The notes under the pieces: model-generated
Told to the model about the DNA's origin: nothing
Database searches by the model: none
Seen by the model: the letters and a program-made list of their open reading frames with translations, nothing else
Translations under genes and position numbers: made by a program
Assembly (NCBI RefSeq): GCF_000189635.1
Contig: NW_002475930.1
Span: forward strand, 62,001 to 126,000
DNA from: Tetrahymena thermophila SB210
Taxonomy: Eukaryota; Ciliophora; Oligohymenophorea; Hymenostomatida; Tetrahymenidae
Length of the DNA: 64,000 nucleotides
Direction: 5' to 3'
Part shown: in pieces, positions 1-64,000 of the stretch
Layout of the letters: each line of letters opens with the position of its first letter
How positions within the stretch are numbered: position 1 is the stretch's first letter

Positions 1-105
1 AATTATTTTATTATATTTTAAGTTAAATAAATTTGGATATTTCAAGCTAATTTTAAAAGAATATTTTTAATCTTTATTTTAATAAAATTCAAATCTATTA
101 TATAG
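1..105 (+). other. 3' part of an intron of the kinase gene
   Basis: This AT-rich stretch ends in TATATAG directly before the first recognisable kinase codons. It is read as the 3' end of an intron; the donor and the upstream exons lie outside the window. Confidence 0.7.
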
Positions 106-2278
106 GGATAGCGAAGGAAATCATATTCCTGTGGTTGAAAAGAAAGGAATGATAGGTACTGCTAGATATGCAAGTATCAATGCTCACTAAGGACTTGAAC
201 AATCGAGAAGAGATGATTTAGAAGCTCTTGGATATGTTTTACTTTATTTCATTAGAGGAAAACTTCCATGGTAGCAAATATACGCAGAGACAAAAGATGA
301 AAAATATGAGAAAATAAAAAACATGAAAATGAATTATCCTCTCGAGCAATTATGTGAAGGATGCCCAAACGAACTAGTGTAGTATCTAAGAATGGTCAAA
401 AAGCTTGAATTCACTGAGCAGCCAAATTATGCAGCACTAAAAGCCCTATTCAAAAAGGTTATTACTGATAAAAAACTAGAAATCCAGTCTTAAAATGTTG
501 ACTGGGAAAACTTGCCAGACTATCGCCATCGCAAAAAATTTCAAACACCCCAAGATCTCCCTTAACAGACAAGCCAGAAGGAAATAGCATCGCGACAGTA
601 ATAGCTACGGCAATAGTAGCAGTTATTTTAATAGCAATAATCTTTATAAAAGCTCCAATCTAAAGAATTATTGAATTAAAATAACGCTGGTGGAGCAGGA
701 GGTCCTGCTGGAGGGGGAGAAATAACAGAAAACAAAAAGGTATAGAAAATTACTTCGTAAAATAATATTCCAAGCGCTTTGTAAAATAATGAAAAACAAA
801 ACTAAAACAATCAAAAAGCTACCATTCAAACAGAAAATATCCATAATTCTCATAGCAAATAAAATATAGACCATAAAAAATAATCAATTTTATAATAATA
901 ATAATAATAACAATAATAATAACAATAACAACTATAATAACAATAATAATAACAATAATAAACATAATAAAGTAACAATTATCAAGCCTCGGCTTCATAA
1001 GAATTTTCTAAATAACTTTAAAGCCAAAATCAAATTGGTAACATTAATAATATATCACCTCCTGGTGGGCCATAAAAGAATACAAGCTTAGTTAATGCTT
1101 TGCACTCACCTGAAACAGGAAAATTTGGAGGAGAATCAAAAACTAATGCAATTAATGACAGTGCTTTGGAAAAAAATATAAATAATGAAAAAAATAGCAA
1201 AAATGCTGGAAGCACTTTGGTTAATATTATAAACTAAAATGGAAATCATCAACAAGGTTCGAATAATTAAATTAATAATAGAGAAGTCAGTGTTAGTATC
1301 TTAAATAATCATCCTAATTTCTAGCTTAATTCTTCACAAAATAATTCTATTAATGGATTACAACATTCTAACAATAGTCCTGTAAACAATCCTAATAGCA
1401 GTACTCTTATCGGAAACGGTTTGCATGAAAAACGTAACAGCTTTTTACATGCAATTAATTAAATGCATGGAAACAGTAATAATCTATTAACTGTACCAAC
1501 AAAAGATGTAGCTTCATTATCTGTCACATCGATAACCGGAACTAGTAAATTGAATAATTACTCAGGATCTGATAGCGATGATATAGTAGATGAAGGGGGT
1601 ATTCAATTCTCAGGAGACATGATTAATAAGAATGCAAGCCCTTTGACGACTTCAGATATTAGAAAAGACATTAGAACAAGAAGTCTTGTTATTAGATAAA
1701 GTCAACTGGACATTGGTGAGCTAGATTTGAATAGATTTCATGACCATAGCTCAAGCTAAAGCAAGAAAGTGCATCAAGTGGGTAACTCTATGAATCATCA
1801 GTAAAATGGCTATTCACACTCAGCCTTAGATAACTATGTAAAGCATGAAGAAAATTATGATGATAGAGGTAATTTTCATCAGCATAGTGAGTAAATTTCC
1901 CCAAGAAGGCAAACGAATGGCAAAAAATCTTCACAACAACATAATGAAAATAATTCAAAGTAAAGCTAAACAACTTCAAGCCAAAAGATGCAAAACTAAG
2001 GTATGTTTAACAGTGGAAACTCATATAAGCAATATGCCTCTGCAGAAGAAATAAAAGAACATTAAGATGAGGAAAACAATAGCAACACAAGAAATATAAA
2101 AAACTACAAAACTCAATTTACACCAATTACAGAAGTCAAAGAATCAACTTACAAATCTTTCAAAACCAAAACTTCTAAGGCATCCTTCATAGGAGAAAAC
2201 ATTACAGAATCGTTATATGATTATCCTATAATGATTAATATCATGCCAATAAAAAGAGCATTCTTAAAGAAAAATTGA
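106..2278 (+). CDS. Casein kinase 1-type protein kinase, 3' exon (partial)
   Basis: The last exon of a CK1-family Ser/Thr kinase gene, 723 residues visible; the N-lobe is upstream. Its first ~145 residues read through the CK1 C-lobe: GTARYASINAHQG is the CK1 signature in which SIN replaces the usual APE, followed by EQSRRDDLEALGYVLLYF, GKLPWQ and ENLPDYR. The remaining ~570 residues are a low-complexity tail rich in Gln, Asn and Ser, with a long Gln run and a basic C-terminus. CK1 enzymes phosphorylate acidic or pre-phosphorylated Ser/Thr sites, and their tails usually control localisation or autoinhibition. Dozens of in-frame TAA/TAG codons must be Gln for the frame to hold; the first TGA closes it. 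The family call is firm; substrates cannot be told. Confidence 0.93.
893..961 (+). repeat. TAA/CAA microsatellite coding for poly-glutamine
   Basis: In the kinase frame this trinucleotide repeat reads as about 22 Gln and one Leu, mostly TAA with some CAA. It lies in the C-terminal tail, well past the catalytic domain. A second Gln-rich run just upstream mixes CAG, CAA, TAA and TAG. Confidence 0.9.
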
Positions 2279-3950
2279 GATATTATTTTAATTGAAAAAA
2301 CCAAAATTTTTATATTGCAAAAATTAATTATTAACCACCACCAATAAATTTAAACATAATTTTAATAAAACCAATTTAAATATTTGTCCATAAAGTAAAC
2401 TTACTTTCTCTTATAAGTTAAACAAACAAACAAACAAACAATCCAAAATATTCTAATTTGAAAAATAATATCTTAATCAAATTTGAGATAATTTATCTTC
2501 CAAAATATATCAAAATATTTAAAGTTCTTTTGACTAAAAATATTAATTTTAACTAAATTTTACAAATTAGCTATTTTAAAATAATTTGCCTATTTAAAAA
2601 AACAGGACGACTATCTCTCATACTCATTGTATCAATCAATCAATCAATCAATAAATCCATAAACTACTTTCTAAATTTCTGCACTAAAATGAATAGAATG
2701 CTTGCTTACAAAAAATATTTACAAATAGTTAAAAAAATACAAAATAAAAAAAGTGAAGATAAAAAACTAATTAAACAAACAATGAATAATAAAGATATAA
2801 TATTAATAATAATAATAACAAATTTAAAATAAACAATTACCTAACTTTATATAACAACATCTTAAACTGTGAAATTAATAGTTTAGAATTCTTATTTTTA
2901 AATATAAAAATTTAAAATAAAAATCTATTCTGAAACAAAACACTTTAAACTTTATTTAATTTTAATACGAAATATATTTAGAAAGAAAAGTAATTACTCA
3001 ATTTCTTTATTCTTTTTATTAGCAATTAAACAAATAATATAAATTTATTTCACATATGCTTCATTTAATTTAATCAAAATATATTTTATTATGTCCTCTT
3101 TTATTATTATGTATTATATATATCTATCTATCTTTCTATTAACAAACATTTTCTTTTACAATAATGACACTTTATTATTATAAACCTGCTCTCAAATAAT
3201 ATGAAATATATTTCTATCCATAAATAAATTTCTTAAAAAAAGCGTTGGACTTTGTTAATTTTATAGATTAATCAAAATATAAATTTTAAAATCTATAGAA
3301 TGATGTTACTTACTTAAGAATTTAACTTACAATATTTAATTTTTATTTATTTATTTAATTAATTACTATATTTTTATCATAAAAATAAATTTTAATTTAG
3401 CTCGAATTTGGTTTGAAATATTTATCGTGCATGTGTGTGTTAGAAAATTTAACGAAAGAAATATCTGAAAATTTTAATCTTTGGTTTGAAAGAATTATTT
3501 TTATTTACTATGAATTAATTTATTCTAAATTGTATCATATGATACACACTTGAACACACTTTTATTTTATGAAGCAATTTTAATTGATAATATTTTTATT
3601 TTTAAATTATTTAGATTTTTTGAACTAAAGTATTATCATTTAATAAATAAAATAGCTATTTATATCGATTTTACTAGGGGAAAATAATTCTTACTTTTTA
3701 TAAATTTAATTAATTAATTTAGAGTTACTACTAAAAATTAGTAAGATTATTTTAGTTTTTTTATTATAGAAAATAATCATTTAAAATATTTAACAACATT
3801 TATGAAGCCATAAACTAACTTCTTTTCTTCAAATGAATATTTATTAGCTTTATTTTATGTTAAAATTAAAAAAATTTATTTATGTACAATAGATACAATA
3901 CTAGTGTTGGGAAAAACAAATAAACAAGCAATTCTTTATTGGGATAGTAA

Positions 3951-4007
3951 AATAAGGAGGAGGGAAAAAATTAAAAATAAAATTTACTTCTTTCTCCCTC
4001 CTTTATT
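3951..4007. repeat. Imperfect polypurine/polypyrimidine inverted repeat
   Basis: AATAAGGAGGAGGGAAAA at 3951 is nearly the reverse complement of the pyrimidine-rich arm at 3988-4007, with a 17-nt AT-rich loop. It stands out in an otherwise featureless spacer. No gene or RNA can be assigned. Confidence 0.6.
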
Positions 4008-5323
4008 CAAGATACAAGAGTATTTAAGGTATTATTTAAAATTTATAAAATCTATGAATATTTAATTCTTATTTGATCTTAATAAAAATAATAAATCTCT
4101 TGTTAAATAAATTCCTTCCAAAACATTAAATGGAAATTTATAAAAGCCTTTATATACTTTTTACTAATTATTTTATAAAAGTATTTATAAACACTCAAAA
4201 CCAAACCAGTAATGTACTTTGAATTATTTACAAAAAATGAATTATATAAGCTGTCTAATTACTACTTAGCAACAAAGTATAGATGATGACTTATTTCACA
4301 AACAAGTATAATACTATCACTCAAAACCTGAAATTTACTTAGGTCCGTTTGTAAAAAATTTAATATATTAATACTTAATAACAAACATTAGAAATTTATT
4401 TCTTTAAATGCATGTTTTTTAATTTTATAAAGACAATATTAATCTATTTGCATATTTAATATGATATTATGATATTAGTTAATCTCTATATCTATTAGAA
4501 AATAAACATTTTTAATTTTTTATAGATATTTATAACGTTTTTGTTGTTATAGTAGCATATTTCTTAAATTCAGAAGAGACGCAGTGTAAAATTGGCTAGG
4601 TTTTAAATATATCATCAATCAATTTTATTTTAGTTTTGTTTTAATCGTCGAATTATTAAAGAAAAGCATAAGTAAAAATACAAAATTCAATAAATAATAT
4701 TTGACCTCAAATAATGTTACAGTATATTAACTCTATGAAATTAATTATTTTATGTGAATAATTACTAGATTAAAATAATATTATAGCATTCGTTAAATTA
4801 TTTGTATGTAAAATAAACATACTTTTTTATAAAAAACCGTAAAATTATGTTATAGTTTATTTGATTTGGGATATCCAATTTGTCAGTTTATTTTGGGTTA
4901 GAACAAAAAAAATTTTTTTCTATCTTAAATAATGTTACTTGTAAATATATTAAATATCTAATTAATTACATTCAAAAGCAAGTAAGAAAAGATGTTTTAC
5001 ATCATTCTAGTATTTAAAATTCTTTAATTATTTTAAGCATTTTCTATTTAATTTTATTACATTTTTAACTTACAGACTTTGGTTGTATATTGCCTGAATT
5101 TTTTTAATTCACGATAAAAAATTATCAAAATAAAATTAAAATTTTTGATAAATATATAAAGGAATAGATAGGTTTATTAATATGATAATCACTTTGAGAG
5201 CAGTATTTTTTTGCCAAATATTCATATAATAATATAGTTTATTAAAAACATCATCGATTTCCTTTTTATTTTAATCGAATTTTTATACCCTGATAAATAA
5301 ATCAAGAAAAATATGTCAAATAA

Positions 5324-5359
5324 AAACAAACAAACAAACAAACAAACAAACAAACAAAA
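5324..5359. repeat. (AAAC)n tetranucleotide repeat
   Basis: About eight tandem copies of a CAAA/AAAC unit in the spacer. Similar shorter tracts occur at 2418-2441, 31998-32018 and, as TTTG, 34512-34532. Confidence 0.9.
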
Positions 5360-7434
5360 CATTTCAAAATCTTTCGTCAAAAGTTTAAAATATTTTTAAA
5401 ATAAATTAATTTGATTTATTTTAGTAACTTCTTTTTGAATAAAAGAGTTGGAACTAAATAAAAATGTTTTTGAATCTAAAAATAGTTTATTCTAGAATTA
5501 AGATAAAATACATGAATTACTGAGAAAAAAAAAGCTTACATTTAATCAATTCAAATAAAATTTTTTTTGTTTGAATAAAACTAGATTTTATTCTAGAAAG
5601 AGTATTTTTTATTGAAATATTAAAAAAATTTTAGAAATTAATTGAAGTTTTTTCAATTCAAAAATTATTTTTTAAAAAAATGAGATTTTGTTTTCAATTT
5701 TAATAATGGCAGACAGACAGAGAGTATGTATTTATTCTTTTTGAAGGTTCTTTATTTTTATAAAAGATATTGCAAATCCAAAGTAATTTTAATTACAACT
5801 AATTAATTAATTTGTATTTTAAAAAAGTTGTCTCCTCCAAATTACAATTTCTACATTATTTATATAAAAATTATTTAATAACTCTTTGTATATTAACTAA
5901 CTAACTAACAAGTTAAATAAATAAGGGAAGAAACAACTAAATCTAATTTACAAATTATTGAAAGTAACAAATTTAATTTCAAAGAAGATGATACAATTCT
6001 TTAAAAAATTCTTTTTATTGATTTTTTTGAAAGTAAGTAACATTTTATCTTAAAGAAATAATAATAAATTTAGCATAATTTTAGATTTTTAGTTAATTGA
6101 CTTTAATTTTTTTTTCTAAAGAATATCTCTAAAGAATCGTCTTATTGATTTATAATTTGGATACATCTACAATAGTCCATTCCATATATATTAAACTAAT
6201 ATTTGCTTGTAGTTTCAATTAATTTTATAAATCTTTAAAAAAGTTATACTTTTTAATATTTATAATCTAAATTTGATAAAATTTATATAACTTACAAAGA
6301 TTTTTTATAACTGGAAAATCCCATTTTCTTAATTTTTATTTTTAATTTTTTTGGATTTTATAAATTTTAAAGCTAAGTTGCTTTAATTTTTTAGTAAAAT
6401 GTTGGTGATCAGCTCGCAAAATAGAAAATAGATGAAAATTTATAGATTCATGACTAAAAAATAATAATAAATTCTATTTTTTATTGAAAAAATCAGCAAA
6501 TTTGTTCACATTTAACAAGGAGATAATTGAGTAGAAATAATTAAATGGTTCAAAAAGCTATTAAAAAGTACATTATTGTATTTAAAAACTATATTAATCA
6601 AATAAATTATATTTTAACAATAAATAAGTCTAAGATTCAAACTGGAGACTAAATATCTTAACAATTCTCTTTTCAAAGAGTCTACAAAAATATCACTTAT
6701 TTGAATGTGTGCTTAAAAATAAATTAAATACATGGGATTAAATGAAAAATAAATAATTTACAAAAAGTAATGCAAAGTCTATATTGTAGTAAAGAATGCG
6801 TTACAAAGAAAGAATGGGGAAAGAAAAAAGAAAAAAAAAATATTGAAATTTATTATTATTGAAGACAAAATTTAATTAATATCTTAGGATAATTAAATCC
6901 TATGATTTTTAATCAAAAGAAATTTATTGTTTGTTTTACTGCTATTTTTAAAACTTTGGTATTACAATTTGTTAAAGCGCATGTAAATAGAAAGCTAGTC
7001 TGTTTGCTACTAATTGCGCAAACAAACAAAGAAACAAATGAATAAATAAATTAATTAATTAATTAATTTATTAGTTTTGGTAAATTCTTTTTGTTTATAA
7101 CACTTGTATTTCTAATATTTTCTTTCTTATTGGGGAACAAATGATTTATGAATGAATATTCAATCATGTTACAATCAATCTCATTTTATAATAAATTAAA
7201 TTAGTAAAAAAATATTATTTTTGAAAAACAAGCTGAGAAATTAAATAACATAATAAATAAAAACATTCATTTTTCGAATTCATTAAACAGAATATTGAAT
7301 TAAAAAAATTTATTTACAATTCAAGTCATATTTTTTTAATTTAGAAGGAAGTTTAAACTCTAAATAATTTTAGAGAGGATCTTTAATATTACACTAAAAA
7401 CAATAAGAGTTATAACTCATTTGGAGGAAAGATA

Positions 7435-10400
7435 ATGCTATTCATGCAACATAACTCTTTTCAGTTTTAGAATCAGGGCATTCATTTGGGAATGTGCTCG
7501 ATTCATCATCAACCTGCTAAATTTATTTAGAGTGCTAACTCAAAAAGCTTTTATCTTTGCGATGTTTGTTTGATGTTGCATTAGTAAGAGCTATAATAAG
7601 TACAACCCAAATTAAGCCAAAATAAGGTCATGAATATCTCATGCTAGTACCAATCTCAAGATCAAGACATCATAGATTAATTTAGAAAATAAATACAAAT
7701 GGAGCTTCTTTCTCCCAAGGAAAGAAATGAAGATATTATTGAAGTAGTAAAAGAAAGGGCTGGGTTGTTATAAACTTAGAATTTGAAGGGAATAGATATT
7801 ACTGAATTATAAAATTATGATCTAAATTAATTGAGAAACTAATTTTTGATCGATCAACTTTAATAAAATTAATAACAATTAAATTCACAAGCATAAATTA
7901 CGAAAAAATAATTTAATTAAAAATAACCTTTACTTAAATCGCCTCATCCTTAGGAAATTAATTAAATTGCACAGGCAAACACTGCTTTAAACGATCTCAC
8001 TATTAACTCCATTAAGAATGATACTAAAAACTAGTAATAAGTTCTATATGCTCAAATTAAAGATATTAAAGACTAAAGCTTTCTTGCCTAGTAAAACTAA
8101 ATTAAGATTTTTGCAAACACATAATAATCTCTTCTCACCCAATAAGGCACAAAAGAAAAAAATTCACTTTAAAATTAAATATTGGGAAAATAAACTTTAC
8201 TAGTTTAAGAAAATTAATTTTAAAATCTTAATGACGTAATATAAAATCAAAACCACAATTTATGTGAGAATATTTAAAAAATCCAAAGCACAAGCCTATT
8301 GAATTAATTAGATGTGAAATATCTAACTTTTAGTCAAAGCTCTTCAAACTGTGGATAATAGCAGAAAAACTTGAATTTAAAGTCTACGATTTAATAAGAT
8401 GATTAGAAAACAGATCAGATTATTCAAAGATCAAATATTTTATTAATTAATTAAATTAATTAAAATCCACAAATATCGTTGTAGAACTCCTAAAGCACAA
8501 AAAACATTGAAGAAAATAATTTGTACCGTGCATTATTTCCTATAGAACCTATAGTTGAGTAAGATAAAGATATAAGAATTAAGCTTGAAGAAGAAAGCAA
8601 AATTTAAAATATTAGATCTAGTCAAATGCTATCAGAAAAAATATAGCCACCAAAAACCTTAAAAATCAGATGCAATGAGTTTGCTCAAGACATTACCTTG
8701 GACATTCAAAAAATTAATTAAAATGGGGCTTTAAAAGGCAGCAGCATGGAAGAAGAGAATTCCTTTTCAGTCACTCACTCCTTTTCAGTTCTTTCGAATG
8801 GCAAAAGTGAAAAGTCTATCTCTTCATCTCCTTTCCCTATTCAGAAAAAAATTAGAAAGCAAAAATCTGAGAGAGATGTTCAAAAAGAAGTTTTTCTTAA
8901 AAATCACGATTCCAAATAGACACCCTCTTCAATAGCTGTTCTAAGTTAACTAAGCAGCTTGAATAACATCGAAGTTAACGCTGAAGAAAATCCATTTTCG
9001 TGCGGAAAATCTGTCAGCTCTAATTTTTTCTAGTATGGGAACAATATGTTAAACGTTAAAAGTACGACTAGGTAATAAAATTTTTTTACAGTTTTATAAT
9101 TTTTTTGTGCTATCACGATTAAATTTAATTGTTTTTTTTTAAATTTAAAGACTTGTTTGTAACACAGAAGCTTCGCATGACTAAGCTGAGACTACTTAGA
9201 TAAATCCCTCAGAAACTCTTTTAAAGCAACTTAGCCATAACTCACCCTTGAAATTGACTAACTAAAATATTATTTAGTAAGCATAACTCAGCCAAAAATA
9301 AAAGCAAACTGAGTAATAGTTTGATGAAAAATTTTATTTCATCCAGCAAAATCAGGTTTTATACTAGAATTTCAGTTCAAACCAACTTTACCAAGTTGAA
9401 TTATCAGTCAGGAAAAATGAAAGCAACAAATTAAAATCTATAAAAAAAGATATACCAAGAGGTGTACATATCGTACCAGTAAATGAGCTAATTTTTGCCA
9501 TGGTATAGGAAACAAATTTAAATAATTTATTTGCATTCTAAATTGACTCTTTTGAGCTATCTCAGCCTGAAAGACCATTTAAAACACAAACCATAAAGAC
9601 ACAATTTTCCTCTCAGAGCTTTAAATTGCTTGGCGTTGAAAGCATACCAACAGCTGGGAAATTGATATTATATGCAAAAGACTCTATAATTTTTTACGAT
9701 TTATTTACTGAAAAATATGAATACAAAAGCATCGATGCTGGCAACGGAGAATAACAAGATATTGTAAAGATAAAATATGTCCTATAATATCCAAGACACT
9801 CCGTCGTTGTTATGACAAAGTAGAAATACTTTTTCATCTTTGACATTAGTAAAAACTACAAATTAACCATGTAAAATTTTATTTAATTATTTAAAAATTT
9901 TTTTCTATTCTTAAAAAAAACTTCAAACCCAATCTGCCAATCAAGCAAAAAAAAAAAATCAATAAAACTCTTTCAAATTTTTATTGCAACTCAATTTTTT
10001 TCCTAATCTTTGATATTCCCATTCTTGAAACAAATTAAGTATGAAAACAAATAAATAAATAATTTTCTTATTATGTCAAATCAAAAAATACAACAAATTG
10101 ATGATTATTTTATTTCAGTGTAACAAGATATTTTTTTATCAAATATATTAGCCAGAGAATCGGAAAAGAAGATAATTTAATCAACTAAGATCAAATTGTA
10201 GACTTTTGGTACTACGAAGATAAAAGATTCTGCTGTGATTCTAAAAATATATATGAGATACTCAAATAAAAATCTCTTACTAATCCTTAATAAAAAATTT
10301 AGTTGCTTACCTTAAATCTATCAGTCAAAAATGCAAATTTCTTTTCAGGATCGAGCTTAAATGGCTTGGTTATTTCATTGAACAACTAGCTAAAATACTT

Positions 10401-10506
10401 CCGTTTTCATGACAAGAATTTAATATCAATTCCATCAATAGCATCTGCTAGCAAAGATTAATTTCTTTTTGAAATAAATAATTAAGTCTATAAATGCAGT
10501 CATTGA
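7435..10506 (+). CDS. Protein with N-terminal Cys/His cluster and beta-rich C-terminus
   Basis: Predicted 914 aa in three exons: 7435-9071, 9151-9870 and 10119-10506. Both introns (79 and 248 nt) are phase 2 with GTAA donors and AG acceptors, and the exon lengths add up to an open frame ending at TGA. Residues 21-49 hold C-x2-H ... C-x2-C-x3-H (C21, H24, C42, C45, H49), a B-box-like zinc-binding pattern. Residues ~80-400 are Gln/Asn-rich and mostly disordered; ~400-560 are Ser/Lys-rich. From ~660 on the sequence alternates short hydrophobic strands with turns, as in a beta-propeller, but no WD or kelch signature is clear. The first in-frame ATG was taken; a further 5' exon cannot be excluded. 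Function unknown; the layout resembles the B-box protein at 23104-25830. Confidence 0.8.
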
Positions 10507-13500
10507 AAAAAACAATGAAAATATTCTTCTCTTATTGTTACTATTTTAATAAAGAAAATTTCCCTCTCTTATAATTATTATCAATTACAAAATACAAATT
10601 AAAGATACCAACCAACAAAACAACTAATCAGTGAATTACTCTTATAAAAAATAGACTATTACTAAAAATTGAAATTACATATATAAATTAATAAATAACA
10701 AATGCATCAATCTATCAATCAATCAATCAACCAAAAAACAACAAATGGGTGTTAATTATTAAAAAATAAATTTATTTAAAATACATATTAATTTAATATA
10801 ATATAAATAATTATTATCTAATCGTTTTAATGTATTATTTCTTGTATAACTCACTCATTCTACTTATTTGTATATAGTTTAATACTAAATCATTTACAAA
10901 AAAATATAAAGAAATATATATCTATTTATATATAGCAAATAGCTAAGATCATAACTAAAAATACTCTAATTTACAACTAATATAATATTTTTGAATTACA
11001 TTTTTTAAGTCAATCATTATCTCTTGTCTATTATTTAAGATTATAGCGTTTTTAATTAAAAACCTTTATAATGTACTTGCTCATGCTTATTAAAATTAAA
11101 GAACTTAAGTCTCCAAAATTTTTTATTTAAAGGATAATTAATTCCTCAAATCACTTGAATATTTTCGAAAAATCAAAAATATTTATCTATATTAGTTAGA
11201 AATTAATTAATTAATTTACAAATATAAGCTGGAAATGAATGATTAAGCAAATTAATTTTTAAAATAAAAAAATGAAATTTAAGCTGTTCTAGCATATAAA
11301 AATAGGGATTGATATAATAAATTTATCTATCTATCTATTTATCTATTTCATCAGATGCTTACTTAAATTTACTTCATTATTTTATTATATATTGAATTAA
11401 ATGGATGTAGATTTTAATTAATTATAACAAATTTCTTCAAAATATTAAATAGTCTACAAATTTTTCTTTTATTGATCAATTTTAGAAAAAAGGCTCATTT
11501 TTCAAAAAAAATATCCTAAAATTGATAAATAAAATAGGTAATCAATTAATCAATCAATAAAATTTTTTAAAATATATGACATTTATTCTATATTACATGA
11601 ATATTAAACAAGCTTTAATAATTTTATATAATTTATTTATTCGTTATTATACAATTTTAAATAAGGACAAGCACTTTTTTGCTAAATTAAAATATTAAAA
11701 GAAATTATGTTGATAACAAACGAGTTAGCAATTAATTTTATATTTTGTAAATAAAAATACTTATGATTTTTTTCATATAATTTCTGATACAAATAATAAT
11801 GTAAATCTAATAAAAGGTCTAGTTCAAGTAAAAAAATTTTGAATCTTTAATAATTATATAGAAACAAGTTAATTATATTAAATTAAATGTTGTTCGTTCA
11901 TGCTGTTGCTAAATGGAAAAAAATAAAAATTAACTAAATTTCTTGTTTTTTGCCAAAAAGTCTACGTTTTTGTTTATGACTTTCATTGTTAGATTTGATA
12001 AAATAATGATATTTTAATCAATTATTAAATTTATTTAAGAATTTCATTAGAAAAAAGATATAGGCTTGCCTAATATTGAAAATATTAATATTTGAATTCC
12101 CCAAAAATTAATCAATTATTTAAAACTATGTTATCATCTAAAGTTGCTCAAATGATGATGCTATTTACAATTTATTATTTTCACATATTTATTAAGTTAC
12201 ACTATTTTAATACTTACAACTCTTACTTAAAAATACAGTATTTTTATCAAATTCAGTAACCTCCAAATTCATCTAATTCTTTTTTTTTCTTCAAAATGTT
12301 GTTTATTATTTTTCTGAAGTCATGATACTAAATATAAATATAATATATCAAAAATACGGGTAGAAGAACTAATCAATCAGTATTTTTTAAGAAGTATTTT
12401 AATTATTTTGAAAATCCAACTATCATTCATATACTTACATATACTGTAATTACTATGGACTCTTAAGAGTAAAAATTCATATTTAATATATACTTAAATA
12501 AGATATTATAATGTCTGTCTAAAGCAAATAAATAAAAGTCAATACATTTTTCTTTTCAAACTTTGTAATAAATATTTCAAAAAAATACAATAGAAAATAC
12601 TATTCAGAAAGAATTATGAACAAATCAGAAAAATACTATTTTCGATTAGCAACTAGCTTTTGATTTTTTTTACTCTTTTAAATTAATAAATTAATTACAC
12701 TATAAAATAAAGCAAATGTGTTACACAATATAATAAAGCAAATTTAGTTTATATCTAAATGTAATTTTTTAAATTATTTTAAGTAAGTTTTATGTTTAGT
12801 TTTTTTTTGTATTTTTAGAAAAAAAGAAAGAAAGATATAAAAAATATAAAATATCATAGAATTTATTAGCTTATTGACAAAATAGCTCTCCTATTAATTT
12901 TGATAATTTCAAATTTAAAATTCAAAAAGTTCATAATTTTGTTGCAATCATTTTCTCGATTTCAAACTTTTGAAATATTTTTATCATAAAAACGAATTGA
13001 AAATAAAATAAAATTTAATGTTCGAATCGACAAAAATATTTATTTGCATTTTTTAAGTTTTAAATTTTATTTAAAAAATGAACTGAAGCAAAACAACAAA
13101 ATAAATATGATTCTCTTTATTTTAATTAATGTAAGTTAGTGAATTAAATTTCTATTTAATTTTTATTTTTCTCAAAATTTAATTTTTACAATTAAACAAT
13201 TTCAGGCTTAAAATTTAAAATCCAAATCAATATTATTAAAAAATTTATTTAAAGTGAATTCAGTTTTCTTTTTTGTTTGAAATCATTTAGAAAAATATAT
13301 TTTTATAGATCATCAATAAAAGTCATGTTCAAATTCAAAAAAAATGTTTATTAAAGAAAGTGAGCTGATTTTATGATTTATTAAAATATTTTTCTTGTTT
13401 CAAAACTAAAAAACAAATACTTTGTTTAAGTTAAAAGTTTATTATAAAAATAAATAAAATTAAACAAGTTGAAAAACTTTTATCAATTAATATTTTTATT

Positions 13501-13649
13501 TTTAAGATGGCAATAGACGCTTAATGAAAATAAATAGCAGTACTAAAATAATTAAATTTGAAATATAAATTAGACATATTTGTTTGTTTTGTACAATTAT
13601 TTAAATAAATATTAATCCATTTCAAAATAGTTTATTCATTTTTTTATTT
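10507..13649. other. Intergenic spacer between convergent genes
   Basis: About 3.1 kb of AT-rich DNA between the 3' ends of two convergent genes. Only simple repeats are visible (ATCA near 10711-10730, ATCT near 11323-11340). Confidence 0.7.
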
Positions 13650-16600
13650 TCAAATACTGATTCCATACTCTTTGCATAGATTTTTGTAGCAACACTCATA
13701 GTAGTCTCTTTCACAAGCAACTTCTGCATAATTCATTTTAGCTTCAATTGCAGCACTTTCTGCATATTCTAATTCAGATTGAAGTTAGTTCTTTTCTTGT
13801 TAGAACAACTCTTCGCTTGAATTAATCTTTAGATTTAGTTATTTAATTTCAACATTTAAGGCATTTATTTGTTTGTTTAGCTCATAAACTACTTACTCTT
13901 GTTCTAAATTCATGTCTTATATTTGATCTTTAAGTTGATTAATTTGGTTTTCTTTTTCTTCTAATTGAGATTAGAATAATTCTATTTATTTCACATCTAC
14001 TCCTTCATTTTGGGCTAATTTCTTTTGAATTTATTTTTTTTCTTCTTCCTTTTAAGCTATCTTTTCTTTTAAATTGGCTATATCACTATCATTTTGTTTA
14101 ATTATAGCCTCTTCTTTAGATAAACTCAACTATAGAGCCTAGATTTACTTATTCAGATTCTATTTCATTTCGTTTTCTTAACTCTTTTAAGACTCAATTT
14201 ATTATGTTAAGCGGTTAACTTGTTCTTATTTTTCTTAAATCTCATTCTTTTATTTTTCAAGATTTTGCTTAAGTTAGCTGATTTCACTCTTCAAACCTTC
14301 AGTCTCGCTTAAAATTTATTTTTTTTCTTGCTTTATTTTTTCTAAAGCTTCATTTTTTTTGGTCAAAGTCTCTTCAGATTGTTAAATCTTAGTTTCTAAA
14401 TTAGAGAGCTTGGTTCTTAACTCTTTGCTTTCTTCAAATAATTGTTATTCCTTGACAGTCATTTCCTTAATCTTTTATTCCATGTCACAGTTTTAAGCTG
14501 AATAATAAATAAAAAATTTAATTAAAACTCAATTTTAGTTTTAATTTTATGGAAGTAATTGTAAACAAGATAATAAAATAGTTTATTTTAAGTAAATTTT
14601 ATTTAAAAAAAATAAATATTTAAAAGCATATTCAAAACTTAAAGTGATTAATTTTTTGATAACTTAAAATAATTAATTTTTTACCTGTTAGAGAAGCTAT
14701 TTCATCTGATAATTAGTTTTGTGAAGATTTTTCATTGATGACTTGTTCTTTAAGGCTTTTATTTTAATTTTTTTCTGAAGTAAGTTATTCATTTTTTTCA
14801 TTAAGTTGTGCCTCTGATTACTCAATTAATTGCTTTAAGTGACTAATTTATTACTATAAATTTTATTCCTTCTTTAATTATGACTCAGTTTCATGCTTAT
14901 TTTAATCAACAGCACTTTAAAGGTTTTAATTTTATTATTATAATTCTGTATTTTTTGCATTCAATTATTTTATTTCTTGTAGTTTAGCTGTCAGAGTATC
15001 TTAAAGATGAGATATTTCTGCCTTGCTCTTCTCTGTTAATTCAAGAATCTGCTTGTCACTTTACTCTGTAAGGGATGAAGTAGCATTTTTAATTTGGCTT
15101 TTCAAATTCTCTATGTTAGCTTCTTTTTCTTTTAATTTAATTGCTGAGGATTCTATCTCTGCCTTAAACTAATCAATTTCTTTTTCATTTTAAATAATCA
15201 AATTGGTCTTCTCCTAAATTTTTTTTTCCTATTCAGTAATAATTTCACTAAAAGCACTGATTTCTGCATTCTTTTCTGCTATTTCTTATTCATATTTTTC
15301 ATTTAGTTGCTCTACTTTTTCAAATTCACTTCTTATTTTCTCAAACTCAGCCTTTACATCCATAGTCTCATCTGAGTCTGAATTCATAGAAAATGATGAA
15401 CTGCTTCTTCTATCTCTTATCATCTTTTTCAATTCTTGATTGAAGCTATCAGCAGCTTACTTCTTTTGATGCTTTTGAAATTAATTAAAAATTATCATTT
15501 AATAAATAAAATGTTTTTCTTAATTGAAAATTAATTACGAATTTTTCTTCATAAATTTTAAGACGATCTATTTCTGCTAGCAGTTAGCTGTTTTCTTCTT
15601 TATGCTTTTTGTTAAATTCGAATATTTAAGCTTCATATTCTTGAATTTTTGTTTCTAATTATTCCTGCTTTTCTATAATTTAATCTTCTAGTTTCTTTAT
15701 TTGTTCTTCTTTAGCTTTGATAGCTTCATTTGCCTCTTAGGATTTACCTTCCTGACTGTTGTTGTGTTTTTGTAGCTATTCAATTTGCTCGTTTAATTCA
15801 TCAATCTGCTTTTACATTGATTGCTCCTATTGTAAAATCATATTTTCATATTGTTGTTTTGTTGTAGATAGAATTTTTTCGTGATATGACTAAGTTTCAT
15901 CCATTTAAGCTTCCAACTCTTTAATTTTCTATTGATATTTCAATTCAATTTTATCAGATTATGTTTTCTATCCTTTTGAAATAGATTGCTTCTCTTCCTC
16001 AAGAGATTAGGCTTGAAGCTCAGCGTTTTTTAGCTTTTCCTCACATTGGCGGAGCTCTTAAAGCAACTCCTTTTCATTGTTTCTAAATTAGCTATCGATT
16101 TCGTGCATCTTTTCTTCATAACTTTTAATAACTTCTCTTTCTTTTTCTATGATTGCTTCTTCTTTTAAGCTTTACTCCTAGGTTAACTAGTCTTAGAATT
16201 TTTACTACTACTTCTCAACTTCCTATCTTAAATTCTCAAGCTATTCATCCTTCTATTAAAGAGTAACCTTGATCTATTTAAGTTCTTCTTCTAGCAATTC
16301 AGCTTTCTTTAAAAAACATCTAATTCAATAAATTAATAAAAACAAAATAAATGCAAATACATTATTTTCTGATTAAACAGATCTTAATTGATCTCTCATT
16401 TGCTAATTTTCATAATCATTATCTTTTAAACTCCTTTCAAGGCTTTGATTTAATTCCTATAATTCTTCAATTTGTTTAACTTTCTGCTAAAGTTCATTTG
16501 TTTTTTCTACTATAGAGTCTATTGCTCCTTTCTTTAACTTCTCAATTTCCTCTTCTTATTTTTTATTATCATTTTAGAGATTCTAAAAATTTCTAAATAA

Positions 16601-17173
16601 TTCCTATATTTTTAACGCATAAAAATAAGTAAGTAAGTAATTAATACATTAATTGCTTAGATTAAATTATAATTTTTTGTACTTGGTAAGTAGGTGCCTC
16701 AGACATTTCTAACATGGCAAGCATTTCAGGAGAAGGTTTCATCAAATTAAGCTTTTCAATTTCTTTCTTTAAATTATTGATTATAGTTTGATTCTCATCA
16801 GATTTCTTATCTTTGCTGCTTTTGTTTAGTTCTATATTGAGCTTTCTCACCTTATCTTCTAATTCAGACCTTTCTTTGATTAAAGACTCTTTTTCAATTT
16901 TCTCTTTCTCAGCATCTAATTTATATTTTGATACCTCCTTCTATGCCTTTTTATCATTCATAGCTGCCTTCCTTTCTTGGTCTGCTAACTATTTTTCTAG
17001 TGTTTTCACCTACTTCTTCAGCTATAATTATTTTAATAATTTTTTTGAAATCACATCAATATATCATCATAAACAAATCTATAATAAATGGATTGGTTGA
17101 TTAAAAAAGAAAAAGCAAATCAATAAAACTATTTGTTTTTTACTGAGTCTAAGCTATCATCTTTTCCTATCAT
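13650..17173 (-). CDS. Large coiled-coil protein
   Basis: Predicted 1004 aa from exons 17173-17144, 17021-16683, 16603-16361, 16306-15539, 15471-14685 and 14497-13650. Introns are 122, 79, 54, 67 and 187 nt, and all phases agree. Apart from the short N-terminus (MIGKDDSLDSLKKQVKTLEK) the chain is almost unbroken heptad-like sequence rich in Glu, Lys, Gln and Leu, with few Pro or Gly. That predicts a very long parallel coiled coil of the golgin, centrosomal or basal-body-linker type. A Ser/Asp-rich break lies near residues 490-500 (RRSSSSFSMNSDSDE). The C-terminus leaves the coil and is Cys- and Tyr-rich (ACERDYYECCYKNLCKEYG), which could be a capping or binding motif. The start of exon 5 could be 9 nt shorter, since both acceptors keep the frame. 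Long coiled coils resemble each other by composition, so no specific orthologue is claimed. Confidence 0.9.
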
Positions 17174-19355
17174 CCTAATCTAAGTTTAAAAAGTTAATCT
17201 ATAATTTTGGTGAAAAAATTTCTTTTTATTTTCTTCTCTCCTTTACTCAACTAATAAACACCTATTTACTTCAAAATTTATATTTTGATAATAATTTATC
17301 AATCATTCAATCAATAAATCAATAACTTTGAATAGAACTTTATCTGAAGGAAATGCAATTAAAATTAAAAATGTATCCTTCTTATATCTTGCAAAGTAAT
17401 AAGATTTCAATCCAATACTATTTCTTAACTAATATAATAGCAAGTAAATTTTTATAAATTTATTGATTACTTAAGTTCTCTTCTATTACTCATGAAACAA
17501 TAAATATTGCTTAAGTATCCGTAAACATATGATTCATAATCTTACATTAGCCACACATTTTACTGCTATTACAACAAACTAAATATTATTAATAAAATTA
17601 AAAATTTATATTTACTCTCATATTAATACAATAATACTGGAATTAATATAAATCATATTTATTTTCATGAAACAATAAATTTGATTGTTACTATTAAAAA
17701 TATTTGTATGTTGTAAAAATATCAAATATTTTATAATAAACAAAATTTTAGTCTAATAATCCAAAATAAATTTAAAAGGCAGAGATTAATAAAAAATTAA
17801 CAAATATCTTCTCAATGATATATGCATACTTACTTTCATCATAGACTAAATATTTTTGTTGCAAAAATATCAATTCTTTTATATATAATGAAATTTTAAT
17901 TAATTAATGGTAAAATTTAAAAAACAGAGACTAAAAATAAAAAAAATATCTTCTCAATCATAAATAAATAAATACTTACTTATACATAAAAAAACTAAAT
18001 ATTTACAATTAGTAATTTATAATAATAACTTCTAAATAAAAACTGAAATTAAAGCTTAAAGTTAAAATATTTAATTAAAATTATATTGTTGGATTTACTT
18101 TTGTCACTATCTCAAAATCTTTTTTTAATAAATAAATAAACAAAATTAGATAATAATAAACAATTAGTAAAAAAGTAATTTTTATTAAAAATATCTTTTA
18201 AGTAAATGAAAAGAAGAATATTTTTGTTTTTCATAGAAAATTAACTTAATGATCATTAGTAAATAAATTAATTATTTTATAGAGTAAAAATTATATAATT
18301 GTATTAAAAATAAATCCAAAAAAAAAATGTAAGTTATAAAATTAATTTATTTAATTTAAGATTTCAAATAATAATTTAAACATTTATTTTAATATGATAA
18401 ATTTAAAAAAAAAATCATTAAATATATTATATGAGTTAAATATCAAAAATTAATATTATATATTTCTAATGATTATCATGTAATTTAATTTAGAATAAAT
18501 AAACAATTTAATTCATTTTCAGAAATTTATGTCTTTAAGTCTAATTTAATTAATTAACAGAAATGAATGCAAATTTATATGTCTTTAGATTATTTTTCTC
18601 TTTATTTATTTATAGTTTAATCTATCTCTTTTTAATTGACTTACCTAAAATATTCATTATGAGCTTAATTTTATTAAATTAATTTAAAAAAATTCATTAT
18701 TCCTTTTGCTTGCTTATCAAATTTATGAGTTTTTCTTTTTCCAAATTTTGATCTAAAATTCAAAATATTTATTAAAAATGATATAATCTGTAAAAAACTT
18801 GTAAATTATTTTAATTTAGTCAAAAAACTAAAATTTTGATAATCATAAAGAAATAACATCTTATTCTACTTTAAAATGATCAAACGTTTTTAAAATGATC
18901 TAATTTAAAAAAATAAATTCAAGTAAAAATTTACAAAAATTTTGAGAAGATGATTTTATTTATAATTATTTTATTTTTTAATCAACTAAAATTGACAAAA
19001 TATTTATTTGCTTAAAATATTCTATTCCACGTGTTAATTAAATTTAAATACATAAATATAAAATGAGATTATTATCTATTCTCAAAAATTATTATTTATT
19101 TTTTATTGTATTAACTAACTTATTAGAATATCTATCACTATTTACATAATTAAATCTTATTAGAAATATTATGATCGATCAAGCAAATTCTAGATTAAAT
19201 AAAAAATAATAAAAATAATCCAATTCATTGAAAAACTTTTAATTATAATAATTTGAACAAAAATACAAACAAATAAAAGAAAGAAAAAAAAAATAAATAA
19301 GTAAATAAATAGATAATTTTATACACAGTCAGCTAATAATATTTTTAAAATAATA
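17174..19355. other. Intergenic spacer between divergent genes
   Basis: About 2.2 kb between divergently transcribed genes, so it must contain both promoters. It is extremely AT-rich, and no motif beyond A/T runs stands out. Confidence 0.65.
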
Positions 19356-20246
19356 ATGAAAAGAGTCTCTTTTGTTTTTGTGCTAGCTTTAGCACTGATG
19401 ATTAAATCGATAAGCTTTTAAAATATTTAAAACATTGAAAGTGAAAGTTTTGAGGAAGATTAGATATGTAGACAAATTGATGAGTTTTCTTAGAATAATT
19501 GTAAGAAATGCTTATCATAAGATTAATTGATTTAAATGCAATAATTTTAAAATGCATAAGCAAAAAAATATTCATAAGGTTAATTTTATGATTATAGTAA
19601 CAATATAATAATTGATAGATTATTTGATGGAGCTTTTGATATTATGAGCCATAACCCTTTTTATCATTTGCCTCATGTTACTATTGATGATTTCTACATC
19701 TAGTTTAGCTTACCAAATTTCGAAGATTCAAAATTACTGAATCCATCTATAAGTTTTATGTAGACTGTAGAGATTACTAAAATCGAAGCAATAAACTAAG
19801 TTGGTTCTTAGTAAGCAATTGTTAATTCTGAGTAATCTTATTCTGATTCATCTAATTCAGGCAGCTTTAATTTTGGAGATAACGATGAATTAATAATAAT
19901 TATTTTTATAATAATTGGAATTTTTATTATTCCATACCCATTTTTATACATAATGAGAAAAATGATTTTAGATTACGGATACAATTTACATAACCTGTTC
20001 TTATTTAGCGTATGTACCAGCTTATTTGTGGCAGAGTTATCTATCCAACTTTACTACAAATTTAAGAACTAATTATTTTTGTTTTTAAATCTTTACACAA
20101 TAGGAGCATTAACAGCATCCACAAGTCTACTCTTAGGAAATAGTGAATTTGGAATAAATTTCGTATTACTCTCTACTCTTTTTACTTTTTTAGTTTTATT
20201 TTACTATTTAATAAGAACTGGTTAATTTGATAAATAATCATGGTGA
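19356..20246 (+). CDS. Secretory-pathway membrane protein with four predicted helices
   Basis: Single-exon gene, 296 aa. Residues 1-20 (MKRVSFVFVLALALMIKS...) form a signal peptide. Residues 21-175 are a soluble, Gln/Asn/Ser-rich segment with three Cys (C38, C49, C52), expected in the lumen or outside the cell. Four hydrophobic stretches follow at about 179-199, 212-232, 239-261 and 266-286, joined by very short loops, and a short tail ends at TGA. No enzyme or transporter motif is visible. Compact proteins of this layout are common, lineage-specific membrane proteins in ciliates. It reads straight through with many TAA/TAG Gln codons. Function unknown. Confidence 0.85.
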
Positions 20247-20991
20247 TTATAATTATGAACAACTAAGAGTAATTTAAGTCTTAGGCAACTTAAAAATAGC
20301 TGTGCAAAATATTTGTGTATGCATACATGTTTACTTATTTGTTAGTCCCTTATATTATTTTGGAATTTTACTCTTTAAACTTTTTTAGTTTTTTTTGACC
20401 ATATAACTTGTTAAAATAATTAATTAATATTATGATAAAAGAAATGATTAATTTTGAGTAATTTAAATCTAGGCAGATAGGTTTAAGTTAGAAGTGCAAA
20501 ATACTTCTGAGTATAACAATGCATTCATATTGACTCTTTCGTAAATCACTAATTTTATTTTTGGGACTTATTAAAATTGAATGTTTAATATGTTAATTAT
20601 AATAAAAAATATTACAAAAAAGATCAGAATAGATAAATTAAAAATAATTTTTTTAAGTTTAATCTTACTTAAATTTAATTTATTTTAATTCTTTTAAATT
20701 TATTTTTTAAAGATTTATTTATTTTATTTTAAATTATTTGTTTAAAATTTCTTTGATTATTGATATTTTTATTTTATCATTTATTTTAAATTAGTATTAA
20801 TAAAAGAGATAGATAGATATTATGGCGATGGACTATAAATGACTATAAATCGTGTTAAATATAAAAATAACTTTAAAATTAAATTTAAAGATGTTAAACA
20901 AAATATATTAATTTATTTATAGATATTATATTTTATTTACTTACAATTTTAAATGGTGCAATAATAAATTATTGTTTTTAGGGCTAATATT
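20247..20991. other. Intergenic spacer between convergent genes with a duplicated segment
   Basis: The spacer holds two diverged copies of a ~120-nt segment, starting at 20267 and 20456. Both begin with GAGTAATTTAA and share an ...AAGTGCAAAATA-like block. The rest is A/T-rich without coding signs. Confidence 0.55.
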
Positions 20992-22364
20992 TCAATTTAA
21001 ATCTCTAAGGTATAATACTACATTTTATTAGCCATTAGCTTCAAAGCTTAACTTTGGACGAATGTAAAGATTAAAATAGCAGCTTGAATATTCATCAAGG
21101 TTTTCCTTCCTTAAACTATCTTCTAGATCTTTGTTTTCTACTACTGTTGAAATAGTTTAGTAATTTACATCTTGAAATGTAATTCTTAAGGGATATTCAT
21201 TAAGATAAGCAACTTCAATTAACATTTCAGTAAGAACTATCTCGTCAAAAAATCCCTTCATGTAATTCAGTTCGTTGATAGTAGAAAAGAATATCTGATC
21301 TCTTACAAATTCTAATTGATTTAGATCACTTGGGCTGATAAACACAGGATTTATCTCATATCTAGAAAAACCTATACTTTATAATTGAATTTCAGCTTAT
21401 TATTCAGCAAAAGAGGCAGAAATTTAACTCTAAGTTGAAAGCTAATTCTAAATATTTTGATAATCTATTTTGTAATTCATTAGGAGTATAACTTACTTAG
21501 CTTTTAATTAACTAAATTCATCAGAATTTCCCCATACTTTAGCTTTGAAAGACTATGAATTTCTATCAACTAAATGCAAATATGCAAAACAGTTTTATTC
21601 AGGATATTAAAAATTATCCAACTTTTGAATAGAATAATATTTCAAAACGCCTAAAATGTTATAGACTTTATGTACAATGTGTCTTTTTAAATCATATTAT
21701 ATTTCATGTAAATTAGATAACTGCAAGTTTGGATAAGACTTTATCTAGTCTGATTTCAAAGTTTAATTTTAATGCATATGAATAAGCCTTGGAGCTCCTT
21801 TTATAGTCTTTGCCTGTGAATATTACCTAATAAAAATATCATTCAAAAACAAATTAAAAACAAAGTCAATTAAATTTACTTAAATTCAAAAATGTCAGCC
21901 ATTTCAATCAATTATATTTCAAAAGCATATACTTAATCAGGCTATAGATTCTATGATATGAAATCAAAACTTACATCAGGGACTTATTATGTATAAAGAA
22001 TTAGATTTAAAACTTATAATTCTCCTTCCTCATTAATTACTAATAAGTTTAAAATCTGATAAATATCTTTCTCAATTACTCCTATAACTCTTATAAAGCG
22101 TGCCTTTAAATAAAGCAAATTTGATTCGCCATTGGTTTATTTAACACTCTTATTCTAACCTATCAAAAAAATCTAATTTTATGGATCTATCAAAGAGCCT
22201 GGCTCATCAATATCAAAAATATAGAATGAGCAACATTAGCATTACTCAATTTGTTTTAAGCACTATTCAGAATATCCATTTTAAATATCTTGCTTTTTAT
22301 TCTAAACAGGGTTTTATGAAAATTGCATATAGTTTCTACCAGCGTAATGATATGTTTGATACAT
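20992..22364 (-). CDS. OB-fold protein, RPA70-like
   Basis: Predicted 439 aa in two exons, 22364-21880 and 21826-20992, with a 53-nt phase-2 intron. An in-frame TGA just downstream of a false intron candidate shows that the first exon reads continuously through 21880. Residues ~205-320 resemble the second ssDNA-binding OB fold of replication protein A large subunit: an LSNLHEIQYDLKRHIVHKV lead-in, then strands ending in YLHLVDRNSQSFKAKVWG and a VILLMNYKIDYQ strand. The N-terminal ~200 residues look like another OB fold, with a Cys-rich patch near residue 35-47 (CLKQIEQCQCC). The protein is shorter than a full RPA1 and shows no C-terminal zinc ribbon. A role in single-stranded DNA binding (replication, repair, meiosis or telomere) is inferred from the fold only; the family call is moderate. 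Confidence 0.72.
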
Positions 22365-23103
22365 TTTTATTATTTATTTATTTCTAAAAAATTTTATTAA
22401 ATAATTTAAAAAATTTTTAGTTGTTAAAAATTTGTAAATAATTAAATTTTTTTTGTTTAAGCGCTAAACTAATCAGAATCATTCATCTTAGAAAAAAAAT
22501 ATAAAACACAAAATCTAGTTTTTTAAGCTAAAAATAGGTCTACTTCATCCATCAATATGAATGAATGTATTAAAGTTTTTATGAAAATTTACTTTAAATT
22601 TATTAAAAATATTCTAAATTTTATTAATTTTCTAAATTATTAAAATAGTTTAGTTAATGCATTATTCATTCATTCATTTTTAATGATAAAAAATTTTCTT
22701 TTCACTAATAATTATTTTTATCTGTCTGTATAAATAAATTATCTTAAATTATTTTTATTTGTTTAATAAATTATTTTTGTTTGTTTAAAAAACTATCTTA
22801 AATCTATATTTGTTTGAATTTATTTTTAACACATTACTTAAAACTATATATTTGAAAAATAAAGTCTTTAATTTTAATAATTATTTTTTTTTAAATTAAA
22901 ATATTTTTGAAAGTAATTTTCTGAATAAATAATTTTATATAGAAATGAGAATCTAATTTTGTATGGATTTATAAATTATTAATTATTATTAGATTGTTAA
23001 TAAATATGTTAATAAAATACAATATTTATATTTATTTATTTTTAATTAATTACTTTTTTAAAATTTATAATTTATTTATTTAAATTAAATAATTATGTCA
23101 AAA
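22365..23103. other. Intergenic spacer
   Basis: Promoter side of the OB-fold gene and 3' flank of the B-box gene, both on the minus strand. AT-rich with A/T runs; nothing else is seen. Confidence 0.65.
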
Positions 23104-25830
23104 TCATTTTATATATTAAATTACACCATTTGGAAAAATCACCAAAATAAATTCAAAGTGATTGATAATTGCTATAGGGCATATGTCAAATAATTTATAG
23201 TTATTGTGCTAGAGTAAATCATTTTATTATTATGGATTAAGAATTTGATTTTGGAAATTTCTTCTAGCTTATTGATTACCAAAATTTAAATAATTGAGTG
23301 TATCAACTTCTCTTCTTTGTTAAATTCCAATCGAATTGAAAAGCTAATTATTAAACTAATTTTCATTTAAAGAGCTTTATTATTAATTTTATTGAAAATA
23401 CTCAAAAGGAGTTGATTAATTGTTATTTGTTTAGTTTTATTGAAATTACAAAAGAGATTCTTCCCAAATCTGAGAAAATGTGGGTATATTTTATTTTGGG
23501 TTATTATTTTATGGATACACTTGCTTAATTTCCTTTTTTTGTTTTGAAGATCTTTATGATGGAATTTATGAATTCCTTTCTTTTTACTTTGAAGCTATGC
23601 TTAACTGAGACTAGCTTAGAAGATCATCATTTTATATGTCTTAATTATTTTAGTTCAAAGACAAATTTTGAGATCTCATACATTTTCTATCTTCTTCACT
23701 CTGATTTATTTGGCTTTCAATCAAACTATTTGAATAAATTTAGTTGTTATTTATGTTATTTTGATTAGCAGATGTTTGCATATTTTAATTACTGTTTTCT
23801 ATATTTAAACCTCTGTTATAGTTTTAAAGCAACTCCTAGGCTTGATAACTTCCAGATGTATTTGTTTAGTTATTGCTGTGATTAAGCTAGTTTTATTATA
23901 AGCTTAATTAATTTTGCTAAAGATATGCAGAAATACTAAATTTAGTATGCAAGGATATAGTTTTAATCCTCTTCTTTTATATAAAATCATAGAAAAAAAT
24001 AGAATTGTTATGATAAAAAGGTATAGCTGACTAGTTGTAAAATAAATCAAAAAAATCAATGAGCCTATGATGCATTTTAACTTCGAGTTATCCATCGTAA
24101 TCTCTCTGCAAATATGTTTCATTCCTATCACCTTATATGACTATTAACGTTAATTACTAATCATCTATAATATTTTCTTCATCAGAATCATCTATCTAAT
24201 ACTTATTATTTAGCTTCTTACTATTCACATTAAATGCATCTTTTATTCTCACAGAAGTGCTGAATTTATAATTCAATCCAATATTGTGAACAAAATTTTT
24301 TCTCTTAATGTATTTATTTCCTATGAAATCCCAAAGTCCATATGATCCATCTATTAAATTTAGGGCTATCAAATATTTATAAAATACACCATCATATTTG
24401 ACATTGTACAGCATAGTGCAGCTATATATTCCTTCAAAAGGTACATCAAACTCAATATCGCTTTTGTATTTTGAAATTACCTTTCCAGTTAAGCTATTCA
24501 ATATCAAAATACCTTATTCCTCTTATACAATAGCTATTAGCTATGAGTTTTTCACTTCAAAAATGTCTCTGATTTCGTAACCGCGTTTTTCAGCATATAT
24601 TCTCCTTTTTTAAATTTTCCTATTCTAAATTTTCAAAGTTAAAACCTCATAAAAAACTTCAAATGTGATCACACCAGGAAGGAGCTAAGTGTCAAGAAAT
24701 TCTCTGCTCACTAATATTGCCATCTTTTCTTAGCTGAGCTTTATTATTTTGATAATCTAAACATTCCCAGTAAATTTAGTATGGTAAAGAATCTTTCTAT
24801 TTACGAAGTCATAATAGTAAACAGAATTAGTATTACAAAATACCAAAATGTTAGAATTATATTTTGAAATTGAAGTAATTTTTCTTTCATTTTGCATTTC
24901 ACTAGAAATATCAGAATCAGATAGCCATAATTCTAAATAATCATCATCCTCATCATCGTCTTCATATTGATCATCATCATCCTCTTCATTATTCTCTTAG
25001 TTACCTTCAGGTTCTTCATCTTGTGCTTATTGAATAATTCCATTGAAATTTTAATTATTTTATTGATTTAAAATATTAGCATCTACTTGAGGTAATTCAT
25101 TTTAGCTTAATACATTATTGCTTTGATTCTAATTTTATTGATCTCCTTGCTATTAGTTATCACCCATATGAGCATTTTAATGAGATTAATTTTCATGCTT
25201 TTAAACTATGTCAAAAAAATTATCTTATCTAATAAGATATCCAATAAGATTCTAAATGTTGTATTCTTTTCTTTCAATCTGATTTAAGAGATTTTAAGCA
25301 GTATCTTGAATTTTTTAATAATTTATCTCTTTGCTAAACAGAGGAGTTGTAAATAATTTATTAGTATCATAATGAGGATCACAAAAATCTTTCAAAAATT
25401 TGTGTTTATCTTCCTTGCATCTTAAATTTACTTCTTCAAAGTGAGCTTAGATATCCTTCATTTCGTTTTCTTCATATTTATCAATAGATTTTTGAATTTT
25501 ATAAATCACTCTTTTCATCTACTGAATTCGTTCTGTGAATGTTTATTTGCGTTGATTAAATAATTCATATTCTCTTTCTAATATTGTCTACTAATAGCTA
25601 TCTAGGGATTAAACATACTCAGAGTGATTCTAATGATATCTATAGCATTTTGGACATAAATATTTATTCTCAGAACAAAAACATGAAAGGCAAACAAATT
25701 CTACTTTACTTTTATGCTATTTGCACATAATTTCTTCATTTACACTTTATTTGTTTTAACTAAAAATGTTATCTAAATTATCATCTTTAAATATACTTCC
25801 ATCAGATCCTAAATGATTTTATTCTTCCAT
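23104..25830 (-). CDS. B-box zinc-finger protein with acidic and Q/N-rich regions
   Basis: Predicted 908 aa without introns, start ATG at 25830, stop TGA at 23104. Residues 36-69 carry a B-box: C36-x2-H39-x7-C47-x2-C50 then C59-x2-C62-x3-H66-x2-H69. A helical, coiled-coil-like segment (residues ~80-200) follows, as in TRIM-type proteins. Then come a Gln/Asn linker and a strongly acidic stretch (EEDDDDQYEDDDEDDDYLE). About 300 residues of short beta strands, probably a propeller, follow (SKYNSNILVFCNTNSVYYY; SAIPFYHNNSIFFYDFIQKK). A Gln/Asn-rich region and a last hydrophobic strand block close the protein. B-boxes mediate protein contacts; no RING domain is visible, so E3 activity is not implied. 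Many TAA/TAG codons split this gene into short pieces under the standard code. Confidence 0.9.
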
Positions 25831-26447
25831 TTATTTTCTTATTCTACTTTAATTTATTTTACTTTGAATAAAAATCTGATTATTATTATTCACTCACTCA
25901 CTAATTAATTAATTTTAAAGCTAAATTGTTGTGCAAAAAATAAAAAAATTTGTTGGTATCATAAAAAATATATTTTTAAATTTAAATAAATATTTCTATT
26001 TTCAGAAAAAAAATAGCAAGATTGTTAGAATTTATTTAATAATAAAATTAAAAATTTAATATATTTCTCACTTTCACTCAAAAAATTTTAGCACAAAAAT
26101 AGTAAAAATAAAAAATATCATCAGAAAAAATAAATCTAACATTAAAAAATAAGCTAATTAGAAAAATAAGAAACAATATTAAATCTTTGTTTATAAATAT
26201 CCTTAACATTTTTTTTGTAAATAAAAAATTAATCATAATAAATTGAAATTATAAAAAAACTTACAAATTTAAAATGGAAATTTGAAAAAATAAATTTACT
26301 AACTTGTTTGAATCAAAAAATTGTATTTACTCAAATATAAAAAAAAAACAAATTTTATTCCACTTATAAAAATTAAAAGTCATATATTGCTAAAATTAAA
26401 ACATTTAAACTTATTGATTTAATATATTTGCAAACATTTATTTATTT
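25831..26447. other. Intergenic spacer
   Basis: Lies between two minus-strand genes and should hold the B-box gene promoter. A/T runs only. Confidence 0.65.
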
Positions 26448-29400
26448 TCAGAAAGAATCATTTTTAGAAAAGGTGAGGAATAATTAAACAAATCTTTTTA
26501 ATTTCTAAAGTTTCTTAGAGAACTTATTATAGTTGCATCCTTACATACCATCTATACTGTATTTCAGTTTATATTAAAATATTTAATAAAAAATTATTCA
26601 AATTTAAAGTTTGTTTTGTAAAAAGTCCAGTTTTTTTGAAAATTGTTTAAAAATGTCAATTAATTTTTAAATTAAAAACTTATTTTTATTTTTAAGTTAA
26701 AAAGAAAACAAAAGTAATAAAAATAAATTATTTTTACTCAAGATTGAGAGTCAAAGTCTTAAGATTAATACAATTCGCTAAATCTTCTATAAATTAATAG
26801 CAATAATAAGTATCGTAGGAGGAATCGGAGCTTTATCAATAAAATTAAGATTTATTTAAAAATTATGAAAAATAAATTCTTCAAATTATAGTTTAAGTAA
26901 TTTTAAAATTAAAATATTTTATTGATTAAATAATTAGGTAATTTAGTTGAGTTATTGCTAAAAAATAATTTAAATTATGCTTCAATCATAACTATTATAC
27001 CTTACTCCTAATTCCAAATATTCAAGGCTAATTATTTGAGTCAAACAAGAAAATAAGTAATGTGATTCTTATAAATTAATTTCATTATTTCTATTAAATT
27101 TAATTATAAATTATTATAAATCATATACCAGAAAAAGAATTTATAAATTAATAAATAATTGTTATCATTAATAAAATAATAATAACAATTAACAAACAAT
27201 AAATTAAATTATTAATAATTTTTACCTCAAATCTAGTGATAAGTTTCTCAGATTTTAGCACTTAATTAAACCCAAATATAAATTTTGTACTCCTTTGCTC
27301 TTAATGTAATTATTACTTTATTTTTATTAAATTTATTTTAAAGATATTTAATTAAAATCTATTTGCTTTCAATTATAAATAAATTATCAATTAATTAAAA
27401 AAATTAAAAATTTAAAATAAAAAATATTTTACCTTATATTAATTTTCAAAACATAAATATTAGTTAACTATGTTAAAACAAATCCTAAAGATGATGCCCC
27501 TTAATCATCAATATTATTAAATCTTTATTATTTTTAAATAAATTAGATCGTTGATGAATCAAGTTGTTAAGTTTAATTAAGATTAAAAATTAGATTTAAA
27601 TCAGAATTTTTGAATTTTAAAATTTTAAAAAAAACAAAAAAATAACTAACTGTTTATTATTTAAGGAGAATGGTTAATTTTTATTATTTTTCACTTAAAA
27701 AGCTTAAACTTTAACATAAAAAATGTTTAAATATTTACTCAAGATCAAGAGATAAAAACGAAAGATTAGTACAACGAGCCAACAATGAATATAAATATGA
27801 TAATTGTTCTTCAAAATTTTAATTATATCTACAAATAAATTTATTATTAAATTAGCATTTAGATTGAAAAAAGAAGTTTAACAAAATTTCATGAATAAAA
27901 AATTGTCATTTTAAGAATAAATCAGCATTAAGCAAGGATAAGGTAATTTCTATTTACTTTAAGAAAAATGTCAAAGAAGTGAGATTTAAACAATTTTATT
28001 CATCAGAAAAGAAACTCATTTCATAATTTATTCTACTAAAACTATAAAATTATATTTTAAATTTAAAATCGATTTATTACAAATAATTTTTTTTTAAATT
28101 AAGTAGAAAAAATCAAATATTAGCTAATAAAAGCTTGAAGATATTTTTACTCTAGAATGAATGTTAAGGTAGTAAGTTTAGAAGCTTTTGATATTATTGA
28201 TCCTAAAAGAGACACATTTTGTATTGAATCAAATCTTTTAATGTATAAGTTTAATTAAAATTTTTTATAATTAATATTTTATAAAATTAATCTAGGATTT
28301 AAATTTAGTATACAAAGTCACATTTGATTATGATAAGTCGAGAGTTAAAGTTGTAAGCTTAGTTACACTTGACAAAGAAGTATACAAATTTAATGCACCT
28401 TCGCCTTCTATTTAATTATTCCTATAAGATATAAATTAATAAATCTTTAAACTAAAAAATAGATATTTACCATTAGTTCTCGATAATTTGAACAAAAAAA
28501 CGAATTAATTAAAATTTAAAAAAATAATATGAGTTATCGAAAACCAATATTTATTTATGAATAATTAATTTAATAAAGTCAATTTATAGTACATTTAATT
28601 TATTAAATTATTTTAAGAAAAATAAATATAGTCCTAAAAATTTATTAAACTAATTTACTTTAAAATTAGTTCCAAAATTGAGAGATGGATACAATTTGAT
28701 AATTGTAAACCTAAAACTGAAGCTCCACCATCGCCTATCCAATTAGATCTTTTATTATATATTTTTTAAATAATAAATTAAAAATATTAATAAAAAGAAG
28801 AAAAAATTAAAAAATATTATGGCAAAAAAAAATCTCTTAGAACTAAAATTTTCGAAATGTTTTGGAGTAAGTTTATGATTAAGACCAATAAAAAAAATGA
28901 AATATTTAACTGAAAGTTATATTTACTCTAATATTAATGTTAAGACAGAAAGATTTGAACACATCTTTAAAGGAGAGACTAAATCAGAAACACCATATTC
29001 TCCAATATCGTTACAGCTTTAAAAATAATCAATTTTAAAATAATTAAAGCACTTAGATATAGAAAAATGAAATTCATAAACTAATATAAATAGGATACTA
29101 AATTAATCTTTCTTTTATTCAAATAATTTAAGTAAAATAAATATAGATAAGATAAAAGTTTTAATCTAATGAACGAAGAATAATTTAATATACGATAAAT
29201 CTAGCTTTAAATTTTAGAGATTAATACAATTTGCTAACTAAGAGCCTAAGTCGGATGCACCTTTTGCTTCAATTTCATTATAGCTAAAATCAAAATAAGT
29301 TAAAAAGACAAATATTTATTTTATTTATTTTTAAATAAAAAAATTGATAATTTTTCAAAAAATAAATATTTCATTTTAATTATCAAAAAATAGTTAAAGA

Positions 29401-30189
29401 AAGAAAGAATTAATTAATTCATTTTTAATTAAAGAAAATAATTTAAATTTAATAATTTCGAAGAAATAATTATAAATTATTCCATTTTATAGCTGCTTAA
29501 CTAACATAAATGAGTTATTTTTACCACAACAAAAGTTCCAAGTTCTATAATTTAGGACACTTAGATAATGCAGAACTTATAGCTAAGACACCTTATTATT
29601 TAATGCTGTTAGATCTTTTTATATATTTAAGTTTATTTAATATAATAGTTTAAGAATAAAATAAAGATTATTGTCTGTCTCATTAATATTTTTATTTTTT
29701 TAAATTATTTTTGAGTTTTTTTGAATTTTATTTAATTATAAAAAAGCATAAAAATTAATTTTCATAAAATTAAAATTAATTTACTCTAAGTTTAGATTCA
29801 AAGTTTAGAGGTTAGAGCATTTTAGAAAAGCAGATCCTAACTATTAAGCTTCTTATATCCCTATTTAATTTCGCCTTTTATTAAATTAAATATTCATTTT
29901 ATTTCAATAATTAGAAAATAGTAATATTATAGAAAATAAATAGTTTAATAAAGAAAGATATTTAAAAAAATTTTCTAATAGAATTTTTTTAATTTCATTC
30001 ATAAAATATTCAAAAAAATAAAATTATTATATCAAAAAATTGCAATAAAATATTATAATATGAATTAAAATAAAATCTAATTTAATTTTATGATAAATAT
30101 TTTTACAGCAGGACAATTTACAAATTGGTATGAGACTATAAATCAGAGCTTACAAACTTTTTTTATAAAATGAATATATAATTATTCAT
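26448..30189 (-). CDS. Leucine-rich-repeat protein with one repeat per 90-nt exon
   Basis: A 15-exon gene. Exons: 30189-30107, 29874-29785, 29614-29525, 29283-29194, 29016-28927, 28748-28659, 28421-28314, 28234-28151, 28041-27958, 27828-27739, 27522-27433, 27315-27226, 27090-27006 (doubtful), 26830-26738, 26556-26448. Eight internal exons are exactly 90 nt, two are 84, one 93 and one 108. Introns are 79-241 nt, donors GTAAAx or GTATAx, all phase 2. Each internal exon encodes one ~30-aa RNI/RanGAP-like repeat of the form YNxIxxxGAxxLxxxLxxCxxLxxLxLxL, for example YNEIEAKGASDLGSQLANC. The ATG follows an in-frame TGA; the last exon ends ...LQKLKRFVQLFL...F then TGA. Without exon 13 the protein has 426 aa. 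The solenoid should bind proteins; the partner is unknown. Exon arrays of 90 nt and phase 2 are known from young LRR genes of Tetrahymena. Confidence 0.88.
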
Positions 30190-33100
30190 TAAGAATTAAA
30201 ATATTCAATTACTTCTTTTAGGTTATTATAATACTAATTTTATTCTATCATTTTTTTTTTTATGCAATAACTTTGTAATTAATTTATCAAAAAATTTTTT
30301 AAAAAATATAATAATCTTTTTGTGTCTAAAAGCTTGTGAAATTAATTAATTAATTAATAAATTAAAAACAAATTATCAATTATTAATAAAATTTAAGATT
30401 ATAATCAAGATATTCTATATATTTTAATAGAAATGTATAATCTATTTTTTTTATTGATATAAATAAAAAATTATTATTTTGAATAAAACATTTGAAATCT
30501 ATTTAATAATATTTTTTAATATTTCAAAATATTAAATTAAAATAATAAGATTATGATTGATTGATTGATACTGGATAAAAATCATTCATATATCATATTT
30601 GAGATTTGCAAAAAATTTATATAAAAAGTAAAAAATAAGTTCAACTAAGATTAGTTATAATTTATAAAATACTTTATGATTTTTATATGCTAACAGAAAT
30701 CTATATGTTTTCTATCTATTAATTAAATTCAAAATAAGAATATGCACATTTTGATTACTTTTAAAGATATTCCATTTTTGTTTCAAGCTTTTTACAGTAT
30801 TTTAAATCATAAATATCCTTAAAATTTGTGAATAAAGGAAGTCATTTAATTTTTAAAAAAATACTCCATCACAAAAATATAGAATTTAGTAAATAAATAT
30901 CTATCTCTAATCTATTATAAGAATTTATATAGTTTAAATATTTTAGTTAAAAAAAAAAACAAATAAAAAGCGGCGTAATTATATTAAATAATGCAAAAGA
31001 ATCAAGTAAAAAGCTAAATTAAATGTTAACTAAAATTAGATTTAAAGGCATGTTAAATAAATTAAAAGAAAAATAATATAAAATGTTAGACTCATGAAGG
31101 GTTGGCTGTAAATAAATAATTACTGAGTTTTGTGAATAGAAAAATAAATAAAGTTAGAAATTATTTAATTAGCATAAATAAATATTTTACTGGATTCTTT
31201 AAATTTACACTAAAATTAGAACTAAATTCACATTTAGGCATCTAAAATAGGTCTATAATCATAAAATTTGTTTATAGCCAGTAAGTAACATTGCACATTT
31301 AATTTTTAATAATTGGTCAAGTAAATCTTTAAAATTATTTAATTATGATTTCAAATGTTTACAGCTTACTTACAAATATTTCTAATGACTATTCATTAAA
31401 AGATTATACATAAACGTTACATAACTAATTAATTAATAATTAATTTACATGTTTATTCTCATCACTGGACATATAGTTAAGAAAAAAATAAGAAAGAGAG
31501 AGTAATAGACATCAAATAAATTTTTCTTTTTTAGACTAAATCTTATTTTTTCAAATAAATTTATTAAAGTCAAATAGAAATCCTACCCTCTCAATAAAAT
31601 ATAATAATTTGAGCCTTAATTATTTTGTAATCTGTTTAAGTCAGTAAGAAAGAAATTATTTCATCAAAAATCTAACTAAGTTAAAAGAATTCTTCCAATA
31701 AATTATTATTAATGAGTTTATTTTCTATTTTGTTAATTTTTCCTTAAAAATTAACATAAAATTCAAGTGTACTAGTGAATTTTTGTAAAATTTATTTGCT
31801 AAATAGAACTTTTTAGGAATGAAATCGCATTAATATTTTTCACACAAAATTAGTTATCATTAAATAATTGATTTGATTCGGGTACAAAAATTAAGTTAGG
31901 GTATTACAATATATTATTAGATGCATTCTTTCACATATGAGTTTTATGTATGTACTGTACTGTACTAATAAATTAAAAATTTCTATTTAGAAACACAGTA
32001 AACAAACAAACAAACAAAAAAGGTTTTGAAATATAAATTTACTTGCTAAAAACTAAATGTAAACAATATACTACTATTTTTTTTAAAGAAAGTTTCATGC
32101 TAAGCAAATTCTTTTTGATTAATAATTTACAAAAGCAAAAAAAATAATATCTTTCTTTACCCCTAAATTTGGAAATTTGGAGAAGAAATTTATTTTAATA
32201 AAATTTTTTTAATAAAACAATACAAATTTAATTTGCAATTACTTGCTTAAATGAAAGGCTCAATCTAAAAAATACACATTTTTTCACTTCTATTTTTAAA
32301 TCTCATTTTTGATTGAAAATTCTTTTTTCAGAAATTCTTCTACTTTCAATAATCAAATTGACTAGCTAAATCTAAAGGCTATAGTCTTTTTAAAATCTTA
32401 ATTTGTTTATCAAATGATAATATGACTAATTTAATTAGAAGTGTGCTGATGATTTTTCAAAATTATTTATTTATTTATTTATTTTTAAAATGCATATATA
32501 ATATTAATGTGAACTGATTAAATCCTTTTTTTCTTTGCATTTAGTTCTTTCTCTCTAATTTTCTTTTTTAATGAATGTTTTTGTGAGAAATTAAAGACTT
32601 TTTCTTCATTTGGAAAATTTTGGTATTATTTGCAGCCACGAATTTTCTCACTTAAAATTGGGAAAAAACTTGATTTAGAAAATTAAATGAAATTGTGTAG
32701 ATTAGGTTTCAAATTAGAAATTGAATAAGAAAATCAATTAATTTATGTAAGAATGAGAGATTGATTGATTGATTTAGTGGGTGAATGAATGAATGAAAAC
32801 CAACTAGATACATACATAGATAGATAGATTTTTAAGTATTAAAAATGCAATTAATTTTTTTTATAAAAAATTTGTAAATATTATTAAAATTGTCTATACT
32901 TGTGTGTAATGTATATATTGAATGAATATTTTTATAAAAATTTCTTATTAACTATTTTAATAGACAGAATAGTTGTGATGTTATAAGTGTGTGTTTAGTT
33001 TGTAATGTTTAAGTGTTTTTGTTATGTTATGATATGATATGCTTTTTTATGTTTATTAAAAGTAGATAATTATAAAAAGTGAATTTTTTGTTCTTATTTT

Positions 33101-35321
33101 GGTATGTTTCTGATTCTATTTAGCATTTTAGTAAGTGTCATTCGTTAACCAAAGAGTTTTTTGCAAAAATTAGAAATTTGCTTTGATTTTAAATATTTAT
33201 TAATCTTGTTTGTAATTAACTTTAATTATATTCACGCTTGAGAGTAACTTTGCTTGTGATTAAAGGTAATGAATGCACTTGAATTGAATAATACCCATTC
33301 ATCTTTATAGCGCAGATCATTAAAATTATAATTTACTATATCCAATTTATTTTAAAAATTATCTGATTTGCTCAATTATTTTTTTACCTCTCTCTCATTC
33401 ATAGTTTTTCAATCCAATTCATAAACTGATATATTTAGTTTATACATGATAATATTAATTTTAACAGTGTGTTACATCTACACTTCATAAAATATTTATT
33501 TTGAGAAATCTTTTTATTTTTAGTTAGTTAGAGACATTATCACTATATTTTAGGGAATTTAGTTTAGTTGACCCACGAAATACATTTGATTATCTATTAA
33601 AGCTCCAATTTTATTAATAATTGTTTTTGTGAGTTCCTTTTAGAGTTTTTACTTAAAATGAGAAACTTTTTGAAATGCGAAAGAAATTGCTTAGTTATTC
33701 GGAGATTTAATAAATTCAGGTGAACAAAAAATTAAATCTTACATCATATTTTTGCTTATCTATAGATTTTTCGAAATTTGTTGAGCTCATTTTCAATAGT
33801 TTAATTAAATGTCACTTGACTAGTGAACTTCTTATAAAATTAGTACATTTTAATTAAAGAATAAATTAATATTTTAGAAGTAAGCTAAATTTAGTTCATA
33901 TGATTAATACACTAACTATAATTCTTGCTGCTAATAATAGATAGACAAATAGATATTAATAGTAATTATTCCTTAGTCATGTAAGGAATACTTTAAAATA
34001 TTTGTAACAACTAATATACATTCTAATTTAAAGAATAGTTTAAAAATGTTAGTTAGATCTTTGATTTGGTGAATGAGCAAGTTGAAGAAAGAAATATAGT
34101 TAAGAGGATTTAATATATAAAATAAATAGCATGAAAGGTATATATACTTATCATTATTATTTAGTAAAAAATTATCAATCAAAACTTTATAGACAGTGAA
34201 AGTCTGATCTTACTTTAGTTAATAAATTTTTTGTATATTTAGTAGATAAATAAATAAAAGAATGAAGTTAGCAATTCTTATTTACTTATTTAGTTAGTTG
34301 GTTTCTTTGTATGTTTGTTTGTTCGTTATTTAGCTACCTATCTATTTGCTTTGAGAAAGAAAAAATATTCTAGATAGCTAAAAAACTAATTAGTTTATAT
34401 TTGCATATATATGTATGCATTTAATTACAAATAAGAATTAGTATGATGAGGGAAAGATTATTGAGATAATTGATTAAAGCAAAAAAATTAAATAGGAACA
34501 TTTATTAGTTTATTTGTTTGTTTGTTTGTTTTGTTAATATATCTTGTTTGGTTGTTTGATTGTTATTTTGTTAGTATATTTTTTATGTTTATGTATGTAT
34601 GTATGTTTTATTATAGTTTGTTATTTTTGCAATTATTCATTTATTTATTTAGTAAGAAAATAAGTTAATTTGCAGCCATTTTTTATCTTCACTTTGATAA
34701 TTAGTTAGTATTTTACTCTCGTAAATTAATATTGTTATTAACAGTTCTGATTTGAATATTAATTTCTAAGAGAGCATAATTAATTTGTGTTCCCTATGTT
34801 TTTTTTGTGTATAAGATTGTAACTATGATCAATTTTACCCTTTTTATTTTAATTAATTCTTTAGAAGGCAGAAAATTATATTTTGGGATTGCACATTTAT
34901 AGTTATGTCTTAATTCGAATCAATAAATGAATGCTTGTTTTCTATTTATGGGATTTATTTTAATTAGAAGCTGTAAATTATGTTGTTTGTGAGAAATTTT
35001 TAATTAATTAATTAATCTGTCTGTGTATGATTGTGTATATATGTATTTATGTGATTTTCATCAAGTGGTCAAAATTTATTAAAAAAGGAATAGATAGTTA
35101 AGAACTGTATTTTTTATTAAGAGTATCAAAAGAAGCAAGTGAGAAGGAAGTAGGTAGGTAGGTGAGATTGGTTACTTATTTAACATTTTTAAAGGATTTT
35201 GTTTAAGTTACTTTTTATAAATTAATATTTTAGACTGTTTTTTCATCCTATTCAGGCTTAGTTAATCAGAGTTTTTATGATATTGTAAGAATTATAGGAC
35301 TCAGAGGGTTGTTCCAATAAA
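30190..35321. other. Long intergenic spacer
   Basis: About 5.1 kb upstream of the LRR gene. The left part is A-rich on the plus strand; from ~32.3 kb on it becomes T/G-rich. It holds simple repeats (AAAC near 31998-32018, ATTT near 32463-32485, TTTG near 34512-34532, ATGT near 34589-34607, GTAG near 35149-35163). No convincing gene was found. Confidence 0.6.
34512..34532. repeat. (TTTG)n tetranucleotide repeat
   Basis: About five tandem TTTG units in the spacer upstream of the LRR gene, the opposite-strand version of the AAAC tracts seen elsewhere. Confidence 0.85.
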
Positions 35322-35576
35322 ATGAATTCTTCTTTATTGTTATTAATTTTAAGATTATTGAACCATCCTAACTCTGCAGAAGAAGGAGGAGAAGATAATG
35401 TGGAGATAGAAGTGTCACATTCGTTTTAGTCATATTCACTCTCTACCTAAAGAGTTTATTTCTACTTGCTATAAACACAAATTTTTTATGAGGATTTTAT
35501 GTTTCTGCACCTTGATTTCCACTCTTAAATTTCTTTAGCTTGTTCACTAGAAAATAATATTATATAGTCTGCGTGA
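35322..35576 (+). CDS. Candidate small secreted or membrane protein
   Basis: An 84-residue frame beginning MNSSLLLLILRLLNHPNSAE, a plausible signal peptide followed by an acidic stretch (EEGGEDNVEIEVS) and a hydrophobic middle, and ending at TGA. The stretch has more G+C than its surroundings, which favours something functional. The complementary strand is also open through most of it, and 84 open codons are not rare with a single stop codon. It could also be part of a spliced gene on either strand. Confidence 0.3.
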
Positions 35577-36167
35577 GGATAAAAACTATCTATTTAATTA
35601 ATTAAATAAAATATTATTATAATCATTGCATTAAATATTTTCCTAAAAAAATAAATTAATGAAGTTTTTTTAAAATCTTTATTCAAAAATAATATGGCAA
35701 TTGGTTGTTTAATGGAAGATAAAAATGATGAAATTTAAATAATTAAAGGGAAATTTATGGGCTTGTTAATTTTTTTGAAATCAAATAAAAAAGTGGGAGA
35801 GAAATAATGGGAGCAAGAATCAAAATTAACTGCTTGATTAAGTGAACAAAATTATACAAGCGTTAAAGTTTATAGGGTGAAGAAATAAAAAAATATATTT
35901 TTAATGAAACTAAATATAATTATTTATTTCTTTATTTCTTTATTAAATTTTGTCTGTTTGTTTTTTTTTTATTGTATTTTTTTTGTATGTTTTGGAATAT
36001 GACTTAGTAATGCATCATAAAGATTTGCAAAGTGTATTAATATTGAAAATTTAGAGATAAAAGTTGCTTATTGCAAATTGTACATTGATTTCACTAAATA
36101 ATTTTATTAATCAATCAATAAAAGAAAATTTCGAACAACTTCACCACCCAATCAATCAATTAATCAA
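35577..36167. other. Intergenic spacer
   Basis: AT-rich stretch between the candidate small ORF and the 3' end of the next minus-strand gene. An ATCA tract lies at its right edge; nothing else is seen. Confidence 0.6.
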
Positions 36168-36901
36168 TCAACCAATTTTCAAGTCAAATAAAGTAATAAA
36201 TTCTTAAATTTCTTTTTTTTATTGTATTTTGTCTTTTAAGCGAAATTAGCAAGAGCAATACATAAAATGACTTTTAAATTTTTTAAATGTCTAAGCAATT
36301 AATGATAATAAAATTTACCTTCAATTATGCTGCAATAGAGACTGTTTTTTATGTTATCTTATGAGGATTCTTCACGTTTTTTGCTGAAAGAAGAAATAGA
36401 TGATCCAGCAGCAGAAGCAGCAGCTTAGCTGTTAGAAGCACTAGCAGTAGAGTTGCGAAGAGGTCTGAAATGAATCCACATCTCTTCTTCTTAAGAGGAA
36501 TAAACAAGTTCGAGGAATTTGCGATTTGTATTCTCACTAAATAAATGAGGGAAGCTTTCCTTTGAGAAATATTCATTTAACTACTGGTTGTCTTCTATAA
36601 TTATCAAGAATTTTTTACGAGTTTAGAAAGATTCATCAGAATCACTGCTAGTGTTCAATTCGAGTTTATATTTGCTGTCGTTTTCTATGAAATCAGGAGT
36701 TTCTAACCATTCTATTTGGTCCACTATTCCCATCTTATCCTAATGGATAATACATTCGTTGCGCTTTTAAGCAATATCATCTTCTTGCATTAACTTTTGA
36801 ATAAAATAATACAGTTAATCATCGAATTCAAATATATAAATTGATAATTAATTAAATAAATAAATAATTTAGCTTATAGTTTAGATTTGTTTACTTAACA
36901 T
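36168..36901 (-). CDS. Small acidic/Ser-rich protein of unknown function
   Basis: Best model 215 aa: exons 36901-36319 and 36232-36168, with an 86-nt intron (GTAAAT...TTAAAAG). Without splicing the frame would run to TGA at 36179 and give 240 aa. The clear coding core starts at the in-frame ATG at 36790 (MQEDDIAQKRNECIIHQDKM) and goes through a conserved-looking helical part (VDQIEWLETPDFIEND), an acidic Ser-rich patch (NTSSDSDESF), a segment ending EEEMWIHFRPL, and an Ala/Ser-rich tail. The 37 codons before that ATG are open but AT-rich, so the start is uncertain. I recognise no family. Confidence 0.55.
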
Positions 36902-38077
36902 TTTATATTGATAAAAATGTATTCAAATCAAGGAAATAAATAGTATTTTGAGTAATATTTTTGTTGCAAGTATAATTAATTAGTAACAAAATTAAATGCC
37001 AGCTAAAACTCTTTAAAAAAATAGAGTAAGGTTTGTGATTTCAACTCTTTCTTTTTATAGCAATTTCGAAATTTAAAAATGCTCTTTTGTGGTCATTTTA
37101 AAATAAGCAAAAAAGAGATTGGATTCTTTTTGCAAATATAGAAATGACCGAATTAAATTAACGATTTATGACTGTTCAATAAAGATTTTCATAAAATAAA
37201 AAGTAAAGGGTCTTTATTGAAGCTTAAGGCTCTTTCTTTTAAAATAATTAACATCTCTCTCATTTAGTTAACATGAAAATCAAGACAGACTTTTGCTTTT
37301 TTTGATTGTCTTGTGAAATTAAATAAGATGAAAATAGTAAAGCAATACTAATTTTCAATTTATTTGATCCCCTCCCTTTTATCTATTACTTTGACTCTTA
37401 TCAATCAATAATATAGGTAGGCATGCTACTCAATGAAATACAAAAACCTGATGCAATAAATGCAAATTTAACTGGCATACTTAATCCCATACGATGATGT
37501 CAATAGACATAAATTTTAAGTAAAATTCTTACTTATTAGTATTCTTCCTGAGTTTAAGCGTGATAGGCTTATGATCTTTTGCGCATTTTCAATTTGAGCT
37601 GTTGATCAATAAATCAATAAATATTTTGAATGGAATTCAGTCAGATAAGTATATCAGATGAAATTAATATATAAGAATTGTTTGATTTCGTTTTTATATA
37701 ATTCTTTTGATTTTTTCCAAAATTTAGATCTAGCGAGGGAGGATTTTATCTTTTTTGATATTAAATTAATTAATTAATTTATTAATCAATCTTTGTTTCT
37801 TTTTTTTTATTAATTTATTTTCTTAGTTTCCACTTTTTTACACTATATATTAATTATCAAAATTTTCTGTGCAATCTAATTTGAATCGTTTGATATAGCC
37901 TGTTCATCCTTTTATAAATATCCTTAGCCCCTAAATTAATAATTAACATACAAAAAAAAACTAACTAGCAAGCTCTTCTTCATATTCATTCAATTTATCA
38001 ATGATAAGTTAACCAAATTCAATTAAATTCCAAACTAGTTTCCTATATTTTCCTTTATACACTAATTGAGTCCCCTT

Positions 38078-38104
38078 ACTAACTAACTAACTAACTAAAT
38101 AACT
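38078..38104. repeat. (CTAA)n tetranucleotide repeat
   Basis: About six tandem units of CTAA in the spacer. Confidence 0.85.
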
Positions 38105-38536
38105 AGCTCGCTAAAAAATCTTGACTGATTAATTAATTTATTTATTTTATATAGTGTTTACAGAAGTTTTGAAAGGTTTTTAGTTGACAAAAATCTCATA
38201 AAAAATAATAAAGGCATCATTAATTAAAAAGCAAAAGCATCCAAAAATATAGATAGCAAGCAACTCCTAAAAATACAAACATTCTTATAAATATAAATAA
38301 ATAGCGTTTGCTTTAATAACTAATTGCTTAATAATATATCTGTTTTATTTATTTATTTATCTATCTATCTATCAATCAAAATAACTTTCCTTTTTTTCTA
38401 CTTTTTCTCCTAATTTAAGTATCTCTTAAAATCTTTCAAGCTGATTTTCTATATTTTCATTTTTTTGTTTGCAAACTCCATGCTGGGTAATTAAATTTTT
38501 ACATTTTATATTATTAAAAAATTCCAAAGATCAAAT

Positions 38537-38743
38537 ATGGAGAACGCTGGCTCTCAGTCATATGATAACTTTGCTATTAAATACCTTAAACTGTTGGGTA
38601 GAAGTGATACGGCATGCTTATAAAACGTATGTTAAATTTAGCTGAAGGTCTAATTAAGTATGTAGACCAGGATTTTCTTACTTTTAAAAAAATAATAATA
38701 AAAGTCATTAGAGGGTCCCCCAAAATTTGATTAACATATTTGA
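38537..38743 (+). CDS. Candidate short ORF or exon in a G+C-richer island
   Basis: A 68-residue frame starting MENAGSQSYDNFAIKYLKLL and ending at TGA. Its first ~30 codons have protein-like composition and far more G+C than the surrounding kilobases; the second half decays into lysine/glutamine runs. A GT...AG pair inside could make it the first exon of a longer gene, but no clear downstream exon was found. The same stretch contains short perfect stems (GGTCT...AGACC), so an RNA gene is an alternative. Not recognised. Confidence 0.3.
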
Positions 38744-41700
38744 CTCAGTTTTTTTATTTAAAAATATTTGTGTACTGAAATAGCTTAATTATATCTTATC
38801 AATAATTACTGAGCTTAATCTTTCATTTTACAAGAAACATTTGTTAGGTAGTTCTATTTATATAAACTTATAAATAGAAAGTAATTAATTCGAATATATG
38901 AATTTTTATATTTATTTATTTATGTTTTTCTTAAAAAGATTTTTCTTATTCAATATTAATTTTGTCAGTCAGTCAGTCTAATAGAAAAAAACATTCAAAC
39001 TACTTCTATCTTCCTTTTTATATTTTCATTTTGAATGTGCATGCATGCTAAAATTTTGCCTTTATATTTTGAAATTTATTTATGGTGATTAAAGTATTTA
39101 CTGAATAAATATTAAAATCTTATGTGGAGTTGGGTTATTTATTTTATGCAATAAAAACCATTCATATTCTTATTATCTTTATACTCATTTTTTCCTTTAA
39201 TTTCAAATGGCAAAATCTAATTTGATGGTTTTGGATTTGCTCTCTTTTGAAGGAAATCCATTTAAATTTGAAACGATATTGTTGAATAAAATATAAAAGA
39301 AAAAAAATTAATTTGCTTTTTGAAATTCAACAATTATCTGATTCATTTTCTTCCTATTAAAGTATTTCATAATACTTTAGTAAAAAATGTAATAGGAACA
39401 AATAAATGCTTTAATTATTTTTAGTTGTATGAATGAATTGAGATAAATAGATTTTTTCAAATTTGCTATTTTGCAAAAATTATACTTGAATCACAAAAAT
39501 ACTTTCAAATATAAAATAAATTTAGTTATCTTTATCAAAAATAAATTGATTAAATCTTAAAATTTGAAATACAGCCATCTTTGAAAAAATGCACAACAAT
39601 AAAAAGCCCTTTGAAAAATATTAGTGGAGTATATGGATTCGAAAGTATTTATTAGTTTTAAATTTGAAAGATAATTCTTGCTTATTTGTTTTCAAGTATC
39701 TTTTTAAATTAATTAATTAATTGTATGCCTTAATTTACACTCAAATATAATCAATTTCAAATATATTTCCAAACTCCTTTAATTACTTCTTTAATCGATA
39801 AGATCTTACTTTTGTAAGTCAATAATGATGAAATTAAGTGTAAGAAAAAAAATCTAAAAACTATTATTTCCAATTAAAATCACGTAAATTATTTAAATTA
39901 ATTATTGAAGCTCTTGAATAATAAAAGTCTATTCAAACTTGTCCAATTTTTAAAATACTCTCTTCCTTCTTTCGGTAAGAGGTAAAAGTTTTAATTCTTA
40001 TATATAAATCACTAGCATATACTCATGTTTAACACAAGCAAATTTGTATTTCAATTATTAACATTATTTATTGGTATTCATTTTTTTTTTACTTTCTATA
40101 AAAAAGCCAATTAGTTCTACTTTTTACAATAGATTTACCACTTAAGCTATAATCAAAAAACCTCAAGGGTAACTTTTTAAAATATTTATTTAAGATTTCT
40201 TTGATCTAAACATTTTAATTAAATATAAATTTATTGCAGGAAATTACTAATGAAATGTTTTTAAACAAATCTTTAAATATTTTGTTTACTTTTCGATGAC
40301 TTTCTTACAATCATTAGAATCAGAATTGATTTGGATTATTTTTGTTAAAATACAACCAAAATAAATAAATTAATAAATAATTATTTCCAATAAATTAAAA
40401 TTACCTAAATCGATTAAATTTGTTTATGGAAAATACTTGTTTTTACAAACATAAGATAATTTGTGAATGAATAAATAAATATTCTTGCATTCTTAAACTT
40501 TGTTTTGTATTGTAAAAAAGAAATGTAAGAAATTAATAAGTAAGTAAGATAGTAAATAAGAATTTTAAATAAAAAAATAAATTAAATTTTGATTATGTTA
40601 AAAATTTATCTCTTCTAAAGAAATAGAATTTCTTTTATAGGTCTATGAATATTTTCCTTAAATATACATACACAATTTGGACGTGGCATTTAATTAATGT
40701 CTATTTTAATATTCTAAAAGGAAGCTTAACTTTCCATTTGCAGAAAGGAAAAATCTATTTATCTTCAGCTTTGAAATGCCATTGAGCATATTATTTCATT
40801 TGTAAGGCTTCACTGATTATCTCTATTTGTAAAGTCCCTGCTGATACTTAGCTAACTATTTGAAAAGTGTAGAAGTTATTGAAATAGGGAAAAATTATTA
40901 AATCTCAAGTTATGATCATAAATATTACTAAGAAAGTTTAATGCAAAATAAATACATAATTTATTTAAAAAATTTTATTAACATAAAAATCCTTTTGAAA
41001 ATGTAAATTTCCTATTTAATGAATATTCAAATAGTAATTAAAAAATCTTTTTAAAATATCTTATAAATAATATAAATATGACATGTTATAAACAGTTTGA
41101 TCTAAAAATATAATATTCCATTATGATATTTTTGATTGAGTATGAGAGCAAGTAAACTTGTATCTCAGTCATTAAATTTAAAATTGACTTAACTAAATTT
41201 TGAAAGATTATATTATTTCAGCTTAAGTTATTCATTGCAGATAATTAAAAATTAGAAAGTTCTATTACTTTTAGCCAAAATTTATATATGCAGCTAAGTA
41301 GTTCTACTAATACTCCAGAAACCTTTTAATCGGTCAAATTACATTAATTTACTTTACTTTTTTTAAATGTTAAAAAAAATCAAATACTTCAAACAAAATA
41401 TTCAAAATTAATTTTGCAACCTAAAATCTAAAAATAGTACATAAAAGATTTATAATTTTAGTTATTGCAAAATTAGCACTTCTTTAATTATTTATCTATA
41501 AAATTTTGGAATAAATTATGAGTAAATAGTGAATAAACAAATAGGTCTTAAAAAATAAAAAAATATTTTTAATTTATATTTTATTTAGCTTTCTCTATTA
41601 AATTAATTGATAATTCTATTATAATTTTTGTGTTATTTTTTTTTAGAATTACGATTCCTTAATAACATTAACTTACTTTTTTTTATTAATTTGCTGTTTA

Positions 41701-42609
41701 TCATTAAAGAATAAACATTTTGATTATTAATTACTATCAAATTATGTATGAGTATTTTATGTTTTTCAATACTTTTATTTAAAAAATTAAAAAACTATTA
41801 ATTAAAACAAATTAAATTTTGTTTTGTTTTGCTCTTTAATATCTTTTCTGCTAATTATAATTGATAAATTAATCCACAATTATTTGTTTTTAAAAATAAT
41901 TTCTCACTAAAATTAACATTCTTTTTTTAAATTATTTTCATCACAAAAGAATAAATAAATTCTATTTTATTTTAAACCATATTGAACTTTTTTTTTTTCG
42001 TGAATTATATTTTCAAAAGTGTGGCTAATTTATTATTTTATAATATAAAAATTTTAACTACATTTTACAACTATAATTAAGCAAAAAAACAAAATTTTTT
42101 TCTTTTTACTTAATAAATTTTAATTTTTAAACTATTTTTCATAAATTAGCAAATAAAAAATTTAAATTTTTTTTTTCTAAATTAAATCATATTGTTTTTA
42201 ATCCGTTAGTTATGTTTATAATGGAATATTCTTATGAGTTGTTATTTAGGTCGATTATCGTTTTTAAAAAAGGTATTTTTTTTGAAATTTAGTTACTTTA
42301 ATAGATGCATTAATGATAATCTACCTTACATCTTTAGTTTTAAATTATAAAATAGATTTAGTTGGATTTTATTAATATTTTAAACACTTTTATTGAAAGT
42401 TTATTGAAAATGAGTAATATTTACAGGTAAACTAAATTGTAAAATAAACCAGTTTTAATGGTTTGATTTAAAGATTACTCAGGTTTCTAATTAACTTTTA
42501 ATATTTATAAAATTTATTATAAAGAATTATTCCTACCAAATTGTTCTACATACAAACATCTTCACATTATAAAGAAATATCAAATTATAAAAAAAAATAA
42601 GTTTTTATT

Positions 42610-44645
42610 ATGAAACATTTCTTTTAAAAGTAAAGTTAATTTTCACTGCACAGTCCCTAATAAAAAAACAACCAACCTATTGAGGCGTATTATAATCTAA
42701 TTCAGGATAAAGGAGAAAATTCTCCAAGTTTCCATTTTGAAAATGCTAAAAATAATTTCAGAAATTCATCTTTAATTGATGAAGAATGTTGCTAAACAGA
42801 CGGTTATTCTACGTTTTATAAAACTGAACAATCTAATCAATTCACTAATACGAATGATGGTTGGTTTAAGAAAATTCCTAAAGCAGAAAATGCTTTGAAG
42901 TTGAAAGGTTTAGATCATAAATCAAATAATTCTACTCCTCATTGTATTCGACCTAAAGCAATTTCTTTAACTTCTTAGACAAGTAGCTTTTTAAATAGGA
43001 TTTAAGATCCTTAAGTTCAAAGAAAACAATCAGTATAAGTATTTACAACACGAAACAGCACATTTGGGCATTCTTAACAATAAAAAATAGAACATCCCCA
43101 GCCCACAGCCTCTGATCAAATATAAAATAAAAAAACTTAAAGGAAGAAGAAGCAAGAAAAGATTTATAAACAAACTGAACGGGTTTTAAAAGAGATCGAA
43201 GTACGTAAGCACACATTTACGACATTTGGGTTCAAGGCTTAAGAGAAATCGGAAGATCCTCTTCTATAGTACACTATCAACAAGATGCTTAACTCTAACA
43301 GGCCCAAAGGTTCTATGTAACGACCATTTATAATTTAAAATTCAACAATCTTTTCACACAAAACTATGTTTTAACTTAATTATTATTATTTCGTATTTAA
43401 TTTATTTAATTAATTAATTAATTAATAAATTAGGTTTGTAACAGATTTATGGCCAGAATCTAATGTAAAATAATTTATTAGTTATTAAAAAATGGGCTAG
43501 GGAAAATATATTATGAGAAAAATTGCTTAATAGGCGTTTAAGTAATCCACAGACAATTATCACTCATAACCAAAGGTAAGTTTTTATTTGCAATTTACAA
43601 TATTTTAATTATTTTCAAGACTTTAACAAGGAAAGATGAAGAGGGCGTTTACTATTTTTTCAAAGATAATGCTCCTAATGATAATCGCTAACAGAAGTAA
43701 ATTCAAACAGTATTTTAATCTAAAGACTCAAAGTACGAAAAGCTAATTAAGAAGTTCGTTCCTTAAGAGTAGGGAGAATACTAATTGAATAGTAATGTTT
43801 ATAAGTATGATCCAAATGCTTGCTCTGAAATAGTTGAGCAAATCTACTAATAAAATTATCAAGATAAAAAGTTAGAGTAAATTATTTGATTTAAAAGATC
43901 GAACATTTAAAAAAACTATAAAAAATAGAAATTAATATAGTCTAAGCCTAAAAAATTAATAGTCTCTTGGTGGAGATGAAAAAATCTTAGATTAAAATGA
44001 CACCAAAAGAAAATTATCATAAAAGGGATAATTGTCTCCCTAAATCAAAAGATAATCTATGATAAACTATGCAAATAAGTTTAAATTTTAAAAAATAAAC
44101 AAAAAATATCTTTTCTTCTCTAAAGAAGAATACGATGAAAAGCTTGCACTCAAAAATATGATTATAGACAAAATAGTAAGCTAGCTTTATTTATTTCAAT
44201 TTATTTTTATGTTTTGTTAAAAAGAAAAATTAGATTGATACGGAGTCAAACAGGATAGATGATCTAAGTCAAATTAATAAAAAAAAGTAAGACCTAGACA
44301 GCAACAACAACAACAACTATTTGGGCATAAAAACGAACAAAAATAAAATTTAATTCTCAAATAAATTAAACAATATATTTGAATCTATCCATGAGTTTTA
44401 GGTCAATAAAAAAAATTTAAGTGAAAAAAAGTAATACCAATCATTTACTATATTCTATTAAATTGCTTATATATTTATTTTTATTAATTTTGTTTGTTTA
44501 CTTTCTATTTTTTATTAATTTAAGGGAAATTGAAAATCTATCAAGATAACTAAATTATGCAGTGTTTAAATCAGTGGAGCAGAATTTATTGCACAAAGAT
44601 GATAACGAAACTTGGGGTGATAAACAATATTCTGAATCTTCTTGA
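42610..44645 (+). CDS. Uncharacterised six-exon protein
   Basis: Predicted 576 aa. Exons: 42610-43367, 43434-43575, 43620-43876, 43929-44175, 44225-44430 and 44525-44645. Introns are 66, 44, 52, 49 and 94 nt, and all phases close. The first intron starts GTTTTA, a weaker donor than the others. The N-terminal half is hydrophilic and low in complexity (Gln, Asn, Ser, Lys) with a basic run near residue 190 (KKTQRKKKQEK). The middle part, VTDLWPESNVKQFISYQKMG then KDEEGVYYFFKDNAPNDN, looks folded. The C-terminus is helical with an Asn run and ends WGDKQYSESS. No known domain is recognised. The spliced frame is well supported; the function is not. Confidence 0.78.
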
Positions 44646-45588
44646 TTTGGTACAAATATGAATTCAAATTGATATTTAAAATTAATTAATGATTTTCATT
44701 CTTTTAAATGAGAAAGATTTCACACAGATATTAATAAGGGATTTATTAAAATGTAAAATTAATTAATGCAAGATAAATGAGCTGAATTATTAAAGCCAAA
44801 TGAAAAGCTCAATTAATTAATATTTTAAAGCAGATGAACTAAATAAATTTTGAGTGTTTAATCTTTCAATTAATTAACTAATAATATTTATTAAAAATTT
44901 GATATTTTAAATTTATAATATAAATTTATCAACATTTATTTGTTGGATTGATATAAAATTAATTTAAAATTATATAAATTTGTTATAATAAGTTAAAATT
45001 TAGATCATTAAAAGATAAAAATTAAAAAAGTTTAAATTTAGAATTATAAATAAATTCTTTTGATTTTTTAATAATTTTACTCTAAAAGATTTTATTTTTA
45101 ATTAAAAATGTTTAAAAGTGAATGAAATAATTTAAATAAATTAAAATATTTATCTACATAATTGATTTAAAAAACATGTATTAAGTAAGCTAGATTGTTT
45201 AAAAAGGAACAATAATATTTTTTTAAAAAATAAAATGAGAAGAAAAAAATTTATGTAAATATTAATTTTTACAACTAAAAGCTTTTAATAAATTAACAAA
45301 CTAGTTTACAGATAAATAATTTATTAATTTTTAATCTTTTTATAAAATGAACTATAATTTTCTTTACTGTATTTTAAGTTTAATATAAATAAGTTTTAAT
45401 AATCAGGCTAAATATCTGAATCATATTTTTTATTCATTACTTTATGGATAAGAGCAATTGTTCATTTTAATAAATAAATTTTTTTGATTTGGGAGAAAAA
45501 ATTAATTTTTATTTAGTGAAATAAAGTTAATTATATTCAATCTAGTACATAAAAATCAATTTTATACTTTTTAAGAAAGTTATAATTG
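44646..45588. other. Intergenic spacer between convergent genes
   Basis: About 0.9 kb of A/T-rich 3' flank shared by convergent genes. No feature is seen. Confidence 0.65.
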
Positions 45589-48500
45589 TCAAAGCTCTCT
45601 GTTTTGCTCGATTGTGTTAGCTTTCCCAAATATAGAAGATTGAATACCACTCATAGCATGAGCTAGTATAAAATTTCTACTTGCCTTTTAAAGTTTGTGT
45701 GCTAAGTTTGTGCTAGGAGAATCACTTCCTGCTTCAGATGTACCATTAGATATAACAGTTCCATGCTTTTCTTGGACCTTTTATCTCCATTTATTCTAAA
45801 TTCTCATAAAATCTATAAGATCAAGTTTACCACCAGCTTTTTTAATTTTTTCTTTCTAATTATATTTGCCTGTAGAAAAAGCTAACTTGTTAGTGAAATT
45901 AGCAAATTATAAGCTTTTATTTCTGTGAGAGTTGATTTTATTTCTTTTGGGATTTAGTATCTCCTTTTACATTTATTCGTAATCCTATTCGCTTTTTAAA
46001 ACCATCTATCTGAGAGCTTCTTGAGACTTTTAAAAATAATTGACTTTTTGTTATTTATTTTGTCCAAACTGCATCATTTTTTCAACACTAGAATCACTAG
46101 CTATTTTGAATAATTTTAAAAATAAATATTATGATTAATTAATTATATTAACAATAAAAAATTATTTAGTTTTACAGCCGAATAATGGTATATCTGATAG
46201 AGTCGAAGTTTTTGTTGGCTACATTTTCTTCTTTTTTTATTTGTAGATTGGTTTGCTAGGAGATTCATTTTTCTGCTCATCATTTGGCTCAAAAACTTTG
46301 CTCGAAGTTTTTTGATTACCTAGTATTGAAACTGCTGTATTGTAAGTCACATGTCTATTTGTGCCAATTTGCTCTTTATTATTTAAGCTATTTTCATGTT
46401 TATCTTCTTTCGTAGTTGGCTTTTAGTTTGCATTAGCTCCCTCGTTGGTATTTCCTTCATCCAAAAATAAATTTTTAATAATTTTATGATCAGACATAAT
46501 TTCTACCATTCTTTCACCTCCACTCTTATTTATATAAGATAAAATTAAAATTTAATTCTTCAAACTTATAAGAAAAATGCTTACTTAAACCACTACATAT
46601 TCATCATCTATTTTTCTTCTTTCTTGAATACGAGCAAGAGGCTGCTCTCTCTCGTTAAAAAACTGAGGAATAATACCATTACCCATCCTTTATCTAAACT
46701 GTAATTTTTTGAGACAAGTGTAGAATTCACTCTTATCAAAATCTTCATCCTTAATAGTCAACAAGAACTGAGAAAATCTTTAATTGTAAGTGTTTACATT
46801 TTCACCCACTATATTAAAAAAAAGATTGTTAAGTTTTAACTAAATTTAAATTTTCATAAGCAATTAAAAAACTTTAAATTTATTCAATTAGCTCATTTAA
46901 AACATTTAAAATCATCTCAAAAAATAAAAAAAACATTTTTAAATTCTAGTTTTGTTGTTTGTTTATTTAACTCATTCATTAAATTTGGATTTTTGAAATT
47001 TTATTTTTTTAAATTCAACAAAATTTATTTTAAATTAAAATAAAGCGTTTGTTAAAAATTAGTCAGCAGAAGTTTAACTTGTTAAACTAAAATTTCAAAA
47101 AAAGAAGTGATTTGTGTCATTTAAAAATAATTAAATTACAAATGTTGATGCTTTTAAGGAGTTCATCTAAAATTTTATCTGTAGTCCAACCTTGCTAGCT
47201 TACTTTAGATTAATTATTTTTGGAAGATGAAAAAAGAGAACGCTTTTCAGCCTCAAATTTAGATTCTAAATCATTTATAATCAAAACTTGATCTTCGCTG
47301 CTTATATTTAAACTATTCATAAGATTTCTTATTTACTTAGCTAAAGCACGGTCACAAAATATATCTTTTTTACTGGAATCTTTGTTTAAAAATTAATTAT
47401 TAACTTCAGTTACTAATTAATTTGATTGAGGTGAAAGAGTATTTATTTAAATTTCAGAATAAATCGGACTTTTTGGTTGTTATGTTTCATGATGTGAGTA
47501 CCTATGCTGAAGGTTATTAATTTGATTTTATAATGAATTAGACATATTAGAAGAAAAAGCAGTACTAGTTGCTGTTTGATGTTTTAGAGATTGCTATAAA
47601 TTTTTAATTTCATATTAGATAATTTTTTCTTTGATGAGGTTTTCCATAGCATAATCAAGGCTTAAGACTCCTTAGTTTTTCTCTAATTTTGATTTAATTG
47701 GGAGCAAGTTTAGATAATGGAATTTTTGTTCTTATTCAATACAATTTTGAGTAACTTCTTTGAAATCAGATAGTGTTTTTGAAGACTTTGAGATGTAGGT
47801 TTCTTTTTAGAAATATTTATTTGTTGTAAGCATTTTAGGTTTAAATTATTCACTATGCTCTCTCGTATAGAGTGGAGCAGGTTATTCATGAGTAGGTCTG
47901 TTGCTCCTGATCACCAAATTACCTGTGCTATACCTTTTTTGTAGACTCATTCCTGAAGATTGAGAGGATTAGAAAAATCCCTTTTCTTTATCGTTCACAT
48001 TTTTAGTAGATTAAGAGTGAGAAATTTTAAAACTATTTCGATTATTATAATTGCTAAGAGGAGTCTCTTTATTGCTGACTTGTAGAGCTGAAGGTCTCTT
48101 GCTACTGATACCATAGTCATTTAAAGGTTCAATTTCGTTGATTTGATGTAAAGAAACCCCAACTTTAGGGTTTTAACTTAAATACCCACCGGCTGTGATA
48201 TTCTAATTTAGTGATTAAGAAGATAGTTGCTTGGGAGAATTGTAATTTTGAATATAACCACTTTATAGATGTGCAGATGGAGTTCTTCTAAAGTTTCCAG
48301 TCTGATTAGAGAATTATGATGGATGATTATTCAAACTGGAATTATTTGTAGTAGAATTTCCCATTCCGATCGTAGTAGAATTATTATGATTTGATAATAA
48401 ATTTAAGCTATTCATATTATACACATCACTGAAGCTTTAAGAACCAATATCTTTCACTCTTTCAGGACTATGAATTCCTAGTTGACTGAGATTTTTATTT

Positions 48501-50887
48501 GAAACATTATTATAACTAAGGGTTTAGTCTTTTGAAATCATATAAGAGTTTATTTAATCAAAGTTTTCTTAACTGTTCAATTATTGTCCTTCTTACTACT
48601 AAACAATTATCATAGGATTCTGCACTTGTTTCTGATTATTTAAAATTTACAATAAGAAAAAAAAAAATTTAACTGAATGAATGAAATATTAATTAAATAA
48701 AAAATTTACTTTGTGAATGATAAAAATGTTTTAGTTTAAATTTTTTATATTTCCTTTTTCATACAAGTAGTTATTTATTTTATTAATTAAATTTTATTCG
48801 TTATCTTAAACAGATTGTTTTTCAAGTTGCTGTAAATCTGGAAAAGCCTACAAGAGTACTCTCCTTATTTCACCTATTTTTTGTTAATATTTAGTGTGAA
48901 GATATTTGTTATTGGTTTATATACTTATTATCTTTACCTTTTTCTTCTAAAAACGTACTATATTTTTATTTAGCATCTGATAACAACTCTGAAACATGAC
49001 TCCTAAGCTTATCAGAAAACTCGTAAACTAAAAATCTTTTTATGAAATTAATTTTTATTTAATAAATAATAAATTCTGATTATGTAAAAAATAATTAATG
49101 CTTAACTATTATTTATATAAGTAGGATTAATATAATAAAGAAAAAAATAAATCATATCTTGTAATTTAAAAAAAGTAATAATAAAATTTATTTAATAATT
49201 TTTTTTACTTCATATTAATCCAATCGGAAATTTAGAGTGCTTCTATCATTTTCTCAAATTTGAATAAATGTTCATAGCATAAAGCTTACATCATTGTGTT
49301 AATAGAAAGACTGCTAAATAAAAACTCACATTTTAGTTCAAGGATAGAGTCAACTTCCTCAAGAGGTTTTGAATGAAACTTTTTTAGGAGTATTTAACCT
49401 GAGAATCTGTAATAGTTGAATACTTTATCGTATAACTTTAAAGCTTCAGGAATATTTTGAGATTCAAAGTAAGTATTAGCTCTTACTTATAAAATATCAC
49501 CACTTAATCTATAAATTTCCATACTGATAAAATCTCCAAATAAGCAATCAACAAAACTCATAACAAATTAATATCCTTTTTCTATAAATTTAAGAGCCAT
49601 TTACATGTCACCTTCTTGTTTATAATGCCTTTATTAAAAGTATTTTTAACATAAGTTAGTTAGTTACTTTAATTTAATAAGATAAAATATCAATTAAAAA
49701 TGTAAATGTTAATAATTTTTTTAAAATTCTAATTAAAATTTAAGAATTAAATTTAACATTTCTTAATTCATGTTCATTTAATTAATTAGAATTTTTTAAT
49801 TATAATTTATCTTGTAAGTTAAAAAATTAATTTTTTGCTCAATTTATTAAAACTTCTTATTTCAATCAATCAAATTTATAAATTGATTCAAGCATAGTTT
49901 GCATTCTATTCTAATTTATAGCTAACTAATCAAACGAACAAGCATACCAATTAATCAATAAATGAAACCAACTATTTGTTTTTATTCATTTTAAAATTAC
50001 CTGTAGAGAAGGAGAATTGTTTTTAGGAAATACAATAAATAGTTTTCTTTAAAAGCTTCTATTTTATAGACATCAAAATGCTTTTTTTGAACCTTTTCTG
50101 TTTGTTTAGTGTCAATAGCTTCTTCTCCTACTGCTTGTTCTTGCTTGCTTTAAAGGCTTTGATTATATTAACTTTAATAAGCTCCTTATTTAGAGTCTTA
50201 TATTATCATTTCGCTGATTGGTTCAACATTAGCACTGGGATTGTTTAAATAAACTGTGCTTCTAAAATTACTGTCAAGTTTTTAATACTTTCTATCATTT
50301 TATTAGGAGAAAGATTCATAGTTGTAAACTAAATCTATGATAAGATTTTCATAAATCTATAAATTCTCTAACTATATTTCAATGATTGTATTTAATTTAT
50401 CTAAACGAGTAAGAGTTGGCTTTTTTTTATGACTATGAGGAATTTAGCTTGGCCCTATTGAGAAGGGATCTTTTTCTTATTATTCCTGATTTTCTTATAT
50501 TTCTTTAGCTTTCTTTTTAATCAGTTTAAGCATCAATTTATAGCAAGTATGCATGTAATGATGCATTATAATTGGCTTATACTCTATATCAATGCCTTCC
50601 TTGTAAACTTATTTCTTTAGTAAGTTAAAAGCCTTACTATGCTGTCCTTGATTGATAAATTTTTTGCTGACTACTAAAAAATATTCAGGCTAGTTGGCTG
50701 TTAATTACTACAATCCTAGCCTGAAAAGCTTTCCTGCCTTTTTATGTCCCATCAAATTTTTCCATAATTTTTTCATTTTAACTTAAGTGCTATTTGATGC
50801 ATTATTAGATCCTAAATTATCAGAATGAGAAGGTGTTTGATGCTGATTAGATCCAGCATTAAGACCTAAAAAATTGGGCGAATTCAT
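45589..50887 (-). CDS. Large helical-repeat (TPR-like) protein
   Basis: Predicted 1381 aa in eight exons: 50887-50001, 49628-49209, 49035-48938, 48873-48710, 48631-47140, 46808-46585, 46524-46176 and 46100-45589. Introns are 372, 173, 64, 78, 331, 60 and 75 nt, and phases agree throughout. The N-terminal ~500 residues are amphipathic helices that look like TPR-type repeats, for example ALKFIEKGYQFVMSF and ALKLYDKVFNYYRFSG. The middle, encoded by one 1.5-kb exon, is Asn/Ser/Gln-rich and probably disordered. Around residues 950-1110 a folded helical part follows (KILDELLKSINILGENV; RFSQFLLTIKDEDFDKSEF), whose DxDxxxxE-like segment recalls an EF-hand loop only weakly. A Lys-rich tail with a QNKWRQKVQEK helix closes it. 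Likely a scaffold; no orthologue is recognised. Confidence 0.85.
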
Positions 50888-51796
50888 TTTTATATTCTCA
50901 GAATTATTTATTGAGGATAGAACTAGTATACTAAGAATAAATAAAAACTTAAAAAACACACTATTATTCTTATTCTAGCAAATAAGGTAATTTATGATTA
51001 TTAGTTTTTTAAATTATATAAAGTTTTAGTTTCCTATGCTAATTATAATACTTTTGATAATATCCTTTCAATTTTGATTGATTAATTTATTGATTAATTG
51101 TTTATATAATAAATAAATTAAATCACCTCAAGAATCTTTTAACATATAGCCAAAGTTAAATTAATAATTTAATAATGTTAAATTTTCTTACAAAATTAGA
51201 AATTTTTTATATAAGTTATGTTACCTTTCTTTAAAAATTCATATCGATGTCATTCTAAAACAATTGAGGTCAATTGACAAAAAATATTTTTCGCTAAAAA
51301 TTGGTGATATAAGGTCTTTATTAATGAAAATTATTGTATATGTATTGAATATTTTAAAATGTTGATAAATATATAATAATCTTTTAATCACAATTTAGAC
51401 AAATGAAACATAACATAATCAACTAATTTTTTAAAATTAACATAAAATTCATGCATATTAAAATTATCTAATGCAGTCTATTCTCAAATATAAACGACAG
51501 ATATATTTTCTCTGCACCAAAATCAGTTAAGAATTAAGAATTATTGATATGTTTTCTCAATTTTCTTGCTACTCTGACTTTTTAATCCATGAGGTTTATG
51601 AACAATAGCAACAATTTATTAATTATCAAAATTAAAATATAATTTTTTGTTTTCTACATAAAATCATACTCAAAGCAAGCTTTAAAAATAATTTATTTAA
51701 TTTTAAACTTTTTTTTTTGTTTAAATTCATTAAATTTTAAAAGAATAAGTTTATAATTAATAGAAAAATGTTTATTTTATAAAATTTTATTTTCTT
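50888..51796. other. Intergenic spacer
   Basis: Promoter side of the 1381-aa gene and 3' flank of the phosphatase gene, both on the minus strand. A/T-rich, no other feature. Confidence 0.65.
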
Positions 51797-53915
51797 TCAA
51801 ATATTTTCAACACTCTTTTAGTTTTATGCGCTATTCAAAAATGTTGGAAGTTGATTAGGAGGTATTTCTTGATTCATAAACTTCTCTCTTTCTACTTCAT
51901 TTAAATTAGAGGCAGAATTTTTTTTCTATGCAGTACCAGGTTGTTTATTTTATTTTTCATCAAAGGTGTAAGAATGAAGATTCTAATTTTATTCTTAATC
52001 ATCTTTTTTTACCAAATTTATATATTATTAAGCCACTTGTTAGTGAGAGAGCTAGTTTGAAAACCTTAGAGTGTATCTCCAAATTAAGACTAGAACTACT
52101 AATATTAGCAGTAGTGGTACAAAAGTGTTGATGAATATCTAAAGTACAGATGTAAAGCATGAGTTGCTAGTTTTTAATTCCCTATCTTTCTAATTACATG
52201 AATTGTAGTTGTACAAAACATCTTTTCCTCTCCATCTTTTTTGATAAAAATTTTGAATTAGCTTAAACAATAGATTACAAATAATTTAAGTTAAAAGGTA
52301 AATTTTATATAAATTAACTAACTACCCTTTGACAATAAAACAGTTAATGTTAGTGGCTGGATCATATGTTATATCTAATGTGGAGTATTAAGAATTCCCA
52401 GAGAAAGGACCAAAAGTATATTGACCTCCTTTACAGCTAGGGGTTTTGTCCATAGGACTTGAAATACAATGAGGGAATCCACCAGCATCATTATTATAGC
52501 CATTGTCAAATGCTACCATATGACTATCACCAGTGATTAAAAGTACATTTTATTTAGCTTTCATTACTTCAGCCATTTTATTACCTATTATAGTTCTTTG
52601 CTCTTTAAAAGTAACCCAGTCTTTTCCTAACCACGGTATTGAGCTTACAACAACTAAATTATCAATTTTCTAATTTTATTTACACCAATCTAGTATTTCA
52701 ATCACCCACATTAGTTAATTTTAATCCATAGCCCGCACTCCATCTCTGAAATGAGTTCTTAAATCCATTATTACAAAAAGTGTTTATCCAGCAATAAAAT
52801 ACTAGTAAATACCTTCTGAATTTAAATACTATTTTAATTAAGATAAATAATAAATAATAGCAAAATATTTAGCATAAATAACTAAAGTAATAAGTGGTTA
52901 AAATAAAAATACCTTTTGAGGTAGATCTTATGGAAGATATCTTAAAGGATAGTGAGGCACATTTTTTAAGTAAACACTAGTTGCTGCTTATTTACCTGGA
53001 GATGATTCTCCAGAATTGTTATCACCAAAATCATGATCATCCCAAATGTAAACCAAACCATAATATTAGTAAAACTTGCTTTATGACTTGCTTTCAAACA
53101 TTCTATAATAAGCTATAATTTAATAAGTAAAATAAATTAATAAAAAGCATTATTTTAAAATTCATTTCTTAAATATCCTCAGAAACCAACAGAAGCTCAA
53201 ATAGTTATTATTCAAATTTAAATTTCTGATATTAAATTGTTTAAAATTGAGTTTGTATTTTGTTAAAAAGCTGAGAAAGTATTTTAAAATATATTAATTT
53301 TAAATAATTTTTTTTATTTAGGTGAATGAATGAATGAATGAATGAGCGAATAGAACTAAAAATTATAGTGAGTAGAAATAAATTATTACATTCGTCATAA
53401 AGTGTTTCTTAATTTTAAATTATATCTCCATAATAAATATCTCCCATTTAAATAAAAAATTAGTGGTCAGGAAACAGATCAATAATATCTTAGAAGACGT
53501 GGTCTTCAGAACCTGTTTTTGCGCAGCTACTGAACGAAAAACTTAAGTTTTGCTTTAGATAAGGCGTCTATAATGTTTTAAACCAGAATATTTCATAATT
53601 ATTTGTGATGTTTGAAGAATTAAACTTTGAAAGCTAATCAAAGTGAAAAAGATAATTATATTTTGTATAAGGCTTCAGGCCATCCAATGAAATTTGAATA
53701 GGATCTAGGGTTTAAACTAAAGGCAGTTGCTAAGAAATATAATTTTCAGTTTGATCTTCGAAATATATCAGATACCATTATTATACATAGATAATATGGT
53801 TTCTATTAACAAATACTTTTAGCTTTATGGACTCATGGTCTAAAGCTCCTTTCCAATGAAAGAAGAGATAACTAATTAAAGTGATGGCTTAAAATATTTA
53901 AGGAACTCCAGTCAT
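51797..53915 (-). CDS. PhoD-type metallophosphatase, membrane-anchored
   Basis: Predicted 566 aa. Exons 53915-53390, 53112-52913, 52828-52319 and 52261-51797; introns 277, 84 and 57 nt. PhoD/alkaline-phosphatase-D enzymes are metal-dependent phosphoesterases. Visible metal and substrate motifs, in order: FSSCAKTGS (129-135), QMGDIYYGD (156-164), YIWDDHDFGDNN (197-208), MDLRTHFRDG (263-272) and LLITGDSHMVAFDNG (338-352). The FYQKRWRGKDVLYNY block near 417-431 is typical of the eukaryotic branch. Residues ~8-20 are a hydrophobic N-terminus that can act as signal peptide, and 454-473 (FINTFVPLLLILVVLVLIW) a membrane span. That places the catalytic domain outside or in a lumen, with a ~90-residue Gln-rich cytosolic tail. 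The last donor was chosen to keep the frame into exon 4 and is the least certain junction. Confidence 0.9.
53323..53346. repeat. (GAAT)n repeat inside the phosphatase intron 1
   Basis: Five to six GAAT units within the 277-nt first intron of the PhoD-type gene. Confidence 0.85.
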
Positions 53916-54456
53916 TTTTAAACTTTTTTTGCTTTTAAATTGATAGAAAATCTTAAAGTATTTTTAATCTAATAATTAATTCTCTTACTTTACTATTAAC
54001 TCCTAATTATATATAATCAGAACCAAAAAAAGAGAGGCAGACAAACAAAAGAACAAACAATAGTAAAAATATTTGAGCTATTAATGAATAAATTATTATT
54101 TAAGCAAATAGTGAAATATATATCGAGTTTAATACTGATATTATTTTCAACAACAATTTATTGATTAATAAATATCTTACAATTTAAATAACATAAATTA
54201 ATATGAAAAGATATATTTATTTTTTCATTTTTAAAACAATGGTGAAGTTTAAAATAAATATTAAAACTTAATAAATATCATTAAAAAATTTAAACATATT
54301 TTTCATTCCATTTTTATCAAAAAATAAATTGTTTGATTAAAAATTAATTTAACTTAGCTAACTTTTAAAAGCAGTTAAAATAAAATAAATTGTAACTCAA
54401 AATTAGAGGAAAACATAATATTGATGAAATAATTAATTTTTTGGTTAGTTAGACTT
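53916..54456. other. Intergenic spacer
   Basis: About 0.5 kb A/T-rich promoter side of the phosphatase gene and 3' flank of the sorting-receptor gene. Confidence 0.65.
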
Positions 54457-57400
54457 TCATTTTTTATTCTTGTTAGAAGTTTAGGTATCGTTGAGAGCAA
54501 AATAATTAGAAATAGCCAAGTTAACTTGAGGTCCCATAGATTCGCTTATTTCCTTTTTAACCATTCTTTTGTAAATGAAAAGTATTATCAACATAATACC
54601 CAAAATGAGAACTATGATGAAGATTATCAATCCAACACGCATCTCTGATTAGGAAGGAGCGTTCTCTTTTATTTTCTCTATTTTAATTAATGCAAAAAAT
54701 TTTAGTAATTTTTATAAAAAATAAAATATTTACTATTCCTGAATTCTTTCCATTCCCTGTAGGAATCAAAGCAACTTTCAGGTTTGGGTACTAAAGAAGA
54801 ACAAATATATTCATAAATTGCTGAATCTTGAGTTACATCACCCTTTATTTATATTAAATATATTTAGAGTTTTTTATAATTTATTTATTTATTTATTTAA
54901 AAAAATAATTATTATTTAACTAAAATTTATTCGTATAATAATTTTAATCAATTATGATTTTGTTAAAATAATAATGTTACAGTGAAATGTAATTCAAAAA
55001 TAAAAGAAAAAGAAAATTACTCTGAAATGGTCTCCGTTTAAAATAAGAGTAGGAAGAATGCTTACAGATTGATAATATTATTTCTTTCTTTCTGTTTCAA
55101 AGATTTCATTATCATTAATGGCGTATTCATCATCAGTAGTGCTTTTAGGAACAAATGATTCACTGAAAGAAGTTCTGAATTATCTCAATTAATTAGGAGT
55201 TAATCCTGAAAAGCCAATAACTCTTTCTGAACATTCAGAGATTTTAACTTCTTACTTTTCAACACAATTCTTTTTAAAAAGTAAAATATATTTCCACCAA
55301 GCTTCTTAATCAAGTTAAAATAGTAAAATTTGTCTTAAATCTTCAAGCACAACTTCTCTATTGTGTAAATCGTTGCCACCAATTTCTTTTCATTAAATTA
55401 AAATTGATTGTCAAATATATTCTTTAAATTACTAAAAATAAATCTTACAGAACTCAGGATTGCAGAATTTGCCTCTAGAAATACAATGTTCTTTTTGCTT
55501 AGTTTCGTCATTATCTGATTAAGTTATATAGTGAGGAGTGAAATCAATTTCAACATTGTCATGCTTTAAGTCAAGATAGTGCTTATGGAAGTTTATCAAA
55601 AACTCATAGGATGACAAGTCCATAGAACTCATCCAAAATTTAATTTTGTTCTTTTCTTTTCCTTATGGCTATTAAAAAAGTAAATATAATTATTGCTATT
55701 TAGTAAGTGAATTTTATTTAAATTGAATATTTATAAATGAGAAACGAATTTATTATAAATATCTTCATATATGCTATTGAATTAATTAAGAAATTTTGCT
55801 CTATAAAATTTAAATCTTTTTAACAGAAATATTTGTTTAAAAAAGATTATTTTTATTATAAATTTCAAAAATATCTAATTTTGTAGATATTTATTTTAAA
55901 TCCTAAAACATTAAAAAAATTATAATTATATCCTATCATTTAATTTAATTTATATTTGATTATAATTTTCAATATTTTTTTCGTACTATCTATTTATTTA
56001 TTTCACTTTGCTCTCAAAAGAAATTATGTTTGTTATGTATGAATTACAAAATTTACACAAGTCCATCATCCATCTGTATATTTAAATTTTTTATTTAGAT
56101 TTTAAAAGATTAAATGTGTTTTTTAAATCTTATAATTTAATATTCAATGATGACTTAATTATGTTTTTTTGTTTACTTCTTTTTAAATACTGCTTATAAA
56201 ATTTTTTTATTTTATTTGAAGATATTAATTTAAATCTGAAAAAGCTAATATTGAGTATAGGACGTAAGTAAGTAAATAAATAATACTTAATCATTAAATT
56301 TAATATATTGTTGATTGTGCTCTTATCTATCTATTTATCATTTTCTTCAATAAAGAATTTATTTATTTTTAATTACAAATGCCTTATAAGTCTATGGAGA
56401 TATAGACTTATTATTTAAATCTTAAAATCTATTTTTAAATAAACTTATCTGTAAGCATTATAAACTTTATAAATTTATTATGAGATTAAATTATTTATTT
56501 TTTCAATTAATCTCTTTAAATTAATTCAATAATTTTTTACTAAAATGATTTCTAATTATAAATATTTCATTTTTAAAAACTTACTCTTTAGAATTCTATT
56601 TTTATTCTTATTGGTTCATCTTTATTATTACTAACATAGTTTAAGATAGTGTCTCCTGTTTTTTTAGTAACAAAGATTGTAGATATCATCAATCCCTTTC
56701 CTTTTTTGTAAATAAAATAAGACATTTTTACAGTATTTTATCTTCAGTAATTAAAATTTAAATGTAAAATAAAGTTTCCAAGTATAATATGGTTTATTTA
56801 TCTAAATTAATCATTTACCACTGTGATCAGACTAATCCATTAATACGATGTCATTAACCCCTTCATTTTTTTTGTCATTAAATATTATAGCTACTTTTCC
56901 ATTAGAATTTTAGGCATTTCGACTTTTGCTTACGAAAGAGCACTATCCTCTTTCAATTAAATAAGCAATAGCAGAGTTTTGATTTAACTATGATTCTTCT
57001 GTGTTTTCTAAGTTCAACTTATAATATTTCAATGAAAAAATTATATAGGATTAGCTTTACAAAATTATTTTTATATAAATAAATTATGAATTTTAAGATT
57101 TATAACTGCGCAATCCTGTAAGAATCTAATATCTGATTAATATATATTTTGATACTGCCATTAAATAGATATAACTAATTTTATCATTTTTTTACATCAT
57201 ATTTTGAGGAAATGCTTTAGCAACCATTAAGTGGATCAGGAATAGCAATAACACCATAAAAAGTAGAGCCATAAGGATTATTACCGTAATTTGCTAAGGA
57301 ATATCCAATTTCATCTCCTATAAAACATATAATTTTTTTGAGTATATTTATTTTTTATAGATAATTAAAAAATGCTTTTGCTAGTTTGAATATAAGCTTA

Positions 57401-57519
57401 TCAATAAATATGATTTATATAATACCTAGTTAATCTGCTAGTGCTTAAGGTGATATGATTGATAATTTGCTTTAAACTAGAGCTATTACAAACACTAATA
57501 AAATTATTCTTTTTATCAT
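54457..57519 (-). CDS. Vacuolar-sorting-receptor-like protein (PA domain, YxxPhi tail)
   Basis: Predicted 481 aa. Exons 57519-57426, 57317-57196, 57017-56819, 56700-56585, 55668-55449, 55385-55021, 54842-54734 and 54677-54457; introns 108, 178, 118, 916, 63, 178 and 56 nt. Residues 1-20 are a signal peptide. About 45-170 form a protease-associated (PA) domain: NYGNNPYGSTFYGV, IPDPLNGC, AIAYLIERGQCSF, KVAIIFNDK, GLMISTIFVTKKTGD. The middle matches plant VSR/BP-80 receptors: KFWMSSMD, FTPHYIT, CISRGKFCNPEF, REVVLEDLRQI, SILPTLILNGDHFR. One span at 423-444 is followed by a 37-residue tail with YFAL (467-470), a YxxPhi clathrin-adaptor motif. Such receptors bind luminal hydrolases and carry them from the Golgi to lysosome-like compartments. 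The EGF-like repeats of plant VSRs are missing. Confidence 0.9.
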
Positions 57520-58936
57520 TTTATCTTTTAAATTAATAAATTTTCTTTTCAAAAATCTTAAATATTAATAATCTTTAGATTTCAAACAACCAATTTTTAT
57601 TTATTAGATTTTTTTTACCGATAAGAAAATTTAACTAATATTTTGAACAGAAAAAGCAGCAAAAATGAATTGAGAAAAGCTAATTTTTTTTTTTGCTTAT
57701 TTTTAAAAAATGATATTTAAAAATATAGTTAAACAGAATGCTAAAGATTTTTAGAATATTAAATATTTATTTATTTATTTATAAAAATAATAGCATTTAT
57801 GTATCCACAAACAAAGCATTTTTCATCTACTTTTACAAAATAAAGAAGTAGAATAAGGAACCATTTTACAAGGAATTTAGTATAACTATAATTTTTAAAG
57901 CAAGCTGAAACATTAGATATTAGTATAATAATAAAATAATAAAGGTTTAATCATTCAATTTAATATTTTAAATTTAAAAAAATATCAAAAGGTGGAAAAG
58001 AATAAAATTTATCTGATTCATAAAAAATATAAATTGAGTAATAATAAAATTATTCAGGAAATTTTATTTCTTAAAATTTTCCAATTTATTTTTTGAAATT
58101 AGTAATGTCATTAAATTGTCCATAAAAAAACAATAAACAGCTTTTTAAATATAATTAAAAAATTAAAAAACATATTTAGCTAATATATCAATATGTAATT
58201 ATATTTTTTATATCAAATTTAACTAGAATATTCTTAATTGATGAATCTATTAAGATTTAATTTTTATTAAAATTTATTTTACTTTTAATAAAAATATTTA
58301 TTTTGAATAAATTTTACAAACTGAATTAATTAAAAGATTTAACTTAAATGAATTCAGTTTTTATGTGAAATTTCCTTCTTTATTAAAGTTAAAAATAAAA
58401 TATCGAGCAATTTTTTTTGAAAGAAAAGTGAGTTAGTATATTAAAATAACAGAAAATAAATTGTTAGTTTAATCATTTATTTAGATTTTTATTGATGAAT
58501 CAAGTTACTAATTTTAAAATGATACTTAAATTTATTAGATTAATCAAATTTTCTGGAAAATTTCTGACTGAAAAACATCTATTTATTTAATAAGCAGATG
58601 TCTTGATTTGAATATAAAGAAAAAAAGCGAAAACATATTTGGATAAAACAAACAAAATACTTTTTGGATATAATATATTAATAAAATAATTTATTTTAAG
58701 GTTTTAAAATGATTAAAAATATTCGTAAAATTTTAAATTTGAGATTGTAATAAAATGAGTTCATTAAGAGATATTAGATAGGAAATAATTAATTAATTAA
58801 TTAATTTTGGTTATAGCTTAGTTTGTTTGAATAATAGATAGATTTTTAGTTAATTAATTAGCAAGTTAGAAAGAAATTTTGTAGCGTTAGAATTTTAAAG
58901 ATGGTAAAATTTGTTATTATTAAATAATTTTATATT
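57520..58936. other. Intergenic spacer
   Basis: About 1.4 kb between two minus-strand genes, with a short AATT repeat near 58787-58806. No gene is seen. Confidence 0.65.
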
Positions 58937-60772
58937 TCAATTTGTTAATTAAGTCTGTTTAAAAGGGTATTTAGTTAGTTTTTATTGCTTAGAATGTTAA
59001 GGTATTTCTACATATTCACACCTTCTAAGCTACTTTTTTTCAGCATATTGAGGGCCATAAATATCTTTGTAATACCTTTCTAAAAATGATTAAGATTCTT
59101 GAGAGTAATAGAAGTCGCATTCTTCATCATCTTTGTCATCGAAAATGGACCTGGTTCCTCTTGATCTCCTTATTTGATATATTTTTAAAAGATCTTCTTC
59201 TTCTACATCTATTCTAACGAATAGCAAAGTGTTGCAGAGTTTTGTGTTGAAATTATGTTGCTTATCGAATTCATAAGAGAGATTATGAGTTTCTACTGTT
59301 GTATTCCCAGTGAAAACGATGTTATCGTGTGTTGTAAAAATCATTTCTCCAGATCTTGACAACCCTTCCTCCTTTACTGACCAAGGGTAATTTGTAAAGT
59401 ATGGAAACATAAACTTTACTTTGCAGTCATAATGAACGTTTTCCATGAATCCTTTTCTCAAGATATGCTATTTATATTCATTTATAGTTAAACCCATAAG
59501 TTCACAGTATCCTTTGGTAAATCCATAGCTATCAATTTTGAGATTACCATTATTCTGCCAATCAATAACATAAGTTTTAAAATAAATAAAATCTAATGGG
59601 TTTTATGAAGACAATATTTTATCTTTTACTTAGTAGCTTGCTTTTAATCTTTCTTTCATAAAATTAAGATCTATTTCTCTACTATCTATGTTGTTGTTAT
59701 TATTATTATAGCACTCTTGAATTAGCGAGGTATAGCTGCTGGATTCATCATCGCTTTCTGGGAACATATTATGCTTATTACTATAACACATGCAAGTTTG
59801 ATCATATATTGAGCAGTAACATTTTTTACTTTAGCTGGCAGAACTCTTTTTTGATTCTGATGAATTAATTTAATTTATAATTAGGCTGGCTTCTTGAGTT
59901 AACTAGTTAACTCTATCTTAGAAATTCTGAATTTTGAAAGCTAAATCGAGTAATTAATTGTTACCTTTACTCTCTAAAAAATCAACCAAAAAGTTAAATT
60001 TGTTTGCAGCTGTGTACTTTGATTGCAGAGTAGCTTCAATCATCATTCCATTTTGAAAACTTCGAACCTCAACAATCTTTTTGAATGTGTTGTATATACA
60101 ATTCCTTTATCTTATTTAACCACTTTCCACTTCTTTTATGTAGTAATCCAAGCTGAAAGGAACATCACAAAAAAGTTCAAACAAATTGTATTGCTAAAAT
60201 CTTAAAGTATCAATTAATTAATATGAAATATCTCTCTCTCTCTACTTATTAATATTAGCGATTTGTAAAGAGTTACTAAATTACCCCTGTTCTTCTAAAT
60301 CAATTAAGTATAAAGAAGAATTTTAATTGCTCTGATTCTCACTTTTTTTACATTAAGAAGAGTGACGATTTCTATTATTGTTTAGCTATATCGTAGTTGA
60401 AGATAGCTGCTGCTAATTCTGATGCTAACAGTACTGAATATTTTTAGAGCATTTTCGACAAACCAATTCATTTTCTTATTCCTCTATATCCTCCTACTCC
60501 ATACCCATATTAGGATCTAAGTAAAAACATGCCTATTATAAATAATCGAGACCAGCTTCCTAACAACCACTAGTACCATACTATACACTATTTGTAATTT
60601 CAGGATTAGAAATAGATGACGAAAGGTTATTTTAATCTTCTAATCTAATTTAGTTTACATAAAGGGCATTTTATTTATCTATATTATCACTGTTCATATT
60701 AAATGAATAGTTTTTCGTATTTTATTTTGTTGCAGAAGTATTTTCTTCAAATTAAAACTCTTCAAACTCCAT
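58937..60772 (-). CDS. Single-exon protein, possibly with a PAS-like fold
   Basis: Predicted 611 aa without introns. The N-terminal ~170 residues are Asn/Gln/Ser-rich with a small Cys/His group (CRKCSKNIQYCQH) that could hold a metal. Residues ~185-310 are helical, starting at a basic helix (NINKQREREIFHINQLIDTL) and ending in a Ser/Cys-rich linker (CYCSIYDQTCMCY). The C-terminal ~200 residues look folded: DWQNNGNLKIDSYGFTKGYC, then GLTINEYKQHILRKGFMENVH, and beta strands such as GEMIFTTHDNIVFTGN and LLFVRIDVEEED. That order of helices and strands recalls PAS domains of regulatory proteins, but the similarity is weak. The coding frame is solid; the family is a guess. Confidence 0.82.
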
Positions 60773-62117
60773 ATCTCAAGTCAATTAATTACTCCTTTTT
60801 GATGAAAGTTTTATTCTTATTATTTTCTTTTAAAATTAAAAATTGGTTTAATCTAAAAAAACAAAATAAATATAATTAATTATTCTTCTTTTTTTATTAT
60901 AATTAATAATCGATCCCTAATTTACTATTTAATATAGAATGTGGTAAAGAAATTTGATTGAAAATTTACATTTAATTCTTTCTCTGTTTACCATAGAAAC
61001 TCATTTTTAAAAATTACTCATAAATAAATGGCAGGTAGACAAGATTGCTTTTTCTGCTGTTTTACAATTCAATTTACTTTTGAAGTTATTTGTTTTTGAT
61101 TTTATAAATTAAATTGATGTCTTAATTGTAGTAATATTCATTTTTTCATAATATAAAAAAATCCTCTGTAAAATCTACTTTACCAATATGATTTTTTAAA
61201 TCTATTATTCTTTTAACGAATCGCACAGCTCAATAAAAAATCTTTTAAATTTATTTTATGACAGCGTACACAGTCAAGTTTTTAACATGAAACAAAATAA
61301 GTAAAAAATTTTTTTAGGAATATTTAACATTAATCTTTTACTTAAATTAAGGCAGTCGTCATATTCATTAGGACTATTCAAAAAAAAAAAAAATAATCAA
61401 AATTTAATTAAGAAAAATTTATTTAAAACATATAAATATTGGAATTTTTATTATTATTGTTTTCAAAATTCATACAGCCTAATTAATCAAACAAGAGCAT
61501 ACTCTCTCTCATATTTTTTAAAAAAATAAATTTTCTAATCCATAGATAGTTAATCTATACTAAAAATATTTAAAATTAGGCGTAATTTTAACATAGACAC
61601 TAATGCGTTTTTTTATTTTTTATTTTAAACAACTACAAAAGATACATATTTTATTTTAGATTAGCAATCATTTAATTAAATTAAATATCACTAATTAGGT
61701 ATTAATTATTTATTATCTTAAAAAAATAATGATAGTGAATTAAAAATATTTGTATTTGTTTTTTGCAAAAATTTAACTATCCATTAAGCCATTTAAAATT
61801 TTGTCATAAATGAAAACATATCATTGAGTATCTTTTGCATTAATTGCTTTAGTAAAAATAATTTTTTTAAACAACTATAAATGCATAACATCAAATTTAA
61901 CTAAACACAAAATATCTTATAAAATATTCTCAGAATTGGTTATGAAACTATTTGAATAACTTAATTTAATTATTTATCAATTTATTTATTTTAATTATTT
62001 GTTTATTTATTTTATTTTTGATTGGAAAGAAAAAAAAACTGATTATATTGATTGATTTATCTACTGTAAAAATTATCTTATTGGGTTGAATAATTTCAGT
62101 AATTTATTCATTTTGTT
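60773..62117. other. Intergenic spacer
   Basis: About 1.3 kb A/T-rich region between two minus-strand genes. Nothing is recognised. Confidence 0.65.
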
Positions 62118-63845
62118 TCAGTTAATATATTGCTTAACAAATTCCAAAAGGGCATAACCATTTGAGTGTTAAGAAACATAAAGCTGTGGGTGAGTTTATT
62201 ATTGATGTGAATTAGCCCATTATATAAGCTATTGCTCACTATTCGAGACACATATAGAGAAATTTGCTAACTTTAGCATTCCATCATCATTCATTGTGTC
62301 TCCAAAAGCAGCAATAACAATATCATTATCTTGCTTATTGATGAGTATATCTTCATATTTGAATTATTTGCTTTTTATTTATTAGGCCTTATTTTGTATG
62401 AACTCTAGCTACTCGCTCATATTGCGTTTTTACTCCTCTAGAAGTCTTTGCTGACCTGTTAAATCATCCTTAAATATTATTTTCTAATTTCTCATTTATA
62501 TGTAAGGGTAATAAACTTTATGAAGGAGATACTCAAGAGCCAGCCCTTTATCAGTAATTTAAGGTACTATTTCAACATGCATCAGATTTTACTTTTCCCT
62601 AATTACTGCATTAAACCCTATGCCTATTTCATTAAGTTCTTACTCTATTTATTTAAACTCATTCTCTCTCTCATAAAATACACTAATTTCGCTATTGTAT
62701 CTTAGAGACCATACTTCAGGATCATTCCTAACTTTAAATTTCAACCAACTTGATAACTTTTGCATCTTTTCAAATATTATTTATGGTTACCAAATCTTAG
62801 CTAGCTCCATTAGCCATTACTTATCTAGATACAATATACCTTTTGTATAGTCTTTCAAATAAATATATGAACCACATCTACCTATATAGTAATCAGGCAT
62901 AATTAAACTCTCTCTTTTCATCAAGAGATTAAAAGGGTGGATTCCTCTTCCTGAGTTATATATCAATTTACAGGATTTATCAAACCAAAAGTATTTAATC
63001 CAGTACTTCATGAATTCAAGTGTTGCTTCAGGTTTACCACAAAGAGTACCACCTAGATCTGTTGTTATAATTAAGCTCTTTCTATTTGATCTCTATTCTA
63101 CTTCTATTAACTCTTAGTTATAGACTACTAACCTCTTTACATTATTATTTTAGTTGTTCTATCCCTCATCAACTTGATTATTTATATTATAATAGGGATT
63201 TTTAAATATGAGTTCTTTAAATTATTCTGATGATTAATCTACATGATTAATTATTACTTATTCTTTTTATTGGCATGGTTTTACTTCATATTTATCTTAC
63301 TATTTCTAGGTAGAGCTTTCTTATTAATTATTTTAGACTTAGTTCTATGAAAAAACAACTAAATTGCCTTTTTATTGGTTTATTTCATCTAAAATTACCT
63401 CTTAGTTATTTTAAACAATTTGTTTCGCTTGTAAATCATCTTAATTTGCTTTAATGCTTAGTTGAGTGTCTGTAGAATTTATATTTTTGTTTTCTACATG
63501 TTTTATTTATATGAATTAGCAATTGGACTGTAAGTAACCTTTATAAACATTGAATGCTCTTTTAGTTCTTTTCATTTCCTATGAGTTGATCAGCTATTTC
63601 TGCTCATTATCTTCTTTAATTTATTCTAAAATAAATGGAGGTTTATGATTAACTAAGTTTTCTGCATTAAACTACACACTTTCATCATAAGTAGAAGGTA
63701 AACATTAAAAATCAAAATAATATAATATGACAGAATATTGGTTTTATTGCATGCTGATTGAGACATTAGTTGACCTGTTTAAATTTTATTCTTTTTGATT
63801 TTCTAATGGAAACTTCAATTCATTTATAATAACGTTGTTGTCCAT
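62118..63845 (-). CDS. HAD-superfamily phosphatase-like protein (sucrose-phosphatase/Cof type)
   Basis: Single exon, 575 aa; an in-frame TGA directly precedes the start ATG. Residues 1-255 are a Gln/Asn-rich extension with no known domain. Residues 256-575 are a HAD hydrolase with a type-II-like cap: motif I IITTDLGGTL (259-268), motif II YNSGR (296-300), the motif III lysine in ITDKGLALEYL (430-440), and motif IV FGDTMNDDGM (514-523). The spacing and the VEIVPQITDKG block fit the sucrose-6-phosphate-phosphatase/Cof branch, which removes phosphate from sugar phosphates. Motif I normally reads DxD, but the second Asp, the usual general acid/base, is Gly265 here, so activity may be reduced or changed. 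Substrate unknown. Confidence 0.88.
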
Positions 63846-64000
63846 TCAAATACCCTCTTACCTAACTAATTAGTTTTCAAATAACACTTTGTTTCAATGA
63901 ATTAAATAGAAAAATATTGTTTGATTAATATGATTGTAAAAATTAGAAAATTTTAATGATATTTTAAATTATTATTTTTATTAATGTATAAAAAGATAAA
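63846..64000. other. Upstream flank of the HAD gene
   Basis: A/T-rich sequence upstream of the HAD gene start, running to the window edge. Likely its promoter or 5' UTR. Confidence 0.55.

Follow-up and report, generated by a model that had tools for sequence, protein, structure and literature searches.

How did a gene of Tetrahymena thermophila come to be built from a row of short, frame-neutral exons that encode leucine-rich repeats (LRRs), and is that gene still whole? The row lies in a 64,000-nucleotide stretch of DNA, here called the window, which spans positions 62001-126000 of a contig of 333,252 bases in the 101-Mb genome; the contig is a chromosome and carries telomere repeats at either end (CCCCAA and GGGGTT). 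A telomerase reading frame elsewhere in the genome agrees fully with residues 405-506 and 507-640 of PDB chain 6d6v, a T. thermophila protein, the two stretches lying on either side of an intron. Read with the ciliate code, the LRR gene was modelled on the minus strand from an ATG at 30189 to a TGA that ends at 26448, as 15 exons (a first, 13 internal and a last) comprising 1371 nt and 456 codons. The initial annotation had given 26448-30189 as the limits of the gene and left its strand unnamed; these limits fit our start and stop codons, and its fourteen exons plus a doubtful one compare with our 15, among which exon 7 (E7) is doubtful. Exon lengths in order were 83, five times 90, 108, 84, 84, four times 90, 93 and 109 nt (TGA included), and intron lengths were 232, 170, 241, 177, 178, 237, 79, 109, 129, 216, 117, 135, 170 and 181 nt. 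At the borders of the model, all 14 introns are predicted to run from GT to AG and to be of phase 2, the phase that had been claimed. The 3′ splice sites read AAAG or TAG, with ACAG before E15, and resemble those of a family sample in which AAAG is the rule. GC content was 26.5% in the coding sequence and 12.4% in introns.

Genes of this type have been described in T. thermophila (Xiong 2019, PMC6564038): their exons are exactly 90 bp long and carry one LRR each, their introns are in phase 2, and they form arrays of three or more. By its sequence the present gene is of this published kind, which confirms the attribution to a gene type known from Tetrahymena. To score its exons we built a family profile on 20 other loci of the genome. 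These supplied 266 distinct exons that lie between AG and GT, measure exactly 90 nt and have eight or more of ten key LRR residues; none of them belongs to the gene studied, but the 20 loci were found with an E4-E6 query. Searched on both strands of the window, the profile gave 11 hits of at least 8 bits, all inside the LRR gene and on its strand, and none in five shuffled sequences (one strand each). With length (75-111) and phase left free, all 13 internal exons scored above zero; outside the gene, the two strands of the window offered 13,188 open AG..GT candidates of the same length range and any phase, none of which did. The shuffles and the rest of the window thus rule out chance exons. 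A plus-strand gene is ruled out as well, the profile having no plus-strand match in the window. Before its end the model contains no in-frame TGA, compared with 10 and 17 in the other two forward frames, and 5000 dinucleotide shuffles gave 10.2 TGA on average and never zero, a result that is inflated because exon borders were chosen open. Pfam returned LRR_6 only for the model (7.6e-8; 32.3 bits, cut-off 23.4). Of 20 neighbouring open frames, scanned as contiguous frames and so with the chance of overlooking spliced genes, two matched Pfam at E ≤0.01, and one of these matches fell short of its cut-off. These were an open frame at 20992-21852 (minus strand), with a weak POT1 match (E 0.0039; 17.4 bits, cut-off 29), and another at 62118-63845 (minus strand), with sucrose-phosphatase-like and HAD hydrolase domains (E 3.3e-28).

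Nine of the 13 internal exons (E2-E6 and E10-E13) are predicted to be exactly 90 nt, preceded by AG and followed by GT, so that the array of LRR exons stands and the earlier count of eight such exons rises by one. Their profile scores, all on the minus strand, were 41.5 bits for E2 (29785-29874, with AAAG before and GTAA after), 34.4 for E3 (29525-29614), 75.3 for E4 (29194-29283), 43.0 for E5 (28927-29016), 49.0 for E6 (28659-28748), 36.1 for E10 (27739-27828), 30.8 for E11 (27433-27522), 36.5 for E12 (27226-27315) and 8.5 for E13 (27001-27090). The other internal exons are E7 (108 nt), E8 (28151-28234, 84 nt, 5.5 bits), E9 (27958-28041, 84 nt, 4.7 bits) and E14 (26738-26830, 93 nt, 13.7 bits). 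One full repeat per exon, as first described, is found in E2-E7 and E10-E12; the repeat is degenerate in E8, E9, E13 and the first half of E14. E7 was modelled at 28314-28421 around an LRR core at 28421-28332 that scored 36.8 bits: at the normal 90-nt end the donor is AT, not GT, and the next in-phase GT is at 28313. In a scan of unrestricted length, a 100-nt version that breaks phase outscored the 108-nt version (23.8 vs 19.8 bits), and E7 is therefore a doubtful exon. Upstream of it, intron 6 contains a near-palindrome at 28547-28629, with two 40-nt arms that are 78% complementary and 3 nt apart.

The last exon (E15, 26448-26556, with the TGA stop) contains KLQKLKRFV, weakly like the family terminal peptide KCLKSKRLV. 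Compared with 19 family terminal peptides it reached a best score of 34; since 18 of 500 shuffles scored as high, homology of the last exon is weak. A looser peptide set gave 49 against at most 44, but that set was picked by a motif to which the gene's own peptide conforms, and we did not rely on it.

Omission of any single internal exon left the frame open to the end (13/13 cases), in keeping with the initial claim that exons can drop out without a break of frame. Three of the 14 introns (all within 26557-30106) could also be retained with the frame open to the end, because TGA is the only stop. Frame-neutral exons might serve regulated skipping and so provide many LRR isoforms, as has been proposed for brown algal ROCO genes. 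The 13 tolerated single skips and an E7 without a canonical donor at its normal end would suit such a use, but the LRR gene itself bears no sign of it, the main text of PMC6564038 does not contain the term 'alternative splicing', and a literature search that combined these terms turned up nothing but a Paramecium paper. We consider regulated skipping most improbable here.

The start of the gene departs from that of its relatives. E1 (30107-30189, minus strand, 83 nt) opens the LRR frame, and the end of its peptide, QKKFVSSDLQSHTNLQIVL, is similar to first exons of the family, e.g., QKKFLSSSLLSHQVLSINL. Using the motif KK..S..S on fetched loci, we found 16 other first exons in the genome; their peptide approximates MIQQIKYY.KLEEVIINFFINILQIYINQQKKFLSSSLLSHQVLHINL and is followed by a donor in phase 2, which in most cases is GTATAT. 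KK stands at a distance of 90 from the ATG in 13 of these 16 and of 89 in the LRR gene. Both halves of the family first exon are recognizable in the latter but stand in different frames. Alignment with the 16 others places the start half at 30186-30251 on the minus strand, where it now forms a separate short open reading frame of an ATG, 21 codons and a TGA; ATG 30251 and its A-rich lead are conserved. With the first exon one base short, this family start reads only 21 codons, MIEQNQYYNNLKEVIEYFNSQ, and then meets the TGA at 30188-30186, which overlaps ATG 30189. The latter is therefore a secondary start inside the first exon: the start first annotated at 30189 does open the LRR frame, but it lies within a frameshifted conserved exon and is not the start used by the family. 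The frame from the conserved ATG is intact in 14 of the 16 other first exons, including that at 4043 in locus L021 (in-frame M). The remaining two, L017:7422 (plus strand) and L021:308 (minus strand), carry frameshifts, and no ATG in frame with KK was found ahead of it; first-exon damage therefore recurs in the family. Family first-exon and last-exon peptides were also seen near 1125 and 5587, respectively, within L035 (about 1035-5680, plus strand), near the left telomere of C439; this pair probably marks another family LRR gene on the same chromosome.

Might the frameshift be an assembly error, with the gene starting normally at 30251? In favour of an error, it amounts to one net base in a very AT-rich stretch, and the start ATG and A-rich lead are conserved. 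The same stretch, however, shows substitutions and gaps on both sides relative to the other first exons, as real drift would give, and we regard an assembly error as unlikely. If the frameshift is genuine, the gene could still be expressed from a start that has moved downstream, its modular exons keeping a decaying gene alive. The old first-exon start would then drive the 21-codon reading frame. Because the stop of this frame overlaps the new ATG (ATGA), the LRR protein would need reinitiation or leaky scanning, and the phase-2 array would allow worn exons, E7 among them, to be skipped. We give little credence to this combination.

A recent pseudogene would offer another account of the same features: a once-normal array would have lost its start frame and the E7 donor and would make no LRR protein now. 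The base missing between ATG and KK, AT in place of GT at the E7 donor, the low scores of E8, E9 and E13 and the frameshifts in 2 of the 16 other first exons would all agree with such a loss. Set against it are the in-frame ATG at 30189, which opens the LRR frame, and the 13 internal exons, all open as modelled. Under neutral decay, the chance of finding zero TGA was calculated as 0.07 at 0.1 changes per site and 0.005 at 0.2 (for borders chosen open); any loss would therefore be recent. Over 290 codons of ten exons, omega was 0.137 relative to the nearest family exons and 0.125 relative to the consensus, values that average the whole history and say nothing of present selection on the LRR gene; omega = 1 was rejected with likelihood ratios of 76 and 83, respectively. 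E13 alone did not differ from neutral (ratio 0.4). Identities at codon positions 1, 2 and 3 (of 29) were 19, 18 and 17 for E10, 19, 18 and 18 for E11, and 11, 17 and 17 for E13, i.e., little or no excess at positions 1 and 2 in these three exons. Low omega and the absence of in-frame TGA together suggest that the LRR array was probably under constraint for much of its life. That it has lately become a pseudogene is a possibility we take seriously while tending to doubt it.

According to the initial annotation, this locus had clearly grown by tandem duplication of exons. Within the LRR gene, the best match of an exon was 49-56 of 90 bases, compared with 50-69 among the 266 exons of other genes, and for 10 of 10 exons compared an exon from another gene was equal to or better than the match within the gene. 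Most exons are thus no closer to their own gene than to others, and a clear case of tandem duplication is not supported. On average, exons of the gene shared 46.8 of 90 bases with one another and 51.3 with family exons, a sample that is young and near consensus, which favours the family side. With numbers matched, nine randomly drawn family exons reached the gene's own best in at least 89% of draws for 7 of 10 exons. They did so in only 26%, 16% and 13% of draws for E5, E13 and E7, which speaks for growth on the spot, as do the uniform 2-2 phase and the head-to-tail order of the array. Of the 266 family exons themselves, 52% had their nearest exon in another fetched locus. DNA matches linked E4 and E14 to many contigs, E6 to several and E11 to two; those of E6 reached 68-71% with intron sequence included, and those of E14 covered its second half plus intron at 71-82%.

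An exon tree of 90 rows did not group the gene's exons; it showed seven label changes, a number as low in only 4 of 500 shuffles, and one clade for these exons was not rejected (AU p 0.34). Clustering beyond that of most shuffles favours growth on the spot, although long branches, for which the program issued a warning, can cluster by themselves. With 90 columns and no starred fork, the order of duplications is beyond the resolution of this tree. Alignments among the gene's own introns were hardly more frequent on the same strand (19 hits, best 42.8 bits) than on opposite strands (16 hits, best 34.6 bits), a further point against tandem duplication. E-values of intron BLAST searches were useless at 12% GC because shuffled introns hit as often as real ones (197-474 vs 358 hits). 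The matches of introns 5 and 11 to family introns were strongly biased in strand (89:2 and 95:5), and this bias hints that the two introns may be akin to them. The pairwise comparison of exons and introns that had been proposed for ordering the duplications was thus made and gave no order. Tandem exon duplication on the spot keeps some appeal in the light of the phase, the tree and three exons, and we hold it as a minority reading.

In the search for paralogues, 40 of 490 DNA candidates were scored and no recent whole-gene duplicate appeared among them; the next best match by E-value was 71% over about 200 bases. Protein queries with E8-E11 and E12-E15 gave 33 and 14 matches. The best non-self ones were C205:64764-64928 (53% over 55 residues, E 4.2e-9), which spans the E10/E11 junction with no intron there, and one in C309 (31%, E 7e-5). 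At C54:83981-84508, C270:469413-470404 and C112:25349-27934 of G000, up to three repeats occur per open frame; the 30-residue unit therefore also exists without an intron at each repeat. Local duplication and import or shuffling from other genes are both possible origins, as either fits the LRR array. Judging by the exon similarities and the published family, we propose that LRR genes gained repeats and exchanged them with one another through unequal or ectopic recombination within introns, a process without cost in frame because every unit is of phase 2-2.

The LRR gene also differs from the sampled arrays in ways that bear on its age. Median intron length was 173.5 nt (n = 14), compared with 253.5 nt in sampled relatives (n = 230; p 2e-7), and 1 of 14 introns measured 240-270 nt, as against 147 of 230; introns of the sampled arrays peak near 255 nt. 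Internal exons contained 26.9% GC, compared with 33.9% in the 266 family exons, and CTT accounted for 14% of leucine codons, compared with 30%. In a fixed 90-nt comparison, nine of ten exons or cores scored below the fifth percentile of the family, the exception being E4 (75.3 bits; family 5-95% range, 63-96); the family sample was taken from good matches and is weighted towards young arrays. According to PMC6564038, group III genes are the youngest, with introns near 257 bp and raised GC, and group II genes have introns near 56 bp and GC near the coding background (about 27%). The group III traits are absent from the LRR gene; its coding GC of 26.5% fits group II, but its introns of 79-241 nt do not. 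Going by the description in that paper, and not by masking with its eight T. thermophila consensus repeats, we place the gene between groups II and III.

Taken together, the LRR gene looks like an aged family member. The best explanation overall, which we hold with good confidence, is that it is an old, worn member of the T. thermophila family of LRR genes with 90-bp exons. It would have left the young pool long ago and then worn down, the signs of wear being its shorter introns, lower GC, degenerate E8, E9, E13 and E14, missing E7 donor and exon 1 frameshift. PMC6564038 reports that exons are scrambled between loci and proposes an 'intron length cycle', in which this worn gene would be a useful intermediate between young arrays (introns of about 257) and old ones (about 56). 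It may also indicate which parts wear first: the frame of exon 1, a donor and bits of some repeats. The conserved family first exon, recognizable in many loci, should help annotation.

The predicted 456-residue protein consists almost entirely of LRRs. Thirteen solved sequences matched it with E no higher than 0.1 (lowest, 1.8e-7), under names that included 'Leucine-rich repeat protein', 'Kinase domain protein' (8th8) and Ran GTPase-activating protein. We would expect a ribonuclease-inhibitor-like solenoid fold, free of additional effector domains, and a protein that is probably soluble and acts through partners bound on the inner surface of the solenoid. The family may recognize bacteria or their products, as suggested in PMC6564038.

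How does this locus compare with known systems? Gene type, exon length and phase bias are already in print, and the LRR gene is an ordinary locus of a known kind. The main text of PMC6564038 (supplements aside) contains none of the terms 'first exon', 'last exon', 'N-terminal', 'pseudogene', 'alternative splicing' and 'frameshift'; the frameshifted conserved first exon and the missing E7 donor, both as predicted here, are new points on the LRR gene, as are the data that speak against a clear-cut tandem duplication on the spot. It shares with the family described there the 90-bp LRR exons, the phase-2 introns and the array, and introns of our sampled arrays peak at about 255, compared with about 257 in that paper. 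It is unlike the young arrays in its introns of 79-241, its low GC and its four internal exons that are not 90 nt, and unlike the published kind in its frameshifted first exon and missing E7 donor. Beyond ciliates, to go by published descriptions, rice LRR-kinase genes (PMC3050792) likewise have short phase-2 exons with one LRR each, for which duplication and shuffling have been proposed, but their units are of 72 nt and they encode receptor kinases. Brown algal ROCO genes (PMC11378527), likened by description, also carry one LRR per phase-2 exon (72 bp there) and undergo exon shuffling, whereas they encode LRR-ROC-COR proteins with reported alternative splicing. Finally, gonadotrophin receptor genes, as described in PMC11378527, resemble the LRR gene in having LRR exons of similar size and phase-2 introns, and differ from it in encoding animal membrane receptors.
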